Below, in pieces: positions 1 to 64,000 of a DNA stretch of 64,000 nt. Below the pieces are notes generated by a model that saw only the letters and a list, made by a program, of their open reading frames with translations, was not told the origin of the DNA and did not search any database. The position numbers and the translations under genes are program-made. Source of the DNA: Thiocapsa marina 5811. Lineage in GTDB: Bacteria > Pseudomonadota > Gammaproteobacteria > Chromatiales > Chromatiaceae. The stretch spans positions 62,001-126,000 of the forward strand of contig NZ_AFWV01000010.1 in assembly GCF_000223985.1 (NCBI RefSeq), read 5' to 3'. The first letter of the stretch is position 1, and every line of letters starts with the position of its first letter.

Positions 1-1124
1 ACGGCGAGCCCCGGCTCACCACCGACGGGCACATCGCAGGCTTCCCGGTCGCACTGCCGATGGTCGATATGCACACCATCGGGGCGGGCGGCGGATCGAT
101 CGCACGACTGGATGCCGGCGGCATGCTCCTGGTTGGACCCGAGTCCGCCGGAGCCGACCCGGGACCGGCCTGTTATGACCGCGGCGGACGCGAGGCGACC
201 GTGACCGACGCCAACCTGGTGCTCGGACGGCTCGACCCGAACGGCTTTCTCGGCGGGCGCATGCGGTTGAACCCGGACGCCGCGCATGCCGCGCTTGAGC
301 GCCTCGGGCGGGCGCTGGGACTCTCGGCCGAAGAGGCCGCGCTGGGCGTGATCCGTCTGGCCGACGAGCATATGGCCCGTGCCCTGCGGGTCATCTCTGT
401 GCAGCGCGGGCTGGATCCGCGCGATTTCATCCTGACCTCCTTCGGCGGTGCCGGCGCTCTGCATGTCTGCGCCTTGGCCGAGGCGTTGGGCATGACCCGC
501 GCCCTGGTCCCGGTGCATGCCGGCGTCCTATCCGCTCTCGGGATGCTGGTAACCCCGGCCGGACGGACCCTGACCCGAACGCGACTCGGACTGCTCGCCG
601 AGGCCGGCGATGCCGAAATCGAGGCGGCGCTTGTCGCGCTCGCCGAGTCCGGGATCGCCGAGCTGGGGCAGGAAGGTGTGGCCCGCGCCGCCCTGCGTGT
701 CGAGCGCTCGCTCGATCTGCGCTATCGCGGCCAATCCCATACGCTCAACCTTCACTGGGCTGGGGTCGAGGACACCGCCGCCGCCTTTCACGCGCAGCAC
801 CGGGATCGCTACGGCCATCGGCTCGATCTGCCGGTCGAGCTGGTCAATCTGCGGGTGCGCGTACGCGGCCCGATCCCGGATCTTGCGCTGCCGTCGATCG
901 GCGCGTCCGGCCGAGGGGGTCCGACGGGAAGCTCCACTGCCTACGGATGTCCGACGCCGGTCGCCTGCTGGACACGCGAGGATCTCGGACAGGGGCATGA
1001 GCTGGTCGGCCCGGCGATCATCGCAGACGCACTGGCGACGACATGGCTCGCCCCCGGCTGGCGGGCCGATCTGGACGCGGTCGGGAACCTGATGCTACAA
1101 AGAGCGGTCGGAAGAAAACCCTAG
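1..1124 (+). CDS. Hydantoinase/5-oxoprolinase family protein (HyuA-type), 5' truncated by the window edge
   Basis: The reading frame is open from base 3, upstream of the first ATG at 60, so the gene begins outside the window and only the C-terminal part is seen. The visible part shows the conserved HyuA segment with a Gly-rich GAGGGS motif, PGPACY, and an FGGAG loop (residues 128-132 counted from the Met at base 60), all typical of the HyuA/OplA superfamily of ATP-dependent cyclic-amide hydrolases (N-methylhydantoinase A, 5-oxoprolinase, acetone carboxylase beta subunit). The C-terminal 100 residues match the small C-terminal domain of the family. The substrate cannot be told from this fragment, and the usual HyuB partner is not downstream, so it must lie upstream or elsewhere. 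Confidence 0.85.
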   Translation, partial: GEPRLTTDGHIAGFPVALPMVDMHTIGAGGGSIARLDAGGMLLVGPESAGADPGPACYDRGGREATVTDANLVLGRLDPNGFLGGRMRLNPDAAHAALERLGRALGLSAEEAALGVIRLADEHMARALRVISVQRGLDPRDFILTSFGGAGALHVCALAEALGMTRALVPVHAGVLSALGMLVTPAGRTLTRTRLGLLAEAGDAEIEAALVALAESGIAELGQEGVARAALRVERSLDLRYRGQSHTLNLHWAGVEDTAAAFHAQHRDRYGHRLDLPVELVNLRVRVRGPIPDLALPSIGASGRGGPTGSSTAYGCPTPVACWTREDLGQGHELVGPAIIADALATTWLAPGWRADLDAVGNLMLQRAVGRKP

Positions 1125-1201
1125 CCGGACAACGGCAAAGGGCCAGATCGCCACCGGCCACGACCGGATCGGCACGCCACCACCACTCCTTCAGGACATC
1201 C

Positions 1202-2389
1202 ATGACGCTTTACGGATTGCTCGACGTCGACATCCTGTCCGCCGTGCTCATCACGCTCGGCATGACCCATATCACCATCGTCGCCGTGACGGTTTATCTG
1301 CACCGCGCACAAGCACATCGGGCACTGGATCTGCATCCGGCGGTCTCGCACTTCTTTCGATTCTGGCTCTGGCTCACGACCGGCATGCTCACCAAAGAGT
1401 GGGTCGGCGTTCATCGGCGTCATCATGCCAAGTGCGAGACCGCCGAGGACCCGCACAGCCCGCAGGTCTTGGGCCTGCGCAAGGTCTTGGGCGAAGGCGC
1501 CGAGCTCTACGCACAAGCCGCGAGCGATCGTGCCGCCGTCGAGCGCTATGGCCAAGGCACCCCGGACGACTGGCTGGAGCGTCGACTCTACAGCCGCTTC
1601 TCCTGGCAAGGGGTGGCGCTCATGCTGATCCTGGATGTCGTCCTGTTCGGCGTCTACGGCATCGTGATCTGGGCCGTTCAGATGCTCTGGATCCCCATCT
1701 TCGCCGCCGGCGTCATCAACGGCGTCGGGCACTATTTCGGCTATCGCAACTTCGAGCCGCCGGATGCCTCCACCAACATCGTCCCCTGGGGCATCCTGAT
1801 CGGCGGCGAAGAGCTGCACAACAATCACCATGCCTTCCCCAGCTCGGCGCGGCTCTCGTCGAAATGGTGGGAATTCGATATCGGCTGGATGTATATCCGC
1901 ATCCTCCAAGCACTGCGGCTTGCGAAGGTCCGCCGGGTCGCACCCAACCCGCAGGTCGTCCCGGGCAAGTCGCAACTGGATCTCGAGACCCTGCGTGCCG
2001 TGATCACGAGCCGGATGCACGTCTTTGCGCGCTACGGGAAAGAGGTGATGGTTCCGGTCTCGCGCGAGGAACTATGCCGCGACGCGGAGCACTGCAAACG
2101 CTTGGTCAGGCGTGCGCGAAGACTGCTCCTGACCGAGGGCCAGCGACTCGACCTCGCCGCTCGCGGCAGTTTGGAGCAGATCCTGGCCAAGAATCAGACG
2201 CTCGCCACTGTCTATCAGTTTCGCGAGCGCCTGCAGGAGATCTGGGACCGCAAGGCACCCAGCCAGGAGGCGTTGCTTCACGCGCTTCAGGAGTGGTGTC
2301 AGCAGGCCGAGGCGACCGGGATTCAGGCGTTGGAGCGATTCTCCAGGAACCTGCGCGGATTTGCACTGACGCCGACGCTCGCTCATTAA
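1202..2389 (+). CDS. Membrane fatty acid (acyl-CoA/acyl-lipid) desaturase with C-terminal extension
   Basis: A 395-residue protein of the membrane di-iron desaturase family, which introduces a double bond (usually delta-9) into acyl chains. The three histidine boxes are present: HRAQAH at 34-39, HRRHH at 71-75 and HNNHH at 206-210. Hydrophobic segments lie at about 10-32, 50-62 and 138-175. The Met at 1202 is chosen because the family N-terminus starts there; an upstream extension in the same frame overlaps the previous gene. Residues about 240-395 lie beyond the catalytic domain, are helical and charged, and resemble the C-terminal helical region of ISL3-type transposases as I remember it. 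Long desaturases with such tails occur in other proteobacteria, so the tail is probably old. The TAA stop lies inside a repeat unit. Confidence 0.92.
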   Translation: MTLYGLLDVDILSAVLITLGMTHITIVAVTVYLHRAQAHRALDLHPAVSHFFRFWLWLTTGMLTKEWVGVHRRHHAKCETAEDPHSPQVLGLRKVLGEGAELYAQAASDRAAVERYGQGTPDDWLERRLYSRFSWQGVALMLILDVVLFGVYGIVIWAVQMLWIPIFAAGVINGVGHYFGYRNFEPPDASTNIVPWGILIGGEELHNNHHAFPSSARLSSKWWEFDIGWMYIRILQALRLAKVRRVAPNPQVVPGKSQLDLETLRAVITSRMHVFARYGKEVMVPVSREELCRDAEHCKRLVRRARRLLLTEGQRLDLAARGSLEQILAKNQTLATVYQFRERLQEIWDRKAPSQEALLHALQEWCQQAEATGIQALERFSRNLRGFALTPTLAH

Positions 2390-2472
2390 ACCGCGCCAGC
2401 TCCGACAGTTGTCGGTGCTGGCGCCGCCAAGCCAATCCAACACACGACGCATACCGCACCGGGCGCGGTTTC
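2386..2472. repeat. Palindrome-ended intergenic unit (A type, inverted orientation)
   Basis: An 87-bp unit starting TTAAACCGCGCC and ending GGGCGCGGTTTC. It is the reverse complement of the A half-unit at 41870-41956 (shared blocks GCTCCGAC, CCAATCCAA/CCCATCCAA and ACCGGGCGCGGTTT). It fills the whole space between two convergent genes: it contains the TAA of the desaturase (2387-2389) and ends 2 bases before the stop of the mlaC-like gene. Confidence 0.75.
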
Positions 2473-2474
2473 GG

Positions 2475-3101
2475 TCAACGCCGGGTGTCGTTCCGGGTGG
2501 CCAACTCCTCGAGCAACCCGTCGATGCCACGACGCTGCGCCACCGACGTGAACTGATTTCGATACGAGGCCAGCAGGCTGATGTCCTGAACCGCCACGTC
2601 GTAGGCCCGCCAACGCCCCTCGCTGTAAGCCATCCGATAGTCCACCCGCACGGGCTGCCCGCCCGGCTGCTGGATCTCGGTGCGCACGAGCGTGCGGGTG
2701 GCTCCGGGCTCCAGCTGCATGGGGAGGAAGCGGATGTCCCAGGAGCCGAGCGCGTCGAGCGCGGAGGCGTAGGTCTGGATCAAGAGCCGCTGAAACTCCG
2801 CTTGGAACATCCGACGCTGCTCCGGCGTCGCATCCCGCCAATAGGGTCCGAGCGCCAAGGCCGAGACGCGCGGGACATCCACATGCGGCAAAAAGAGCTC
2901 GTCGACCAGACGATGAACATAGCTCGGGTCGGTTTTGAGCAGGTTCCGATCCTCGCGCAGCACCCGCATTAAACCGTCCGAGACCTGCTGGATGATACGT
3001 TGCGGCTCGTTCAGCGCGCTGTACGCCGTCGCCGGGAAGAACACGGCAAACTGAAGCAAGAGAAGCGTGGCCCAAAGGGCGCGATCGTTCACTGGGGTCA
3101 T
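2475..3101 (-). CDS. MlaC/Ttg2D family periplasmic phospholipid-binding protein
   Basis: A 208-residue secreted protein. The Met at 3101 is chosen because it directly precedes a signal peptide (residues about 1-28, hydrophobic LLLLQFAVFF then an AYS-type cleavage region); an 87-residue upstream extension in frame looks like non-coding DNA and overlaps the divergent gene. The mature part has the MlaC fold signature: helical start (RIIQQVSDGLMRVL), VDELFLPHVDVPRVSALALG, RRMFQAEFQRLL and a beta-rich lipid-binding half ending IDGLLEEL. MlaC carries phospholipid across the periplasm between the MlaA/OmpC complex and the MlaFEDB ABC transporter to keep outer-membrane lipid asymmetry. Here it stands alone without mlaFEDB, so its partners must be elsewhere or it serves another MCE system. 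Confidence 0.85.
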   Translation of the reverse strand: MTPVNDRALWATLLLLQFAVFFPATAYSALNEPQRIIQQVSDGLMRVLREDRNLLKTDPSYVHRLVDELFLPHVDVPRVSALALGPYWRDATPEQRRMFQAEFQRLLIQTYASALDALGSWDIRFLPMQLEPGATRTLVRTEIQQPGGQPVRVDYRMAYSEGRWRAYDVAVQDISLLASYRNQFTSVAQRRGIDGLLEELATRNDTRR

Positions 3102-3222
3102 AGGTCGATATCCGATCCGGTTGCCCGGTTTCCTGTAAGGGTATACTTCGACACCGCGTCCGACGAAGGGGTTGCATCCCCGCTCGACGACAATCGGACC
3201 ATCAGTCGTGACGGAGAGACCC

Positions 3223-3672
3223 ATGACGAACCCCCAGTTGTCCCCCCGGCTGTCCCCACAGCCAACCCAGGCCGATCTGAAGGACTTCTTTCTCAAGGAC
3301 CGGTTCGCTGCACACGTCGGCATCGAGCTTCTGGAGATGGCACCGGGCCGGGCCAAGGCCAAGCTCGAGATCCATGATCACCATAGGAACGCCGTCGGCG
3401 TTGTCCACGGCGGAGCCATCTTCAGTCTGGCCGATCTGGTCTTCGCCGTCGCTTCCAACTCACACGGCACGGTCGCGCTCGGGATCAACGTCTCCATCTC
3501 CTACATGACCGCCGCCCGCGGCGGCACGCTCGTCGCCGAGGCCGAAGAGGTCTCGATCAACGCCAAGCTCGCCACCTATCTGATCCGCATCCGCGACGAT
3601 GATCAGACCCTGATCGCGCTCTTTCAGGGGACGGTTTATCGGAAACGCGAGGCGCTGCCGGTAACGGAGTAA
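3223..3672 (+). CDS. PaaI/YdiI-type hotdog-fold thioesterase
   Basis: A 149-residue single hotdog-domain protein. The helix-capping motif VVHGGAIFSLAD (residues 60-71, with HGG and Asp71) is the hallmark of PaaI-type acyl-CoA thioesterases, which hydrolyse (phenyl)acetyl- or aromatic acyl-CoA thioesters as tetramers. The ATG at 3223 is preceded by GGAGAG; an upstream frame extension of 17 codons is less likely because it runs into the divergent mlaC promoter region. No phenylacetate catabolic genes surround it, so a general housekeeping role (clearing stalled CoA esters) is as likely as a specific pathway. Substrate is not readable from sequence. Confidence 0.88.
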   Translation: MTNPQLSPRLSPQPTQADLKDFFLKDRFAAHVGIELLEMAPGRAKAKLEIHDHHRNAVGVVHGGAIFSLADLVFAVASNSHGTVALGINVSISYMTAARGGTLVAEAEEVSINAKLATYLIRIRDDDQTLIALFQGTVYRKREALPVTE

Positions 3673-3698
3673 CTGCCTGCATGGCATTCGACCAGCCG

Positions 3699-3749
3699 GT
3701 AGTGTGGACGAGCGAGAGCGAAGTCCACCGAACCCAGCGCCGGCGCCGA
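3699..3749. repeat. Single arm of the GTAG.GTGGAC hairpin repeat
   Basis: The segment GTAGTGTGGACGAGCG, continuing through GAAGTCCACCGAACCCAGCGC, is nearly identical to the left arm and centre of the complete hairpin repeat at 4640-4736. The second arm is absent here. The two copies are in the same orientation and bracket urtE. Confidence 0.75.
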
Positions 3750-3754
3750 ATGAC

Positions 3755-4450
3755 TCAAACCGTCAGGTATTGCTTGACGAGATCCTCGGTCAGATCAGGC
3801 ATCGCCCCGCTCGCCATCAGCCGTCCGCGATCGAGGATGATGAAACGATCGGCGACGCGGCGGGCGAAGGGGAGCTTCTGCTCGACCAGGATGACGGTGA
3901 GGTTCAAGTCGGTCATCAGCCGACGGATGATGTCGCCGATCTCGTGGACGATGTTGGGCTGGATGCCTTCGGTGGGCTCGTCGAGGATCAGGAGTTTGGG
4001 GTCGATCACCAACGCCCGGCCGATGGCCAACTGCTGTTGCTGACCGCCTGAGAGGTCGCCGCCACGGCGCCCGAGCATCTCCTTGAGCACCGGGAAGAGC
4101 TCGAAGATGTAGCCGGGGACCTGCTTGGCGCGATCGGGCCGTGCGGCGAGACCGATGCGCAGATTCTCCTCGACGGTCAGCAGCGGGAAGATCTGACGGC
4201 CTTGCGGGACATAGCCGATGCCGAGCGGTGCGCGACGCTCGGCGGTGAGACGCGCGAGATCCTGCCCCTGATAGCTCAGGGATCCGGAGCGCAACGGGAG
4301 CAACCCCATGATGCATTGCATCAGGGTGGTCTTGCCGACCCCGTTGCGACCCATCACGCAGGTGCACTGACCCTGCGGGATCTCGACATCCAGGTCCCAG
4401 AGGGTGTGGCTCTCGCCGTAGAACTGGTTAAGGCCCGAAATCGCAAGCAT
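3755..4450 (-). CDS. urtE: Urea ABC transporter ATP-binding protein UrtE
   Basis: A 231-residue LivF-type ABC ATPase, one of the two nucleotide-binding subunits of the UrtABCDE urea importer on the cytoplasmic face of the membrane. Walker A GRNGVGKT is at 34-41, signature LSGGQ at 133-137 and Walker B LLILDEP at 153-159. The ending VKQYLTV is typical of UrtE. It belongs to the same minus-strand set as urtA-D but is cut off from urtD by about 850 bp holding a DUF29 gene, a paired palindromic element and a hairpin repeat. It is therefore uncertain whether it is still transcribed with urtABCD. Its ATG (4448-4450) abuts the end of the repeat unit, so the ribosome-binding region is inside repeat DNA. 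Confidence 0.93.
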   Translation of the reverse strand: MLAISGLNQFYGESHTLWDLDVEIPQGQCTCVMGRNGVGKTTLMQCIMGLLPLRSGSLSYQGQDLARLTAERRAPLGIGYVPQGRQIFPLLTVEENLRIGLAARPDRAKQVPGYIFELFPVLKEMLGRRGGDLSGGQQQQLAIGRALVIDPKLLILDEPTEGIQPNIVHEIGDIIRRLMTDLNLTVILVEQKLPFARRVADRFIILDRGRLMASGAMPDLTEDLVKQYLTV

Positions 4451-4635
4451 TGAATCGCGTCCGAAGTAATGATCGATGTCGTCGTGTGCCCCGCGTCGAT
4501 GGCTCAGGATGCCTTACAGTCGACGCGATTCAAGACAAAAGAAAAAATTCCCAAAACGCGTCCCGCTGAGGTCGCAGGCTGATTGGCCACCCAATCAAAT
4601 CAATCACATCGTATGCTGCACGAGACGCGTTGTAG
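4450..4635. repeat. Paired palindrome-ended element (two units plus AT-rich spacer)
   Basis: Unit 1 runs 4450-4534, from TTGAATCGCGTCC to GACGCGATTCAAG. A spacer rich in A (4535-4551) follows. Unit 2 runs about 4552-4635, from CAAAACGCGTCC to GAGACGCGTTGTAG. The architecture equals that of the elements at 39049-39245, 41870-42062 and 43714-43908, though the internal sequence differs. It begins at the first base of the urtE start codon. Confidence 0.7.
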
Positions 4636-4639
4636 GCCC

Positions 4640-4736
4640 GTAGGGTGGACGAGCGAGAGCGAAGTCCACCGAAATCGGCGCCGGCGCTGGTGGACTGCGC
4701 TGCGCTTGTCCACCCTACTGCGCTTGTCCACCCTAC
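4640..4736. repeat. GTAGGGTGGAC long-hairpin repeat
   Basis: Left arm 4640-4670 (GTAGGGTGGACGAGCGAGAG then CGAAGTCCACC) and right arm 4689-4718 (GGTGGACTGCGCTGCGCTTG then TCCACCCTAC) are near-perfect inverted copies around an ATCGGCGCCGGCGC centre. The last 18 bases of the right arm are repeated at 4719-4736. A single arm recurs at 3699. Repeats of this kind are common between genes in Chromatiales and related bacteria (from general knowledge); no coding sequence is involved. Confidence 0.8.
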
Positions 4737-4790
4737 AGTGCAAGGTCATCGCAGCGATCGGCGTTCTGCGCGCGGCCACCGAGACGCGTT

Positions 4791-5222
4791 CTAGCCGGGC
4801 AGGAAGGTGCCTCGGATCTGCGTCTGATCCCACGGGCAGCGCTCCGGAAAGGCATCGTAGTCCAAAGGCGTCTCGGCAACGGCGAGGTCGATCGCGTCCG
4901 GATAGGCGTCGCGGATGATCTCGTCGAATCTCGCGGCCAGGCTCGGATTTTCGTCCAGCAGCTTGGCGATCGCGCGGCGTTTGGTGTTGATGGTCGCGCT
5001 CCAGGATTTGCGGCTCGGATTCTCGGGCTGGTACTGCCATTTCAGAAGATGTCCCAGCAAGACCGCGAGCCGACTTTCCAATGCACGGCGTTCCTGCTTT
5101 CCCAAGTCCTCGATCTCCTTGACGAGGTGCATGACATCCAGTCGCCCGTACTGACCGGAACGCAGCAGGCTGGACTGCTCTCGCGACCAGGCATAGAAGT
5201 CTTGATCGTAGTCGGTCGTCAT
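4791..5222 (-). CDS. DUF29 family protein (copy 1)
   Basis: A 143-residue protein with the full DUF29 pattern: an N-terminal YDQDFYAWSREQSSLLRSG segment, DVMHLVKEIEDLGKQERRAL, LLGHLLKWQYQP, and a C-terminal half that ends with the family's FPERCPW-type motif. The Met at 5222 is chosen because the DUF29 family N-terminus starts there; the frame continues upstream as an antisense shadow of urtD. The family is common in cyanobacteria and purple sulfur bacteria, usually in many copies, and has no established function. It lies 77 bp downstream of urtD in the same direction and so may ride on the urt transcript. Two more copies are at 45241 and 56219. Confidence 0.85.
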   Translation of the reverse strand: MTTDYDQDFYAWSREQSSLLRSGQYGRLDVMHLVKEIEDLGKQERRALESRLAVLLGHLLKWQYQPENPSRKSWSATINTKRRAIAKLLDENPSLAARFDEIIRDAYPDAIDLAVAETPLDYDAFPERCPWDQTQIRGTFLPG

Positions 5223-5299
5223 CGCGTGGCCTCCGAGGGCGTTCGCGCGCATGGCGCGTCGTCTCGAACATGATACAGGAGAGGTGATCCCCATCGGGG

Positions 5300-6130
5300 C
5301 TATTCCCCCAGATAGACCTCGACCACGCGCGGGTCGTTCTGCACCTCGTCCATGCTGCCTTCGGCGAGGACCGCGCCCTGATGCAGAACGGTCACGCGCT
5401 TGGCGATGGAACGAACGAAATCCATGTCGTGCTCGACCACCACCACCGAATGCTTGCCCTCGAGCGAGAGCAGCAGCTCCGCCGTGCGGTCCATCTCCTG
5501 GTGGGTCATACCGGCGACCGGCTCGTCGACCAGCAGAAGATGAGGATCCTGCATCAGCAGCATGCCGATCTCGAGCCACTGTTTCTGGCCGTGCGAGAGT
5601 GCGCCGGCCTCGCGGTGGGTCTGCTCTTGGAGACCGATGATGCCCAGAACCTCGTGGATGCGGTCGCGTTGCTCGCCGCCGAGTCGGGCGAACAGGGTCG
5701 GGAAGACGCGTTTGTCGCCGGCCATCGCGAGCTCGAGGTTCTCGAAGACGCTGTGGGACTCGAAGACGGTCGGCTTCTGGAATTTGCGGCCGACCCCGAG
5801 CGCGGCGATCTCGGGCTCGGAGAGCCGCAGCAGATCGATGGTCCGCCCGAAATAGGCACTGCCTGTATCCGGACGCGTCTTGCCGGTGATGATGTCCATC
5901 ATGGTGGTCTTGCCGGCCCCGTTGGGGCCGATCACGCAGCGCAGCTCCCCGGCGTTGACGTAGAAGTTCAGGTTATTGATTGCCTTGAAGCCGTCGAAGC
6001 TGACGCTGACGTCTTCCAGATAGAGGATCACGCCCTGGCTGACGTCCAGATCCAGGTCCAGCATGGAGTACATGAAGCTCCACTGCCGGTCCTTGCGCAT
6101 GGACTCGCGTAATTGCTCGACCGGCGTCAT
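5300..6130 (-). CDS. urtD: Urea ABC transporter ATP-binding protein UrtD
   Basis: A 276-residue LivG-type ABC ATPase. Walker A GPNGAGKT is at 68-75, signature LSHGQ (the UrtD variant) at 178-182 and Walker B LLLVDEP at 198-204. An extra segment of about 35 residues precedes the ABC domain. The Met at 6130 overlaps the urtC stop by ATGA (6127-6130), so the two are translationally coupled; the same frame stays open far upstream but only as an out-of-frame shadow of urtC. With UrtE it powers the UrtBC membrane pore for high-affinity urea uptake, used as a nitrogen source. Confidence 0.94.
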   Translation of the reverse strand: MTPVEQLRESMRKDRQWSFMYSMLDLDLDVSQGVILYLEDVSVSFDGFKAINNLNFYVNAGELRCVIGPNGAGKTTMMDIITGKTRPDTGSAYFGRTIDLLRLSEPEIAALGVGRKFQKPTVFESHSVFENLELAMAGDKRVFPTLFARLGGEQRDRIHEVLGIIGLQEQTHREAGALSHGQKQWLEIGMLLMQDPHLLLVDEPVAGMTHQEMDRTAELLLSLEGKHSVVVVEHDMDFVRSIAKRVTVLHQGAVLAEGSMDEVQNDPRVVEVYLGE

Positions 6131-7257
6131 GGCGCGGCCTCCGCTCGAGGTCCGGCGGGGGATCGCGATCGTCGCCAGGTCCGAATCATGCCGACCAATC
6201 CGGCGATGCCCTTGGGCAGGAAGAGTGTGACGACGACGAAGAGCGCACCCAAGGCGAAGAGCCATGCCTCGGGGAAGGCGCCGGTGAAATAGGTCTTGCC
6301 GTAGTTCACCAGGATGGCGCCGATGACGGCGCCGTAGAGCGTGGCCCGCCCGCCGATCGCCACCCAGATCACCAGTTCGATCGAGTTGAGCGGCGAGAAC
6401 TCGCCCGGATTGATGATGCCGACCTGCGGGACATAGAGCGCCCCGGCCACCCCGGCGAGCATCGCCGAGAAGGTGAAGATGGCCAGCTTCACGCGATCGA
6501 CGCGGTATCCGATGAACCGGGTGCGGGCCTCGGCATCGCGGATTGCGACCGCCACACGTCCGAGCCGCGAGGTGACGATCCAGCGGCAGGCCAGATAGCC
6601 CAGCGCCAAGGCACCCGCCGAGGCAAGGAAGAGCCCGATCCGGGTTGCGTCGCTCTTCAGATCGAAGCCCAGGATGTCCTTGAAGTCGGTCAGGCCGTTG
6701 TTCCCGCCGAACCCCATCTCGTTGCGGAAGAAGGCCAGCATCAGGGCATAGGTCAGCGCCTGGGTCATGATGGAGAGATAGACACCGGTGACCCGTGAGC
6801 GGAAGGCGAGATAGCCGAAGATGAAGGCCAGGGTCCCGGGGACCAGGATGGCCATGAGCGCGGCAAACCAAAAGAGGTCGAAGCCGTGCCAGAACCAGGG
6901 CAGCTCGGGCCAGTTCAGGAAGACCATGAAGTCCGGCAGCACCGGATGGCCGTAGACACCACGATCGCCGATCTGGCGCATCAGATACATGCCCATTGCA
7001 TAACCGCCCAATCCGAAGAAGGCGGCATGACCCAGGCTCAGGATGCCCAGATAGCCCCACACCAGATCGACCGCAACCGCGAGCAAGGCGTAGGTCAGAT
7101 ATTTGCCGAGCAGGGTCACCGTGTAGGTGGAGACATGCCAGGGGCTGGACTCGGGGACGACCAGATTCAGGATCGGCACCACGACCGCGACAACCAGCAA
7201 GACCGCCAGCATCGCCTGTCCGCCTCTGTCACCCCTCATGATCCTGACCAAACCCAT
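6127..7257 (-). CDS. urtC: Urea ABC transporter permease UrtC
   Basis: A 376-residue LivM-type permease with about 8-10 membrane segments, the GYLGILSLGHAAFFGLGGYA block typical of UrtC and LivM, and a conserved cytoplasmic loop AIRDAEARTRFIGY. It ends with a positively charged tail (RRSRSP) on the cytoplasmic side. It pairs with UrtB to form the urea channel. It lies 100 bp downstream of urtB and overlaps urtD by four bases. Confidence 0.94.
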   Translation of the reverse strand: MGLVRIMRGDRGGQAMLAVLLVVAVVVPILNLVVPESSPWHVSTYTVTLLGKYLTYALLAVAVDLVWGYLGILSLGHAAFFGLGGYAMGMYLMRQIGDRGVYGHPVLPDFMVFLNWPELPWFWHGFDLFWFAALMAILVPGTLAFIFGYLAFRSRVTGVYLSIMTQALTYALMLAFFRNEMGFGGNNGLTDFKDILGFDLKSDATRIGLFLASAGALALGYLACRWIVTSRLGRVAVAIRDAEARTRFIGYRVDRVKLAIFTFSAMLAGVAGALYVPQVGIINPGEFSPLNSIELVIWVAIGGRATLYGAVIGAILVNYGKTYFTGAFPEAWLFALGALFVVVTLFLPKGIAGLVGMIRTWRRSRSPAGPRAEAAP

Positions 7258-7357
7258 ACTTGTCTCTCCGGGACCGCAAAAAACGCAATCTGTCGATCGG
7301 GTGGACGGCGCGTCGCCCGATCGGCGAGCTCGTTACGACATGCCAGATACGACATCT

Positions 7358-9046
7358 TTACCCGTCGGCGGCACGTCCGCGTTGGGGAAAGAGCCCGCGC
7401 GGACGCTTCTGAATGAAGAGGATGATGAAGACCAACACCAGGATCTTCGCGAGCACGGCACCCGCCCAGGGCTCCATCAACTTGTTGGCAACACCCAAAG
7501 TCAAGCCGGCGACCAAGGTCCCCCAGAGATTGCCGACCCCGCCGAAGACCACGACCATGAAGGAGTCGATGATATAGGCCTGCCCCATATTGGGGCCGAC
7601 GTTGGTCAGCTGGGACAAGGCGACACCGGCGACACCCGCGACACCGGCACCCAGGCCGAATGTCAGTGCATCGACCCGTGCCGAGCGGACACCCATCGAG
7701 CGCGCCATCGCCCGGTTCTGGGCGACCGCCCGCACCTGTAGTCCCAGAGCAGTGCGCTTGAGGATGAGCAGCAAGGCCACGAAGACGATCAGCGAGAAGA
7801 ACAGGATGTAGAGCCGGTTGTAGGTCAAGGCCAAGGCAGGGTTGATCTGAAGCGCACCGCTCATCCAGGACGGATTCTGCACGGCCACGTTTTGGGCCGA
7901 AATCGTCGTACGTACCAGTTGCTGAAGGATCAGACTGATGCCGAAGGTGGCGAGCAATGTCTCGAGCGGTCGACCGTAGAGGAAGCGGATCACGGTGCGC
8001 TCGATCAGGATGCCCAGCAACCCAGCGACGACGAAGGCCGCCGGGATCGCGACAAACAGGGAATAGTCGAGGAATCCGGGCATCGCCTGCTGCACGAGAT
8101 AGGTCGTGTAGGCCCCGATCATGATCAGCTCGCCATGGGCCATGTTGATGACGCCCATGACACCGAAGGTGATCGCCAGGCCGATGGCCGCGAGCACCAA
8201 GACCGACCCGAGACTGAGTCCGAAGAAGAGCGTCTCCGCCGCCGCGTTGAGCTTGAGCCGTTGCTCGGTTGCGGCGAGCGCGCGCTCGGCGGCAACACGC
8301 ACCTGTGGGTCGGACTCGACGTTCAGCAACGTGCTCAGGGCGTTGCGCGATTCAGGATAGAGACTTCCCGCAAGGGTCTCGACCGAGGCGAGCCGGACCG
8401 CAGGGTCCTCGTCGCGCAGGCTCGCGAGCGCCAAACTCAGGTCGAGATAGTCGCGCACGCGCTGATCGTCCTCGCGCCCGAGCTGCTCGCGGATCGCCTC
8501 GATCACCATCGGGTCGGCGTCCCCCAGCATCTGCTGCGCGGCTTCGAGCCGAATGGCCGGATCGGGACTCGCCAGGGTGAGGGCGGCGATCGCCGTACGC
8601 AGTTGGTTGCGCATCCGGTTGTTGATCGTGATCTTCTTGACGGCGCCGCGCTCGACCTCGCCGAGGTCGCTGCCGTGGAAAGCGTCGGTGAGCCGATAGC
8701 CGCCGGGGGCGGGCGTGACCAACACGGGCCGCCGATCGTCCTTGCGGGCGTAGAGGTCACCGGCCAAGAGCGCTTGGAAGAGCCCTGCCGCGCGGGGGTC
8801 ACCCCCGATGGCGATCGCCTCGACTGCGGCCTGCTTCACGTCGAACGAGCGGTCGCTCAGATCGATCAAGGCCGAATCGATCTCATCGGCCAGACTGCCG
8901 AGCGGCAGCCACATCAGAATCAGGAAACCATAGACGAGGCCAAGGTCCGCAAGGCGCGGGAGTCGTCGCGATCGGCTAGTCGGACTCAGGGGCATCTTGA
9001 TACTCGCTGCGGTCGGAGGCTGTCTGGTAGCAGCCCATTGGTTCAT
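7358..9046 (-). CDS. urtB: Urea ABC transporter permease UrtB with N-terminal periplasmic domain
   Basis: A long LivH-type permease (562 residues from the GTG-free Met at 9046; 545 from a second Met at 8995, which gives a more normal signal-peptide n-region RSRRLPR). Neither start has a strong Shine-Dalgarno sequence. After a hydrophobic leader comes an extracytoplasmic helical-repeat region of about 220 residues (HEAT-like: DPAIRLEAAQQML, DEDPAVRLASVETLAG), a known feature of UrtB proteins. It is followed by the permease core with INMAHGELIMIGAYTTY and a RAVAQNRAMARSMG cytoplasmic loop. The long form matches the usual UrtB length. It is the second gene of the urt set, separated from urtA by about 280 bp that include a repeat unit. 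Confidence 0.93.
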   Translation of the reverse strand: MNQWAATRQPPTAASIKMPLSPTSRSRRLPRLADLGLVYGFLILMWLPLGSLADEIDSALIDLSDRSFDVKQAAVEAIAIGGDPRAAGLFQALLAGDLYARKDDRRPVLVTPAPGGYRLTDAFHGSDLGEVERGAVKKITINNRMRNQLRTAIAALTLASPDPAIRLEAAQQMLGDADPMVIEAIREQLGREDDQRVRDYLDLSLALASLRDEDPAVRLASVETLAGSLYPESRNALSTLLNVESDPQVRVAAERALAATEQRLKLNAAAETLFFGLSLGSVLVLAAIGLAITFGVMGVINMAHGELIMIGAYTTYLVQQAMPGFLDYSLFVAIPAAFVVAGLLGILIERTVIRFLYGRPLETLLATFGISLILQQLVRTTISAQNVAVQNPSWMSGALQINPALALTYNRLYILFFSLIVFVALLLILKRTALGLQVRAVAQNRAMARSMGVRSARVDALTFGLGAGVAGVAGVALSQLTNVGPNMGQAYIIDSFMVVVFGGVGNLWGTLVAGLTLGVANKLMEPWAGAVLAKILVLVFIILFIQKRPRGLFPQRGRAADG

Positions 9047-9235
9047 CGGCGAAATCAGAGGTCGACGCGGCTTGCAGACGCGTCGAGCAGGCCGGACGAG
9101 GGCTTACCGAACCGGGCCATCTTTGGAAGAAACATTCCGACTGCGCGTGTCCAAAAGAACTGCGGCGAATTCATTCACCGCTGCACGCCGGTGGATCCCG
9201 TCCACGAAATCACCTAAACCGATCCCGAGAATCAC

Positions 9236-9323
9236 TTGAACCGCGTCCACCGCCGCGCAGACGGGCTCACATCAGGGTGAGCCCGCAACTCGCACTGCGC
9301 ATCACTCGCCGGACGCGGTTCAA
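9236..9323. repeat. Palindrome-ended intergenic unit between urtA and urtB
   Basis: An 88-bp unit beginning TTGAACCGCGTCC and ending GGACGCGGTTCAA, with an internal hairpin (GGGCTCAC / GTGAGCCC around 9263-9282). It belongs to the same family as the other border elements and ends 5 bases before the urtA stop codon. The internal hairpin could reduce transcription from the highly expressed binding-protein gene into urtB. Confidence 0.7.
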
Positions 9324-9328
9324 CTGTC

Positions 9329-10630
9329 CTATTGCGCCTGAGCGCCGAGACAGGTCTTGGTCACCGTATTGAAGTTGCCGCACATGACCGGAGGGGTCCA
9401 ATCGGCGGTGAGGTCCTTGGAGCCTTCGAGGAAGTCCGACCAAGCGTCGCCCGGGACCTCTTCTTCGGTTTCCCAGACCACGGCGAACTGCCCGTCTTCC
9501 TGAATCTCTCCGATCAGCACCGGTTTGGTGATGTGATGATTCGGCAGCATCGTGGCGGTTCCGCCCGTGAGGTTCTTGGTCTCCAGGCCGATGATCGCGG
9601 CCCCCACCGCGTCGGGATCCGTTGTGCCGGCCTTCTCGACCGCTTGCACCCACAGATCGAAGCCGATCTTGTGCGCCTCCATCGGGTCGTTGGTCACGCG
9701 CTTGTCGTTCTTGGTGAAGCCGTGCCAGGTCTCGATAAAGGTCGCGTTGGCCGGGTCGTCGACGCTCATGAAATAGTTCCAGGCGGCGAGATGGCCGACC
9801 AGCGGCTTGGTGTCGATGCCCGAGAGTTCTTCCTCGCCGACCGAGAAGGCGACGACCGGGATATCCTCGGCGGAGACGCCCTGGTTGCCCAGCTCTTTAT
9901 AAAAGGGGACGTTGGCGTCGCCGTTGATCGTCGAGACCACGGCGGTCTTCTTGCCTTCGGAGCCGAAACGCTTGATATCGGAGACGATGGACTGCCAATC
10001 GGAGTGACCGAACGGCGTGTAGTTGATCATGATGTCCTCTTCCGCCACGCCATTCTGCTTGAGGTAGGCTTCGAGGATCTTGTTGGTGGTCCGCGGATAG
10101 ACATAATCAGTGCCGGCGAGCACCCAACGCTCGACGCCGAGCTCGTCTTTCAGGTAGTCGACGGCCGGAATCGCTTGCTGATTGGGCGCGGCACCCGTGT
10201 AGAAGACGTTTTTCGAGGACTCCTCGCCTTCGTACTGCACCGGGTAGAAGAGTAAGCCGTTGAGCTCTTCGAAGACAGGCAACACGGATTTCCTGGACAC
10301 CGAGGTCCAGCACCCGAAGACCACGGCGACCTTGTCCTGTGTCAGCAGCTCGCGCGCCTTCTCGGCGAACAGCGGCCAATCCGACGCGGGGTCGACGACG
10401 ACGGCCTCGAGCTGCTTGCCGAGCAGTCCGCCCTTCTTGTTCTGCTCGTCCACCAGCATCAAGACGGTGTCTTTCAGTGTCGTTTCGCTGATGGCCATGG
10501 TGCCCGAGAGCGAGTGCAGGACCCCGACCTTGATGGTGTCGTCCGCGGCCTGAGCCACGGAGCCGGCGGCGAGGCCAACGGCCAGGCCCGTGCCGAGCAA
10601 GATCGATTTGATCGGGTCGCGTCTAAGCAT
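9329..10630 (-). CDS. urtA: Urea ABC transporter substrate-binding protein UrtA
   Basis: A 433-residue periplasmic binding protein of the type-I fold (LivJ/AmiC-like). The Met at 10630 begins a signal peptide (residues about 1-28, MLRRDPIK then a hydrophobic stretch ending SVAQA-ADD). The mature start IKVGVLHSLSGTMAISE and the blocks FGCWTSVSRKSVLPVFE, YEGEESSKNVFYTGA, GTDYVYPRT and NDPMEAHKIGF are characteristic of UrtA. It captures urea in the periplasm for UrtBCDE. It is first in the set, downstream of a sigma-54 promoter with an NtrC-type site, which fits nitrogen control. An in-frame extension upstream of the Met is non-coding. Confidence 0.95.
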   Translation of the reverse strand: MLRRDPIKSILLGTGLAVGLAAGSVAQAADDTIKVGVLHSLSGTMAISETTLKDTVLMLVDEQNKKGGLLGKQLEAVVVDPASDWPLFAEKARELLTQDKVAVVFGCWTSVSRKSVLPVFEELNGLLFYPVQYEGEESSKNVFYTGAAPNQQAIPAVDYLKDELGVERWVLAGTDYVYPRTTNKILEAYLKQNGVAEEDIMINYTPFGHSDWQSIVSDIKRFGSEGKKTAVVSTINGDANVPFYKELGNQGVSAEDIPVVAFSVGEEELSGIDTKPLVGHLAAWNYFMSVDDPANATFIETWHGFTKNDKRVTNDPMEAHKIGFDLWVQAVEKAGTTDPDAVGAAIIGLETKNLTGGTATMLPNHHITKPVLIGEIQEDGQFAVVWETEEEVPGDAWSDFLEGSKDLTADWTPPVMCGNFNTVTKTCLGAQAQ

Positions 10631-10703
10631 ACGTTCTGGCTCCTGTTGATCGTGAGTCACGTGAGTGATGGGTTCGCGGACGAGGACGTCCGGCAGCACA
10701 CCA

Positions 10704-10719
10704 AGCAAAATGCCGGCCA
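10704..10719 (-). promoter_or_regulatory. Sigma-54 (RpoN) promoter of urtA
   Basis: Read on the minus strand the sequence is TGGCCGGCATTTTGCT. It has the invariant GG (10718-10717) and GC (10706-10705) exactly 10 nt apart, as in the -24/-12 consensus TGGCACG-N4-TTGCT. Transcription would begin near 10694, leaving a leader of about 64 nt before the urtA ATG. Its position behind an NtrC-type site strengthens the call. Confidence 0.75.
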
Positions 10720-10771
10720 CAAGAATCGACTCGTGTTTGGGGGCCCCGCGTGACCTTCCACGGGAGAGAGC

Positions 10772-10786
10772 GCACTGCATTGGTGC
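10772..10786. promoter_or_regulatory. NtrC-type enhancer site upstream of urtA
   Basis: GCACTGCATTGGTGC matches the NtrC dyad GCAC-N6-GGTGC, with the same spacing as the classical glnA enhancer site. It is centred about 85 bp upstream of the predicted sigma-54 start of urtA, the normal distance for NtrC. Only one full site is seen. Confidence 0.65.
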
Positions 10787-10915
10787 GAGCGACGAAGAAA
10801 ACGGCGCGCTCGGCGACCCTCCACGCTCCAAGATCGAACAACCTGGATCTAGTTCGGAATCTGTACTATCGTCGTCGCCGCAAAACCACATAAATATCGG
10901 TAAAGGAGACGGAGA

Positions 10916-11362
10916 ATGCACAAACTTCTGCTTGTAGCGGCGGCAGTGTTGATGACGGGCAACGCGATCGGCGCCGATATGGCTTCGCCGGACGACGCGA
11001 AGGCCATGTCCCAGAAGGCGCAGGCGGCCGTCAACGAGATGGGAAGCGAGCAGGCCTTTGCGCTCTTCGCCGCTTCGGACGGCGGCTTCCAAGATCGCGA
11101 CCTCTATGTCTTCTGCATGGACATGGACGGCGTGATGCTGTCGCACGCGATCAAACCGGAGCTGGTCGGGAAGAATCTTCTGGATTTCGACAAGTACGGC
11201 GATACGCTCTTCAAGAACATGATCGCCGTTGCGAGCAGCACGGGCGAGGGTTGGGTCGACTACAACTGGCCCTATCCGGGCACCGAAGAGATTCGCGAGA
11301 AGACCAGCTATGTGATGACGAACGACCAGGGCTTCTTCTGCGGAGTCGGAGCCTACAAGTAG
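10916..11362 (+). CDS. Secreted single-Cache-domain protein
   Basis: A 148-residue protein with a signal peptide (residues 1-20, MHKLLLVAAAVLMTGNAIGA) and no other membrane segment. The rest is a single Cache domain of the sCache_2 type: QKAQAAVNEMGSEQAFALF, the DLYVFCMDMDGVMLSHAIKPELVGKN core, and GWVDYNWPYPGTEEIREKTSYV near the C-terminus. Such domains normally sense small ligands in chemoreceptors and kinases; here the domain is free in the periplasm with no output module. The start is secured by AAAGGAGA just upstream (10902-10909). It diverges from urtA across 285 bp. A ligand-binding or accessory sensing role is an inference; the link with urea is only positional. Confidence 0.85.
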   Translation: MHKLLLVAAAVLMTGNAIGADMASPDDAKAMSQKAQAAVNEMGSEQAFALFAASDGGFQDRDLYVFCMDMDGVMLSHAIKPELVGKNLLDFDKYGDTLFKNMIAVASSTGEGWVDYNWPYPGTEEIREKTSYVMTNDQGFFCGVGAYK

Positions 11363-11378
11363 CGCGTTTCGAGCCTAA

Positions 11379-11403
11379 GGCATGCCGCGCATAGCGGCAT
11401 GCC
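11379..11403. terminator. Strong hairpin between convergent genes
   Basis: GGCATGCCGC and GCGGCATGCC form a perfect 10-bp stem with a GCATA loop, placed between the stop of the Cache gene (11362) and the stop of the convergent xre gene (11408). There is no clear T-tract on either strand, so it may act as a bidirectional pause or mRNA-end protector rather than a classical intrinsic terminator. Confidence 0.5.
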
Positions 11404-11407
11404 GACG

Positions 11408-11743
11408 CTAGTCCGCGGCGAAGCCGGACTGGTCCGAAGCAACCTTGGCGATCGTCTCCTTACCGCGCTCGTCGGCCTGCCGAAAATACTCGACAAGCTC
11501 GCGCTCACGCGCCGAGAGCGGATCGGTGTCGTCAAGACACAGAAGGTACGTCGGGGTCACGGTGCCGAGCGCAACCGCAAGCTCTTGAGCCTCTTCGAGA
11601 CCCATTCGGCGAATCCCCTGCTCATAGTTGCTGATGCGCGATTTGGAGAGCGATTCGGTACGACCGGAAAGCTCCGATAAGCTCAGCTTCTGATCTTGGC
11701 GGGCAGCGCGTAAGCGCTGCCCGATGCGTTTTGTGAGATCCAT
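11408..11743 (-). CDS. XRE-family helix-turn-helix regulator
   Basis: A 111-residue protein. Residues about 5-65 are a Cro/C1-type HTH (IGQRLRAARQDQKLSLSELS, then SLSKSRISNYEQGIRRMGLEEAQELAVAL), followed by a short acidic region and a helical tail (DPLSARERELVEYFRQADERG) found in many phage-repressor-like or stress regulators. The Met at 11743 is chosen because the HTH begins right after it; 20 upstream codons in frame add nothing recognisable. Residues 10-16 are encoded by a 9-bp inverted repeat (GGGCAGCGC / GCGCTGCCC), which could be chance. Target genes are unknown; there is no adjacent toxin gene. Confidence 0.85.
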   Translation of the reverse strand: MDLTKRIGQRLRAARQDQKLSLSELSGRTESLSKSRISNYEQGIRRMGLEEAQELAVALGTVTPTYLLCLDDTDPLSARERELVEYFRQADERGKETIAKVASDQSGFAAD

Positions 11744-11910
11744 AATTGTTTGGCTCTTCTCACCTGATGTCAGTGGTATTCGGTTGGTTTTTAGTGTACA
11801 CAAATCCTGTTAGGACCTGGCACATTCGCGATGCGCGCGAGGGCAAAAGACACATGATGTCGCCCTCGAAAAGCCTCCGGTGCCCTCCTGTGCGGCCGAA
11901 AGCCGAGCCA

Positions 11911-12891
11911 TCATCCCAGAAAAGCATCTTCCCATTCTTCGACATCGCCCACGGTTTGAGGTTGCGGTTCTACGATCCGGTCCGCAAACGCTCGATCAAG
12001 CGTCTTGATGAAACACTTGGTTTGGGGCGACAGAAATTTCCCGCGTCTCTGTACAATGCCGTAGCTGCGCTTCGGGAAATACTGAGATAGCGGGATTCTA
12101 CTCAAGTTTTCGTCACCCGTCAGACAGACATCCGTAACGATCGAGATTCCGAGGCCCAATTCGACATATTTCTTGATGACCTCCCAGCCGCCAGCCTCCA
12201 AAGTGACCCGATAGGCCAGGCTGTGTTGCTTGAACACCAGATCGACCATCCGCCAGGTGCTGAGATGACGCGGCGGAAGGATCAAGCCGTAGGGTGCGAT
12301 CTCCTCGAGGGTCACCGATTCCCGACCCGCGAGGGGATGATCCATCGGCGTGATCAGCGTCGGCTGATAGGTGACGAACGGACGGTAGGTGATGTCGTCC
12401 GGTACATCCATCATGGAGCCTACGGCGAGGTCCACCTCGTCGGCGCGCAGCATTGCCAGACCGTCGCGGCCGGTCACGTTGTGCATCTTCAGCTCGATTC
12501 CCGGATACTGATCCACGAAGGCGCGTACCGGGTCAGGCAGGATATAGAGGATGGTCGACTCGCCGGCGGCGACGTTCAGCACACCGCGATCGACCCGGCC
12601 GCATTGCGTCGCGAAGGCCTCGTGCAGCTTGTCCATACCCTCGACCAGAGGCTCGGCCATCTGGAAGAGCAAATCGCCTTCGGGGGTCAGCTTGATCTTC
12701 GGGCCGCGCCGCTCGAACAAGACCGTGCTGAACTCGCGCTCCAGCGCTTGAATCTGCAAAGACACGGTGGGTTGACTGAGAAAGATCTTCTCGGCCGCAG
12801 CGCTGACGCTGCCGGTGCGCGCCGCGTGGCAAAAAGCCCGCAGTTGTTTGAGTCGATTCTGTTTATAGTGAATTTGGGATCCTGAGCCCAT
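11911..12891 (-). CDS. LysR-family regulator, CysB-like
   Basis: A 326-residue LysR-type regulator. The winged HTH covers residues about 12-72 (LKQLRAFCHAARTGSVSAAA, SQPTVSLQIQALEREF, LFERRGPKIKLTPEG) and a periplasmic-binding-like effector domain covers 95-300 (GVLNVAAGESTILYILPDPV, LGLGISIVTDVCL). The Q-R-L-K-Q-L-RAF start and overall length are reminiscent of CysB/Cbl-type regulators of sulfur metabolism, but the effector cannot be read from sequence. It is transcribed away from the tat/his block and has no obvious target operon next to it, so it may be a global regulator. Confidence 0.85.
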   Translation of the reverse strand: MGSGSQIHYKQNRLKQLRAFCHAARTGSVSAAAEKIFLSQPTVSLQIQALEREFSTVLFERRGPKIKLTPEGDLLFQMAEPLVEGMDKLHEAFATQCGRVDRGVLNVAAGESTILYILPDPVRAFVDQYPGIELKMHNVTGRDGLAMLRADEVDLAVGSMMDVPDDITYRPFVTYQPTLITPMDHPLAGRESVTLEEIAPYGLILPPRHLSTWRMVDLVFKQHSLAYRVTLEAGGWEVIKKYVELGLGISIVTDVCLTGDENLSRIPLSQYFPKRSYGIVQRRGKFLSPQTKCFIKTLDRAFADRIVEPQPQTVGDVEEWEDAFLG

Positions 12892-13164
12892 CGGGATTTC
12901 GATCTTCGTAATGGTGGTAAAAACTATACTATCTCAGCAGAGGCATTGAAAGAAGCAATTATTTCAACGCAACAGGCGATGCGCCACGCGCCGGGCGAGA
13001 GGCGCTACGGCCGGATCTCGCGTGACCGAGCTGGCGAACGACATCGTATGAACGCAATCATGCAAGGCTGTCGGAGCCTTGCATGACACAGGATGCGGCC
13101 AAGTGCCGGATGGAGGAAAAACCCGAACAATGGCGCCGATCGAGGACAGGCGCCGTGGAACCGC

Positions 13165-14364
13165 TCAAGCCTCGTCGAGCTGATTAAGGATGTTGCGCGC
13201 CACGCGGCGTTGATCGGCATCGCCCTCCTCCAGAACCTCGTAGAGCACCGTACGCGCGGCGAAGGTGCTGCCGAGCTCGCGCAGTCGGTTCGCCCGCCGA
13301 ATCTTCTCCTCGACCGAGTTGATTGCGGGGGACGTGGTGCGCGCCGTGTCTGCCGGGTGCGAGTCAGGGTTTCGAGGCGTCTTCGAGATCTCTTCGGCCT
13401 CGATCAGATCCAGCTCGGCCTCCATCTCGGATTCGCTTAACGGCTGCCAGCGATCCGGATCGTCGAAGTGCGGATCGAGATCGCGCCCGATCTCCCGCAG
13501 CTCGGGCCGCGGCGTCACTCGGCCCGGGCTCGATCCGCCGGCCGGACCCTCGGGGGCTGACGGCGATGACGAAAATGCGCTGCCCGAGGCGTCCGGATCC
13601 GGATCCTCGTCGGTGACCGTCGCGCGCCGCCCCACCAGGACCTTCGAAAAGACAATCCCCAGCTCGAACAGCAACCACATGGGCACGGCAAGCAAGGTCT
13701 GGGAGATGACATCCGGCGGCGTCAGGAGCATACCCACGACAAAGGCACCGACGATCACGTAAGGACGCTTCGAGGCGAGGGCGGCCGGCGTCGTGATGCC
13801 GGCCGCCACCAGCAAGATGGTGGCGATCGGGATCTCGAAGGCGATTCCGAAGGCGAAGAACAAGGCCAGCACGAAGTCCAGATAGGCCGAGATGTCCGTC
13901 ATCATCGCCACGCCATCCGGCGTGGACGCCGACAGAAACGCGAAGATCAGCGGGAAGACGACGAAGTAGGCGAACGCGACACCGACGTAGAACAGGATGA
14001 TGCTCGAGATCAGCAGCGGCGTCGCCAACCGCTTTTCGTGCTTGTAGAGCCCGGGCGCGATGAACCCCCAGAACTGGTAGAGCAGGAAGGGCATCGCCAG
14101 GAACACCGCAGCGATCAGGGCCAACTTGAAAGGCGTCAGAAAGGGCGCGGCCACCTGGGTGGCGATCATCGTATTGCCCTCCGGCAACTGCGCCATCAAG
14201 GGCGCCGCCACGAAGGTATAGATCTCGTTGGCGAACGGGAAAAGCGCCAGGAACACCACGAAGATGGCGATCGACATGCGGATCAGACGATCGCGCAGCT
14301 CGATCAAATGGGAGACGAAAGGCTGTTCGGCACCCGGATCGTCGGGCTGCATCGCGGGGGACAT
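13165..14364 (-). CDS. tatC: Twin-arginine translocase subunit TatC with long C-terminal tail
   Basis: A 399-residue protein. Residues 1-247 are a complete TatC: six membrane segments, [14 protein letters not shown] at the N-terminus, [14 protein letters not shown], and FGIAFEIPI. TatC binds the twin-arginine signal peptide and with TatB forms the receptor of the folded-protein exporter. E. coli TatC ends near residue 258; here a 152-residue cytoplasmic tail follows. It is acidic and Pro/Ser-rich (248-349) and ends with a helical segment (350-397: [40 protein letters not shown]) resembling the C-terminal domain of FimV. The Met at 14364 is preferred over an upstream one at 14424. It is last of tatA-tatB-tatC. 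Confidence 0.93.
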
Positions 14365-14475
14365 GGGTGATGTTCTCGTCGCAGGTTGTATGGCGGATCC
14401 GCGAGCGGACCGGGCGAGCGACACGTCCGTCGGCTTGCCCGACAGGCGTGGGTCGGGTCGCCGGATCGACCCCGA

Positions 14476-14847
14476 TCAGCTCGCGGAGGTGTCTCGCTCG
14501 GTTTGAGGGCGGGTCGAGGTCGCCTCGCCGCCCCCCGCGGGTGTCTGGTCCCGAGGCGGTGTGGATACGGCCTCGGTGCCCGAGGCCGGCGCCCGGGAGC
14601 GTGGTTTCGCCGGTTCTTCGAGGATGCTCTCGAGCGGGCGGCTGCGCGCCTGTTTGTCGAGAATCTCCTTAAGCTCGTCGGCCTTGAGTTCGCGCCGGAT
14701 GTCCTCTTGAACCGATGACAGGGTGCGGCGCGCACGTCCAAGCCAAAGTCCCGCGATGCGCGCAACCTTCGGCAGGCGCTCGGGACCGATGACAACGAGG
14801 GCCACGACGCCGATCACCAACAGCTCCCAGAAACCCATGTCGAACAT
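14476..14847 (-). CDS. tatB: Twin-arginine translocase subunit TatB
   Basis: A 123-residue protein beginning MFDMGFWELLVIGVVALVVI, with one membrane helix, the GPERLPKVAR hinge that defines TatB, an amphipathic helix (WLGRARRTLSSVQEDIRREL) and a charged, Pro-rich disordered tail. TatB and TatC form the substrate-binding complex at the inner membrane. It lies between tatA and tatC in the usual order on the same strand. Confidence 0.95.
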   Translation of the reverse strand: MFDMGFWELLVIGVVALVVIGPERLPKVARIAGLWLGRARRTLSSVQEDIRRELKADELKEILDKQARSRPLESILEEPAKPRSRAPASGTEAVSTPPRDQTPAGGGEATSTRPQTERDTSAS

Positions 14848-14912
14848 GGCAACCTCGCGTGACCGCCTCGCTAAGTGGACGCTTTGGGGGAAACGCCTTC
14901 GAAGACAACGCC

Positions 14913-15173
14913 TTAGGCGGATTTATCCGATGGCTTCGCCGGCTCGCGTTTGGCGGCGTCGCCTTCGGCGACGCGCTTCTCGGCGGTCTGCTCGACCCGC
15001 TTTGCCTCGGCTTCTTCCTCGGCCTTCTCGCTCTCCGACATTGCACTGCGGAACCCCTTCACCGCATTGCCCAGATCCGAGCCGATGCCCTTGAGTCGTT
15101 TGGTCCCGAACAACAGCAGAACGATGACCAGGATGATCAGAAGCTGCCAGATACTGATGCCACCAGCGCCCAT
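14913..15173 (-). CDS. tatA: Twin-arginine translocase subunit TatA
   Basis: An 86-residue protein: short N-terminus, one membrane helix ([16 protein letters not shown]), the conserved [20 protein letters not shown] hinge and amphipathic helix, then a long charged tail ([14 protein letters not shown]). TatA oligomers form the transport path of the Tat system. It is the first of the tatABC genes and lies about 190 bp downstream of hisE, an arrangement common in gammaproteobacteria. Confidence 0.95.
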
Positions 15174-15365
15174 GTTTTCCTCCGTACCGTCGACTGAGAC
15201 GGTCGACTCGATTCAGTGGGGAAGCCGACGGAGCACAACGCCCTCGGCTGGATTTTCGATGTCTTCCGTACCCCTGTCCCGGAGTTGCGGAAGCGCCCGG
15301 ATCATACCGCAATCGCGTAGAGGCGGTTAGTCCTCGACAAGCCAAGGCCGAGCACGCGATCAGGG

Positions 15366-15683
15366 TCAAGATTTACGCCCGGCCTTTTCTTCCAGACCCG
15401 ACAGGCCGAAACGACGATCCAGCTCCGCAAGAACATCGCCGGGTCCGAGACCCTGCTGCGCAAGCAGGACCAGCGTGTGAAACCAAAGATCCGCCACCTC
15501 GTGCACGATCTTCTCGGGGACACCGTCCTTGGCCGCCATAACGGTTTCGGTCGCTTCCTCCCCGATCTTCTTGAGGATGGCATCGAGACCTTTGGAATAA
15601 AGGCCCGCGACATAGGAGCTTCCCGGATCCGCCTCCTTTCGCGACTCCAGAACATCGGACAACCGCTCGAGCAAGTCATTCAT
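15366..15683 (-). CDS. hisE: Phosphoribosyl-ATP pyrophosphatase HisE
   Basis: A 105-residue MazG-like all-helical enzyme catalysing the second step of histidine biosynthesis (PR-ATP to PR-AMP). Conserved features include [20 protein letters not shown] and [15 protein letters not shown], whose acidic residues (EE..E and E..D) bind the metal. It follows hisI by 6 bp on the same strand, so HisI and HisE are separate proteins here, not the fused HisIE. Confidence 0.95.
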
Positions 15684-15689
15684 GGTCGA

Positions 15690-16085
15690 TTAAACCTTAC
15701 CGTAAATCGTCTGCGGATCTTTCAGTACGGGCGCGATCTCGACCCAGCGCCCCTGCGCATCGAGCTCGCGGAAGAAGCAGTTGTGACGTCCGGTATGGCA
15801 GGCGATCCCGCCCTTCTGCTCGACCTCGAGGAGCACCACGTCCGCATCGCAGTCGATCCGAATAGCGTGCACCACCTGCTGGTGGCCAGACTCCTCGCCC
15901 TTGTGCCACAGCCGTCCGCGCGAACGCGACCAGTAGACCGCGTGTCCGGTCTCGCGCGTCAGCCGCAATGACTCCGGATTCATCCAGGCCATCATCAGAA
16001 TGGTCCCGGTCGCGCGCTCCTGCGCAATCGCCGGCACCAGTCCCTGATCATCCCAGTGGATGGCGTCGAGCCAATCGTCAGACAT
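15690..16085 (-). CDS. hisI: Phosphoribosyl-AMP cyclohydrolase HisI
   Basis: A 131-residue enzyme of the third histidine step (PR-AMP ring opening). Zinc ligands are visible: Cys79 in IDCDAD, Cys96 and Cys103 in CHTGRHNC; Asp80 and Asp82 bind magnesium. The [17 protein letters not shown] block is the family signature. The Met at 16085 is preferred over one seven codons upstream because the MSDDWLD start matches the family. It lies between hisA and hisE. Confidence 0.95.
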
Positions 16086-16154
16086 TCTCGATCTCCCCGC
16101 GGCCACGCCGGTGTCGATGACATCCGGCTCCGCGCGTGTGGTATTCGTCCCGGC

Positions 16155-16895
16155 TCAACGCGGACTCAAGCTGTCCGCGAGGCGCTGGCCCTCGGCGAAA
16201 TCGAGCGTGCCTTCGTAGATCGCGCGCCCCGTGATGGCCCCGATGATGCCGCAGCTCGCCACCTCGGCGAGCGCACGCACGTCGTCGATCACCGTGATGC
16301 CACCGGAGGCGATCACCGGGATGCGGATCGCCCCGGCCAACGCCCTGGTCGCCTCCACGTTGGGCCCGTTCATCATGCCGTCGCGGCCGATATCCGTATA
16401 GATGATGGCCGCGACACCGGCGTCCTCGAAGCGCTTCGCCAAATCCTCCGCCTGGTGCTCGGTGACCTGCGCCCAGCCCTCGATGGCGACCTGTCCGTCC
16501 TTCGCATCCAGTCCGACCATGATCTGACCGGGAAAGGACCGACAGGCCCGTTCGACGAAGACGGGTTCCTTCACCGCCTGGGTCCCGATGATGCAGTAGG
16601 TCACCCCGGCGCTCAGATAAGCCGCGATGGTGGCCTCGTCACGGATCCCCCCGCCGACCTGGATCGGTAGCTCGGGGAAGGCCTCGGCAATGCCGCGAAT
16701 GGCCTCGCCGTTGACCGGCATACCGGCAAAGGCGCCGTTGAGGTCGACCAAATGCAGTCGGCGCGCGCCCTCGCCGACCCAACGTGCGGCGGTGTCGACC
16801 GGGTCGTCGGAGAAGACCGTCGCCTCGTCCATCCGGCCTTGACGCAGGCGCACACAGCGGCCGTCCTTCAAATCGATTGCGGGAATCAGCAGCAT
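16155..16895 (-). CDS. hisA: ProFAR isomerase HisA
   Basis: A 246-residue (beta/alpha)8 barrel that isomerises ProFAR to PRFAR in histidine biosynthesis. The catalytic Asp8 in [13 protein letters not shown] and the second acid in [12 protein letters not shown] are present, as are phosphate-binding loops IQVGGGIRD and VIASGGI. The gene directly downstream is hisI, not hisF as usual, and the one upstream is hisB, not hisH. Confidence 0.95.
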
Positions 16896-16976
16896 GGATC
16901 GGTCACTCGCTGTCGGATGTCGGATAGGCGCCTCGCGGCCGAGAACCCCGGCAACGGCGGCGATGTGGATCGCGTC

Positions 16977-17582
16977 TCAAAGCGCGCCCTTGGTGGACGG
17001 GGTGATCCCGGCCATCCGCGGATCCGGCTCCACGGCCATGCGCAAGGCACGCCCGAACGCCTTGAAGACGGTCTCGGCCTGGTGGTGCGCGTTGGCGCCG
17101 CGCAGATTGTCGATGTGCAAGGTGACGGCCGCGTGGTTCACCAGGCCTTGGAAGAATTCTCGGAAGAGGTCGACGTCGAAGCCGCCGATCATGGCGCGGG
17201 TGAAATCGACATTGAACTCCAGCCCGGGCCGACCGGACAGATCGACCACGACTCGCGACAGGGCCTCGTCCAACGGGACGTAAGCGTGACCGTAGCGACG
17301 CAGGCCCTTCTTGTCCCCGAGCGCCTGCGCCAAGGCCTGACCGAGCGTGATGCCGATGTCTTCGACCGTGTGGTGGGCGTCGATATGCAGATCGCCTTCG
17401 GCCTGGATGTCGAGATCGATCAGACCGTGTCGCGCGACCTGATCGAGCATGTGGTCCAGGAAAGGCACGCCCGTCTTCAGATTCGAGCGCCCGGAACCGT
17501 CCAGATCCAGTGAGACTCGGATCCGGGTCTCCAGGGTATCGCGCTCGACTCGGGCCTTACGGTTGGTGCTGTCGCGGGTCAT
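16977..17582 (-). CDS. hisB: Imidazoleglycerol-phosphate dehydratase HisB
   Basis: A 201-residue monofunctional IGP dehydratase with the manganese-binding His/Glu motifs: [29 protein letters not shown], and near the C-terminus [17 protein letters not shown]. It lacks the N-terminal phosphatase domain of the E. coli bifunctional HisB, so a separate histidinol-phosphatase must exist elsewhere. It is the first of the four his genes here. Confidence 0.95.
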
Positions 17583-17699
17583 GTTGAAGCAGTGTCTTTG
17601 GCTCTCAAGCCAGCATTAAACCATAGCCGATCCGCGCCACATAAGGGCGCCGGCCGCAAACACCGGAAACCACGACGCACAACCTCCCGACGAGGCAGG

Positions 17700-17789
17700 C
17701 ATTCAACTACCTACCCGCCGAGGGCCGTGGATGCACCAAACGCCGAGCTCAGTCGACAGTGAGCATCTCGCCATGAGACGCGGTTTAGC
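17700..17789. repeat. Palindrome-ended intergenic unit (B type) at the end of pyrD
   Basis: The segment GTGGATGCACCAAACGCCGA ... GAGACGCGGTTTAGC is homologous to the B half of the paired elements at 41870-42062 and 43714-43908 (shared GATGCACCAAA, GAGCT, GAGCATCT and GACGCGGTTTAG). It supplies the TAA stop of pyrD (17785-17787). The 5' border is less clear than in the other copies. Confidence 0.65.
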
Positions 17790-18834
17790 TAGACATCCCG
17801 CGCAGCAGCTCACGCACGAATCCGGGGCCACGATAAATGAGTCCGCTGTAGATCTGCACGAGATCCGCCCCGGCCGCGAGCTTAGACGCCGCGCCCGCAG
17901 GATCCATGATTCCCCCGACACCGACGAGCACCGGGGCAGGACCGACAGCCTCCCGAACCAAGCGCAGCAGGGCGGTACTGCGCTCCAGGATAGGCCGACC
18001 CGATAGACCGCCGCTCATCCCTTCGGTGCTGCTGCGCAGCGCATCGAAGCGGATGCTCGTGTTGGTCAGAATCAGGCCGGTACAGCCTGCATCCAGTGCA
18101 GCACGGGCACAGTCGACGGCGTCCTCGTCGGCGAGGTCCGGCGCAAGCTTCACCAGCAGAGGCCGTGGGTGCGCGAGACGCTGGTTCGGCCCCTGGATCG
18201 TCTCGATAATCCGCATCACCTCGTCGACCCGCTGCAGATCCCGCAAGCCGGGCGTGTTCGGGCTTGAGATGTTCACGACCACGTAATCCGCGAGATGCCC
18301 GACACGCTCGAAGCTGCGCCGATAGTCGTCGGCCGCCTCCTCCGCCGGCGTGACCTTGGACTTACCCAGGTTGACGCCCAAGGGAACCTCGAGGATTTCC
18401 CGCGCGCGCAACCGCTCCAGCCGAACCGCCGCCGCATCCGCCCCCGCGTTGTTGAAACCCATCCGGTTGATCAGCGCCTCGTCCGCCGGCAGACGAAAGA
18501 GGCGCGGTTTCGGGTTGCCGGGTTGCGCCAAGGCGGTGATGGTACCGACCTCGATGAAGCCGAAACCCAGCGCCTGCCAGGCCGGCACGGCAACGGCGTC
18601 CTTGTCCAGGCCCGCCGCGAGTCCGATCGGGTTCGGGAAGCGCAAGCCCATCGCGTCGACGGCCCGTCCCGGCGCACGGGCAAGGTCGCCGGCACCCAAA
18701 CGGCCTGAAAAGGCGCGAGACCAGAACCCAAGAAGCGCCAGCGTCGACTCGTGAGCGCGCTCGGCGTCGAGACGAAACAAAACCGGTCTCGCCAAGGACC
18801 AAAATCGCCCCATCCCACTCTCGAACATACTCAT
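17785..18834 (-). CDS. pyrD: Dihydroorotate dehydrogenase (quinone), class 2
   Basis: A 349-residue flavoenzyme that oxidises dihydroorotate to orotate in pyrimidine synthesis and passes electrons to quinone at the inner membrane. Class 2 is shown by the N-terminal helical extension (residues 1-40, LARPVLFRLDAERAHESTLALLGF), NPIGLAAGLDKDA and the catalytic NISSPNTPG loop (188-196, catalytic Ser191). It stands alone. Its stop codon lies inside a repeat unit. Confidence 0.95.
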   Translation of the reverse strand: MSMFESGMGRFWSLARPVLFRLDAERAHESTLALLGFWSRAFSGRLGAGDLARAPGRAVDAMGLRFPNPIGLAAGLDKDAVAVPAWQALGFGFIEVGTITALAQPGNPKPRLFRLPADEALINRMGFNNAGADAAAVRLERLRAREILEVPLGVNLGKSKVTPAEEAADDYRRSFERVGHLADYVVVNISSPNTPGLRDLQRVDEVMRIIETIQGPNQRLAHPRPLLVKLAPDLADEDAVDCARAALDAGCTGLILTNTSIRFDALRSSTEGMSGGLSGRPILERSTALLRLVREAVGPAPVLVGVGGIMDPAGAASKLAAGADLVQIYSGLIYRGPGFVRELLRGMSS

Positions 18835-19108
18835 ACTACGACTCCAAACTCCATGAAACTCGCAACAATATCGAAAACGGGAAGATCAACGCCCGGCCCG
18901 TAAGGCTATTCAGCATACACGCTACCATGCGAAGATTAGGCAACCGGGCACGGCCCCTCCGCACCAAAAATGCGTGCCACTCCTGCTGGCCGCCGCGCCG
19001 GTTCCCGAGACGAGCCGCGGCTATAGACAGGCCCTGGGCGCTTGCGCTTCGGCCCCACACCCCGCGATCGCTCCGGCCGCGAAGCACGAGCCGCAATCTG
19101 CGGGCTGA

Positions 19109-20725
19109 ATGATTCCGAACAACGACACCGCTGAATCCGATCGAAAGCTTACCGGCGATGCCAAAATGACGATCCGAAAGCTAACCAGCCATTCCTTTTC
19201 GCGCGCGAACAATGCACTTCCCGGATGGGACCAGATGCATGCGTTTACCTCAAAACAGACGGCGCCGGCCCTATCCGCTATCGCCATTCTCGGCTTCATT
19301 GCCTACTTATTCGCTCAACATAACCTGGTCTTCCCGTATCACGACGATTGGGGATATGCAACCTTATCCTATGTCGGCGAGCAAACGGGATTTACTGGTC
19401 AGAACTTCAACCTGACGCAGATGCTCTCCTTCCTCTACGGAGAGTACATGAATTGGTCGGGCCGGATCGTTGCATTTTTTGTTCAAATAAACCTCTTCAA
19501 GCTCGGAATTGAATATGTCAGGCTAGCGCAAGTCGGAATCATATTCGCCATCGTTTTTCTTGCTATTAGGATTTCACCGCAGAAAAACTTTATTCACCCA
19601 CTGACAATTGTCCCGATCGTCTACTTCTTGTCGCTACCGCAGTATTCAGCCGTCGGCGGACTATATTGGTTTTCCGCGTCGATCGCCTACGTTTGGGGTA
19701 TCCCTCTTTTCTTGTTCGCGGCCCGTTTGATTCAAAAACGAAGAACACTCGATATTACCTCGACAATACTCCTGACCTGCGCTGCCGCATTTCATGAGCA
19801 GATGTCTTTCGCAGTTTCGGCATTTCTTGTTTCGTATATGGCACTCAGCGCCTTTTACGGACTCGATACAAATCGCATTTCCAGAGACCTAAAACTCACA
19901 AGCCCCGTCTTTGCGATCGCTCTTATCACGATATTCGCGCCGGGGAATTTCCACAGAAAAAACGTATCGACTTTTCCTTCCGAGAACCTGACGGACACTC
20001 TAACCCTCAACGCCGAATCCTTGGTGAATTGGATATTCGTCCACCAGGAGGCACGCACAATTCTAGCCCTACTTTCGGCCTCCTTCATTTTCTTGCTCGT
20101 CTTGCTTATCAGATCCTCGCCAAGCAAGCCCAACGCGCTTGCCGTGCTGCTCTCGTCCTTGCTCTTGCTCGGCATCAGCTACAGCCTATCGCTTCTAGCG
20201 TTCTTTACTGCGGCGCTACTTCTGTACGGCGCACTCTTATTCCATTTAAGGAAGCCATTCCAATTCGACGTGATCGCAGTTTCCATCTATGTCGGCGCAA
20301 TCACTTCATTGATTGTATTGTTGGCAGCACCGGGAGTCGCCGGGCGATCATTGCTGACGTTCTTCTTCCTGATGGTTGTCCCGGTGACGTTCATTTTCAT
20401 CCAAGCCTTTCGAGCCGGCTTGGGGCCGGCTGTTTACGCGACGATACTGGCAACACTACCATTCGCCATTTCAAATGCAGGCAGCATTTATTCGGGGTAT
20501 AAATCAAACTTCGAAGCGAACTCCGTCAATCATGCGAAACTGGTTGCGGCAAGCCACGAACTTAATTACGAGGGAAGCCCTCGAAACTCGATCGACCTCC
20601 TCAAACTCAACGACCCGCGATACGCTGAACAAATGCCTTACGACAAACCGCAGATCGAGAAATGGATCAAGAAATATTACTCGCTTCCCGAAGATTTTTC
20701 GCTCGTTTGGAACGACAATCGTTAA
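19109..20725 (+). CDS. Polytopic membrane protein, putative Gtr-type glycosyltransferase (DUF6056-like)
   Basis: A 538-residue protein with about 10-12 membrane segments. An early periplasmic loop carries an acidic HDDWGYATL motif followed by NWSGRIVAFF, a pattern seen in DUF6056/GtrII-like lipid-phosphate-sugar-dependent transferases. Long hydrophobic stretches (AIVFLAIRIS, IFLLVLLIRS) and a soluble C-terminus follow. It sits 134 bp upstream of gtrA-gtrB homologues, so it probably supplies the specific transferase of a Gtr system that adds a sugar to lipopolysaccharide in the periplasm. The gene is clearly richer in A+T than its surroundings (many ATA, TTA and AAA codons), which suggests horizontal gain. 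The specific family assignment is from pattern memory and is moderate. Confidence 0.65.
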   Translation: MIPNNDTAESDRKLTGDAKMTIRKLTSHSFSRANNALPGWDQMHAFTSKQTAPALSAIAILGFIAYLFAQHNLVFPYHDDWGYATLSYVGEQTGFTGQNFNLTQMLSFLYGEYMNWSGRIVAFFVQINLFKLGIEYVRLAQVGIIFAIVFLAIRISPQKNFIHPLTIVPIVYFLSLPQYSAVGGLYWFSASIAYVWGIPLFLFAARLIQKRRTLDITSTILLTCAAAFHEQMSFAVSAFLVSYMALSAFYGLDTNRISRDLKLTSPVFAIALITIFAPGNFHRKNVSTFPSENLTDTLTLNAESLVNWIFVHQEARTILALLSASFIFLLVLLIRSSPSKPNALAVLLSSLLLLGISYSLSLLAFFTAALLLYGALLFHLRKPFQFDVIAVSIYVGAITSLIVLLAAPGVAGRSLLTFFFLMVVPVTFIFIQAFRAGLGPAVYATILATLPFAISNAGSIYSGYKSNFEANSVNHAKLVAASHELNYEGSPRNSIDLLKLNDPRYAEQMPYDKPQIEKWIKKYYSLPEDFSLVWNDNR

Positions 20726-20859
20726 CATCGAAGATCCCGTTCAAATCAGAGATACGGCCGAGACGAGACGGGATGCAGAGCCGCCCGGAACTCAGACCGC
20801 ACGATCCGCGCAACCCCGCTAAACTACCACGACGCACCCTACGTTCGCGGAGATCACTT

Positions 20860-21264
20860 ATGTTCACTTTCGTTGCGTCCGCATCTCGAAGGCTTTTGTC
20901 CTTCGGGATCGTTGGGGCGGTCGGCACCATCGCCCACTATGCGACGCTGATCCTCTTGGTCGAGATCGGGAATTTGAATCCGACCGCCGCAACAACAGTA
21001 GGGTTCGGCGCGGGCGCACTTGTGAATTATCTCCTGAATCATCGTTACACGTTCAACAGCACGAAGACGCATCGTGACGCGGGACCTAAATTCGCATTGA
21101 TCGCAATCGTCACCGGGCTGTTGAACACCTTCATTGTCCACATGGGCGTCGACAGCCTCGGATTTAATTACCTTCTCGTCCAAGTAGTCGCCACGGCAAG
21201 CGTGTTCCTACTCAATTTCGTCTTGAATAGTCTCTGGACCTTTCGCGAGAGCGATGCGCTATGA
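20860..21264 (+). CDS. GtrA-like flippase
   Basis: A 134-residue protein with four membrane helices and the GtrA motifs LLSFGIVGAVGTIAHYATL, VNYLLNHRYTFNS and NFVLNSLWTFRE. GtrA proteins flip undecaprenyl-phosphate-glucose (or a similar lipid-linked sugar) across the inner membrane. The Met at 20860 gives the family's normal length; an upstream in-frame extension overlaps the previous gene and is not conserved-looking. It overlaps gtrB by ATGA (21261-21264). Confidence 0.88.
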   Translation: MFTFVASASRRLLSFGIVGAVGTIAHYATLILLVEIGNLNPTAATTVGFGAGALVNYLLNHRYTFNSTKTHRDAGPKFALIAIVTGLLNTFIVHMGVDSLGFNYLLVQVVATASVFLLNFVLNSLWTFRESDAL

Positions 21265-22325
21265 GTCTCAAGGATCCCGATTCGCTCTACACGTCATCCG
21301 CCCAACGCGCTGCAGCCAGAGTCAAAGAACGCCCGACGCTTTCGATCATCGTACCCGCCTATAACGAGGCAGAGGTGCTCGATGAGCTTCATCGGCGTCT
21401 TTCGGCCGTGATCGACGGGCTTGGCGTCACTGCCGAGCTGATCTACGTCAACGACGGCAGCCGCGACGCGACGCTGGACATCCTCTATCGACTGCATTCC
21501 GCCGATCCGCGGGTGGCCGTCTTGAATCTCAGCCGGAACTTCGGCAAGGAGATCGCGATGACGGCGGGACTGGATCACAGTCGGGGCGAGGCCACCGTCA
21601 TCATCGACGCCGACCTCCAGGATCCGCCCGAGCTGATCCCCGAGCTTATGACGCGTTGGAGCCAGGGCTACGACGTCGTCTACGCGACGCGCCTGTCGCG
21701 CGACGGCGAGAGCGCTCTGAAGAAGCTGAGTGCACGCTATTTCTACCGCGTCATCGGTGGCATGAGCCCGATCGAGATCCCCAAGGACACGGGCGATTTC
21801 CGTCTGCTCAGCCGCCGCGCGGTCGACGCCCTGTGCCGGCTGCGCGAGCAGCATCGATTCATGAAGGGCCTGTTTGCGTGGATCGGTTATCGACAAACCG
21901 CCGTGACCTACCATCGCGACCGCCGTAGTGCCGGGGTGACCAAATGGAATTATCACAAGTTGTGGGGATTCGCGATCGAGGGGATTACGTCCTTCAGCAC
22001 CGCCCCGCTCAAGGCGGCCAGCTATGTCGGGCTGATCACGGCCATGACGGCATTCCTCTACGCAAGCTGGATCATCTACAAGACCTTGCGTTATGGAGAG
22101 CCCGTCGCCGGCTATCCGTCCCTCATGGTTGCGGTCCTCTTCCTCGGCGGGGTTCAGCTCGCCGCCATCGGTGTCTTGGGCGAATATCTCGGACGGATGT
22201 TCAACGAGACCAAAGGCCGGCCACTCTATCTGGTCGAGACCTACGAGCGCCCGAGACAAGACGAGCGCGACCTCCGGTGCGACACCAGCCATCCGTCCGC
22301 GGCGGGGCCGATCCCCCACCCCTAG
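21261..22325 (+). CDS. GtrB-like undecaprenyl-phosphate glycosyltransferase (GT2)
   Basis: A 354-residue family-2 glycosyltransferase of the DPM1/GtrB type. Motifs are LSIIVPAYNEAEVLDEL near the N-terminus, YVNDGSRDATLDIL, and the catalytic DADLQDPPELIPEL, followed by SRNFGKE and DTGDFRLLSRRAVDAL. Two C-terminal membrane helices (about 250-310) anchor it. It charges undecaprenyl phosphate with a sugar on the cytoplasmic side, which GtrA flips and the specific transferase attaches to the O-chain or core. It is coupled to gtrA by a 4-bp overlap. Confidence 0.92.
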   Translation: MSLKDPDSLYTSSAQRAAARVKERPTLSIIVPAYNEAEVLDELHRRLSAVIDGLGVTAELIYVNDGSRDATLDILYRLHSADPRVAVLNLSRNFGKEIAMTAGLDHSRGEATVIIDADLQDPPELIPELMTRWSQGYDVVYATRLSRDGESALKKLSARYFYRVIGGMSPIEIPKDTGDFRLLSRRAVDALCRLREQHRFMKGLFAWIGYRQTAVTYHRDRRSAGVTKWNYHKLWGFAIEGITSFSTAPLKAASYVGLITAMTAFLYASWIIYKTLRYGEPVAGYPSLMVAVLFLGGVQLAAIGVLGEYLGRMFNETKGRPLYLVETYERPRQDERDLRCDTSHPSAAGPIPHP

Positions 22326-22398
22326 GCGGATGGAGCCCTAAGCCCTCGGAGGGTCGCAAAGCACCGGCATCACCATGCCGGGATCACGCCAGGAGGGG

Positions 22399-23283
22399 CT
22401 AGGCCAAACCCCGCCTCTCACGCCGCAAGCTGTACTCGTTCCCGATAAAGATCAGCGCGGCGCCGGCGATGACCCAAGGATCGAGTCCCTCGCCGTAGAA
22501 GAGCGCCCCGACCAAGGCGATGAGCGGCAGGCGCAGAAAATCCATCGGCAGCACGACCGTCGCGTCGGCGTGCTGAAACGCCTTGGCGATACCCAGATGA
22601 GCGCTGATCCCGGTGGCCGCCGCAACCAGCAGCCAGGGCGCGTCGGCCCAGGTAACCGGCTGCCAAACCAGCAGCGCAGGGACGAGGCCGATCAGAAGCT
22701 GCATCGCCAGCATCCAAAAGAGGATGGTGAAGACGCCGTCGTAGCGCGTGAGTCCCTTGGTCGCCGTCAGACTCACCGCGAAGCCGACCGCTGCCGCCAA
22801 GCCGATCAGGACACCGAGGTCGAGCGGCTGCGCCCCCGGTCGGGTGATGACGAGCACACCCGCCACGCCCAAAGCGAGTGCCGCGACACGGGCTCGATTC
22901 AACCGCTCGCCGAGAAACAGCAGCGCCAGCACGGCCGCCCAAACAGGCGTCGTGAACTCGAGCGCGAACACCAACGCGAGCGGCAACATGCCGATTGCGG
23001 TAATCCAGCAGACCTGCCCGCCGTAATGGAAGATGTTGCGCAGCAGGTGCAGTCTCAGGCGTTCTGTGCGGTAAAAGCCGGGAGCCAACCACAGCGCCAG
23101 CGGTACCAGGAGCGGCAGACCGAGTAATGTCCGCGCGAAGAGAAACTGCACCGGCTCCATGGTGTCCAGCAGCTCGCGCGCCGAGACGGCGAGCAGCGCG
23201 AAGGAGGTCAGGGCGACCCCCATCCAGGCTGCGGCATGGGCAAGCCGGCGAGATGCCCGCGGCAAGGTCGCGTCTCGGGACAT
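22399..23283 (-). CDS. EamA/DMT-superfamily transporter
   Basis: A 294-residue protein with ten predicted membrane helices in two EamA repeats (FLFARTLLGLPLLVPLAL, EFTTPVWAAVLALLFLGERL, then AKAFQHADATVVLPMDFLRL, LFYGEGLDPWVIAGAALIF). Members export metabolites such as amino acids, nucleosides or drugs. The substrate is not predictable. It lies between the gtr cassette (convergent) and the gatBAC genes with no operon link. Confidence 0.88.
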   Translation of the reverse strand: MSRDATLPRASRRLAHAAAWMGVALTSFALLAVSARELLDTMEPVQFLFARTLLGLPLLVPLALWLAPGFYRTERLRLHLLRNIFHYGGQVCWITAIGMLPLALVFALEFTTPVWAAVLALLFLGERLNRARVAALALGVAGVLVITRPGAQPLDLGVLIGLAAAVGFAVSLTATKGLTRYDGVFTILFWMLAMQLLIGLVPALLVWQPVTWADAPWLLVAAATGISAHLGIAKAFQHADATVVLPMDFLRLPLIALVGALFYGEGLDPWVIAGAALIFIGNEYSLRRERRGLA

Positions 23284-23448
23284 GCGCGGCTTTACTCGGA
23301 GCCGATCGCCGAGACGACCAGGAGATGAGGACCGATGATCGCGTGATCGATCGGGGCTATTCGCGTGACGAAGGAATCCATTGCAGGGTCATCGCTCCCT
23401 CGAACCTGAACCGCGCGACTGACCGACCCCGTCGCCGGGGAATCGGCC

Positions 23449-24894
23449 TCAATCGCTTGCGAGCACGCGCATCAGGATCTCGTTGACCTGCTGCGGATTG
23501 GCCTTGCCCTTGCTCTCCTTCATCACCTGACCGACGAAGAAGCCGAAGACCTTGTCCTTGCCGGCACGATATTGCTCGACCTGGCCGGGGTTGGCGGCGA
23601 CGATCGCCGCGATCATCGACTCGAGCGCGCCGCTGTCGGTGATCTGTCGCAGCCCGCGCGCCTGAATGACGCTGTCGGCGTCGCCCTCGCCGCTCCACAT
23701 CGCCTCGAAGACCTGTTTGGCGAGCTTGCCGGAGACGGTGCCGTCCTGGATCCGATGGATGAGGCCGGCGAGCATGGCCGCGGAGACCGGGCTCTGCGCG
23801 ATGTCGATCTCGGAGCGATTCAGCGCCGCGGCCAGCTCGCCGTTGACCCAGTTGGCGGCCAGCTTGGGCTCGGCGGTGGCCTGCACCACCGCCTCGAAAT
23901 ACTGTGCAAGCTCGCGCCCGGCGGTCAGCAGACTGGCGTCGTACTCGCCGAGCCCGTATTGGGTGTGGAATCGCTCGCGCATGCTGTCGGGCAGCTCGGG
24001 GAGATCCGCGACGGCCTCGACGATGAAGGCGACATCGATCTCGACCGGGAGCAGGTCCGGATCCGGAAAGTAGCGGTAATCGTTGGCCTCTTCCTTGGAG
24101 CGCATGGGACGGGTCTCGTCGCGCTCCGGGTCATAGAGCCGGGTCTCCTGCACCACGCTCCCGCCGCCTTCGATCACGTCGATCTGACGCTCGACCTCGA
24201 ACTGGATGGCACGCTCGATGAAGCGGAAAGAGTTTAAATTCTTGATCTCGGTGCGGGTACCGAAGCGCGTTTGACCGAGCGGGCGCACCGAGACGTTGGC
24301 ATCGACCCGGAAGGAGCCTTCCTGCATGTTGCCGTCGCTGATACCGATCCAACGCACGAGCTGATGGATCTTACGCGCGTAGGCCACGGCCTCCTGAGGC
24401 GTTCGCATATCCGGCTCCGAGACGATCTCAAGCAGCGGCGTGCCGGCCCGATTCAGATCGATGCCCGTGTAGCCGCCGCCCGCGAGGTTCTCCTCGTGCA
24501 AGGACTTGCCGGCGTCCTCTTCCAGGTGCGCACGCGTCACCCCGATCGACTTGACCGACCCGTCGCCGAGCACGATCTCCACGCGTCCCTCGCCGACGAT
24601 GGGCAGCTCGTACTGACTGATCTGGTAGCCCTTCGGCAGGTCCGGATAGAAGTAATTCTTGCGAGCGAACACCGAACGCGGCGCCACCTCGGCACCGATC
24701 GCCCGACCGAAACGCACGGCCAGACGCACCGCTTCGGCATTGAGCACCGGCAGCACCCCAGGCAGACCCAGATCGATCGCGCAGGCCTGCGTGTTGGGCG
24801 AGGCGCCGAAAGCGGTCGATGCACCGGAGAAGATCTTCGATTGGGTCGCGAGCTGAGTATGGATCTCAAGCCCGATCACGGTTTCCCATTGCAT
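23449..24894 (-). CDS. gatB: Asp-tRNA(Asn)/Glu-tRNA(Gln) amidotransferase subunit B
   Basis: A 481-residue GatB: N-terminal kinase-like domain beginning [20 protein letters not shown] with [16 protein letters not shown], the conserved [13 protein letters not shown] and [18 protein letters not shown] blocks, and a C-terminal YqeY-like tRNA-binding tail ending [14 protein letters not shown]. It phosphorylates the misacylated tRNA and accepts ammonia from GatA. It is the last of gatC-gatA-gatB, on one strand with short gaps. Confidence 0.96.
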
Positions 24895-24996
24895 GCTCTA
24901 TAACCTATGTCGCGATCCTACAGTCGGCAAACCTGCCATCTCATGTCGCTCACTCTATGAAGCCTTTCATGGCGCGCCGGGCGACGCGCTCGCCGA

Positions 24997-26451
24997 TCAC
25001 TCGAACCCGGACGGCGCGCCCTGATGCCAATGCGTCACATGCTGGAAGCGATGCGCGACATTCAGCAGGCGGGCCTCTTGAAAGTAGTTGCCGATGATCT
25101 GCAAACCGACGGGCAACCCCTCGACCGGCTCGACCGGGATCGACATCCCGGGCAGGCCCGCGAGGTTGGTCGCGATGGTGTAGATGTCGTTGAGATACAT
25201 GGCCACCGGGTCGTCCGTCTTGGCGCCGAGCGCAAAGGCGGTCGACGGCGCAGTCGGCCCCATGACGACATCGACATCCTCGAAGGCGCGCGCGAAGTCG
25301 TCGGCAATGAGATGTCGGATCTTCTGCGCCTTCAGATAGTAAGCATCGTAGTAGCCCGCAGAGAGCACATAGGTGCCGATCATGATGCGACGCTGCACCT
25401 CGTCACCGAAGCCCTCCGCGCGACTGCGCTTGTAGAGGTCTTCGAGATCCTGCGGGTTCTCGCAGCGATGGCCGTAGCGCACCCCGTCGAAACGCGCGAG
25501 GTTGGACGAGCACTCGGCCGGCGCGACGACATAGTAGACCGGCACCGAGAGCGGACTGTTCGGCAGGCTGATCTCCTTGACCTTCGCACCGAGTCGCTCG
25601 TACTCCTTGATCGCATCCTGCACGGACGCCGCCACGCGCGGATCGAGCCCCTCGCCGAAATACTCCTTCGGCAAACCGATGCGCAGGCCCGCGATGTCGT
25701 CATCGAGCGCATCGACATAATCGGGTACGGCCACGTCGGCGCTGGTGGAGTCGCGCGGGTCGAACCCGGCCATCTCGTCGAGCAAACAGGCCGCATCCGC
25801 CGCCGAGCGGGCCAGCACGCCGGCCTGATCCAACGAGGAGGCGAAGGCGATCATGCCCCAGCGCGAGCAGCGGCCGTAGGTCGGCTTGATGCCGGTGATG
25901 CCGCAGAGCGCCGCAGGCTGGCGGATCGACCCGCCCGTATCCGTCCCGGTGGCCGCCGCGCAGAGCCTCGCGGCGACTGCGGCGGCCGATCCGCCCGAGG
26001 AGCCGCCCGGCACGCGATCGGCGTCCCACGGGTTATGAACAGGGCCGTAGTAGCTCGTCTCGTTCGAAGAGCCCATGGCAAACTCGTCCATGTTGGTCTT
26101 GCCCAAGACGACCGCCCCGGCTGCGGCGAGACGCTCGACGACCGTCGCATCGTAGGGCGCGATGAAGTTGTCGAGCATCCGCGAGCCGCAACTGGTCTTG
26201 ATCCCCGCCGTGCAGAAGATGTCCTTGTGCGCGATCGGAATCCCGGCGAGCGGCCCGGCATCGCCCGAGGCGATCGCGCGATCGGCACGCTCCGCCGCCG
26301 CCAGCGCGGATTCGCTCGCGACGCTGATGAAGCTGTTCAGGCGCGGATCCAGGCGCGCGATGCGCTCCAGATAGTGACGGGTGAGCTCTACGCTTGAGTA
26401 GTTGCGCAGCCTCAGCTCCGCGGCCATTTGGGCGATCGATTTGTTCTGCAT
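24997..26451 (-). CDS. gatA: Asp-tRNA(Asn)/Glu-tRNA(Gln) amidotransferase subunit A
   Basis: A 484-residue amidase-signature enzyme that releases ammonia from glutamine for transamidation of Glu-tRNA(Gln)/Asp-tRNA(Asn). The Ser-Ser-Lys triad is present: Lys76 in IPIAHKDIF, Ser151 in [13 protein letters not shown] and the nucleophile Ser175 in [12 protein letters not shown]. It starts 12 bp after gatC. Full length, no defects. Confidence 0.96.
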
Positions 26452-26463
26452 GAGTGCTCGGCG

Positions 26464-26751
26464 TCAGTCGATGACCTTGGGAACCAGATAGAGACCGCCC
26501 TCGGTCAAGGGGGCGATGGCCTGGAACAGCTCGCGCTGGTCGTGCTCCGACACGCGGTCCGGTCGCACGCGTTGGCTCATATGCAGCGGGTGCGCCATCG
26601 GCTCGACGCCCGTGGTGTCGACCGCGTCCATCTGCGCAACCAGGTCGAGGATGTTGGAGAGATCCGCGGCATAGCGCTCGATCGACTCGGGCGCGATCTC
26701 GAGCCGCGCCAAATGGGCGATCTTCTCGATGTCGGAGGCATCCAATGACAT
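26464..26751 (-). CDS. gatC: Asp-tRNA(Asn)/Glu-tRNA(Gln) amidotransferase subunit C
   Basis: A 95-residue subunit that wraps around and stabilises GatA and GatB. Typical sequence: [54 protein letters not shown], and LYLVPKVID at the end. The Met at 26751 matches the family start; 48 upstream in-frame codons are not part of the protein. First gene of gatCAB. Confidence 0.94.
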
Positions 26752-26882
26752 GACCGATCCAGCGTGATTGACAAGCCGCGCAACATAGCACAGCCGCGCG
26801 AGACGCGGAACTTGCGGGCGTGACTCCCGACGCTGCGAACGCGGCAATGGAGACCCGCCGCACGATCGGACAATCGTACGTC

Positions 26883-26911
26883 TTGACGAACTCAAGTCTT
26901 ACGGCTTTAAT
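26883..26911 (+). promoter_or_regulatory. Sigma-70 type promoter of tRNA-Phe
   Basis: TTGACG (26883-26888), a 17-bp spacer and TTTAAT (26906-26911) give a good -35/-10 pair. The start would be near 26918, about 30 nt before the mature tRNA, followed by a GC-rich discriminator (GCGGCTCCGC) as in stringently controlled stable-RNA promoters. Confidence 0.6.
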
Positions 26912-26949
26912 AAGCGGCTCCGCTACCCGCAACGGGAGCGGATCTCAAA

Positions 26950-27025
<76 letters not shown>

Positions 27026-27132
27026 TCAAAACAATGACTTGAAACAATAGCCCCATCGATTTTTCTGTCCCTGACTCTTGGCTGTTCGTTGTCGCCGGCG
27101 CGGCCATCGCCCCTCGGATGCTCAAGGCGCCG

Positions 27133-27494
27133 CTAGAACGAGTAGGGTCCGCGGATGCCAGGTTCGTCCTCCGGGAAATCCTTAGGTATTGCGAGTGACC
27201 AATAGGGCACTGTGCTCCATGGCAGTGGCGAGGATGATGGCATCCGGAAGCTTCAGGCGCTTGGCTTGCCGCAGCGCGACGGCGCGTTCGGCGATGGCGG
27301 TATCGATCCCCATACACTCGAAGCGCCTCAGAAAACTGCGCACCGGCGGTGCCTCGTCGGGTGCAGTGCCCACCAGCACCTCCATCCAGGTGATCAGACT
27401 GATACTCGGCCTTTAATAACGGGCGATCTCGTCGCGCGCCGCGACGACACCGTTCAGGTAGTCGATCAGGATGTCGGTATCGAACTCCGGGCAC
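27133..27494 (-). pseudogene. Decayed vapC-like PIN-domain toxin gene
   Basis: Read on the minus strand, the fragments line up with a normal VapC: EFDTDILIDYLNGVVAARDE, then ISLITWMEVLVG, AIAERAVALRQAKRLKLPDA and ILATAMEHSALLVTRNT, then KDFPEDEPGIRGPYSF. Three lesions break it: one extra base right after the putative GTG start (GTGCCCGGAG instead of a TGCCGGAG-type reading), an in-frame TAA at 27413-27415 in the linker after ARDEIARY, and one extra T near 27182 that shifts the frame before the final 17 residues. The stop of the restored frame is at 27133-27135. No antitoxin partner is recognisable. It lies about 100 bp downstream of tRNA-Phe. Confidence 0.8.
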
Positions 27495-27677
27495 CTGTTC
27501 GGCGGCAGATGGGCAAACGGCACCCGCGGTTGACGCTCACCGCATTTTGGTCAAGTCTGACGCCGAATCCGATCTTCTCCTTGTCTTTGGCCTCGCTGGA
27601 CCTCGGTTATCGCAAGCAACAGCCACCACCTTCGGATCAAAGATCGTCACGCGCTCGGGGTCCGCGTCCCGTATCTC

Positions 27678-28961
27678 GTGTTTCTCGTCACCTCGTTGAT
27701 CTTGCTCACGGCCTGCGGCCATGACAACTCGGACTCGACGGACGCCTGCGTGACGGTCTGGGCGCATGCCGGCCAGGAGAGCGAGCGCAGCGTGCTCATC
27801 GAGCAGGTCTCAAGGTTCAACGCTCGGGAGACGGATTGTCGGGTCCGACTCACTCTGATCCCCGAGGGAAGCTACAACGCACAGGTTCAGGCCGCGGCAG
27901 TCGCCGGCGGATTGCCGGATCTGCTCGAGCTCGACGGCCCCTTCCTCTACGCCTATGCCTGGCAGGGCCGCCTGCAACCGCTGGATCGTCTGCTGCCCGC
28001 TGACCTTCAGGCCGACTTGCTGCCGTCCATCCTCGAGCAGGGACGCTATCATGACCGGCTCTGGGCGGTCGGCACCTTCGATTCCGGTCTGGGCCTGTTC
28101 GCCGATCGTGTCCAGTTGAGACAGGCAGGTATCCGCATCCCCGATCTGAAGGCACCCTGGGGCGCGGCCGAATTCGAAGAGATTCTGGAACACCTCGCGA
28201 CCCGCGACGCGGACGGTCAGGTGCTCGATCTCAAGCTGAACTATGCGGGAGAGTGGTACACCTACGGCTATACGCCGCTGATCCAGTCTGCCGGAGGCGA
28301 CCTCGTTGCCCGGACCGATCCAGCGCGCGCCGAGGGCGTACTCGACGGCCCGAGCAGCGTCGGTGCGATGCGGCGCATCCAATCCTGGATCCTCCGAGGC
28401 CGTGTCGATCCCAACATCGACGACGCGGCCTTCGCCACCCGCCGGGTCGCATTGGCCCTCGGAGGGCACTGGAACCACCCTCGATACAGCGAACGCCTGG
28501 GAGAGGATTTACTGCTCTTGCCCCTACCGGACCTCGGGCACGGGCCCAAGACGGGCCAAGGGTCCTGGTGTTGGGCGGTGAGCGCCGACAGCACACACCC
28601 GGATGGGGCTGCCCGCTTTCTTGCGTTCCTGTTGGAACCGGACCAGGTCCTTGCCATGACTGCGGCCAACGGCGCCGTGCCCGCGACACGCCGTGCCGTC
28701 GCACGCTCGCCGCGCTACCGCCCCGGCGGCCCGCTGGACCTCTTCGTGGAGCAACTGGACGGCGGCTATGCCGTCCCTCGCCCCTCGACACCGGCCTATC
28801 CCGTGATCACCGCCGAGTTTCAAAAGGCCTTCGACCGGATCCGCAGCGGCGGGGAGGTACAGGCAGCGCTCCGGCATGCGGCTCGAACGATCGACTTGGA
28901 GATCGAGGACAATCAAGGTTATCCCTTGGTCGGACGTGCCCGAGAGGAGACCGTGCGATGA
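27678..28961 (+). CDS. Sugar ABC transporter substrate-binding lipoprotein (CUT1 type)
   Basis: A 427-residue extracytoplasmic solute-binding protein (family 1, MalE-like). The start at a GTG gives only 12 residues before the lipobox LILLTAC (Cys13), without the basic n-region expected of a signal peptide. The frame stays open upstream to 27561 and encodes a plausible n-region (RHALGVRVPYL), but has no ATG, GTG or TTG there, so the true start is doubtful. The mature part has VTVWAHAGQES, EGSYNAQVQAAAVAGGLPDL and GSWCWAVSADSTHPDGAARF. It captures an oligosaccharide or polyol for the two permeases and ATPase that follow with ATGA overlaps. Substrate unknown. Confidence 0.88.
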   Translation: MFLVTSLILLTACGHDNSDSTDACVTVWAHAGQESERSVLIEQVSRFNARETDCRVRLTLIPEGSYNAQVQAAAVAGGLPDLLELDGPFLYAYAWQGRLQPLDRLLPADLQADLLPSILEQGRYHDRLWAVGTFDSGLGLFADRVQLRQAGIRIPDLKAPWGAAEFEEILEHLATRDADGQVLDLKLNYAGEWYTYGYTPLIQSAGGDLVARTDPARAEGVLDGPSSVGAMRRIQSWILRGRVDPNIDDAAFATRRVALALGGHWNHPRYSERLGEDLLLLPLPDLGHGPKTGQGSWCWAVSADSTHPDGAARFLAFLLEPDQVLAMTAANGAVPATRRAVARSPRYRPGGPLDLFVEQLDGGYAVPRPSTPAYPVITAEFQKAFDRIRSGGEVQAALRHAARTIDLEIEDNQGYPLVGRAREETVR

Positions 28962-29869
28962 GCGCACCGAACGCGCGGCGCCGACTCAACGACCAGACCG
29001 CCGTCGGCCTGCTGCTGGCCGGGCCCGCGATGCTGGGCCTTTTCCTGTTCATCCTGGCGCCCTTTCTGGTCGCACTGGCGCTAGCCTTCACCAACCTGCG
29101 ACTCGGCTCGCCGCTGCCCCTGGAGTTCGTCGGGGTCAAACAGTTCGAACGCATCTTCACGGACCCTGACTTTCTCCGCGCCCTGAGCAACAATCTCCTG
29201 TTCGCATCGACGGTCGTGCCGCTTCAGACCGCCCTGGCACTTGGCCTTGCGCTGCTCCTGAATCGAGGGCTGCGGGGCACGGTCGTGTTTCGGACCCTGT
29301 TCTTCATGCCGGTCGTCTTTCCCATGTCCTTGGTGGCGGTGGTCTGGGTCCTGATCTACGCGCCCGGCCCCGAGGGCATGATGAACGGCTTCCTCGATCT
29401 GGTGACGCTCGGCGCCTGGGAGCCCCGGGATTTCCTGCGCGACCCGATGCTGGCCATGCCGGCGCTGATGCTCCTCTCGATCTGGCAGGGTGCCGGCTTT
29501 CAGATGGTCATCCTACTGGCCGGTCTGCAACAGATCCCGGAGGAGCTCTACGAGGCCGCAGCCCTGGACGGCGCCGGGCGGTGGAGCCAGTTCCGTCACG
29601 TGACCTTGCCGCAGTTGCGAAACTCACTCGTCTTCGTCGTGCTCGTCACCAGCATCCTCGCCTTCCGTCTGTTCGATCAGGTTCAGATCATGACGCGGGG
29701 CGGGCCGGACGGGGCCACGACCACGGTCATCTACGAGGCGGTACAGGCGGTCTTCACCCGCCAGCAAGTGGCACGGGCGAGCGCCATGACGGTAGTCTTC
29801 TTCCTGTTGGTGCTGGCGCTCACCTGGCTGCAGCGTCGCCTGGCGCGTCAGGAGCGCGAAATCGGATGA
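28958..29869 (+). CDS. Sugar ABC transporter permease (MalF-type)
   Basis: A 303-residue inner-membrane permease with six membrane helices and the EAA loop ELYEAAALDGAGRWSQFRHVTLP that docks to the ATPase. It overlaps both neighbours by four bases (ATGA at 28958 and at 29866), so the binding protein and two permeases are translated as a coupled set. Length and order fit CUT1 importers of di- and oligosaccharides or compatible solutes. Confidence 0.93.
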   Translation: MSAPNARRRLNDQTAVGLLLAGPAMLGLFLFILAPFLVALALAFTNLRLGSPLPLEFVGVKQFERIFTDPDFLRALSNNLLFASTVVPLQTALALGLALLLNRGLRGTVVFRTLFFMPVVFPMSLVAVVWVLIYAPGPEGMMNGFLDLVTLGAWEPRDFLRDPMLAMPALMLLSIWQGAGFQMVILLAGLQQIPEELYEAAALDGAGRWSQFRHVTLPQLRNSLVFVVLVTSILAFRLFDQVQIMTRGGPDGATTTVIYEAVQAVFTRQQVARASAMTVVFFLLVLALTWLQRRLARQEREIG

Positions 29870-30699
29870 AAGCGTCTCGCCTTGGCCGACTGGGTTCATA
29901 CCTGGCCTTGACCGGCCTCGCACTCTTGTTTCTCGCCCCGCTGGCGATGATGCTGGCAGGCAGCCTGAAACCCAACGAACGGGTCTTGGTCGAGGCCGGA
30001 ACCCTTGCCGCGTTCCTGCCCGTCGGTGCCTCGCTGGACAACTACGCAGCCGTCTTCGAACGAACGGACTTCCTGCGCTTCCTGTTCAATTCGGTCTTCA
30101 TCACCGGCACCATCGTCGCCGCCGGGTTGATCGTCAATGCGCTCGCAGCCTACGCCTTCGCACGCCTGCAATGGCGTGGACGGGACCTGCTGTTCAATCT
30201 CGTCCTCGCGCTGATGATCTTGCCCTTCGAGGCGATCGCCGTGCCCCTCTTCTACGGCGCCTCCATCCTCGGCCTGCGCGACACCTATATCGTGCAGATT
30301 CTGCCCTTCATCGCCAACGCCTTCTCCATCTATCTGTTTTATTCCTTCTTCATCGGCCTGCCGCGGGAGCTGGAAGAGGCCGCCAGCCTCGACGGGGCAT
30401 CCACCCTGCGGATCTTCTTCGCCGTCATCGTCCCCAATTCGAAGCCGGCCTTCGCCAGTGTGGCGATCCTGAGCTTCCTCACCTGGTGGGGCTCCTATCT
30501 GTGGCCGTTGCTGGTGACCATCGTGCCCGAGGTGCGCCCCCTACCGGTCGCCATCGCGAGCTTCTACACCCTCCCGCCGCTGCAATGGGGGGATATCCTG
30601 GCGTTCGGAACCCTGATGGTCATGCCCGTGCTGGCGGTCTTCCTGATGTTTCAGCGGTGGTTCGTCCGCGGCGTGGCCTCGTCCGCCATCAAGGGTTAA
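29866..30699 (+). CDS. Sugar ABC transporter permease (MalG-type)
   Basis: A 277-residue permease with six membrane helices. The EAA loop reads ELEEAASLDGASTLRIFFAV and the C-terminus ends RWFVRGVASSAIKG, the typical GxxxGAxKG-like ending of MalG/UgpE proteins. It forms the heterodimeric channel with the upstream permease. Confidence 0.93.
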   Translation: MKASRLGRLGSYLALTGLALLFLAPLAMMLAGSLKPNERVLVEAGTLAAFLPVGASLDNYAAVFERTDFLRFLFNSVFITGTIVAAGLIVNALAAYAFARLQWRGRDLLFNLVLALMILPFEAIAVPLFYGASILGLRDTYIVQILPFIANAFSIYLFYSFFIGLPRELEEAASLDGASTLRIFFAVIVPNSKPAFASVAILSFLTWWGSYLWPLLVTIVPEVRPLPVAIASFYTLPPLQWGDILAFGTLMVMPVLAVFLMFQRWFVRGVASSAIKG

Positions 30700-30712
30700 C
30701 CCGGGAACATTC

Positions 30713-31858
30713 ATGGCTTCGATCAGCTTCGAGCACGTCAGCAAGACCTACCCCGACGGTACCCGCGTCATCGACGGACTCGATCTGGAGGTCGGCGACG
30801 GGGAGCTGCTGGTGCTGGTTGGACCGTCGGGGTGCGGCAAATCCACCGTGCTGCGCATGTTGGCGGGATTGGAAGACCTCAGCGGCGGCGAGATTCGCAT
30901 TGACGGGAGGGTCGTCAACGACCTATTGCCGCAGCGGCGCAACCTCTCGATGGTGTTCCAGAATTATGCCCTCTATCCGCATCTGACGGTGCGGGGCAAC
31001 CTTGAGTTTCCCTTGAAGATGAAGGGGCTGTCGCGCACCGAGATCGACCGCCGGGTGCGCGAAACCGCGGCGATGCTCGACCTCGATGCCTTGCTCGATC
31101 GCCGACCCAAGGCGCTCTCGGGCGGCCAACGCCAACGGGTGGCCATGGGCCGGGCCATTGCTCGCGAAGCCGATGCCTTCCTGATGGACGAGCCGCTCTC
31201 CAACCTCGACGCCCGGCTGAGGGTGCAGATCCGCACCGAGATCGCCGCACTCCAGGCGCGGCTCGGGGTCACGACCATCTACGTGACTCACGACCAGGTC
31301 GAGGCAATGACCCTGGGGCAGCGGGTCGCCGTGATGCGAGGGGGGCGATTACAGCAGGTAGCGCCGCCTTGGGAGATCTATCAACGACCGTCGAACAGCT
31401 TCGTGGCCGGATTCATCGGCACCCCGGGGATGAACCTCGTGCGTGCGCCCTTGGATTCATCCAACGGCGGGCTGTGCGTGCGCTTGGGCGATGTTCGCCT
31501 GACCCTAACCGCACAGGCGCTGGCCGATCAGCCCGGCCTCGCCGACCGGACCGGCGAGGACGTGCTGATCGGCATTCGCCCGGAGGACATCTGTTTGGCG
31601 GAAGCAGGCGCGACGAGCGCACTGACCGCGACCGTGCGGACCGCCGAGTCCTTGGGACACGAAACCCTTCTGCACTTGGATTCACCTCTAACCACGGTCG
31701 CCGCCGACGCGCCCCGTCGAGTGCCGCATGGCGAGCCGCCCGCTCTGATCGCGGCGCTGCGCGGCCACCACCCGAGCCGTCCCGGCGACGCCGTCCGTCT
31801 CCAACTCGATCCCGCGGATCTCTATTTCTTCGCGCTCGACGGCGAGGCGATTCGCTGA
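30713..31858 (+). CDS. Sugar ABC transporter ATP-binding protein (MalK/UgpC-type)
   Basis: A 381-residue ATPase: Walker A GPSGCGKST, Q-loop FQNYALYPHLTV, signature LSGGQRQRVAMGRAI, Walker B AFLMDEPLSNLDA and switch His in VTHDQVEAMT. A C-terminal TOBE/OB regulatory domain (about 240-375, IGIRPEDI) follows, as in MalK. It begins 13 bp after the second permease. The tail is shuffled relative to MalK, so inducer-exclusion contacts cannot be judged. Confidence 0.93.
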   Translation: MASISFEHVSKTYPDGTRVIDGLDLEVGDGELLVLVGPSGCGKSTVLRMLAGLEDLSGGEIRIDGRVVNDLLPQRRNLSMVFQNYALYPHLTVRGNLEFPLKMKGLSRTEIDRRVRETAAMLDLDALLDRRPKALSGGQRQRVAMGRAIAREADAFLMDEPLSNLDARLRVQIRTEIAALQARLGVTTIYVTHDQVEAMTLGQRVAVMRGGRLQQVAPPWEIYQRPSNSFVAGFIGTPGMNLVRAPLDSSNGGLCVRLGDVRLTLTAQALADQPGLADRTGEDVLIGIRPEDICLAEAGATSALTATVRTAESLGHETLLHLDSPLTTVAADAPRRVPHGEPPALIAALRGHHPSRPGDAVRLQLDPADLYFFALDGEAIR

Positions 31859-31860
31859 GC

Positions 31861-31885
31861 AAGAAAAAGGGGCCTTTCGGCCCCT
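31861..31885 (-). terminator. Rho-independent terminator of hppA
   Basis: On the minus strand GGGGCC-GAAA-GGCCCC is followed by TTTTTCTT: a 6-bp GC stem, a GAAA tetraloop and a T-tract. It lies about 30 bp after the hppA stop. On the plus strand it has no T-tract, so it would serve the ABC operon poorly. Confidence 0.88.
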
Positions 31886-31912
31886 GTCGATGCGCTTTCC
31901 GAGGTGGGGCGA

Positions 31913-33919
31913 TCAGCCCAACAGCGGCGCGATCGTCAGACTCACGATGGCCATAACGTTGATGAGGATGTTCATCGAGGGGCCGGAGGTGTCCTTGAAG
32001 GGATCACCGACGGTATCGCCGACAACGGTGGCCGAATGCACGGTCGAACCCTTGCCGCCGAGATTGCCCTTCTCGACGAACTTCTTGGCGTTGTCCCAGG
32101 CACCGCCGGCATTCGCCATCATGAGAGCAAGCAGGACGCCGGCGAGCAGGGCGCCGCCGAGCATGCCGCCGAGGGCCTCCGGACCGATGCCGAAGCCGAC
32201 GACTGCGGGTGCGCTCACCGCGATGACGCCGGGCAGGATCATCTTCTTGATCGCCGCGGTGGTGGCGATGTCGACGCAACGGGCCGTATCCGGCTTGGCC
32301 GTGCCTTCGAGTAGGCCCGGGATCTCATGGAACTGCCGACGGATCTCGTTGATCATCTCGAAAGCCGCGTCGCCGACCGCGGTCATCGTGATCGCGGCGA
32401 TCAGGAAGGGAATTGCTCCGCCGATCAGCATACCCATCAAGACGTCCGGATCACCCATGCTCAAGGCAAAGTCCGGAATCAAAACATGTAGGGTCTCGAT
32501 GTAGGCCGCGATGATGGTCAGGGCGGCCAGTGCAGCGGCACCGATCGCGAAACCTTTGCCGATGGCCGCCGTGGTGTTGCCCAGCTCGTCGAGCGAGTCC
32601 GTGATCTTGCGGGTCTCCGCACCCAGACCGCCCATCTCGGCGATCCCGCCGGCGTTGTCCGCGACCGGACCGTAGGCATCGATCGCCATGGTGATGCCCA
32701 CCGTGGCCAGCATGCCCACTGCTGCGATACCCACACCGTAAAGACCGGCCATGTGGCTGGAAACATAGATGATCAAGGCAATGGTCAGCACCGGGATGAC
32801 GACCGACTGCATGCCGACCGCCAAGCCAGAGATCATGACGGTTGCCGGGCCCGTCTCGCCGGACTTGGCGATGCGACGCACCGGCGCGGCGGAGGTGTAG
32901 TACTCGGTCACCAGGCCGATGACGATGCCGCCGACTGCACCGGCAAGCACGGACCACCAGATGTGATTGGACACATCGATCATCCAAACGACCAGGAAAG
33001 AGACGGCGATGAAGAGCAGGGTGGCCCCGATGGTGCCCGTGCGCAGCGCGGTGGCCGGCTTGTTGGCCGAGACGGACTTGACGAGAAAGATGCCCGCGAT
33101 GGAGCAGAGCAAACCGGCCGAGGCAAGAGCCAGCGGCAAGAACATCAGCGATGCCTGAGCGCCCAACACGGCCAGGGTCGTGGCCGACATGGTCGCGGCG
33201 ATCGCGATGGTGGCGATCTGCGCGCCGCAGTAGGACTCGAAGATGTCCGAGCCCATGCCTGCGACGTCGCCGACGTTGTCGCCGACGTTGTCCGCGATGA
33301 CACCCGGATTGCGCGGATCGTCCTCGGGGATTCCAGCCTCGATTTTGCCGACCAGGTCCGCGCCCACGTCGGCGCTCTTGGTGAAGATACCGCCGCCGAC
33401 GCGATAGAAGAGTGCGACCGATGACGCTCCGACGCCGAAGCCGTGGATCGCATGCGATGCCTCGGGATTACCGCCGAAGAGCAAATAGAGGAAACCCAGA
33501 CCCATGAGACCCAGCGAGGCGACCAAAAGACCCATGACCGAACCGCCGTAGAAGGCCACGGTCAATGCCGCGGGCGCACCGAGCGTGTGTGCCGCCGTGG
33601 TCGTGCGCACGTTGGCCTTGGTCGCCGAAAACATTCCCAGGAAACCGGCACTTGCCGACGCAGCAGCACCGACCACGAAGGCCAGCCCCGTCTTCCATCC
33701 CAAGAACCAGGTCAGCAACACGAGAACCACGAGGCTGAAGATGCCCAACAGCATCATCTCGCGCTTCATGAACACCATGGCGCCGAGATGGATCTCGTCG
33801 GCGATCGCTTTGATCTTGTCTTCCCCTTCGGGATAGGCCAAAACCAACTTGAAAATATAGTAGGCCGCCCAAAGCCCGAAAATGCCGAGCAGCAGCGGGA
33901 TCAACGCATTGAAAGACAT
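31913..33919 (-). CDS. hppA: Membrane-bound cation-pumping pyrophosphatase, K+-dependent type
   Basis: A 668-residue integral membrane pyrophosphatase with about 16 helices that couples PPi hydrolysis to H+ or Na+ export. The substrate site is intact: [18 protein letters not shown] (184-201) and [18 protein letters not shown]. The residue after GNTT in [10 protein letters not shown] (447-456) is Ala with Gly three residues on; K+-independent enzymes carry Lys and Thr there, so this is the K+-dependent class. Whether it pumps Na+ or H+ cannot be settled by eye. In phototrophs such enzymes save energy from PPi made by photophosphorylation or biosynthesis. Monocistronic with its own terminator. 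Confidence 0.95.
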
Positions 33920-34033
33920 TGGATCTCCTCAGTTTATCGGTCGTTTTGGTGATAAAACCGCAAGGTTTATAGCAAATATCGGGCGGAAAAGCGATTCGAC
34001 CGTCATTGAGCTGTCACATACAAACCATTGATC

Positions 34034-35152
34034 TTAATCGGTCTCGGTGCCGGATACAGTGCCGGGTGAGACTACATCTTCGGAGGATGGGGCCAGGGGC
34101 CGGCTCGAGGAGCCGCCGCCCAGGTCCGCCAGCCGGCGCTCCAAGCGATCGATCGCCTGCTGCTGACGCTCGACCTGCTTGAGCAACGCAGGCAGGCGAA
34201 CGAGTGCAGCGCTTTCGCGAAGGGCCTGCTTCACCGGACGGGCAGGGGTCCCGAAGACCGCCACTCCGGCGGGAATATCCTTGACGACACCGGCTTGGCC
34301 GCCGATGCGTGCGCCGTCGCCGACCGTCACGTGATCCGAGATCGCAACCTGCCCGGCCACCACCACGCCTTGCCCGAGCGTCGAGCTGCCCGCGACGCCG
34401 GATTGGCTGACCAAAATGCTGTGGGCACCGATGCCGACGTTGTGTGCGACCTGGACCAGATTGTCGATCTTGGTGCCACGCCCGATTCGCGTCGTGCCGA
34501 GGGTTGCCCGGTCGACACAGCTGTTGCAGCCGATCTCGACGTCGTCCTCGATCACGACCCGCCCGAGCTGCGGGATCTTGCGATGCGCCGTCCCGTCCCA
34601 GCGAAACCCGAACCCGTCGCCGCCGATCCGAACACCCGGATGCAGGACGCAGCGATCGCCGAGCGTCGAGTCGCGCAGGATGCTGACGTTGACCCCGATC
34701 AAACAGTCCGCCCCGACCTCGACCCCTGCGCCCAAGTAGGAGCCGGCACCGATGCGAGAGCCCGAACCGATGCGGGCATCCGCATCGATGACCACGCCGG
34801 CACCGACCTCCACATCCTCCCCGAGGTCGGCAGTCGGATGCACCGATGCGGCCGGATGAATGCCCTGGCTCTCCGCGACCGGCACGAACCAAAGCGCAAT
34901 CTCGAAGAAAAGATTGCGCGGCTCGGCAACACGCAGCAGCCGCTTGCCGACGACCTCCGGAAAAGTCTCGCCCACCAGGACCAGCGCGGCCGCGCTGCTC
35001 GCAACGGCATCCGCTTGGCTCGCGTCCTCGGCAAAACACAGATCCCGGGATCCGGCCTGCTCCAGCGTGCTGACCCCATGGATTTCGGCGTCGTCGGGAA
35101 CAGCGAGGGCGAGGTGCAGCCGGTCGTAGAGGGCTTGAATGGAGAGTGTCAT
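34034..35152 (-). CDS. lpxD: UDP-3-O-(3-hydroxyacyl)glucosamine N-acyltransferase LpxD
   Basis: A 372-residue enzyme of lipid A synthesis. An N-terminal uridine-binding domain (1-100) is followed by a left-handed beta-helix of hexapeptide repeats (about 105-290, for example [20 protein letters not shown]). The catalytic His237 lies in QVAHNVGIG. Residues 320-345 form a helix used in acyl-carrier-protein binding ([19 protein letters not shown]), then a 30-residue polar tail not usual in E. coli LpxD. It is outside the usual bamA-skp-lpxD-fabZ-lpxA cluster, so this may be a second or relocated copy. Confidence 0.92.
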
Positions 35153-35859
35153 GGTGCGGGCCAGTAAAAGGATTCAGCCACGGCCCCGGTTGCCGGAAGC
35201 GTGACATTGCGGGTTTGCGCCTGCCCGGCATGCTCGACGGTCAGGACATAGTCGCCCGGCGCGAGGTTGGCGTACAGCCAAGGCCCGACGGTGACGGTCG
35301 TGAGCAGGATCGGCCCGGCGGCGTCCTGGATCTGAACGCGGATATTGGACAAATAGGCCCCGGAGCCCGCGACGGCGAACAAGAGCCGCAGGTTGTATTG
35401 TGACTTGACCTGCTCCATCGCCTCGCGCTCGGATGCGCCGATCCCGCCACTGACGTGCGGAACCCCGAGGGTCGACTGACCGGGAAGGCGTCGCTCCGTA
35501 GAGGGCTCGGCCGGCGGCGCGGTCGCCGACTCCTGCGCCGGCGCCGAGACCTGCTCGGGCCCCGCGCCCGGAGCGACTGCAGGGACCGGAGCCGAGCCTT
35601 GGTCCGCAGCGACAGGCGCACCCGGCAAAATCGCCCCGCCGGGAAGGACGGTTCCCGGAGGCAACACCATGCCCTCCTCGAGCACGGTCCCGTTCGGCAG
35701 CGTCGACCCTTCGGGCGCGATCGCCCACTCCACCGTCGGCTGAGCGACCGGCTCCGGGGCCACCGCCTCTTGCCCGGTTTGCTCCTGCGCCGATGCGGCC
35801 CCCGAGCCGAGCCAAACCAACATCACCGCAACCTCGAACCTCTCGTCGCGTCGCCGCAT
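35149..35859 (-). CDS. Secreted protein of unknown function, coupled to lpxD
   Basis: A 236-residue protein with a signal peptide-like start ([13 protein letters not shown]) and a strong Shine-Dalgarno sequence (GGGAGG) upstream. After the leader come a Pro/Gly-rich section with repeated LPxGxxL units ([28 protein letters not shown]) and a Pro/Ala linker. The C-terminal 100 residues ([46 protein letters not shown]) look like a carboxypeptidase-regulatory or transthyretin-like beta sandwich. The stop overlaps the lpxD start (ATGA, 35149-35152), so it is translated with lpxD. A role in the envelope is likely but unproven. Confidence 0.75.
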
Positions 35860-35882
35860 CGCTGAAAAACCTCCCGAAAAAT

Positions 35883-35920
35883 GAAATGACCTTAGACGAT
35901 TCGAGGAATAGGGTCATTTC
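35883..35920. promoter_or_regulatory. Inverted repeat upstream of the lpxD-linked gene
   Basis: GAAATGACC (35883-35891) and GGTCATTTC (35912-35920) form a perfect 9-bp inverted repeat with a 20-bp centre, 24 bp upstream of the start codon. The layout suits an operator for a dimeric regulator, or a leader hairpin. No factor can be named. Confidence 0.35.
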
Positions 35921-35987
35921 CTGGCTTAAGGAACGACTCATAAAAACCGAAACACGTCGGATGGGTAGACCCTTTCCCAAAAATCAC

Positions 35988-36075
35988 CTTAAAACGCGTC
36001 CGCTGCAAGCCGAGCGGACAGGGCCAAGCGCAACCAACACAACAGCATCCCTTAAACGATCGAGACGCGTTTTAA
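35988..36075. repeat. Palindrome-ended intergenic unit
   Basis: An 88-bp unit from CTTAAAACGCGTCC to GAGACGCGTTTTAAG with perfectly inverted ends. It provides the TAA stop of the rRNA/tRNA methyltransferase gene (36072-36074). Confidence 0.7.
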
Positions 36076-37556
36076 GCAGCGCAACCGCTCCAGCGGCTCG
36101 GAAACAAACTCTCGATCACCCCCGAGCGATGCAGCACGCCCACACCCAAGACATGTCCGCGGTAGTCGACGATGATCTGCCCCGTCGGCGTGGCGGCCCG
36201 TTGTTCGGGGGTCGGGTCGAAGATCTCGCGGCGCAGATAGCGATCGCGCTGCTCGGCATCCAACGAGACACCGAAGCGTGTAACATCCCGCCCGAAGAGC
36301 AAGGCACCGCCGGTGCTCGGCTTGGGCGGTCGCACGTTGGTGCGATGGAAAAACAGACCGCTCGACTCGGCCACGGGAACCGCAGGCGGCGCATGATCGA
36401 CCGCCATCAGGTGCAACCCGCGTCGAGTTTGGCGATTCGCGCGGTAGCGGGTCCAGTAATCCCCGCCGAGGCCGTATTTGTCGTCGAGGCCGGCGAGCCA
36501 CTCGGCGGCATCCGTATCGTCGAGACCCGCAGGCTCGGGCGTCGGCTCGTCGGCGCAGCCGGGATCCTTCTCCAGGATCGCCATGAAGAAGCCGCCGGTG
36601 TCCCGATGGTGGGGCCAGATCCGCAGACAATGCGCCAGCTCGGACGGAAGCTCGCGGCCGTTCCAACGGGTGACGCCGGGCATCGCGATGAACCCCGGGA
36701 TCGATGCCGGCACCAGGCGCAGCAAACCGGGGTGCTCGGCGAGGATGTCGGCCACCACCAGCTCGTTCTCCTCCGGTGCGAAGGTGCAGGTGGAATAGAG
36801 GATACGCCCGCCCGGGCGGCAGCGCTGCACCGCCTTGCGCAGCAAGGCGCGCTGACGCGGTCCCAGCCGAAGCGCACTGTCCGGATCCAGCCGCGGCAAC
36901 AAGGACGGCGTACGCCGCAGCGTGCCCTCGCTCGAGCAGGGTGCATCGACCAGGATGCGGTCGAACTGACCGCTCGCACTCGGCCAGTTGGCGCCGTCGC
37001 AGCAGGTCGTGGTGACGTTCACCACACCGAGCCGGTCGAGATTGCCCTGGAGCGCCTTGATGCGCGCGTGGGCGATGTCGTTGGCGACGAGCGTCCCGCG
37101 ATTGCCCAAGGCGAAGGCAATCTGTGCGGTCTTGCCGCCGGGTGCGGCGCAGAGATCCAACACCCGCTGACCGGGTGCCAGGTCCATCAGCATCGCGGGC
37201 AGCTGCGAGACCTCCTCCTGAGCGTGGGCCAGACCGGCGCAGTACCACCAGTTGCGGCCGGCCTTGGTCTCCTCGGGGAGTCGCAAGGCAGCGGGCAGCC
37301 CTGGTACCGGCTGTGCATCCAAACCCTGCTCGGCCAACAGCTCGGCCAGCTCGGCGACCGAGATCCGGGTCGGATTGGCCCAGATGCAGGGCGCCAGCGG
37401 GCGGCCGATCGCCGCGGCGAAGGCGTCCCAATCGTCGACCAGGGTGCGATAGCGGGCCAGGGGCGAGGCGGCGACCTGCTCGGGCGTGACGAGCGCGGTC
37501 GCCTTCGCGCGCGGGAGGCGCACGCCCTGCGGGTGCGATTCGGTGGTTTGAGTCAT
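36072..37556 (-). CDS. RNA cytosine-C5 methyltransferase, RsmF/NSUN family
   Basis: A 494-residue protein of the NOL1/NOP2/sun family with a SAM-binding Rossmann domain: motif I DLCAAPGGK (134-142), catalytic motif IV DAPCSSEG (Cys207) and motif VI YSTCTFAPEEN (Cys257). The length and C-terminal part (YGLGGDYW, then LFFHRTN and a PUA-like region about 430-480) match RsmF (YebU), which methylates C1407 of 16S rRNA in E. coli. The N-terminal region PTRISVAELAELL is also RsmF-like. Whether the target is 16S rRNA or tRNA is not decided by sequence. It starts 10 bp after the upstream ligase gene's stop. Confidence 0.85.
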   Translation of the reverse strand: MTQTTESHPQGVRLPRAKATALVTPEQVAASPLARYRTLVDDWDAFAAAIGRPLAPCIWANPTRISVAELAELLAEQGLDAQPVPGLPAALRLPEETKAGRNWWYCAGLAHAQEEVSQLPAMLMDLAPGQRVLDLCAAPGGKTAQIAFALGNRGTLVANDIAHARIKALQGNLDRLGVVNVTTTCCDGANWPSASGQFDRILVDAPCSSEGTLRRTPSLLPRLDPDSALRLGPRQRALLRKAVQRCRPGGRILYSTCTFAPEENELVVADILAEHPGLLRLVPASIPGFIAMPGVTRWNGRELPSELAHCLRIWPHHRDTGGFFMAILEKDPGCADEPTPEPAGLDDTDAAEWLAGLDDKYGLGGDYWTRYRANRQTRRGLHLMAVDHAPPAVPVAESSGLFFHRTNVRPPKPSTGGALLFGRDVTRFGVSLDAEQRDRYLRREIFDPTPEQRAATPTGQIIVDYRGHVLGVGVLHRSGVIESLFPSRWSGCAA

Positions 37557-37566
37557 CGGAGTCCAG

Positions 37567-39048
37567 TCAGCGTTTGCCGGAGCGCCGGCGGTCGAGTCGC
37601 GCCACGAATTCGCCGATCAAGCGGGCGTAGAGTTGATCGCCGAGCACCTTGTCTTCCACACCTGCATCCAGGCTGGGGTTGTCGTTGACCTCGATCACGA
37701 CCGGGCCGGCGGGCGTCTCCTTGAGATCGACCCCGTAGAGCCCGTCGCCGATCAGATCGGCCGCCTTCAGCGCCGTCTTCAGCACCGCGGGCGGGACGAC
37801 CTCGACCGGCAGGGTCTCGAACCCGCCTTGCTCGTGACGACCGTCGCTCTCGTGCTTGACGATCTGCCAGTGATCTCGGCTCATCAGATACTTGCAGGCA
37901 TAGAAGGGCTGGCGACCCAGGATACCGATGCGCCAATCGAAGGGCGTGTAGAGATATTCCTGCGCCAGGATCAGATCGGACTCCTTGAAGAGCTTGCCGG
38001 CGATCCGCGTCAACCCGGCGCGATCCTCCGCGCGGAAGACCCCGCGCGAGAAGGAGCCCTCGGGGATCTTGAGCACGATCGGATAGCCGATCTGCGCCTC
38101 GGCGTCCATCAGGTTCTCCTTGCGCAACACCAGGGTCTTGGGCCGCGGGATACGATGCGCGGCCAGCAGCTCGGCGAGATAGACCTTGTTGGTACAGCGC
38201 AGGATCGAGTCCGGGTCGTCGATCACGACCATGCCCTCGCTGTCGGCCTTCTTGGCGAAGCGGAAGGTGTGGTGACCGATACGCGTGGTCTCGCGGATAA
38301 AGAGCGCGTCGTACTCGGCAAGCCGGCTGTAGTCCTTGCGCTGGATCAGCTCGACGTTGACGCCGAGCGACTTGCCGGCCTTCACGAACCGTTGCAGCGC
38401 CTTGCCGTCGGAGGGCGGCAGCTCCTCGGCCGGGTCGTGCAGCACGGCGAGGTCGTAGCGGTAGGACAGGCGTGCACGCGGCTGGCGCCAACGCTGAGAG
38501 AGGTAACCCTCGAGCGCCGCAAACAGAGGCCCCTCCCCGTCCGACGCGACCGCGGCCAACGGCAGGGCCTTGATGGCCCCGATGCGCCAAGTGCCTTGGC
38601 GGCGAAACTCCACACGCAGGATCGGGCAGCGGAAGGTCTCGAAGATCTCGCGCGCGAGCGGTTGCAGCTCCTTCACGTCGCACTGGCCGAAACAGATGGT
38701 CAGCTCGTAGGCCGTCGGCGCCAAGGCCGAGGTCTTGCGTCGACCGAGCAGACGCTGCACCAATCCATCCAGCTCCTCGGTAGCCAGGCTGTAGAGCTCG
38801 CGGCTGGAGAGCTCCTGGATGGTCCTCACGCTGGGAATGACCTTGTGACCACGCGCCTCGGCGAGCAGGGAGCAGTAATAGCCGACCGAGAGATAGCGGT
38901 AACTGCGGCATAGGTTGATCACGCGCAGATCACGCTTGGACGCCAGCTCGCCGCCCGCGAGATAGTCGCGCGCGGTCACCACGGGCAGACGCGGAAAACC
39001 CGCCTTCCAATCGCCTTGCTGCTCCACCAACAACAGGTGCTCAGCCAT
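37567..39048 (-). CDS. RimK-like ATP-grasp ligase with RLAN N-terminal domain
   Basis: A 493-residue protein in two parts. Residues about 1-160 match the RLAN (RimK-like ATP-grasp N-terminal) domain, including a conserved NLCRSYRYLSVGYYCSLLAE stretch. Residues about 200-485 are a RimK-type ATP-grasp ligase: NKVYLAELLAAHRIPRPKTL, ATP-binding Lys327 in PIVLKIPEGSFSRGV, QEYLYTPFDWRIGIL, and metal-binding EVNDNPSLDAG (453-463). ATP-grasp enzymes of this group join an amino acid or peptide to a carboxylate through an acyl-phosphate. The family is predicted, from comparative genomics, to take part in unusual peptide synthesis or modification; no member's product is known to me. Its neighbour is a GNAT/C39-peptidase fusion, a repeated partnership. 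The start codon touches a repeat element. Confidence 0.85.
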   Translation of the reverse strand: MAEHLLLVEQQGDWKAGFPRLPVVTARDYLAGGELASKRDLRVINLCRSYRYLSVGYYCSLLAEARGHKVIPSVRTIQELSSRELYSLATEELDGLVQRLLGRRKTSALAPTAYELTICFGQCDVKELQPLAREIFETFRCPILRVEFRRQGTWRIGAIKALPLAAVASDGEGPLFAALEGYLSQRWRQPRARLSYRYDLAVLHDPAEELPPSDGKALQRFVKAGKSLGVNVELIQRKDYSRLAEYDALFIRETTRIGHHTFRFAKKADSEGMVVIDDPDSILRCTNKVYLAELLAAHRIPRPKTLVLRKENLMDAEAQIGYPIVLKIPEGSFSRGVFRAEDRAGLTRIAGKLFKESDLILAQEYLYTPFDWRIGILGRQPFYACKYLMSRDHWQIVKHESDGRHEQGGFETLPVEVVPPAVLKTALKAADLIGDGLYGVDLKETPAGPVVIEVNDNPSLDAGVEDKVLGDQLYARLIGEFVARLDRRRSGKR

Positions 39049-39245
39049 TTAAATCGCGCTCGTTCGTGGGGTCTATGTCGCGTTGCATTTCGGTTCCGGG
39101 TTGATCCAACCAACGCGCCTCGGCCCGGGCGCGATTTAAAGAACAAAAAATAAAAATCCTAAATCGCGTCAGTGACGACGGTGGTCGCTGCCGGGTCGTT
39201 CCGATCCAGACGCGAACGATGCATGTCGCACCGGACGCGATTTAG
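39049..39245. repeat. Paired palindrome-ended element between the ligase and GNAT/peptidase genes
   Basis: Unit 1 (39049-39139, TTAAATCGCGC ... GCGCGATTTAA), an A-rich spacer (39140-39158) and unit 2 (39159-39245, CTAAATCGCGTC ... GACGCGATTTAG). It exactly fills the space between the start of the RLAN ligase and the stop of the GNAT/peptidase gene, and supplies that stop (39242-39244). Confidence 0.75.
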
Positions 39246-40375
39246 CAGGTGACGAGGACCACCGCCTGCAATCCGACCCGACCATAGCGGGCCATTCGGC
39301 TGAATTCGTCGCGGCGAATCGGCATATCGATCGAGTCCAGCGTGGTCTCTCCGTTGGCGTAGTCGACGTAGGGGTCGTGGACATAGACGAAGTGCTCGTC
39401 GAAGCCGGTGATCACGACCCAATGGGGGAATTTCTCGCGGTAGATACGGTAGGAGCTGATCAAGACCAGCGGCACCGAGCCAGCATCCCAACGCTGCTGG
39501 AGATCGTCGACGCTGAGCGTGCCCTTGTGGACCGGGATACCCAAGCGTTGCGCCTCCGCCAGCATATCCTCGTGGACGAGGCGCATGACCTCCTTCTTCT
39601 CCGGGCTGCGCACCGAGTCGACAAGCGGCACGCCCGGATCGTTCACGAAGACCTCCACCGCGAAGCCGCGGGACTGCGCGGACAGCGCCAGCCCCAACGG
39701 GCCGCAGCCGCCGTGTCCGGAGGTCATGAAGATGGTCGTGGACTCGCGCCAGATCCGCAGCTCCAAGGTTCGATTGAGCTCGAGGCTCGGACGCAGCGCC
39801 TGCATCGCCATCATCAGCGACGAAGAGCCGCAGGTGAAATCGAGCGTCTGCTCGTAGAAGGGTACGCGCTTGAGCTCCGGCTTGAGACCAGGCGAGAGCG
39901 TCTTCTCGTAGCGCAGCGCCTCCATGTGGTCTTCGTAGTAATCCGAGAGCACGCCGAAGCGCCGATAACCCGCGCGCTCGAACAACGCCTGCGAGGCGCG
40001 ATTGTCGCGTCGGATCTCGAGACGCAAGTAGGCGCGCTCCTGCTCCCAGGCCGCCACCTCCGCCGCCTCGACGAGTGTGCGACCGACTCCCCTGCCCCGT
40101 GCCCGCGCGGCGACCGCGATCGAATAGAGCCGCGCCACCGAGGTCGCTCGACTGAAGAGCACCATGACGTAGCCCAGCAGATCGCCTCCTGCATCCTCGG
40201 CAACCAGTGTGCGCGCCTGCGCACGGGTCAACATGTAGCGGAACTGGCGACGGGTCAGGCGGTCGCTCTGAAAGCTTGCAGCCTCGAGCCGAAGCAACGC
40301 ACCCATGTCGGCAAGCGCCGCAGGACGCAGGCGTACAGGCGGGGGCGCAGTGTCGCTGAGCGTGTGGGTGGACAC
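39242..40375 (-). CDS. GNAT acetyltransferase fused to a C39-like cysteine peptidase
   Basis: A 377-residue fusion. Residues 14-155 are a GNAT domain (LRPAALADMGALLRLE, acetyl-CoA loop RARGRGVGRTLVEAA at 91-105, NRASQALFERAGYRRFG). Residues about 165-370 are a papain-like C39-type peptidase with Gln176 and Cys182 in EQTLDFTCGSSS, His318 in PHWVVITGFD and Asp334 in VYVHDPY, so the catalytic set looks complete. C39 domains usually cut double-glycine leader peptides, but here there is no ABC exporter. Together with the RLAN-RimK ligase downstream (same strand, separated only by a repeat pair) it suggests a pathway that builds, acetylates and trims a peptide. No small precursor gene is seen nearby. 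Confidence 0.88.
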   Translation of the reverse strand: MSTHTLSDTAPPPVRLRPAALADMGALLRLEAASFQSDRLTRRQFRYMLTRAQARTLVAEDAGGDLLGYVMVLFSRATSVARLYSIAVAARARGRGVGRTLVEAAEVAAWEQERAYLRLEIRRDNRASQALFERAGYRRFGVLSDYYEDHMEALRYEKTLSPGLKPELKRVPFYEQTLDFTCGSSSLMMAMQALRPSLELNRTLELRIWRESTTIFMTSGHGGCGPLGLALSAQSRGFAVEVFVNDPGVPLVDSVRSPEKKEVMRLVHEDMLAEAQRLGIPVHKGTLSVDDLQQRWDAGSVPLVLISSYRIYREKFPHWVVITGFDEHFVYVHDPYVDYANGETTLDSIDMPIRRDEFSRMARYGRVGLQAVVLVTC

Positions 40376-40718
40376 GGGGATTCGGTATCGGTGTGGGGAC
40401 TGGCGGGAGCCGCGAAGGCGGGATAGAGTCGGCGAAATCTACAGGTCGCGCAGAAAAATGCAAGGCGTCGACCGCCCTCCAGATTTCGGTAGGGGCGACT
40501 GAAGTCGTCCCTACCGAAATCTGGAGGCATGCACAATCGGGATGACTTCCGGACATCGCCTCGGAAGCCGGGCGGCGCGAAGCCGCCGTGCCCAGCGCCG
40601 CAGGACCCGAGCGCATGCACGCGTGCCCCTGGACCGTGACCAGCGGAGCGAATCCAAATTCACTTTATTGGGCGACGATCCCGATCACCTCGAGCGTCGC
40701 CACTCAGCGGAGCACCTC
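40376..40718. other. Non-coding divergent spacer of 343 bp
   Basis: The region between the GNAT/peptidase gene and argE holds the 52-bp near-perfect palindrome at 40476-40527 and otherwise no convincing coding sequence; short open frames here lack family resemblance. An AT-richer patch (CAAATTCACTTTATTGG, around 40653-40669) may hold the argE promoter, and GGAG lies 8 bp before the argE ATG. Confidence 0.6.
40476..40527. repeat. 25-bp-arm palindrome (hairpin/cruciform)
   Basis: CCTCCAGATTTCGGTAGGGG (continuing CGACT) and its inverse copy are separated by only two bases, with one G/A difference between arms. The centre is CGACTGAAGTCG. The GGGGCGACTTCAGTCGCCCC theme is a common dispersed palindrome in proteobacteria and cyanobacteria (general knowledge). 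No T-tract follows, so it is not a classical terminator. Confidence 0.85.
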
Positions 40719-41873
40719 ATGTCCAGCCAGGCGCCGACCCTGACCACCATGCTCGAAGGCCTGATCGGCACCCTGTCGGTCAGCAGCGTTACGCCCGCCT
40801 TCGACCACAGCAACCGGGCGGTGATCGACCTGCTGGCCTCCTGGTTGGAGTCGGCCGGCTTCCGGGTCGAGATCCTCGTGCTTCCCGGACAACCGGACAA
40901 GGCCAACCTGCTGGCCACGCTCGGCAGCGGGCCCGGCGGTCTGGTGCTGTCGGGACACACGGATACGGTTCCGTTCGACGCCCATCTCTGGACCCACGAT
41001 CCGCTCAAGCTGACCGAAACGGACGGGCGCCTCTACGGGCTCGGTACGTCCGACATGAAGTCCTTCCTGGCGCTGGCGATCGAGGCCGCACGCGGCTTGA
41101 CCGCGACCGATCTCGCCCAGCCATTGATGATCCTGGCCACGGCGGACGAGGAGTCCGCGATGCACGGTGCCCGCGCCCTGGTCGAGGCCGGACGACCGCT
41201 CGGGCGCTACGCGGTGATCGGGGAGCCGACCGGGCTGCGGCCGGTGCGTCTGCACAAAGGGGTCATGGGGGAGTCGATTCGGTTGGTCGGTCGCAGCGGC
41301 CACGCGAGCGACCCCGCCCTCGGCAACAACGCCTTGGACGGCATGTACGAGGTCATGGGTGCCCTGATGGCTTGGCGCTCGGAGCTTGCCGACAACCACC
41401 GACACCCGGACTTCAGGATCCCGCATCCGACACTGAACCTCGGCCACATCCACGGCGGCGACAACCCCAATCGGATCTGCGGCGAGTGCGAGCTGCACGT
41501 CGACATGCGTCTCCTGCCCGGCCTGAGCGCGACCGACGTGCGCGCCGAGCTGAGCCGCCGGGTTGCGACCGTCGCCGACCGACGCGGGCTCGACTGGTTC
41601 GTCGAGCCCTTGTTCGAGGCCATCCCGCCGGCGGAGACGCCTGCCGGCTCGGCGATCGTGCGTGTCGCGGAGGGCTTGACCGGTCACACCGCCGAGGCGG
41701 TGAATTTCGGGACCGAGGCGCCGTTCCTCAATCAGCTCGGGATGGAGACCATTGTCCTCGGCCCGGGCGATATTGCGCAGGCCCATCAACCGGACGAATA
41801 TCTGGAGCTGGATCGGATCAGACCGACGCTCAAGCTGTTGCGTGCCCTGATCCAGCGTTTCTGTTTGCGTTAA
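40719..41873 (+). CDS. argE: Acetylornithine deacetylase (M20 family)
   Basis: A 384-residue M20 metallopeptidase-family amidohydrolase. Metal ligands are visible: His80 and Asp82 in LSGHTDTVPFD, Asp112 in GTSDMKSF, Glu144/Glu145 in ATADEESAMHGA, with the catalytic pair intact. ArgE is indicated by GEPTGLRPVRLHKGVMGE, LNLGHIHGGDNPNRIC and NFGTEAPFLNQLGMETIVLG. It releases ornithine from N-acetylornithine in arginine synthesis. The Met at 40719 has GGAG at 8 bp; a 59-codon upstream extension is not conserved-looking. The TAA stop is part of a repeat unit. Confidence 0.92.
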   Translation: MSSQAPTLTTMLEGLIGTLSVSSVTPAFDHSNRAVIDLLASWLESAGFRVEILVLPGQPDKANLLATLGSGPGGLVLSGHTDTVPFDAHLWTHDPLKLTETDGRLYGLGTSDMKSFLALAIEAARGLTATDLAQPLMILATADEESAMHGARALVEAGRPLGRYAVIGEPTGLRPVRLHKGVMGESIRLVGRSGHASDPALGNNALDGMYEVMGALMAWRSELADNHRHPDFRIPHPTLNLGHIHGGDNPNRICGECELHVDMRLLPGLSATDVRAELSRRVATVADRRGLDWFVEPLFEAIPPAETPAGSAIVRVAEGLTGHTAEAVNFGTEAPFLNQLGMETIVLGPGDIAQAHQPDEYLELDRIRPTLKLLRALIQRFCLR

Positions 41874-42062
41874 ACCGCGCCCGGCGCGCTATGCGATGTT
41901 CTTGGATGGGATCGGCCCCGGCAGGTTTGACGACCGTCGGAGCCGGCGCGGTTTAAGATATTAAAGTTGATATCATTTCAATCCGCGTCCCCGCTAATGG
42001 TTGTGGAGACACCAAACGTCGAGCTTACTCGAAAACAAGCATCTGGCTCTGGACGCGGCTTA
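41870..42062. repeat. Paired palindrome-ended element, copy 1 of a direct repeat
   Basis: A half 41870-41956 (TTAAACCGCGCCCGG ... GCCGGCGCGGTTTAA), spacer GATATTAAAGTTGATATCAT, B half to 42062 (TTTCAATCCGCGTCC ... GGACGCGGCTTAG). The element at 43714-43908 is a diverged copy in the same orientation, matching in A half, spacer and B half. The first bases contain the argE stop; the last lie 18 bp before the metallopeptidase ATG. Confidence 0.85.
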
Positions 42063-42080
42063 GGCATCTGAGGAAAGCCC

Positions 42081-43031
42081 ATGCGTTGGAAGACCGGCAG
42101 GCGTAGCGAAAATGTGGAGGACCGCCGCAGCGGCGGGGTCGGCGACAGTCCGTTGGGCGGACGGCGCCCCCTCGGCGTGGGACGCCGTGTCGGAATCGGC
42201 GGCGGGCTCGGAGGTCTGATCCTGGTGGTCGTCTTGTTGCTTCTAGGCGTGGATCCGAGCCTTCTCCTGACCCAAGGAGGTTTGGGGCCGATTCAGGAGA
42301 CCTCTCGTGCGCCGAGCGGCCAAGCGCCCTACGGGGATCCATTCGGTGCCGGTCAACCCGAGATCAGGCTCCCGACCCCGGCCGTCGAGGACGAGCTCGC
42401 CGACTTCGTCTCGGTGGTCCTGGCAGACACCGAAGACACCTGGGGCGCGATCTTCAAGGCCGGCGGCGAGCAGTATCGAGAGCCGACTCTGGTGCTCTTC
42501 TCGGGCATGACCCGCTCGGCCTGCGGTTTGGGCGAGGCCGCCATGGGCCCCTTTTACTGTCCGGCCGATCAGCGGGTCTACATCGACCTGGCCTTCTACG
42601 ACGAGCTTCGTCGCGATTTCGGTGCACCCGGCGATTTCGCCCAGGCCTACGTGATCGCGCACGAGGTCGGCCACCACGTCCAGAATCTGCTCGGCATCTC
42701 AGAGCAGGTCGAGAGGTCGCGGCGTGGGGCCGGTCGGGAAGAGGCCAATCAGCTTTCGGTGCGTCTTGAGCTGCAGGCCGACTGCTTCGCCGGGGTCTGG
42801 GCCAACCGCGCGGAAAAGGCGCGGAGCATTCTGGAATCGGGAGACGTGGAGGAGGGCCTGAACGCCGCCTCCGCCATCGGCGACGATCGTCTGCAACGCC
42901 GAAGCCGCGGGTATGTCACCCCCGACAGCTTCACCCACGGCAGCTCCGCGCAACGGGTGCGTTGGTTCAAACGCGGTCTGGTCGAGGGCGAGCCTTCTGC
43001 GTGCGATACCTTTTCGGCCAAAACCCTTTGA
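42081..43031 (+). CDS. Neutral zinc metallopeptidase, YpfJ family
   Basis: A 316-residue membrane-anchored protein: basic, Gly/Arg-rich N-terminus (RWKTGRRSENVEDRRSG), one membrane helix (residues 42-57), then an extracytoplasmic domain with the zinc motif HEVGHH (194-199), CGLGEAAMGPFYCPADQRVY and ELQADCFAGVWA downstream, as in YpfJ/KPN_02809 proteins. These are presumed metalloproteases of unknown substrate. The gene is flanked on both sides by direct copies of a paired repeat element. Confidence 0.9.
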   Translation: MRWKTGRRSENVEDRRSGGVGDSPLGGRRPLGVGRRVGIGGGLGGLILVVVLLLLGVDPSLLLTQGGLGPIQETSRAPSGQAPYGDPFGAGQPEIRLPTPAVEDELADFVSVVLADTEDTWGAIFKAGGEQYREPTLVLFSGMTRSACGLGEAAMGPFYCPADQRVYIDLAFYDELRRDFGAPGDFAQAYVIAHEVGHHVQNLLGISEQVERSRRGAGREEANQLSVRLELQADCFAGVWANRAEKARSILESGDVEEGLNAASAIGDDRLQRRSRGYVTPDSFTHGSSAQRVRWFKRGLVEGEPSACDTFSAKTL

Positions 43032-43038
43032 ACCGATC

Positions 43039-43070
43039 GAGGCTGCACGCCAGGGCGTCTTTGCAGCCTC
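43039..43070. terminator. Hairpin between convergent genes
   Basis: GAGGCTGCA and TGCAGCCTC form a 9-bp stem with a 14-nt loop, right after the metallopeptidase stop and touching the stop of the convergent Uma2 gene. No T-tract, so termination strength is uncertain. Confidence 0.5.
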
Positions 43071-43664
43071 TCAGCCCTCCGGCGACGCGAGGCGCCCGAC
43101 CAGCGCATCCCAGGCGATGACCACGCCCGGCAAGACGCCGACCGGGGTTTCTCCCGCCAGCTCCGTCACCGCAGCCCCGCCGAACCGGCCCTGCTCCAGC
43201 CGATAGACGGTAAGGGTGCGGTCGACCGGGTGCACCAGCCAGTATTCGCGTACGCCGGCGCGCTCGTAGACCTGGCGCTTTCGCACATGGTCATGGCCCG
43301 CGGTGCCCGGCGAGAGCACCTCCACCACGAAATCCGGACCGCCCCGCACCCCGCGGCGATCGGTCTTCGCCCGATCGCAGATCACCAGCACGTCAGGCTG
43401 GACAACCGTGTCGATCTCCGCGTCATCCTCGTCGGCACGGGGAACCCGCACATCCACGGGGGAGACGTAGGCGCGGCAGGGTTGGTCCCCGAGTGCCTGC
43501 CGGAGCTGGTAGTAGATCTCGCCGACCACATCCTGATGATCGAGCGTCGGTGCCGGCGACATCAGGTAGGCGACGCCGTCGATCAGCTCATAGCGCACGT
43601 CATCGGGCCAGCTTAAATAGTCCGCGTAGGTCGAGTGCCGATGATCGGGTTGGAGAAGAGTCAT
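43071..43664 (-). CDS. Uma2 family (DUF820) putative endonuclease
   Basis: A 197-residue PD-(D/E)XK-fold protein of the Uma2 family. The nuclease residues are in place: Asp91 (VVQPDVLVI), Glu115 (DFVVEVLSPGT) and Lys129 in the RKRQVYERAG helix; YLSWPDDVRYELIDG is the family start. The family is greatly expanded in cyanobacteria and purple bacteria; its role is unknown, though a mobile or defence-related nuclease function has been suggested. The Met at 43664 is preferred over an upstream extension of 35 residues. Confidence 0.88.
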   Translation of the reverse strand: MTLLQPDHRHSTYADYLSWPDDVRYELIDGVAYLMSPAPTLDHQDVVGEIYYQLRQALGDQPCRAYVSPVDVRVPRADEDDAEIDTVVQPDVLVICDRAKTDRRGVRGGPDFVVEVLSPGTAGHDHVRKRQVYERAGVREYWLVHPVDRTLTVYRLEQGRFGGAAVTELAGETPVGVLPGVVIAWDALVGRLASPEG

Positions 43665-43713
43665 GGCGGATACCGATTGGAAGACGTCCGAAAAAGTATA
43701 GAGCAACTGCCGT

Positions 43714-43908
43714 TTAAACCACGCTCGGTGCGATATGCGATGTTTTCGGGATGGGATCGGCCCCGGCAAACTTCACGACCGCTGGAGTCGGCGCGGTTTA
43801 AAACATTAAAAGATATATCATTCGAAACCGCGTCCGCGCTAAGGATCGTTGATGCACCAAATGTCGATCTCACTCGAAAATGCGCTTGTCGCTCTGGACG
43901 CGGTTTAG
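43714..43908. repeat. Paired palindrome-ended element, copy 2 of a direct repeat
   Basis: A half 43714-43801 (TTAAACCACGCTCGG ... GTCGGCGCGGTTTAA), spacer AACATTAAAAGATATATCA, B half 43821-43908 (TTCGAAACCGCGTCC ... GGACGCGGTTTAG). Same order and orientation as 41870-42062, 1844 bp away. It ends just before the TAA of the next gene (43910-43912). Confidence 0.85.
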
Positions 43909-43909
43909 G

Positions 43910-45151
43910 TTATTCGTCCCATTCCTCCCCGTATTGCGCCGGTGCCTCGCCATGGCTTTCCAGGATGAGCGGTGCCGGAGGTAAGAATCCGGCCTCGGGG
44001 CGCTCGGCGACGATTTCGAATGTCCAGGCATCGCCGAAGTCGAACAGGAACTCGATGCGCTGGCCCTCGGTCAGCGAGAGCTCGCCGATACGCACCTCGT
44101 CGGCCACCGCGTTGTCCGTCTCTCCCTCAAGATCGGCGTGGTCGATCTCGACCGTCTGGCCGTAACGGTCCTGATAGCTGAAGCGATACAGATGGTCTTC
44201 ATCGAAATCGAACGCGGTCAGAATCGTCGAGGCCAGCGCGGCAAGGTCGGTCTCGCCTCCGCAGCGGATCCGCCGCCAGCAGGGCGCTCCGAGCGACACC
44301 TTGAACTGGTGCGCTCCCGGCTGAAAGTCGGCTTCAGGGGACTCGAGATCATGTCGCCATTCCGGCAGCGCGGGACGGATGGAGCGGCTCCAGTCCTCGA
44401 ATGCAGCACTCGGATCGAACACCCAATCGAGACTCAGCTCCGCTGCGAGGGCCGCGACCTCGGTCGTGCTCGCCTGATGTCGGGCGTCCAAGACCGAACT
44501 CAGCAGGGTCCGGCCCCAAGGGAGCAGGGTGATCGCGCCGGGACGCCATCCTTGCCCCTCTTCCGGGGGCATCACCTGGATCTCGAACAGCCCGAAGAGC
44601 TCAAAAAGGGCTAGATTGACGAGGCCGGGGCGATATTTCAGGCTGATGATCGCATCCGGGTGCTCGATGTGCGGACAGCCCCTGGTCAGACACTGTTTGG
44701 CGAAGTCGATGACTTGAGCCGCCAGATCGCCGCTCCAACTTATCCGTTCGCCGATCATGGCGTTATTCCCGCGCCCCCACCAGGCCTTGAGTAAGGCGAA
44801 GTAGCGTTCGGTATCGTTGAGCGCCGACCAGGCGTTCAGCATCGCCGGATCAAGAACCAGACGTGGCGGTTTAGCGACGGCATCGATCTGGCCCAGGCCG
44901 CTGGCGCGCAACAGGAGATAGAGCCCGCCGATGACAGGGTAAGACTTCTGCATGGTGCGCTTCAGCCCCAGCCTGACCGGTTTGGCGAGACCCTGGTTGA
45001 TCGCCTCCAGCGAGGTCGAGGCAAAGGCGTGCTTCGGCGACAGCGCGAGTCCCCGATCGCCGATCAGCTCCAGCAGACGATCGAAATCCGCCAACAGGGT
45101 GCCGGCCGCGCGTGGATCGAAGGTGTGACTGTCGAGTGAAAGCGTGCTCAT
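43910..45151 (-). CDS. pRiA4b ORF-3-like domain protein
   Basis: A 413-residue protein. The C-terminal part (about 280-390: HQFKVSLGAPCWRRIRCGGE, LTAFDFDEDHLYRFSYQDRY, LSLTEGQRIEFLFDFGDAWT) is the plasmid pRiA4b ORF-3 domain, found in passenger genes of IS elements and many chromosomal accessory genes. The N-terminal 270 residues are helical and not recognised. The function is unknown. It lies in an accessory patch between Uma2 and DUF29/IS630 genes. Confidence 0.82.
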   Translation of the reverse strand: MSTLSLDSHTFDPRAAGTLLADFDRLLELIGDRGLALSPKHAFASTSLEAINQGLAKPVRLGLKRTMQKSYPVIGGLYLLLRASGLGQIDAVAKPPRLVLDPAMLNAWSALNDTERYFALLKAWWGRGNNAMIGERISWSGDLAAQVIDFAKQCLTRGCPHIEHPDAIISLKYRPGLVNLALFELFGLFEIQVMPPEEGQGWRPGAITLLPWGRTLLSSVLDARHQASTTEVAALAAELSLDWVFDPSAAFEDWSRSIRPALPEWRHDLESPEADFQPGAHQFKVSLGAPCWRRIRCGGETDLAALASTILTAFDFDEDHLYRFSYQDRYGQTVEIDHADLEGETDNAVADEVRIGELSLTEGQRIEFLFDFGDAWTFEIVAERPEAGFLPPAPLILESHGEAPAQYGEEWDE

Positions 45152-45240
45152 GTGAAGGCCGTCGGTAGAGACGTCCCGCTCAATCCCTGACCGAATGAGC
45201 GGTAAGTCTATTGGTCTTAACGAATCCGGTTACCTTGTCG

Positions 45241-45681
45241 CTATTCCGGCCAATAGTCGTCATCAAACAGATCCGCCTCGCTGAAAGGACAGACCGTTAG
45301 AAACAGGCTCGCATCGATACCCGTTTCCCGGGTCGCGATGCGGAGCGCATCCGGGTATGCCTCCTGGATCGCTTCGGGCACGAATGGCTTAAGGCTGGGG
45401 CTCAGCCGGATCTCGCGCGCGATCTGGACCCGCTGCTCGACGATCGATCCGCGCCGGCTTGCCGAGCGCTTCGTGGCTTGATACCGCCACTTCAGCAGGT
45501 GGGCGATGAGGACTATCAGCCGGCTGACCAGCTCGTAGCGCTCTCTGCGTCCCATGGCCTCAAGCTCCTCGGCAAGCAGATCGGTATCGATGTCCTGCAA
45601 CCGCCCTTGCAGCAGCAGGGCCGCTTGCGCCTCGATCCAGGCGCAGAAGTCGTCGCGATAAAGACTGGTCATGGCAGGCAT
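45241..45681 (-). CDS. DUF29 family protein (copy 2)
   Basis: A 146-residue DUF29 protein (or 143 from a Met at 45672): SLYRDDFCAWIEAQAALLLQ, DLLAEELEAMGRRERYELVS, VLIAHLLKWRYQ, and the family ending (CPFSEADLFDDDYWPE). Only moderately similar to the copies at 4791 and 56219 outside the motifs, so the three are old paralogues or separate gains, not recent duplicates. Function unknown. Confidence 0.88.
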   Translation of the reverse strand: MPAMTSLYRDDFCAWIEAQAALLLQGRLQDIDTDLLAEELEAMGRRERYELVSRLIVLIAHLLKWRYQATKRSASRRGSIVEQRVQIAREIRLSPSLKPFVPEAIQEAYPDALRIATRETGIDASLFLTVCPFSEADLFDDDYWPE

Positions 45682-45880
45682 GAACGTTCCCTCGGCGGCC
45701 GTGGGTGGGTGTGGGTTGCAGCGTAAGCCGCCTTCGCCGGCCTTTCGAGCGAGAAGCCAGCGGGTGTCGCACGTTAAGCGTCCAGTCTAGCGGCTCTGTT
45801 CGGCCATGGCCACGACGGTCCGGCTGATGGCCCCGAGCCTCCGCCGCGAAGCCTAACCCGAATTGCGATCTGTCTATATA

Positions 45881-46981
45881 CTCAGCAAATGCGCGAGTTT
45901 CGGCACTTTCACTCGCCGACAATCGCGAAGTTCTCGGTCAACAACGAGCGCATCTGATCACGATACAGATGCGAGTTGTCGAAGAACGCTTCGCAAGCGC
46001 TCCGAAAATCGCCGAACGATTCATAATAGCGATTATAGAGCGTCGTTTTCTTGAAGAGCTTCCATAATCGCTCGATCGGATTCAAATTCGGGGCATACGG
46101 AGGAAGAAACACCAGCTTGATGCGCGAATCCTCGAGGTACGCCTGGACGGCTTTCGATCGGTAATAGCGCGCGTTGTCGCAGATCACGTAAATGCACGCG
46201 GCGTAGGCATAGGCCAACAGCAGCTGATCGAACAGTGCGATGGTTGAGTCGGCGTTGATGGTGTCATCGTAGCGCACCACCGGCTCCATCCGCTCCAAGT
46301 CGATGGCGCCGTTGATGTTGAGGCGCTGCCGCCCGCTGTTGGAACGCACCTCGTGGTCTTTGCCGCGCTTGATCCAGCCGTAGCCCAGCACCGGATTGTG
46401 CTGTAGATGCACGGCATCCATGAACACGATGACGTCGTTCGGGCCTTTGTTTTTCTTCAGTTCTTCGTACTTGGCGAGAAACGAGCGCTGGGCCTGCGGG
46501 TCGGCCTTGCCGGGGACGAGCTTTGGCTTCTTGTAGACGAACCCGAGGCGATGCAGCAAGGCCGTCATGCCGCTGGGGGTGTAGCTGACCTTGAACTCGG
46601 CTTCGACCCACGCCGCGATGTCGTTGGCCGAGAGGTAGAGGTGTTCCTGAAGATGCAGATCGAGCCGATCGAGTTGCGCGTCGCTCAACAGGACATCGCT
46701 GCCGCGATACTCGACCTTGAGCAACGCGTCCAGTCCACCGGCGCGATAGCGCTTGAAGTGAGTGCGCACCGTATTGGGGTCGACCAGCAGGGCCTCGGCA
46801 ATGTCCTCGGCTCGCCAGCCGGAGGCGAGGAGGATGACGGCTTTGATGCGATCGGCCTCGCGCTGGTCGCGCGTGCGCCGGTGTGCGGCCCGCAACTGCG
46901 TCAGTTCGTCCGATGTAAGGGTGTAGTCGACCATGGCGGCAATGATAGCGAAGCTTCAGGATCTTGCGCTAGACTCCTGAG
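45881..46981. mobile_element. IS630-family insertion sequence (borders approximate)
   Basis: A transposase gene is enclosed by imperfect terminal inverted repeats: CTCAGCAAATGCGCGAGTTT at the left (45881-45900) and, read on the minus strand from the right, CTCAGGAGTCTAGCGCAAGA (46981-46962). The identity is limited to CTCAG, GCGC and AG blocks, and the TA duplication expected for IS630 is not clear, so the exact ends may differ by some bases. Confidence 0.55.
45909..46934 (-). CDS. IS630 family transposase
   Basis: A 341-residue transposase with an N-terminal HTH region (QREADRIKAVILLASGWRAE, DPNTVRTHFKRYRAGGLDAL), a winged-helix segment, and a DDE domain with Asp173 (VFMDAVH), Asp253 (ICDNARYY) and Glu288 (NLNPIERLWK), the D-D spacing and 34-residue D-E gap of IS630. 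The gene is complete with no frameshift, so the element may be active. It is the only full-length IS in the window. Confidence 0.95.
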   Translation of the reverse strand: MVDYTLTSDELTQLRAAHRRTRDQREADRIKAVILLASGWRAEDIAEALLVDPNTVRTHFKRYRAGGLDALLKVEYRGSDVLLSDAQLDRLDLHLQEHLYLSANDIAAWVEAEFKVSYTPSGMTALLHRLGFVYKKPKLVPGKADPQAQRSFLAKYEELKKNKGPNDVIVFMDAVHLQHNPVLGYGWIKRGKDHEVRSNSGRQRLNINGAIDLERMEPVVRYDDTINADSTIALFDQLLLAYAYAACIYVICDNARYYRSKAVQAYLEDSRIKLVFLPPYAPNLNPIERLWKLFKKTTLYNRYYESFGDFRSACEAFFDNSHLYRDQMRSLLTENFAIVGE

Positions 46982-46997
46982 AGAAAAACTCAGATGA

Positions 46998-47018
46998 GAC
47001 CGGTATAGCATACCGGTC
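46998..47018. repeat. 9-bp-arm palindrome beside the IS630 copy
   Basis: GACCGGTATAGCATACCGGTC is a perfect inverted repeat with an AGC centre, 16 bp from the IS end. It could be a target-like palindrome or an operator; nothing else supports either. Confidence 0.4.
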
Positions 47019-47199
47019 AACCCGCTACCCGACGAGCTTCCTTTTTCGCGGCCTCGGGGATTCGCACAATGAACTTGACAACAACGGCCTGACTGATCGA
47101 AAGCGCGATGGCGCACCCGAGCGCAGCTTTTGGTGTATTACGTTCGGCTGAGCATCGGCCGCGCCGTAGCCTGTAACCCCAGGGACGGCGGCGATCAAG

Positions 47200-49521
47200 A
47201 TGAATCTCGATGAGGGTAGAGTGATGGTGCCGTTTTGGACAATAGAGACGGCTCGAGGGAACGGCTTATTTGGTCCGCCGGTTGCCAATCAAGATCTCCT
47301 GCTGCTCACCCTCGCCTGGCTTTTGGCATCCCTGCCCTGGGTCCTCGGCGATCACTTCATCCCCTACGACTCGGTCGGTGAGTTCTATCCACAATCCCGT
47401 TTCGTAGTCGACTCGATTCGGCACGGCGACTGGCCTTGGTGGAACCCTTACCAATACTCCGGCCTTCCGGTTCTGGGTGATCCACAAAACATGCTCTTCA
47501 CTCTGCATACGCTCGTGGGGACGCTTCTTGGGCCGGGATACACGTTGCAAGCGTTCGACCTGGTCACCTTGGTCCATCCCTTCATCGGCGGGTTGGCAAT
47601 CTACGCGATCGGCTCGTCGCGCGGCGTTCCGAGGGTCTGGCTTCTCTCGGCGGCTTTGGTCTTCATGCTGGGTGGAGTGGCGACCAGTCGACTCCAGCAT
47701 GTGCCTCAGATAATCGCCTACGGCTTGTTGCCGGTCTTGCTCTGGCTCTTATTGATGCTTGAATCCAAGCCCGCGATCGGGCGTGCAATGCTACTCGGGC
47801 TATCGGGGGCGATTTGGGCTGCCAACGCCAATCAAGTTGTTTTCCTCGGCGGACTTCTGTTGGCCGTGTTCGCAGTGTTGACGGTTGCGCGATCCGAAAA
47901 CCGGCTGCGCCTCGCTGCAATGTACGGCGTCGCCGCATCTGTATCCCTTGCGCTTCTCGCGCCTGTTTACTCAGCGATCATCGAGATCATCGCCCTGTCG
48001 ACACGGAGCGATTTCACGCTAACTGACTCCGCGCACCCGTCTTTTTCACCAATAGTGTTTGCGAGCCTATTTTTCCCTGCATTGTTCGGAAATTTAAACG
48101 GCAAGATCTGGAGCGTCACGGATATCACGCAGGATTTTTTATATATCGGAATTATTCCAATTTCACTGTATCTGCTGGCGTTCTTCAGCTGCATGCGTTG
48201 GAGGACCACGGCCGTTCTGACATGGCTTACGCTTCTGCTATTCTTCGTGCTCTTTTCCTTGGGTGTCAAAACACCCCTTTATCCGTTCTTGTTTAATCAT
48301 ATTCCCGGCTTTGATTTCTTTAGACGACCGGTCGACGCCGCTTATCTTCTGAACCTCCTTTTCGCGTTGGGTTTGTTGGTGATCGGGCGGGAAACTGCTC
48401 GATCTACAGCGCTTCCATGCGGCGACACAGGACACCAATTGTCGGCTAGCAGTCGACATCTTCTGTTCGCTATAGCTCTATCCATCCCTTTACTGGCATT
48501 CGTTCTTGGAGCCGCGGCGCAATCGAAAGACGCGTTGCCCGTGCTCTTGGAAAATTACGGCTGGTTGGTGGTTCGAGTCGGTTTATTCGCAATCCTGCTC
48601 TGGTGGATAAAGAAGCAGCTTACGAGTCCGAATCGGTCTTTCTGGATCCTGATTGTGGCTGGGATCTTCTTCGCCGTGGACCTCGGCGCAGCCGGTCGCT
48701 ACAGTGGTTTATTCTCTCAACGCTATTCAAAAATAGCCCTCGCCAGGGCCTATCAGCACACACAGCCTCCCGAATCGAATTCGCTAGACGCTTGGCTGCA
48801 ATCGAATACGGCACCTTGGGCGCGTGTCGAGATCATCGGCGGCGGTGAATCCATGGGCCATTCGAGCGTCGCTCGATGGTACAATACGCAAGGATACAAC
48901 CCAATTCAGTTAAGACGCTATGCCGAACAGATCGGGTCTTTTGTAACCTTCAACGAACCACGTACCTTTGTCGATGGCTCGGAAGGCCCCCTTGACCAAC
49001 GTTTCGACGTCCTTGGACTCCGCTACGTCGCTTTTATGACCAAGTGGGCTCAAGCGTCCGAGAAAGACCCTTCGCCTGCGTCGGAGCAGGCCCGGCGATA
49101 TCGGGACGAACTCGCCAGCGGAGGCGCCAGAAAGCTCTTCTCCGATGACCGATACGAGGTGTGGGAGCGACCAGGCGCGTCACGTTGGCTCGCTGTGTCC
49201 GACTCGGCCTCGATCGACGGGCTGGAATCCGCGCCCTGCGAAGTCGAGGAGTTCTGCAATACGCGTCTCACGATCAAGTGTCGATCACCGGTGGAGACGA
49301 CATTGGTGATCGGCGAAGTGTATGCGCCGGGTTGGTTTGCCTGCGTCAACGGCACGCCAACGCCGATTGAGCCGTTCGCCGATCTGTTTCGGGCCGTAAC
49401 CCTCCCTGCGGGTCCGTCGACTATTTCCATGACCTATCACCCGGTACCCTTCTTGCGGCATTTCGGGTGCAGCAACGGTTTGTTTATCGCACGACCGGAC
49501 CTCCCGCTGTCGGGAGAATAG
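47200..49521 (+). CDS. YfhO-like polytopic membrane protein
   Basis: A 773-residue protein with about 12-13 membrane helices followed by a periplasmic C-terminal domain (about 560-770) rich in beta structure. The first periplasmic loop carries a YDSVGEFYPQSRFV and WPWWNPYQYSGLPVLGDPQN pattern typical of GT-C-fold, YfhO-like proteins, which are thought to transfer sugars from lipid carriers to polymers or proteins. The donor and acceptor are unknown. A+T content is higher than in its neighbours. A second in-frame Met (VMVPFWTIE) eight codons on is also possible as start. Confidence 0.78.
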   Translation: MNLDEGRVMVPFWTIETARGNGLFGPPVANQDLLLLTLAWLLASLPWVLGDHFIPYDSVGEFYPQSRFVVDSIRHGDWPWWNPYQYSGLPVLGDPQNMLFTLHTLVGTLLGPGYTLQAFDLVTLVHPFIGGLAIYAIGSSRGVPRVWLLSAALVFMLGGVATSRLQHVPQIIAYGLLPVLLWLLLMLESKPAIGRAMLLGLSGAIWAANANQVVFLGGLLLAVFAVLTVARSENRLRLAAMYGVAASVSLALLAPVYSAIIEIIALSTRSDFTLTDSAHPSFSPIVFASLFFPALFGNLNGKIWSVTDITQDFLYIGIIPISLYLLAFFSCMRWRTTAVLTWLTLLLFFVLFSLGVKTPLYPFLFNHIPGFDFFRRPVDAAYLLNLLFALGLLVIGRETARSTALPCGDTGHQLSASSRHLLFAIALSIPLLAFVLGAAAQSKDALPVLLENYGWLVVRVGLFAILLWWIKKQLTSPNRSFWILIVAGIFFAVDLGAAGRYSGLFSQRYSKIALARAYQHTQPPESNSLDAWLQSNTAPWARVEIIGGGESMGHSSVARWYNTQGYNPIQLRRYAEQIGSFVTFNEPRTFVDGSEGPLDQRFDVLGLRYVAFMTKWAQASEKDPSPASEQARRYRDELASGGARKLFSDDRYEVWERPGASRWLAVSDSASIDGLESAPCEVEEFCNTRLTIKCRSPVETTLVIGEVYAPGWFACVNGTPTPIEPFADLFRAVTLPAGPSTISMTYHPVPFLRHFGCSNGLFIARPDLPLSGE

Positions 49522-49558
49522 CCCAACACCCAGGATCGAACATAAAGGCCATGCGCCA

Positions 49559-49942
49559 TCAAGCGGACCCCTCCGGGAGTCCATCCTCGTTGCCGTACTC
49601 GCTCGCCCGCCGCGCATCCCCGCGCACCTTCTCAGCCGGATAGCGCACTGCGTTGATGGCGATCTTCTCGTCGGCGGCGGCGAGCAGATCGATGTCCAGG
49701 CGTTTGGACAAGCGCACCAGATAGATGAGAATGTCGGCCAGTTCGTGCGCCACCTGCCGCTTTTTCTCCGGGTCCAGTGCGGCGCTCTGTTGCTCGGTCA
49801 GCCATTGAAAATGTTCGAGCAGCTCGCCGGCCTCCCCTGCAAGGGCCATGGCGAGGTTCTTGGGCGAGTGGAATTGTTCCCAGTCGCGCTCGCGGGCGAA
49901 CGCGAGCACCCGTGCGTTGAGCCGCTCCAGGCTATCCGGCAT
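49559..49942 (-). CDS. MazG-like nucleotide pyrophosphohydrolase
   Basis: A 127-residue all-alpha NTP pyrophosphatase of the MazG-like/dCTPase group: Glu37 and Glu40 ([14 protein letters not shown]) and Glu67 and Asp70 ([14 protein letters not shown]) form the magnesium site. Members clean non-canonical (d)NTPs such as modified dCTP. Its start overlaps the end of argH by 11 bp on the same strand, so the two are cotranscribed. Confidence 0.88.
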
Positions 49943-51347
49943 CCGGGACTCCTGCGTCGGCCAAGCGGGCGCGCGCTCGTCCGATCGCCGCGCGCACTTG
50001 GGCCGGGGCGGTGCCGCCGAGATGATCGCGCGCGGCGACCGAGCCTTCCAGGGTCAGCACGGCGAAGACGTCGTCCTCGATCGCGGGGGAGAATCCGCGC
50101 AGCTCGTCCAGCGTCAGCTCGGCAAGATCCCGACCCTCGCGCACGCCGAGCCCGACCGCCTTGCCGACGATCTCGTGGGCATCGCGGAAGGGGATACCCT
50201 TGCGCACCAGATAGTCGGCGAGATCGGTCGCGGTGCTGAAGCCCTGGGCGGCGGCCGAGCGCATCCGCTCGCGGTTGCAGGCGACCTCGCACATCATCTC
50301 GGCATAGACCTTGAGCGAGCCCTTGAGGTTATCGACGGTGTCGAACAGGGGCTCCTTGTCCTCTTGGTTGTCCTTGTTGTAGGCCAAGGGCTGGCCTTTC
50401 ATGAGGGTCAGCAGTCCCATCAGGTGTCCGAAGATGCGCCCGCTCTTGCCGCGGACCAGCTCGGGCACGTCCGGGTTCTTCTTCTGCGGCATGATGGATG
50501 AGCCGGTACAGAAGCTGTCCGACAGCTCGACGAAGCCGAACTGACTCGACGACCAGAGGATCAGCTCCTCGGAGAAGCGCGACAGGTGCATCATGAGGAT
50601 GGCCGCGGCGGCGGTGAATTCGATCGCGAAATCCCGATCCGACACGGCATCGAGCGAGTTCTCCGCCGGCCGATCGAAGCCGAGCAGCTCGGCGGTGTAG
50701 GCCCGATCGATCGGATAGGTGGTGCCGGCCAGCGCCGCGGCTCCGAGCGGCATGACGTTCATGCGCCGCCGACAATCGGCGAGGCGCCCGCGATCGCGCT
50801 CCAGCATCTCGAACCAGGCCAGCATGTGATGGCCGAAGGTCACGGGTTGTGCGACCTGTAGATGGGTGAAGCCGGGCATGATGGTCTCGGCCTCGCGCTC
50901 GGCCAGATCCACCAAGGCCGACTGAAGCCGTGCTATGGCCGTGCGGATTCGATCGATCTCCTCGCGCAGCCACAGACGAACGTCGGTCGCCACCTGATCG
51001 TTGCGTGAGCGCCCGGTGTGCAGCTTCTTGCCCGCATCGCCGATCAGCTCGGTCAGGGCGGACTCCACGTTCATGTGGACGTCCTCGAGCGGGATCGACC
51101 ACTCGAATGTCCCGGCATCGATACGCTCGCGTACCGATTCCAGCCCGGCGACGATGGAATCGCGCTCCGTGTCGCTGAGGATGCCCCGACGGGCGAGCAT
51201 CGTGGCATGGGCAATCGAGCCCTGAATGTCGTAGCGATAGAGCCGCCGATCGAAGTCGACCGAGGCAGTGAAGGCCTCGACGAAGGCGTCGGTGGGCGCA
51301 TTGAAGCGTCCGGCCCAGGGTTTGGCGGAAGAGCTTGGCTGGTGCAT
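49932..51347 (-). CDS. argH: Argininosuccinate lyase
   Basis: A 471-residue member of the fumarase/aspartase superfamily that makes arginine and fumarate. The signature [11 protein letters not shown] lies at 282-292, with His162 in [14 protein letters not shown] and [12 protein letters not shown] at 111-122. Full length. The divergent gene upstream is an orphan LytTR regulator, where many gammaproteobacteria have the algZ-algR pair. Confidence 0.96.
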
Positions 51348-51617
51348 CTGCGGGATCCGAATGGGAGCGATCCGAAGATTCTACACGCTGGCGATGCTGT
51401 GCATGGATCGTGCGCCGGCCTCTCGCGTCAAGCAGACAGCCGACACCGAACACGCGATGTCGGTACCCGATCAATCCCGAGTAAAATGGTCGTAGGCTAT
51501 CTTTAAGCCGAACATCCGCTTTGGTGGAAAGTCGGCCTGAAGATGCGTCTCGCCGGTCCCGAGCGCTTTCTGTTCGACCGAAGAAGCACCATTGTCAAGC
51601 TGGTCCTGACCTAATCC

Positions 51618-52040
51618 ATGGAAAAGGTTATGAACATCCCGGTCGTCGACGATGCAGCACAGGCAGGCGAACAGCCGCTCGATCAAGATCCGTCTCGAAC
51701 TGCCCCGCGGCGCCGGATCAGCGCCCATTACCGAGGCGGGCTGCGGACGGTAGAGATCGAGGATGTCATCTATCTGCGCGCCGAGCACAAATACGTGACG
51801 GTACGTCATATCGATGGCGAGCTCTTGATCGACGAATCGCTGCGCGCATTGGAGCAGGAGTTCGCGGAGCTCTTCCTGCGCATTCATCGCAACGCACTGG
51901 TCGCGCGTGATCGGGTCTGCGGCCTGGAGAAGCGCTCGGACGGAGGCTCCGTCATACAGCTACGCGATTGTGCGGAGCAGCTCCCGATCAGCCGCAGGCA
52001 TCTGCCCGAGGTTCGGCGCTGGATGCGGGGAGACGACTGA
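51618..52040 (+). CDS. Stand-alone LytTR-domain DNA-binding protein (AlgR-like C-terminal half)
   Basis: A 140-residue protein in which residues about 30-137 form a LytTR DNA-binding domain (ISAHYRGGLRTVEIEDVIYL, EHKYVTVRHIDGELLIDESL, LFLRIHRNALVAR, LPISRRHLPEVRRWM). The match is closest to AlgR-type regulators, but there is no receiver domain, and the 270 bp upstream do not encode one in any frame. A second ATG at 51630 has a better ribosome site (GGAAAAGG). It may regulate without phosphorylation or be a remnant of AlgR. Confidence 0.85.
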   Translation: MEKVMNIPVVDDAAQAGEQPLDQDPSRTAPRRRISAHYRGGLRTVEIEDVIYLRAEHKYVTVRHIDGELLIDESLRALEQEFAELFLRIHRNALVARDRVCGLEKRSDGGSVIQLRDCAEQLPISRRHLPEVRRWMRGDD

Positions 52041-52083
52041 ATTCCGTGAATGCTCGAATGACGGCCACTTCCGGTCGCTCGAC

Positions 52084-52959
52084 TCAGACCCCATCGGGCT
52101 GGGAGCGCCGCGTCCACCCCCAATAGAGAGCCGCCAGCAAGCCGATCCAAACCGCAGCCAACCAGCCGATGACGCCGTCGTAGCTGCCGACCAAAAAGGC
52201 GGCCGGGGCATCGGGGTTGCCGTCGGTCACCCGTCGCGTGACCTGAATCACGAAGACCCAACCGGCGTGCAGCCCGATTCCCCATGCAATATGCCCGGTG
52301 CGCTCGCGCACCAGGGCGAGAAAGACCCCGACCATAAAAAGCGCAGCCATCGAGCTTAGATGTTTCCATTGGAAGACGTCGATGAAGACGGCGCCGAACA
52401 TCTGCCATGCACCCGCCCAATCGAAGAGCATACCCTCGGGCAAGGCGCTCGGCTTCATGAAGTGGACCAGCATGTAGAGAAATGCGCTCCATATCACGGC
52501 CGAGTTCACGCCGTCGCGACGACGGATCGCCGTGTAGAGCGCACCGCGGAAGAAGGTCTCCTCCAGAACGCCGATCAACAGCCCGCCGATCAGGGCTTGG
52601 AGTGCCTTTTTCGCCAGATAGGGCCAGAGCTCCAGCTCCGCGTCGGGCACGCGGATCTCCAGCGCGACGAGCACCAACGCGAGCACCGCGAGGATCGCCA
52701 CCCCTTCGACCCAGCCGAGCGCGAGCGCCCGTCGGAAGTCCGGCTTTGGAATGCCGTAACCCAACGCGGTCCGATCCGCCAACTGCAGGCGCTTGAGCAA
52801 GGGCCATAGCCCGAGAAGGATAAAGAGCTGCGCCAAGCGCCCCATGATCCGCTGCGGGTCTTCGTCGAGCCAGCCGGTCGACATCACGGGATAGGTCAGG
52901 AGCGCCCCCAGGAGGAGGCAGACGAAGAGATAGGCGAAAAAGAGTGCGGTCGGGCGCAT
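52084..52959 (-). CDS. CPBP family intramembrane metalloprotease
   Basis: A 291-residue protein with about eight membrane helices and the CPBP (CAAX protease/bacteriocin-processing) motifs EETFFRG (133-139), LYMLVHF with His166, and a later GLHAGWVF. Such proteases process prenylated proteins in eukaryotes and act in bacteriocin immunity or envelope control in bacteria. The Met at 52959 starts the first membrane helix; 92 upstream in-frame codons lie in the intergenic region. Divergent from asnB. Confidence 0.88.
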   Translation of the reverse strand: MRPTALFFAYLFVCLLLGALLTYPVMSTGWLDEDPQRIMGRLAQLFILLGLWPLLKRLQLADRTALGYGIPKPDFRRALALGWVEGVAILAVLALVLVALEIRVPDAELELWPYLAKKALQALIGGLLIGVLEETFFRGALYTAIRRRDGVNSAVIWSAFLYMLVHFMKPSALPEGMLFDWAGAWQMFGAVFIDVFQWKHLSSMAALFMVGVFLALVRERTGHIAWGIGLHAGWVFVIQVTRRVTDGNPDAPAAFLVGSYDGVIGWLAAVWIGLLAALYWGWTRRSQPDGV

Positions 52960-53212
52960 CGGCGGGATCGGAAATTCCGCCAGTCTACTGACAGGATCCC
53001 GCCACGAACAAGCCCCGACAGATCCCGACCGGCGATACAGCCGATCGAATCCCGCACGCAGCTTGTCAGCGTCCGGCCCGTCGTTCGACAATGAGGGCAC
53101 ATCCAGCGGGGTCTTGCACCCGCTCCGCGCCCGCAGGCTCCTGCCCGGGCCCACCGAGCCATCCGATGCCGCAGGTCTCGACCCGACCATCCGATCCGAA
53201 GGCGACCCGCTG

Positions 53213-55042
53213 ATGTGCGGGATCGCCGGCTTCATGCTGCGCGGCGGGGCTCGCCCGAACCCGGACGAGCTGGCCGGGATGGCCGCGACCCTGGCCCACC
53301 GCGGTCCGGACGATCACGGCATCCATTGCAGCGGTCCGGTCGGATTGGCGCAGACACGGCTGTCGATCATCGGGCTCGCCACCGGGCATCAGCCGATGGT
53401 CTCGGCAGACGGGCAGCTCGCGCTGGCGGCCAACGGCGAGGTCTACAACTACATCGAGCTGAATGCGGCGCTGCGTGCGCAGGGGCGCGAGCCGCGGACC
53501 GATTCGGACTCCGAGACCATCCTGCACGCGTACGCGGTGCACGGGCTGGATTTCCCCGTCGAGCTGCGCGGTATGTTCGCCTTCGCGCTCCACGATGCCC
53601 GGGAGGGGCGGCTGATCCTCGGGCGCGATCGGCTCGGGATCAAGCCGCTCTTCTACGTGCGCCTGCCCGACCGCATCGCCTTCGCCTCCGAGATCAAGGC
53701 GCTCTTGCCGATCCTGCCGGGGCAGCCCCGCGTGAACCCGGTCGCCTTGCGGCAATTCCTGCAGAATCAGTTCGCGAGCGGCGAGGAGACCATCTTGGAG
53801 GGCATCCGGCGGGTGCCGCCCGGCGAGATCCTGATCGTCGATCGAGATCTGCGCATCGAGCACCGACGCTTCTGGTCGGCGCTCGATAGCGCGCCCCGCG
53901 CGATCGGCCTCGACGAGGCGCAAGCCGAGCTGGACGGCCTGATGCACGCGGCCATGCGCGAGCACATGCGCTCGGACGTCCCCTTCGGGCTCTTTCTCTC
54001 GGGCGGCGTGGATTCGGCCGTGCTGGCCGCGCTGCTGCACACCCACGGGGCCGGTCGCATCAAGAGTTACTCGGTCGGCTATCGCGGCACGGCGATGGCG
54101 CACGAGCTGGACGAGGCGGCGCGGGTCGCGGCGCACTTCGGACTGGATCACCGCCCGCTTGAGCTCGAGCTCGATCAGGTCTTCGCACGCATCCCGCATA
54201 CGGTCTGGGCGGCCGACGAGCTGATGCGCGACTATGCCAACCTGCCGACCTCGATCCTGGCCCAAACCGCCGCGGCAGATCTGAAGGTGGTCTTCTCGGG
54301 CGAGGGCGGCGACGAGGTCTTCGCCGGATACGGCCGGTATCGCCCGCCGCCGGCCGAGCGCTGGATCAAGGGTCTGCTGAGCCCGGGCAGCGGCGGTTTC
54401 CGCACCCGCGGTCAGTGGTCGGGACACTGGTCGCGACAGCTGCTCGGGCCGGCGCTCGGGTCGGTCGGGACACCGGATCGCGCGCCCTTTCTTCATGCCT
54501 GGCGGTCGACGCCGAAGGGCTGGTCCGACCTGCAGCGTCGCCAGTACACCGACCTGGTCACGGCCCTCCCGGACAACCTGCTGGTGAAGACCGATCGCAT
54601 GATGATGGGTTTCGGGCTGGAGGGGCGTGTGCCCTTTCTCGACCATCGCATCGTCGAATTCGGCCTGTCGCTGCCCGATGGGCTCAAGATCAAGGGCCAT
54701 CAGGGCAAATGGCTGCTCAAGCACTGGGCCGAGCCCATGCTGCCGCCGGGACACCTGACGCGTCCCAAGCGCGGTTTCCATGTCCCGGTCGGCGACTGGC
54801 TGACCGGCGATGTCGCGGCCCGTGTCGGCGAGCGTCTGGCCCAGAACCGGGGCATCCGCGAGTGGTTTCGCGTCGATGCCATTCCTGCTCTGGTCGCCGC
54901 ACGTCAGGCCGGAAAGGGCGGCAGTCGCGAGCTGTTCGGCCTGATGCAGTTCGCGATCTGGCATCGGCTCTTCATCGAGCAGCCCGGACTCACACCCTCG
55001 CCCGACGAGGACCCCTTGGATTGGATCGCGAGCGGCACCTGA
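53213..55042 (+). CDS. Asparagine synthase-type amidotransferase (AsnB family) in an LPS/EPS locus
   Basis: A 609-residue enzyme. Residues 1-210 form a class II glutamine amidotransferase with Cys2 as nucleophile (MCGIAGF, AHRGPDDHG, NGEVYNYIEL), and 225-600 form the synthetase domain with the pyrophosphate loop SGGVDS (263-268). Members next to glycosyltransferases (WbpS/VioF-like, exosortase-associated) are thought to amidate sugar acids of polysaccharides rather than make asparagine; that reading is favoured here by context. It begins with the Met that yields Cys2. The next gene starts 2 bp after it. Confidence 0.9.
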   Translation: MCGIAGFMLRGGARPNPDELAGMAATLAHRGPDDHGIHCSGPVGLAQTRLSIIGLATGHQPMVSADGQLALAANGEVYNYIELNAALRAQGREPRTDSDSETILHAYAVHGLDFPVELRGMFAFALHDAREGRLILGRDRLGIKPLFYVRLPDRIAFASEIKALLPILPGQPRVNPVALRQFLQNQFASGEETILEGIRRVPPGEILIVDRDLRIEHRRFWSALDSAPRAIGLDEAQAELDGLMHAAMREHMRSDVPFGLFLSGGVDSAVLAALLHTHGAGRIKSYSVGYRGTAMAHELDEAARVAAHFGLDHRPLELELDQVFARIPHTVWAADELMRDYANLPTSILAQTAAADLKVVFSGEGGDEVFAGYGRYRPPPAERWIKGLLSPGSGGFRTRGQWSGHWSRQLLGPALGSVGTPDRAPFLHAWRSTPKGWSDLQRRQYTDLVTALPDNLLVKTDRMMMGFGLEGRVPFLDHRIVEFGLSLPDGLKIKGHQGKWLLKHWAEPMLPPGHLTRPKRGFHVPVGDWLTGDVAARVGERLAQNRGIREWFRVDAIPALVAARQAGKGGSRELFGLMQFAIWHRLFIEQPGLTPSPDEDPLDWIASGT

Positions 55043-55044
55043 CC

Positions 55045-56166
55045 ATGGCGACGCGCGTCCCACGGATTGCCTGCTTCTTCTCGACCTCCGGTCACAGCGG
55101 GGTCGACCGCGCGGCCAAGCATTTAATCCCCGCCTTGGCGCATCGGGGCTATCGAGTCGATCTGCTCAAGGTCCGTCGGCATGGGCCGCATCTGGATACC
55201 ATCACGGACGGGGTCTCGGTGGTCGATCTGGGCTCGCGGCACACCTACGCCTGCCTGCCGGCGCTGGTGCGGTATCTGCGCCGCGAGCGCCCGGCGGTGA
55301 TGCTCTCGGACAAGGATCGCGTGAATCGCACCGCACTCCTTGCCCGCTGGCTCGCCGGGGTTCCGACGCGCCTGGTCTTCAGCTCGGGCACGACCATCTC
55401 GATCGATCTGGCGACCCGCGGCGCGCTCGAGCGCTGGGTCCAGCGCACCTCCATGGGCCGACTCTATCCCTTCGCCGATCAGGTGATCGTGACCAGCGCC
55501 GGCGTGGCCGACGACATGGCGCGCTACACCGGCTTGCGGCGCGAGCGCATCCGCGTCGTGCCCTCGCCCGTGGTGCCGGCGTCGCTCTTCACGGATGACT
55601 TGGCGCGTCCGGATCACCCCTGGTTCGGCCGATCCGACCTGCCTCTGATCTTGGGCGCGGGCGAGCTATGCGGACGCAAGGACTTCGAGACCTTGCTGCG
55701 TGCCTTCGCACGCGTGCGGGCCGAGCGTCCGTGCAGACTCATGATCCTCGGTCAAGGCCGCGCCCGCGAACGCCTGCTCGCGCTCGCCGCCGAGCTGGGC
55801 GTGGCCGAGAATGTCGCCCTCCCCGGCTTCGTCCACGAGCCCTATGCCTTCATGGCCCATGCGGATCTCTTCGCCTTCACATCGCGCTGGGAGGGCCTCG
55901 GCTTCGTCATCATCGAGGCACTCGCGGTCGGCACGCCCGTGGTGGCGACCGATTGCCCGAGCGGCCCGCGCGAGATCCTGCAGGACGGACGCATCGGCCC
56001 CTTGGTGCCGGTCGGCGACGCCGACGCCTTGGCGGCGGCCATGATGCAGACACTGGACGCTCCGCCGCCGCAGACGATCCTTCGCGACGCCGCCCGACCC
56101 TACGAGATCGAGGCGAGCACCGATGCCTATCTGGATGCCATGCGGCTGCCGCGGTGGGCGGGGTAG
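55045..56166 (+). CDS. Family 4 glycosyltransferase
   Basis: A 373-residue GT-B enzyme. The N-terminal acceptor domain starts IACFFSTSGHSGVDRAAKHL; the C-terminal sugar-nucleotide domain has LILGAGELCGRKDFETLLRA, LMILGQGRARERL, ALPGFVHEPYAFMAHADLF and the EX7E motif in EGLGFVIIEALAVGTPVV. It resembles the GT4 at 57914 (shared CRLMILGQGR and VATDCPSGPREI patterns), so the two are probably paralogues. Sugar and acceptor are unknown; it is likely to act in O-chain or capsule assembly. Confidence 0.9.
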   Translation: MATRVPRIACFFSTSGHSGVDRAAKHLIPALAHRGYRVDLLKVRRHGPHLDTITDGVSVVDLGSRHTYACLPALVRYLRRERPAVMLSDKDRVNRTALLARWLAGVPTRLVFSSGTTISIDLATRGALERWVQRTSMGRLYPFADQVIVTSAGVADDMARYTGLRRERIRVVPSPVVPASLFTDDLARPDHPWFGRSDLPLILGAGELCGRKDFETLLRAFARVRAERPCRLMILGQGRARERLLALAAELGVAENVALPGFVHEPYAFMAHADLFAFTSRWEGLGFVIIEALAVGTPVVATDCPSGPREILQDGRIGPLVPVGDADALAAAMMQTLDAPPPQTILRDAARPYEIEASTDAYLDAMRLPRWAG

Positions 56167-56216
56167 GGGCGATGGGTTCTTCGCGAGTCAGCAAGACTCG
56201 CCGAGAATCCCGGATA

Positions 56217-56390
56217 GATCATATACCGAGCGCACGTGGATTTTTCGCCGCATTGCAGGCCCCGCGCACGCCGGGCCGGCGTTGCGCCTCCTCGCCGTAG
56301 GGGCCGCTACGCCTCGTCGGCGCGCCTTGCCCCGACGCGCGCGGGACGCACCCTGCTTTCCGAAAAACCCACGCGCGCTCGGTATAGATC
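56217..56390. repeat. Inverted repeat with ~30-bp arms at the end of the DUF29 gene
   Basis: Left arm 56217-56247 (GATCATATACCGAGCGCACG ... TTTTTCG) and right arm 56361-56390, whose inverse reads GATCTATACCGAGCGCGCGT ... TTTTTCG, differ at only a few positions and enclose a GC-rich 113-bp core. The right arm is inside the DUF29 coding region and the left arm coincides with its stop. Confidence 0.75.
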
Positions 56391-56788
56391 GGCTCGCTTG
56401 GGAACTGTTCCGGATCCAGCCCGGTCTCGCGAATTGCCCAATCGCGGCCATCGTCCCATGCCGATTCCAGTGCATCGGCCAGGATGGCCGGATTGCGAAG
56501 CCCCGGATTCTTTGCGAGGAGACGTTCGATTTGGCGACGTTGGGTTGCAACGGAGTTGCGCCAACCTTTCTCGTTAGTCGGCGTTCGCTCGGTTTGCACC
56601 TCCAACTTCAGGAGGTGCGCGACGATGACCGCCATGCGCTCAGCCAGTGCGCGTTGCTCGGAGCGTCCCATCTCTTCGATCTCTCCAGCCAGATGCTCGC
56701 GATCCATACGCCCGAGATTCCCTTCGGGTACCGCCGCGGCCTGCTCCCGGGTCCAAGAGAAGAAATCTTGCTCATACGCGTGACTCAT
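56219..56788 (-). CDS. DUF29 family protein (copy 3) with repeat-derived C-terminus
   Basis: A 189-residue protein. Residues 1-135 are a complete DUF29 domain (AYEQDFFSWTREQAAAVPEG, EHLAGEIEEMGRSEQRALAE, VIVAHLLKLEVQTERTP, TGLDPEQFPSEPIYTE). The last 55 residues (from AWVFRKAG to the end) are Arg/Gly/Pro-rich and encoded by the inverted repeat 56217-56390, so they are probably not part of the ancestral protein. The usual DUF29 ending is missing. It sits between two glycosyltransferase genes of the polysaccharide locus, against their direction. Confidence 0.85.
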   Translation of the reverse strand: MSHAYEQDFFSWTREQAAAVPEGNLGRMDREHLAGEIEEMGRSEQRALAERMAVIVAHLLKLEVQTERTPTNEKGWRNSVATQRRQIERLLAKNPGLRNPAILADALESAWDDGRDWAIRETGLDPEQFPSEPIYTERAWVFRKAGCVPRASGQGAPTRRSGPYGEEAQRRPGVRGACNAAKNPRALGI

Positions 56789-57019
56789 AAGCGGTGCCTA
56801 CGATAGCCAACCATGGAGTGATGATAACCGAATGGTGAGTCCGAAGGCTGGGATGTGGCGAGCGAACCCCGGCGTGACCGCGGCGCCGAAGATGCCGGGG
56901 TCGTTCCTCACCCCAGCCTGCGGTCCTTGACCCCGATCCCACGTCTGGGCACGGTTTGGTGACACCTTGTTTCGCGCGATCCAAAGCCGTGAGCGAGAAT
57001 AAACTGCCCTTTCCGGGCT

Positions 57020-57048
57020 TGGCTAACTTGGCCATTTTGGCTATGATG
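57020..57048 (+). promoter_or_regulatory. Promoter and operator-like repeats of the toxin-antitoxin pair
   Basis: TTGGCT (57020-57025), 17 bp, TATGAT (57043-57048) form a -35/-10 pair. The stretch TTGGCTAAC-TTGGCCATT-TTGGCTATG contains three direct TTGGC repeats exactly 9 bp apart covering the promoter, a layout suited to repression by the antitoxin. Confidence 0.6.
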
Positions 57049-57073
57049 ATCTCGGAAAAGCGGAGAGGCGGCC

Positions 57074-57310
57074 ATGCAAGTCAATATGTTGGAAGCAAAA
57101 AATCAACTTTCGAAGCTGGTGAAGGCAGCGGTTTCCGGCGAAGAAGTCATCATCGCCAGCCATGGCCAAGCCCAGGTTCGGCTGGTTCCATGCGCGGCCT
57201 CGCCCGGTTTGCGCCATTGGGGGGCCTTATCCGGACATTTCCTGGACGTGGATGCAGCCTTTGGCGAGCAGGCGGATGCCGACGTCGGCAAGCTCTTCGA
57301 CGGCGCATGA
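57074..57310 (+). CDS. Phd/YefM-family antitoxin
   Basis: A 78-residue antitoxin: DNA-binding N-terminus MQVNMLEAKNQLSKLVKAAV, SGEEVIIASHGQAQVRLVP, then a disordered toxin-binding tail (GHFLDVDAAFGEQADADVGK). Preceded by GGAGAGG. It overlaps the PIN toxin start by four bases (57307-57310). It would neutralise the toxin and repress its own promoter. Confidence 0.92.
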   Translation: MQVNMLEAKNQLSKLVKAAVSGEEVIIASHGQAQVRLVPCAASPGLRHWGALSGHFLDVDAAFGEQADADVGKLFDGA

Positions 57311-57681
57311 GACTGCTGCTCGACACCCAGATCATGCTGTGGTGGTTGCTGGGCGATGCGCGGTTGGGGCAGCAGACGCGAGAGCTCATGACGACAACGG
57401 CTTGCATGGTTTCCGTCGCCAGCGTTTGGGAAGTGGCGATCAAACACCGCTTGGGAAAGCTCTCGGTTGACCCCGTCACCTTCCGCGATCAAAGTCTTGA
57501 CGCCGGTGCTTCGTTGTTGATGATCAACGATGCGCATGTCATCGAGACGGAGTGCCTCCCCGGCTTTCACGAAGACCCCTTCGACCGATTGATCATTGCC
57601 CAGGCACGCACCGAGGGATTGATGGCGGTCTCCGCCGATGCCGTCTGGAGCGAATACAGCGTCGCCCTCAGGCGACCTTGA
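57307..57681 (+). CDS. PIN-domain toxin (VapC-like)
   Basis: A 124-residue PIN ribonuclease. Acidic site residues are Asp6 (LLLDTQIMLWW), Glu42 (ASVWEVAIKH) and the Asp pair in HEDPFDRLIIAQA. The LLLDT start and VSVASVWEVAIK block define the group that pairs with Phd-type antitoxins. It probably cleaves tRNA or rRNA when free. The stop codon lies in a truncated repeat unit. Confidence 0.92.
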   Translation: MRLLLDTQIMLWWLLGDARLGQQTRELMTTTACMVSVASVWEVAIKHRLGKLSVDPVTFRDQSLDAGASLLMINDAHVIETECLPGFHEDPFDRLIIAQARTEGLMAVSADAVWSEYSVALRRP

Positions 57682-57714
57682 ACCGCTTTGAACGCGATAT
57701 GTGATGTTTTTATC
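57678..57714. repeat. Truncated A-type palindromic unit
   Basis: TTGAACCGCTTTGAACGCGA and TATGTGATGTTTTTATC match the left end of the A half-unit (TTAAACCACGCTCGGTGCGA, TATGCGATGTTTTCGGG at 43714). It contains the stop of the PIN toxin gene (57679-57681). The other end is not found. The next 200 bp, up to the glycosyltransferase stop at 57914, hold only a short minus-strand open frame (from 57884) without recognisable family. Confidence 0.55.
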
Positions 57715-57913
57715 TTGTGGAGCTGCGCCCCGAGCTGCTTGCGGAATTCGCCGGTCGCGTCGACGTAGTCACGCAGGAGGACCTCGCCGGTGTCGAGATC
57801 GGCATTCAGAAAGGCGTCGAGATCTTCGAACCACCGACCGAAGGGACAGCCCCGGCGTGCGTCTCGAATCCACACCATGACCAATCCCGCGGCGGGTCCG
57901 GACTGCTATCGAA

Positions 57914-59074
57914 TCAACCCTCGCCGATCAGCCCGAAGGCCGCGAGATAGCGCCGTGCGCTGATATCCATCCGATACTCCTGCACCGCTTCCTTCAAGAC
58001 ATCGGGCTGCCGGGGGTTGCGCAGGGTCTCTTCCATGGCGGCCGCCAGTGCATCGACATCGCCGACGGGCACCAGTGCGCCGAAGGCACCGTCGCGGGTG
58101 ATCTCCCTCGGTCCACTGCGGCAATCGGTCGAGACCACGGGCGTGCCCAACGCGAGCGCCTCGGTCAGGACATTGGGTGAGCCTTCCCAAAGCGAGGAGA
58201 GGGCAAAGAGCTTGGCGCGCGCAAGGAAACGGTAGGGATTGGGCTCGAAACCGGGCAGGGCGACATCCTCGGCAACGCCCAGATCCCGCGCGAGGCGCAC
58301 GAGGCGCCCCTGCTGGCGGCCCTGTCCGAGGATCATCAGCCGACAGGGCCGGCTTGCACGCAGCAGGGCGAACGCCTTGATCAGGGTCGAGAAGTCCTTC
58401 TGGGTGCGCAGGCCGCCGACACCCATGATGACGGGCGGCTGGTCGGGGCCGAACCAGTGGTGATCCAGCGGCTCCCGGGCTTGGGCATAGAACTCGGGCG
58501 TGATGTTGGGGTTGCGCACCACCCGGATGCGACTCGGCGGGATACCCGTGACCTCGGCGATGTCGGCCGCGACGCCTTCAGACACGGCGACGACCCCGTC
58601 CGCCCGTTGGAAGAGATGACGCAGCTCGCGCTGCTCCCACCAGCGTTTGAGCCGATTCTTCCCGCGCGCACGCCAGCGCTCGGACATGGTGGTTCCGGGA
58701 CGCAGGAAATACCGAGTGTCGGTCGACGCGGTCGCCTTCACCGCGAGCGCGATGCGATCGTCCTCGGTCTTGGCCGAGAGGACAACCGCGGGTCGGCTGC
58801 GCGCGACATACTCGGCGAGGAAGCGCTGCCGCTCCCTCGGCGGTACGCGGCCGAGCGCATGGATGGTCACGGTTGGAGGCAGACTGTCCAGAAAGGGCGC
58901 CTCGCGCCGGCCGACCATGAAGTCGACCGGGACGCCCTGATCGGCGATCCCGCGAGCAATGTTGACCATCATGCGCTCCACCCCGCCGTCGCCGAAGCTC
59001 GGGATAAAGAGGCAGACCGGGCGCAGCACTGGCTGTGGCAACGGCTCGGCGGTGGGTTGATCCGACGGGGACAT
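57914..59074 (-). CDS. Family 4 glycosyltransferase
   Basis: A 386-residue GT-B enzyme: CLFIPSFGDGGVERMMVNIA at the N-terminus, VIMGVGGLRTQKDFSTLIKA, CRLMILGQGRQQGRL, EDVALPGFEPNPYRFLARAK and the nucleotide-sugar motif EGSPNVLTEALALGTPVVST. It is similar to the GT4 at 55045 but lies on the opposite strand, beyond the DUF29 and toxin-antitoxin genes. Likely to act in O-chain or exopolysaccharide assembly. Confidence 0.9.
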   Translation of the reverse strand: MSPSDQPTAEPLPQPVLRPVCLFIPSFGDGGVERMMVNIARGIADQGVPVDFMVGRREAPFLDSLPPTVTIHALGRVPPRERQRFLAEYVARSRPAVVLSAKTEDDRIALAVKATASTDTRYFLRPGTTMSERWRARGKNRLKRWWEQRELRHLFQRADGVVAVSEGVAADIAEVTGIPPSRIRVVRNPNITPEFYAQAREPLDHHWFGPDQPPVIMGVGGLRTQKDFSTLIKAFALLRASRPCRLMILGQGRQQGRLVRLARDLGVAEDVALPGFEPNPYRFLARAKLFALSSLWEGSPNVLTEALALGTPVVSTDCRSGPREITRDGAFGALVPVGDVDALAAAMEETLRNPRQPDVLKEAVQEYRMDISARRYLAAFGLIGEG

Positions 59075-59228
59075 GGCAGGTATCCATCATGTCTCGACAC
59101 AGCCGATCGGCGGGGTCGAGGCGTTGTTGAGGCCCGAATCCGGGGCAGCGCGCCGGTGCGCCAGGTGAAGCGATCCCGCGTATCATACCTGTCCCGAGAC
59201 GACACCCTCACCCAGACAACCTTTCGAG

Positions 59229-60575
59229 ATGCCGATCGTGTCCCAGCCGCATCGTCCGACGCCGCGCGTCCCCGTCACCGACGGTTGGTCGCGCGCCGGC
59301 CTCGTCGGACTCTATGTCTTCACATTCTTCGGGCTGCTGGGGATCACGCCGGCCACCGTCGGCCTGATTCTGCTGACGCTTGTCTTCCTGATCCGATTCG
59401 ACGCTTGGCGCGTGCTTGCACGGGACCCGGTTGCCCTGATAGCCCTGACCTTCGGCGTCTATGTCGCGGTGCACAGTCTGATCGCCTATTTCCTGGAGCC
59501 GACCCCCACGCTCGCGCAAGCGGTCGCGGACAACGGGACGGATTGGGTGAAGCTGTTGCTCTTCATCCCGCTCGCCTACTGGGTCGCCGGACGTCCGGAT
59601 CGGGTGCGGTTGGTTTTGATGCTGGGGCTCGCGGGCTTCACCCTCGCGACCTTTCGCAAGATCGACTGGGCGACCTTCGACGCCGCCTTTTTCTCGACGC
59701 GGTTCGATGCTTACCTTCCGTCGATCGCCTTCGGCATGTTCGCCGGACTCGGCGCACTCGGGCTCATCGCGACACGCCGCGCCTTCTGGGCCGAGCGCGA
59801 CCGCCCTTGGCAGCGTTGGCTCGCGACGTCGCTCTGGGCCGTATGGCTGCTGATCATGCTCGAGGGTCTGCTCCTGTCGCAGTCGCGCGGGTCTTGGCTC
59901 GGTTTTCTCGGCGCTCTGGCGGTCTTGGTGCTTCTCGAGTGGCGGGCGCGACGGGCGACGACGGCAGCACCGAGGCGCCGACGTTGGCCGGCGATCCTGT
60001 TGGGCGCCATCGCGCTCGGGGTCATCCTGTCGAGTCAGTATCGGACGATCGAGATGCGCCTCACCGACCAAACCGATACCCTGCAACAGGTGATGAGCGG
60101 CGAGGTGACCGAGGTGACCTCCGATCCGGTCGGCCTGCGCGTGAATGCACTGCTCTTCACCTACGAGAAATGGCGCGAACGCCCTTGGTTCGGCTGGGGA
60201 GCGGGCACCAGTCGCGAGTGGATCGCGACCAGCGGGCGCACGGACACCCTCCTGGACAACGTCAATTGGCTGCCGCATCTGCACAACGCCTATGCCGAGA
60301 CCCTGTTTCAGTTCGGTGCCGTCGGTCTCCTGTTGGCAGTCGCGCTCGTCTGGGCGCTGGCGCGCTCGACCGGCAACGAATGTCGCGCCGGGCGGCTCCC
60401 GGCGGATCTCTGCCGTCTCTTTCTGGTCACGCTCGTGTTCGTCCTGATCTGGAATCTGTTCAACTATCGCGTGGTGCGCAGCGACTGGATGGTCTTCTGG
60501 ATCCTGCTCGCAGGGTCCGCTTACAGCTTCCGTCTCGCAAGGCTGACGGAGCCCTCGGGGCACGACCGCGGGTGA
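59229..60575 (+). CDS. O-antigen ligase-like (WaaL/Wzy_C) membrane protein
   Basis: A 448-residue protein with about 11-12 membrane helices and the Wzy_C/WaaL periplasmic loop: LLSQSRGSWLGFLGALAVL, then KWRERPWFGWGAGTSREW and HLHNAYAETLFQFGAVGL with the His pair used by ligases. WaaL joins the polymer from undecaprenyl diphosphate to lipid A-core. It could also be a Wzy-type polymerase; the coupling to a heptosyltransferase favours ligase. The stop overlaps the next start by GTGA. Confidence 0.88.
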   Translation: MPIVSQPHRPTPRVPVTDGWSRAGLVGLYVFTFFGLLGITPATVGLILLTLVFLIRFDAWRVLARDPVALIALTFGVYVAVHSLIAYFLEPTPTLAQAVADNGTDWVKLLLFIPLAYWVAGRPDRVRLVLMLGLAGFTLATFRKIDWATFDAAFFSTRFDAYLPSIAFGMFAGLGALGLIATRRAFWAERDRPWQRWLATSLWAVWLLIMLEGLLLSQSRGSWLGFLGALAVLVLLEWRARRATTAAPRRRRWPAILLGAIALGVILSSQYRTIEMRLTDQTDTLQQVMSGEVTEVTSDPVGLRVNALLFTYEKWRERPWFGWGAGTSREWIATSGRTDTLLDNVNWLPHLHNAYAETLFQFGAVGLLLAVALVWALARSTGNECRAGRLPADLCRLFLVTLVFVLIWNLFNYRVVRSDWMVFWILLAGSAYSFRLARLTEPSGHDRG

Positions 60576-61609
60576 AGATCCTTGTCGTCAGGCTCTCGGC
60601 GATCGGCGACATCGTCTTCGCCTCGCCCCTGATCGCGGCCTTGCGGCGTGCCTATCCGCAGGCGCACATCGCCTGGCTGGCGCAGCCCGAGTATCGCGCC
60701 CTGCTGGACCGACACCCGGATCTGGACGAGGTCGTCGTCTGCCCGCTCGGCCACTGGCGGCGCCTGTGGCGCGAGCGGCGGCTGCGCGAGCTGATATCGG
60801 AGATCGCGGCGCTGCGAACGACTCTGCGCGAGCGGCGCTTCGACCTCGCCATCGACCTGCAGGGATTGCTGAAGAGCGGCGCCTTGACGCGACTCTCGGG
60901 TGCCCGCGAGCGGATCGGTTTGGGCTCGCGCGAGGGCAGCCGATGGCTGATGACCCGGACGATTGATCGCGGCGGGGATCCGCGGCGGATCGGCTCGGAG
61001 TATCTCTATCTGGCGCAGACCTTGGGCCTGCCGGCGGATGACTTTGCGATGGCCGTACACTACGGCGAGGCCGAGGTGGACTTCGCCGATCGGATCATCG
61101 CCGAGCATGCCCCGAGCGCCGGCTTCGCGGTGCTCTGCCCCTTTACGACGCGGCCCCAAAAACACTGGCTCGAGGAGCGTTGGGCACCGCTTGCGGCGCG
61201 CATCCAGACGGATCTCGGCTTGACGCCGGTCGTGCTCGGCGGTCCGGCGGACCGGGAGGCCGCGACACGGATCCGCGATGCGGCCGACGTCCCCTTGCTC
61301 GACCTCGCCGGCCGCACCAGCCTCATGGAGGCCGCAGCCCTGATCGAGCGCGCATCGCTCCTGATCGGCGTGGATACGGGCCTGGGTCACATGGGCATCG
61401 CCTTCGGTACCCCGAGCCTGCTCCTCTTCGGCTCGACTTGTCCCTATCTCGACACCACCCGCGCCAACGCCCGGGTGCTGTATCACAAGCTCGACTGCTC
61501 GCCCTGCAAACGTCGCCCGACCTGCGACGGGGCCTTCACCTGCATGCGTCTGATCACGATCGACGAGGTCCTGGACGCGGCCCGCGACGTGCTCGGGGCC
61601 GCGCCGTGA
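60572..61609 (+). CDS. LPS heptosyltransferase-family protein (GT9)
   Basis: A 345-residue GT9 enzyme starting at GTG (60572): KILVVRLSAIGDIVFASPLI, FDLAIDLQGLLKSGALTRLS, RPQKHWLEERWAPLA, LGGPADREAATRI and the C-terminal VDTGLGHMGIAFGTPSLLLF with the conserved Asp and His. Closest in pattern to WaaC (heptosyltransferase I). A Cys-rich tail (DCSPCKRRPTCDGAFTCM) is also seen in some family members. It adds heptose to the LPS inner core. GTGA overlaps on both sides show translational coupling. Confidence 0.9.
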   Translation: MKILVVRLSAIGDIVFASPLIAALRRAYPQAHIAWLAQPEYRALLDRHPDLDEVVVCPLGHWRRLWRERRLRELISEIAALRTTLRERRFDLAIDLQGLLKSGALTRLSGARERIGLGSREGSRWLMTRTIDRGGDPRRIGSEYLYLAQTLGLPADDFAMAVHYGEAEVDFADRIIAEHAPSAGFAVLCPFTTRPQKHWLEERWAPLAARIQTDLGLTPVVLGGPADREAATRIRDAADVPLLDLAGRTSLMEAAALIERASLLIGVDTGLGHMGIAFGTPSLLLFGSTCPYLDTTRANARVLYHKLDCSPCKRRPTCDGAFTCMRLITIDEVLDAARDVLGAAP

Positions 61610-62709
61610 GGATCCTCCATGTCGAGGGCGGGCGTCACCTCTACGGCGGGGCCTATCAGGTCCTGCACCTGCTGCGCGGGCTCGCCGCACGCGGTCACGA
61701 GAATCTGCTCGCCTGCCCCGCCGGATGCGCGCTGGCCGAGGCCGCGGCGCCCGTCGCGCGGGTCTACGGCCTGCCGATGGGGGGCGATCTGGACCTGGCG
61801 ATGGTCGTACGCCTGAGACGCCTCATCCGTGCGAGCCGACCGGATCTGATCCACCTGCACAGCCGTATCGGTGCCGACGTCATGGGCGGCATCGCCGCAC
61901 GCCTCACCGGTGTACCCGTCGTCCACACCCGCCGGGTCGACAACCCCGAACCGCGTTGGATGGTCGCGCTCAAGTACCGACTCTTCGATCGGGTCGTGGC
62001 CATCTCCGAGGGGATTCGCGATGTGCTGCTTGCCGAGGGACTGCCCGCCGAGACGCTGCGGGTCGTGCGCAGCGCGGTCGACTATGCCGCCTACGCCCGA
62101 CCCTGCGCACGCGCCTCGATCGCCGACCGGCTCGGGGCGCCCGAGGATGCGCTCCTGATCGGCGTCGTCGCCCAACTGATTCAGCGCAAGGGGCACGCCG
62201 ACCTAATCGAGGCCCTGCCCCCGTTGCTGGATCGCTATCCCGGTCTTCAAGTGCTCTTCTTCGGGAAGGGGCCGCTCGCGGACACGCTCGCGGCACAGAT
62301 CGATCAAAAGGGTTTGACCGGGCGTATCCGACTCGTCGGATTCCGCGACGATCTCGCCGAGCTCATGCCCTGCCTGGATCTGCTCGTTCACCCGGCGCAC
62401 ATGGAGGGGCTCGGCGTCTCCTTGCTCCAAGCCGCGAGCGCGGGCGTGCCGATCGTCGCGAGCCGCGTCGGCGGTATCCCCGAAGCGGTGCGAGACGGCG
62501 AGAACGGGCTCTTGGTTCCCCCCGGCGACATCACCGCGCTGGGGGCGGCGATCGAGACCCTCCTGACCGACCCCGCGCGGCGTCGAGCACTCGGCGCAGG
62601 CGGACAGACCCTGATGGCGCGGGAGTTCTCCATCGATGCCATGGTGGAAGGCAACCTCGCGGTCTATCGCGAGCTGCCGGCCGAAGGTGCACGCGCCAAG
62701 CCGGAGTGA
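61606..62709 (+). CDS. Family 4 glycosyltransferase
   Basis: A 367-residue GT-B enzyme starting with GTG at 61606: ILHVEGGRHLYGGAYQVLHL, DLIHLHSRIGADVMGGIAAR, VVHTRRVDNPEPRWMVALKY, IGVVAQLIQRKGHADLIEAL, and the EX7E motif in EGLGVSLLQAASAGVPIVAS. Third member of the coupled set ligase-GT9-GT4, so it probably extends the LPS core or a lipid-linked saccharide. Confidence 0.9.
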   Translation: MRILHVEGGRHLYGGAYQVLHLLRGLAARGHENLLACPAGCALAEAAAPVARVYGLPMGGDLDLAMVVRLRRLIRASRPDLIHLHSRIGADVMGGIAARLTGVPVVHTRRVDNPEPRWMVALKYRLFDRVVAISEGIRDVLLAEGLPAETLRVVRSAVDYAAYARPCARASIADRLGAPEDALLIGVVAQLIQRKGHADLIEALPPLLDRYPGLQVLFFGKGPLADTLAAQIDQKGLTGRIRLVGFRDDLAELMPCLDLLVHPAHMEGLGVSLLQAASAGVPIVASRVGGIPEAVRDGENGLLVPPGDITALGAAIETLLTDPARRRALGAGGQTLMAREFSIDAMVEGNLAVYRELPAEGARAKPE

Positions 62710-62892
62710 CGGATTGCGACTTGACCTTTGTAGCCTCGGTGCGCAGGCTTCCCGCATCGTCTTCGCTCGTCGGGCCGACGCGGGCGAGCGCAGAAGACAC
62801 GCCATACACAGTCGCCCGGCACGACGGCCGGCTTCGTATGACGCCGATCCAACCCGACAGGAACGACAGACCGACGACGAATCCAGCACGTT

Positions 62893-63966
62893 ATGTCCGA
62901 TCCATCCAGCATCCAAATAGTCGCCAGCAAGGCCCTCGGCGGTGCCGAGCGCTGGGCGATCAGGTTTAGCCTTGCGCTTGCCGAACGCGGAGCCCCCGTC
63001 GACTTGGCGATCCGCCGCGGCAGCGGTCTCGACGATCTCGACTACGGGGCACTCCAGGTCCATCGCCTACCCTTTCTCACCACCTGGGATCCGCTCTCGC
63101 ACGATGCCGTCTCGCGGACCATCGCCCGGGTCCGCCCGGACATCGTCCAGACCTATATGGGACGTGCCACCCGGTTGACACACCTGAGCCCGTCGAAAGG
63201 GCCGGTCCATCTTGCCCGGCTCGGCGGCTATTACGCACTCGGCCCCTTTCGCCACGCCCACGGCTGGATCGGCAACACCAAGCAGCTCTGCGACTGGATG
63301 GTCCAGAACGGTCTGCCGGCGGATCGCGTCCATCACATCTACAACTTCGCCGAGCCGGTGCATCCGGTGGCCCCGGAGCGGGTGGCCGAGCTGCGTGCCC
63401 GGCACGGCGTTCCGGACGCGGCGTGGGTGATGGTCACCTTGGGGAGGCTGGTCGGCTTCAAGGGGCATCGGCATCTTGTGGATGCGATGGCCCGGCTCCC
63501 GGAGACGATCGCGGGACGACCGCTGCGCCTGGTCGTCGTCGGCGACGGACCCTTGGGGCCAAATCTGCATCGTCAGGCGATCGAGGTCGGACAAGACAAG
63601 CGCATCGTCTGGACCGGATGGCAGAAGGATCCCTCGGCCTATCTGCAGATGGCGGATCTCGTCGTCTTCCCGTCCTTGGACGAGGAGCCGATGGGCAACG
63701 TCATCTTGGAGGCATGGGCCTGGCGCAAGCCCTTGGTGACGGCCAATTTTCGCGGGGCAAGGGAGATCGTGCGGCATGGCGAAGACGGGTGGGCCGTGCC
63801 CTGCGCGGATGCGGGCGGGCTCGCCGAGGGGATTCGTGAGGTCCTGTCCGACCCGACGCTCATGTCGGGCCTTGCCGAGCGCGGCCATGCGCGGGTGCAG
63901 CGCGATTTCAGTCGCGATGTCATCCTGGATCAGTATCTGGCCCTCTATCGGGAGCTTGCCCGCTGA
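62893..63966 (+). CDS. Family 4 glycosyltransferase
   Basis: A 357-residue GT-B enzyme: IQIVASKALGGAERWAIRFS, VRPDIVQTYMGRATRLTHLS, VTLGRLVGFKGHRHLVDAMA, VVVGDGPLGPNLHRQAIEVG and DEEPMGNVILEAWAWRKPLV, where the EX7E motif reads EPMGNVILE. It starts 183 bp after the preceding gene; nothing recognisable lies in that gap. It continues the LPS/EPS locus toward the window end. Confidence 0.9.
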   Translation: MSDPSSIQIVASKALGGAERWAIRFSLALAERGAPVDLAIRRGSGLDDLDYGALQVHRLPFLTTWDPLSHDAVSRTIARVRPDIVQTYMGRATRLTHLSPSKGPVHLARLGGYYALGPFRHAHGWIGNTKQLCDWMVQNGLPADRVHHIYNFAEPVHPVAPERVAELRARHGVPDAAWVMVTLGRLVGFKGHRHLVDAMARLPETIAGRPLRLVVVGDGPLGPNLHRQAIEVGQDKRIVWTGWQKDPSAYLQMADLVVFPSLDEEPMGNVILEAWAWRKPLVTANFRGAREIVRHGEDGWAVPCADAGGLAEGIREVLSDPTLMSGLAERGHARVQRDFSRDVILDQYLALYRELAR

Positions 63967-64000
63967 CGGCATCCTCGCCGCGGCAGCCCCCTGAACCCCG

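Follow-up and report, generated by a model that had tools for sequence, protein, structure and literature searches.

A linked RLAN-RimK ATP-grasp ligase and N-alpha-acetyltransferase-like protein, with an optional papain-like domain, in Thiocapsa marina and other bacteria

Systems in which an RLAN-RimK ligase is associated with a GNAT acetyltransferase and a papain-like protein were reportedly predicted by Iyer et al. in 2009 to serve in peptide or metabolite synthesis. In the pathway of N-acetylglutaminylglutamine amide (NAGGN; PA3459-PA3461), a GNAT and an ATP-grasp domain form the enzyme Ngg, which makes an N-acetyl dipeptide, and a peptidase gene is also present, according to the part of the account cited here (PMC8070244). 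Excerpts from two other accounts describe the RimK/RimB system (RimABK), where the ligase for ribosomal S6 glutamylation is found with a protease acting on its product (PMC11957791), and the rloABC operon of P. aeruginosa, where an ATP-grasp protein has a dedicated peptidase (PMC12239564). The ligase-GNAT pair with DUF3335 analyzed here is a member of already catalogued families. No study of it was recognized by title in the literature searched, the presumed P. aeruginosa locus tags led to no title on the ligase-GNAT pair, and no product for RLAN systems was found in the literature searched.

The window, a stretch of 64,000 nucleotides from Thiocapsa marina 5811, contains two adjacent genes on the minus strand, as the first-pass annotation had proposed. 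The RLAN-RimK ATP-grasp ligase (37567..39048; 493 aa, ATG start) was delimited from its ORF, Pfam, AlphaFold2 and Foldseek, and the GNAT-papain-like (DUF3335) fusion (39242..40375; 377 aa, GTG start) from its ORF, Pfam and AlphaFold2; the gap between the two genes is 193 nt. The GC content at the third codon position (0.86 for the ligase and 0.83 for the fusion) is consistent with both ORFs being real genes, and each of the two families has one copy in the Thiocapsa-type genome of the window. The divergent neighbor is indeed argE (NF003474, 556 bits, cut-off 460), and no ABC exporter occurs among the four window neighbors scanned with Pfam, again in line with the earlier claim. Searches at the locus found no RNA families nearby and no sigma-70-like promoters, terminator-like sites occurred at chance level, and a search for phage carriage of the fusion gave no match.

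The ligase belongs to the RLAN family, its RLAN domain (aa 26-170, 38539..38973, minus strand) scoring 175 bits with PF14401 (cut-off 25; E 8e-52) and being fused to a pre-ATP-grasp and ATP-grasp part (about aa 198-490, 37579..38457, minus strand) that was located from a TIGR00768 match at aa 238-462 and from invariant residues, and that scores 41 bits with RimK PF08443 (cut-off 21). The score with TIGR00768, the model for RimK alpha-L-glutamate ligases, is 87 bits, under the NCBIfam cut-off of 143.4. Residues K288, K327, D441, E453 and N455, which, like the positions discussed below for the GNAT and DUF3335 domains, we take from family knowledge to be catalytic, are invariant in 128/128 sequences, and the intact site noted in the first reading is thereby borne out. 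The AlphaFold2 model of the ligase (pLDDT 83.9), built on an alignment of the window protein with 42 of the 80 ligase loci, has as its best Foldseek matches ArgX with LysW, Glu and ADP, RimK, and LysX. Profile matches in the PDB start at residue 236 or later, and thus no solved relative of the RLAN part was found by sequence. The idea that RLAN is a duplicated pre-ATP-grasp domain was rejected (hhalign probability <1%).

The fusion was modeled with a pLDDT of 90.7 on an alignment of the window protein and 37 fusion loci. Its GNAT domain (aa 15-160, 39896..40333, minus strand), identified as N-alpha-acetyltransferase-like by Foldseek, PDB profile search and residue counts, brings the protein to 54 bits with Pfam Acetyltransf_1 (cut-off 20.7). 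The best Foldseek matches are the acetyltransferase CBU0801, Ard1 and E. coli RimI, and those of the profile search of the PDB are Ard1, RimI-type proteins and NAA10; by sequence and fold the domain most resembles N-alpha-acetyltransferases (RimI, Ard1), though its 71 bits with the RimI model TIGR01575 lie under the NCBIfam cut-off of 86.4. It is improbable that this domain is a second peptide ligase working by aminoacyl transfer rather than an acetyltransferase, given its grouping in sequence and fold with N-alpha-acetyltransferases that use acetyl-CoA and the retention of Glu120 in 122 of 123 sequences. The window GNAT has Phe132 where most relatives have Tyr, at what we presume to be the position of RimI Tyr115.

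The remainder of the fusion is a DUF3335 papain-like cysteine peptidase/acyltransferase domain (aa 171-375, 39251..39865, minus strand; PF11814, 295 bits, cut-off 25). Cys182, His318 and Asp334 are all present, as had been noted, and Gln176 completes the papain-type set. Among 92 sequences, Q176, C182 and H318 are kept in every one and D334 in 85, with Glu in the remaining seven; catalytic residues of the ligase and of this domain are therefore retained in nearly all members examined, not lost in most. Of the label 'papain/C39-like', the papain part stands, whereas C39 holds only at the level of the clan, the bacteriocin-type Peptidase_C39 model PF03412 scoring 12 bits (cut-off 22). A search for a solved relative of the domain gave no clear match; the best, to a BtrH-like family, covers 47 positions with E 0.003.

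In a sample of 398 Pseudomonadota genomes from 213 genera, which are related and not independent, RLAN occurs in 72 genomes (41 genera) and DUF3335 in 58; an E. coli genome examined as a control gave no match to either family. The two are found together in 57, that is in 57/58 DUF3335 genomes and 57/72 RLAN genomes (Fisher p 1e-53, with genomes treated as independent), and the genes lie no more than 6 kb apart in 55 of these 57. The proposal that the pair forms a conserved system thus survived the check on co-occurrence and adjacency. Two unrelated genes that are neighbors by descent only might have been imagined from a single window, and many of the sampled genomes are related, but this explanation is scarcely credible, since the two genes stay linked in four different relative orientations (of 55 cases, 29 are codirectional starting with GNAT-peptidase and 5 starting with the ligase, 18 are divergent and 3 convergent), the loci of the pair are titled as gammaproteobacteria, alphaproteobacteria and one Spirochaete MAG, and in three Pseudomonas-like genomes, where RLAN is present twice, each copy is accompanied by a GNAT of its own.

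The constant partner of the ligase is the GNAT, not the peptidase domain. A family-specific GNAT adjoins the ligase in 70 of 72 RLAN genomes (in one of them 1.4 kb away), and a ligase without an adjacent GNAT was seen in one genome (G193) and on one P. aeruginosa plasmid. The GNAT is without DUF3335 at 16 of the 72 sampled RLAN loci, and a search of 31 GNAT-only loci (for named loci, of the fetched stretch) gave no DUF3335 match better than E 0.16. Trees were made from a set of 128 rows, from which L001, L002 and L112-L140 were excluded as repeats of other loci and in which at least one genome appears twice (L057 and L084); five rows (L007, L020, L029, L061, L086), whose GNAT or fusion was cut, distant or absent, were left off, leaving 123, which thinning within label at a ligase identity of 92% brought down to 75. 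In these quick runs without bootstrap, the fusion/GNAT-only label changes at least nine times on the ligase tree, six of the changes being forced by well-supported branches; the GNAT tree, of only 144 columns, disagrees, with four changes, two of them forced. A mirror-tree correlation (Spearman 0.58, 75 pairs, no control protein) was not used as evidence. The absence of DUF3335 at 16/72 loci and the repeated label changes suggest that synthesis and N-acetylation are the core and trimming is optional. Of the sequence of synthesis, N-acetylation and trimming that the first-pass annotation put forward, the first two parts are accordingly kept, as the proposed ligase-GNAT core, and the peptidase step does not hold throughout.

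An ATP-grasp enzyme with a clan-CA peptidase is, from family knowledge, a familiar graspetide or bacteriocin combination, in which the ligase would modify a ribosomal precursor and the papain-like domain would remove the leader. Such RiPP maturation is very unlikely here. Of 2921 small ORFs within 1.2 kb in 99 loci, none recurs in as many as three clades, which argues against a linked ribosomal precursor, agrees with the lack of an obvious precursor gene claimed earlier and leaves the locus outside the graspetide/RiPP definition as far as a precursor gene close by is concerned; moreover, the peptidase domain is dispensable and falls short of the bacteriocin-type C39 model (12 vs 22 bits). The widest small frame spans two clades, all 15 frames listed come from Chromatiaceae and Competibacter-type genomes, and the window frames common to two clades are antisense to argE. 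Of 80 named loci, 16 have a close argE (61-97% identity) next to the pair in divergent orientation, and these come from Chromatiaceae, Thioalkalivibrio and Competibacter-type MAGs; none of 23 additional loci, which belong to other families, has one, and argE is thus a neighbor only in part of the Gammaproteobacteria. A third gene at a constant place was considered and rejected: ten neighbor clusters occur in at least three clades, none fixed in position. The widest of them is a response-regulator cluster, seen at 17 loci of 7 clades and with 6 members within 1.5 kb; Pfam identifies one of its members as a response regulator/HD protein. Among the other multi-clade clusters are frames that run antisense to argE, and genes of the RND type. 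Adaptors or pumps of this type, so labeled from Pfam matches of three proteins, lie at varying places in 16 of 103 loci, and some lineages may thus have a transporter. No LysW-like carrier was recognized among neighbors conserved in at least three clades.

We tentatively favor the explanation that a two-enzyme core makes a short N-acetyl-peptide and is joined by an optional cysteine hydrolase/acyltransferase; the likely product of the ligase and the GNAT is a small capped peptide or a peptide tail. In this core, which is probably cytosolic, the RLAN ATP-grasp ligase would spend ATP on coupling an amino acid to a small acceptor, either an amino acid or a short peptide, at the acceptor's free carboxylate, in a reaction like that of RimK/LysX-type enzymes, and the GNAT would acetylate the alpha-amino end to give a short non-ribosomal N-acetyl-peptide. 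The papain-like domain of most members may hydrolyze this product or transfer its acyl group, as a dispensable third activity perhaps concerned with turnover or maturation. We infer both this order of reactions and that the product is a small peptide and not a protein tail; domain content, intact catalytic residues, the near-constant ligase-GNAT linkage, the repeated absence of DUF3335 and the lack of a conserved small frame near the pair were computed directly. With still more reserve, we propose that the near-obligate and widespread pair of RLAN ligase and N-alpha-acetyltransferase makes a new class of N-acetylated oligopeptides, and that the papain-like domain, having been lost several times over, serves in acyl transfer or recycling and not as a leader peptidase. 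Counted against the favored explanation are Phe132 of the window GNAT at the presumed RimI Tyr115 position, the ligases without an adjacent GNAT (G193 and the plasmid), and the disagreement of the GNAT and ligase trees on the fusion label, as well as the poor match of the GNAT to the NAGGN synthetase model, the lack of significant linkage of that family to RLAN, and a neighborhood that is not entirely random, given the recurrence of argE and RND-type genes.

RimK acts on RpsF and ArgX/LysX on LysW, while Ard1 and RimI act on protein or polypeptide ends; judged from the models, these closest fold relatives would fit a protein tail at least as well as a small peptide. In that case, the ligase would lengthen one or a few cellular proteins at the C-terminus, the GNAT would cap either a protein N-terminus or the residue so attached, and the tail would be taken off by the peptidase domain. 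The best GNAT matches are protein N-alpha-acetyltransferases, the best structural matches of the ligase include structures with LysW and RpsF, and RimK/RimB, in the part of the account cited (PMC11957791), offers a precedent for a ligase with an opposing protease. We nonetheless consider protein-tail modification rather unlikely: neither the neighbor clusters nor the small frames revealed a conserved target gene nearby, the putative eraser is missing at 16/72 loci, and the RimK-specific TIGR00768 cut-off is not reached (87 vs 143 bits).

If a small capped peptide is made, pseudomonads and purple sulphur bacteria would have a cytosolic metabolite that is absent from current maps. The ligase and GNAT-only systems, lacking the peptidase domain, are the two-enzyme version in its simplest form and thus the place to hunt for the product. 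The presence of RLAN in 72/398 genomes and 41/213 genera, with conserved active sites, is why the pair matters.

The NAGGN system (Ngg/AsnO, TIGR03103) provides a precedent in principle for the core, in that a GNAT and an ATP-grasp enzyme yield an N-acetyl dipeptide, but it does so with one fused protein of another family, whereas two separate genes are found here. The window GNAT scores 29.9 bits with TIGR03103 (cut-off 569), and the true NAGGN synthetase of this genome lies elsewhere (C52:207854-209479, 883 bits). Genome-wide, NAGGN synthetase is not significantly linked to RLAN (10/72 genomes with RLAN vs 27/326 without, p 0.18). In a single case, that of genome G006, a complete NAGGN cluster, with TIGR03104, TIGR03103 and TIGR03106 all over cut-off, has an orphan GNAT-DUF3335 gene 1.7 kb past it. 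Like RimK/RimB, the locus combines a RimK-type ATP-grasp ligase with a candidate product protease, but the latter is papain-like instead of a retropepsin, the RLAN domain and the GNAT are additional, and the ligase scores below the TIGR00768 cut-off. The likeness to rloABC lies in an ATP-grasp protein with a dedicated peptidase and no assigned product; the secreted retropepsin and the inactive-transglutaminase membrane protein named in the excerpt on that operon are not among the window domains found, and no retropepsin-type protease occurs among the window proteins scanned with Pfam. LysX/ArgX with LysW (3vpb, 3vpd) are among the best structural matches of the ligase, which differs from them by its added RLAN domain. 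The systems of Iyer et al. (2009) reportedly have the same domain families (PF14401 and PF11814 with a GNAT), the same gene pair and the same linkage; in the present analysis, the GNAT is measured as near-constant and DUF3335 as optional.

The RLAN-RimK-type ATP-grasp ligase gene (493 aa, minus strand, 37567-39048; PF14401, 175 bits; PF08443, 41 bits) is preceded 193 nt upstream on the same strand by the GNAT-DUF3335 fusion gene (377 aa, minus strand, 39242-40375; PF11814, 295 bits), and a genome-wide profile search found one match per family, for RLAN and DUF3335 alike. Their neighbours are the divergent argE, a Zn-peptidase gene and an RsmB/F-type methyltransferase gene; among named records, the closest relatives are four from Thiocapsa, with 97-98% ligase identity. 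Between argE and the fusion gene lies a 25-nt inverted repeat (40476-40527; 96% complementary, 2-nt spacer), whose core motif occurs nowhere else in the genome; of 190 fetched loci, only the two that cover this place contain it.

A GNAT-peptidase match is present in 79 of 80 related loci from a named collection, the sole exception (L029) being a locus whose contig ends 312 bases away from the ligase. Since these loci are the best ligase matches, they form an unfair sample, and a fairer one was provided by 398 evenly drawn Pseudomonadota genomes. RLAN was found in 72 of these, DUF3335 in 58 and both in 57 (Fisher p 1e-53, uncorrected for phylogeny), and the two lie at most 6 kb apart in 55 of the 57 (exceptions G193 and G006). 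Order and orientation vary: of the codirectional pairs, the GNAT-peptidase gene comes first in 29 and the ligase gene in 5, and a further 18 pairs are divergent and 3 convergent. In one genome, G008, DUF3335 occurs but RLAN does not. Of 56 relatives of the window's genome, 23 bear RLAN; each of these 23 also has a DUF3335 match (weak and below the cut-off in G435), and G444 has a weak DUF3335 match alone. The domain also exists apart from the pair, as it is found above the cut-off in the archaeal control genome of Methanosarcina acetivorans, where RLAN has no match. In Thiobaca trueperi (L007, 502-6001), unlike its relatives, about 5.5 kb separate the ligase from the DUF3335 gene, seen only as a fragment at the locus edge, and a response-regulator/HD protein gene within this stretch lies directly upstream of the ligase.

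Inspection of the locus in all 72 RLAN genomes showed that a GNAT is the constant partner, being present in 70. The fusion adjoins the ligase in 52 and a stand-alone GNAT is found in 16 (1.4 kb away in G354), while two scored for both a fusion and a separate GNAT match, one of which looks like a shadow frame. The other is real: in G348 (L167, 3719-7786) a stand-alone GNAT lies directly beside the ligase and the fusion about 1 kb further, so that both coexist. In the last two genomes, the locus is cut off by a contig end (G201) or the GNAT is absent near the ligase and the fusion is on a different contig (G193). Fifteen of the 16 stand-alone-GNAT genomes have no DUF3335 match genome-wide, the remaining one (G006) having an orphan fusion elsewhere, and a permissive profile search of 31 GNAT-only loci gave no DUF3335 match better than E 0.16. 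RLAN ligases occur twice in each of three Pseudomonas-like genomes, one copy accompanied by a fusion and the other by a lone GNAT. The linkage data say that ligation and acetylation form the core and that the cysteine domain is accessory. The fusion/GNAT-only label requires nine changes on the ligase tree, six of them forced by well-supported branches, versus four, two of them forced, on the short and poorly resolved GNAT tree, so that the number of domain losses or GNAT replacements differs between the trees. Two variants were also seen: G197 (L160, 4133-5194 and 13189-14397) encodes two more DUF3335 proteins, neither of them recognised by the family GNAT profile, and the P. aeruginosa plasmid pZYPA1927 (L161, 4902-6491) has an RLAN ligase near pagP and glutamate/aspartate transporter genes, with no GNAT among its 13 annotated features.

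The first-pass annotation had named loss of the catalytic residues in most members as one case against its reading; no such loss is seen among 128 ligases, 92 fusions and 123 GNATs. Ligase K288, K327, D441, E453, N455, D456, N457 and P458 are invariant, as are Gln176, Cys182 and His318 of the fusions, where position 334 carries Asp in 85 proteins and Glu in 7. Of the 123 GNATs, 122 retain Glu120. The GNAT position that we take, from alignment by eye, to be equivalent to RimI Tyr115 is Tyr in 31/31 GNAT-only proteins and 58/92 fusions, and Phe in the other 34, including the window's.

A scan for a small conserved open frame, which the same annotation had proposed, yielded none common to more than two clades within 1.2 kb (2921 frames, 99 loci). 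Ten neighbour gene clusters reach at least three clades, the response-regulator cluster being the widest, and none of them is a third gene with a constant place. A close argE adjoins the pair in 16 of the 80 named loci, all from three gammaproteobacterial groups, and in none of 23 loci of other families. RND-type adaptor or pump genes occur somewhere in 16 of 103 loci; some lineages have RND-type adaptor and pump genes near the ligase, as in L050, L054 and L071 (about 8760-12660), L163 (9881-13001) and L045 (6702-10858). These neighbours could have a local role, outside the shared core. As the pair is accompanied by neither a precursor nor a target gene, we tentatively favour a small non-ribosomal N-acetyl-peptide as the product. 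Modification of a protein tail seems to us less likely, yet the nearest relatives by fold speak for it and against a small peptide: the predicted ligase model (pLDDT 83.9) matches ArgX with LysW, RimK and LysX in Foldseek, and the best matches of the GNAT-DUF3335 model (pLDDT 90.7) are the N-alpha-acetyltransferases CBU0801, Ard1 and E. coli RimI, this class also coming out best when PDB sequences were searched by profile with the GNAT. All 50 Foldseek matches listed for the fusion are acetyltransferases, so the papain-like half is unplaced by fold; searched as a profile, it yields nothing beyond a weak match to a BtrH-like family (E 0.003). Ligase sequence-profile matches to the PDB start at residue 236 or later, and thus no solved relative of RLAN itself was found by sequence.

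RLAN-GNAT-papain gene neighbourhoods are reportedly described in Iyer 2009. A later paper states that DUF3335 is often fused to GNAT domains, and for a possible role in peptide ligation or acetylation it cites Iyer 2009 (PMC10318531). Among the matches listed, the literature on RimK, RLAN and ATP-grasp does not name RLAN, and that on the domain combination and on RimK-family ligases with acetyltransferases has no title about the pair. From the literature on DUF3335 and RLAN, the pair is a member of a predicted, uncharacterised kind; the advance here is that the constant and variable parts of this predicted system are now distinguished.

In the N-acetylglutaminylglutamine amide (NAGGN) pathway, a GNAT and an ATP-grasp enzyme are able to make an N-acetyl dipeptide (PMC8070244). 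The pair differs in family and was rejected as a NAGGN system: it falls short of the NAGGN synthetase cut-off, genome linkage of that synthetase to RLAN is not significant (10/72 RLAN genomes versus 27/326 others), and a full NAGGN synthetase lies elsewhere in the window's own genome (C52:207854-209479, 883 bits), so that the organism probably makes this osmoprotectant too. The single exception to the missing link is suggestive: in G006 the orphan GNAT-DUF3335 gene (L162, 10508-11704) is found 1.7 kb outside a complete cluster of NAGGN genes (for the amidotransferase, the synthetase and the M42 peptidase), and the RLAN ligase is elsewhere in the genome with its own stand-alone GNAT.
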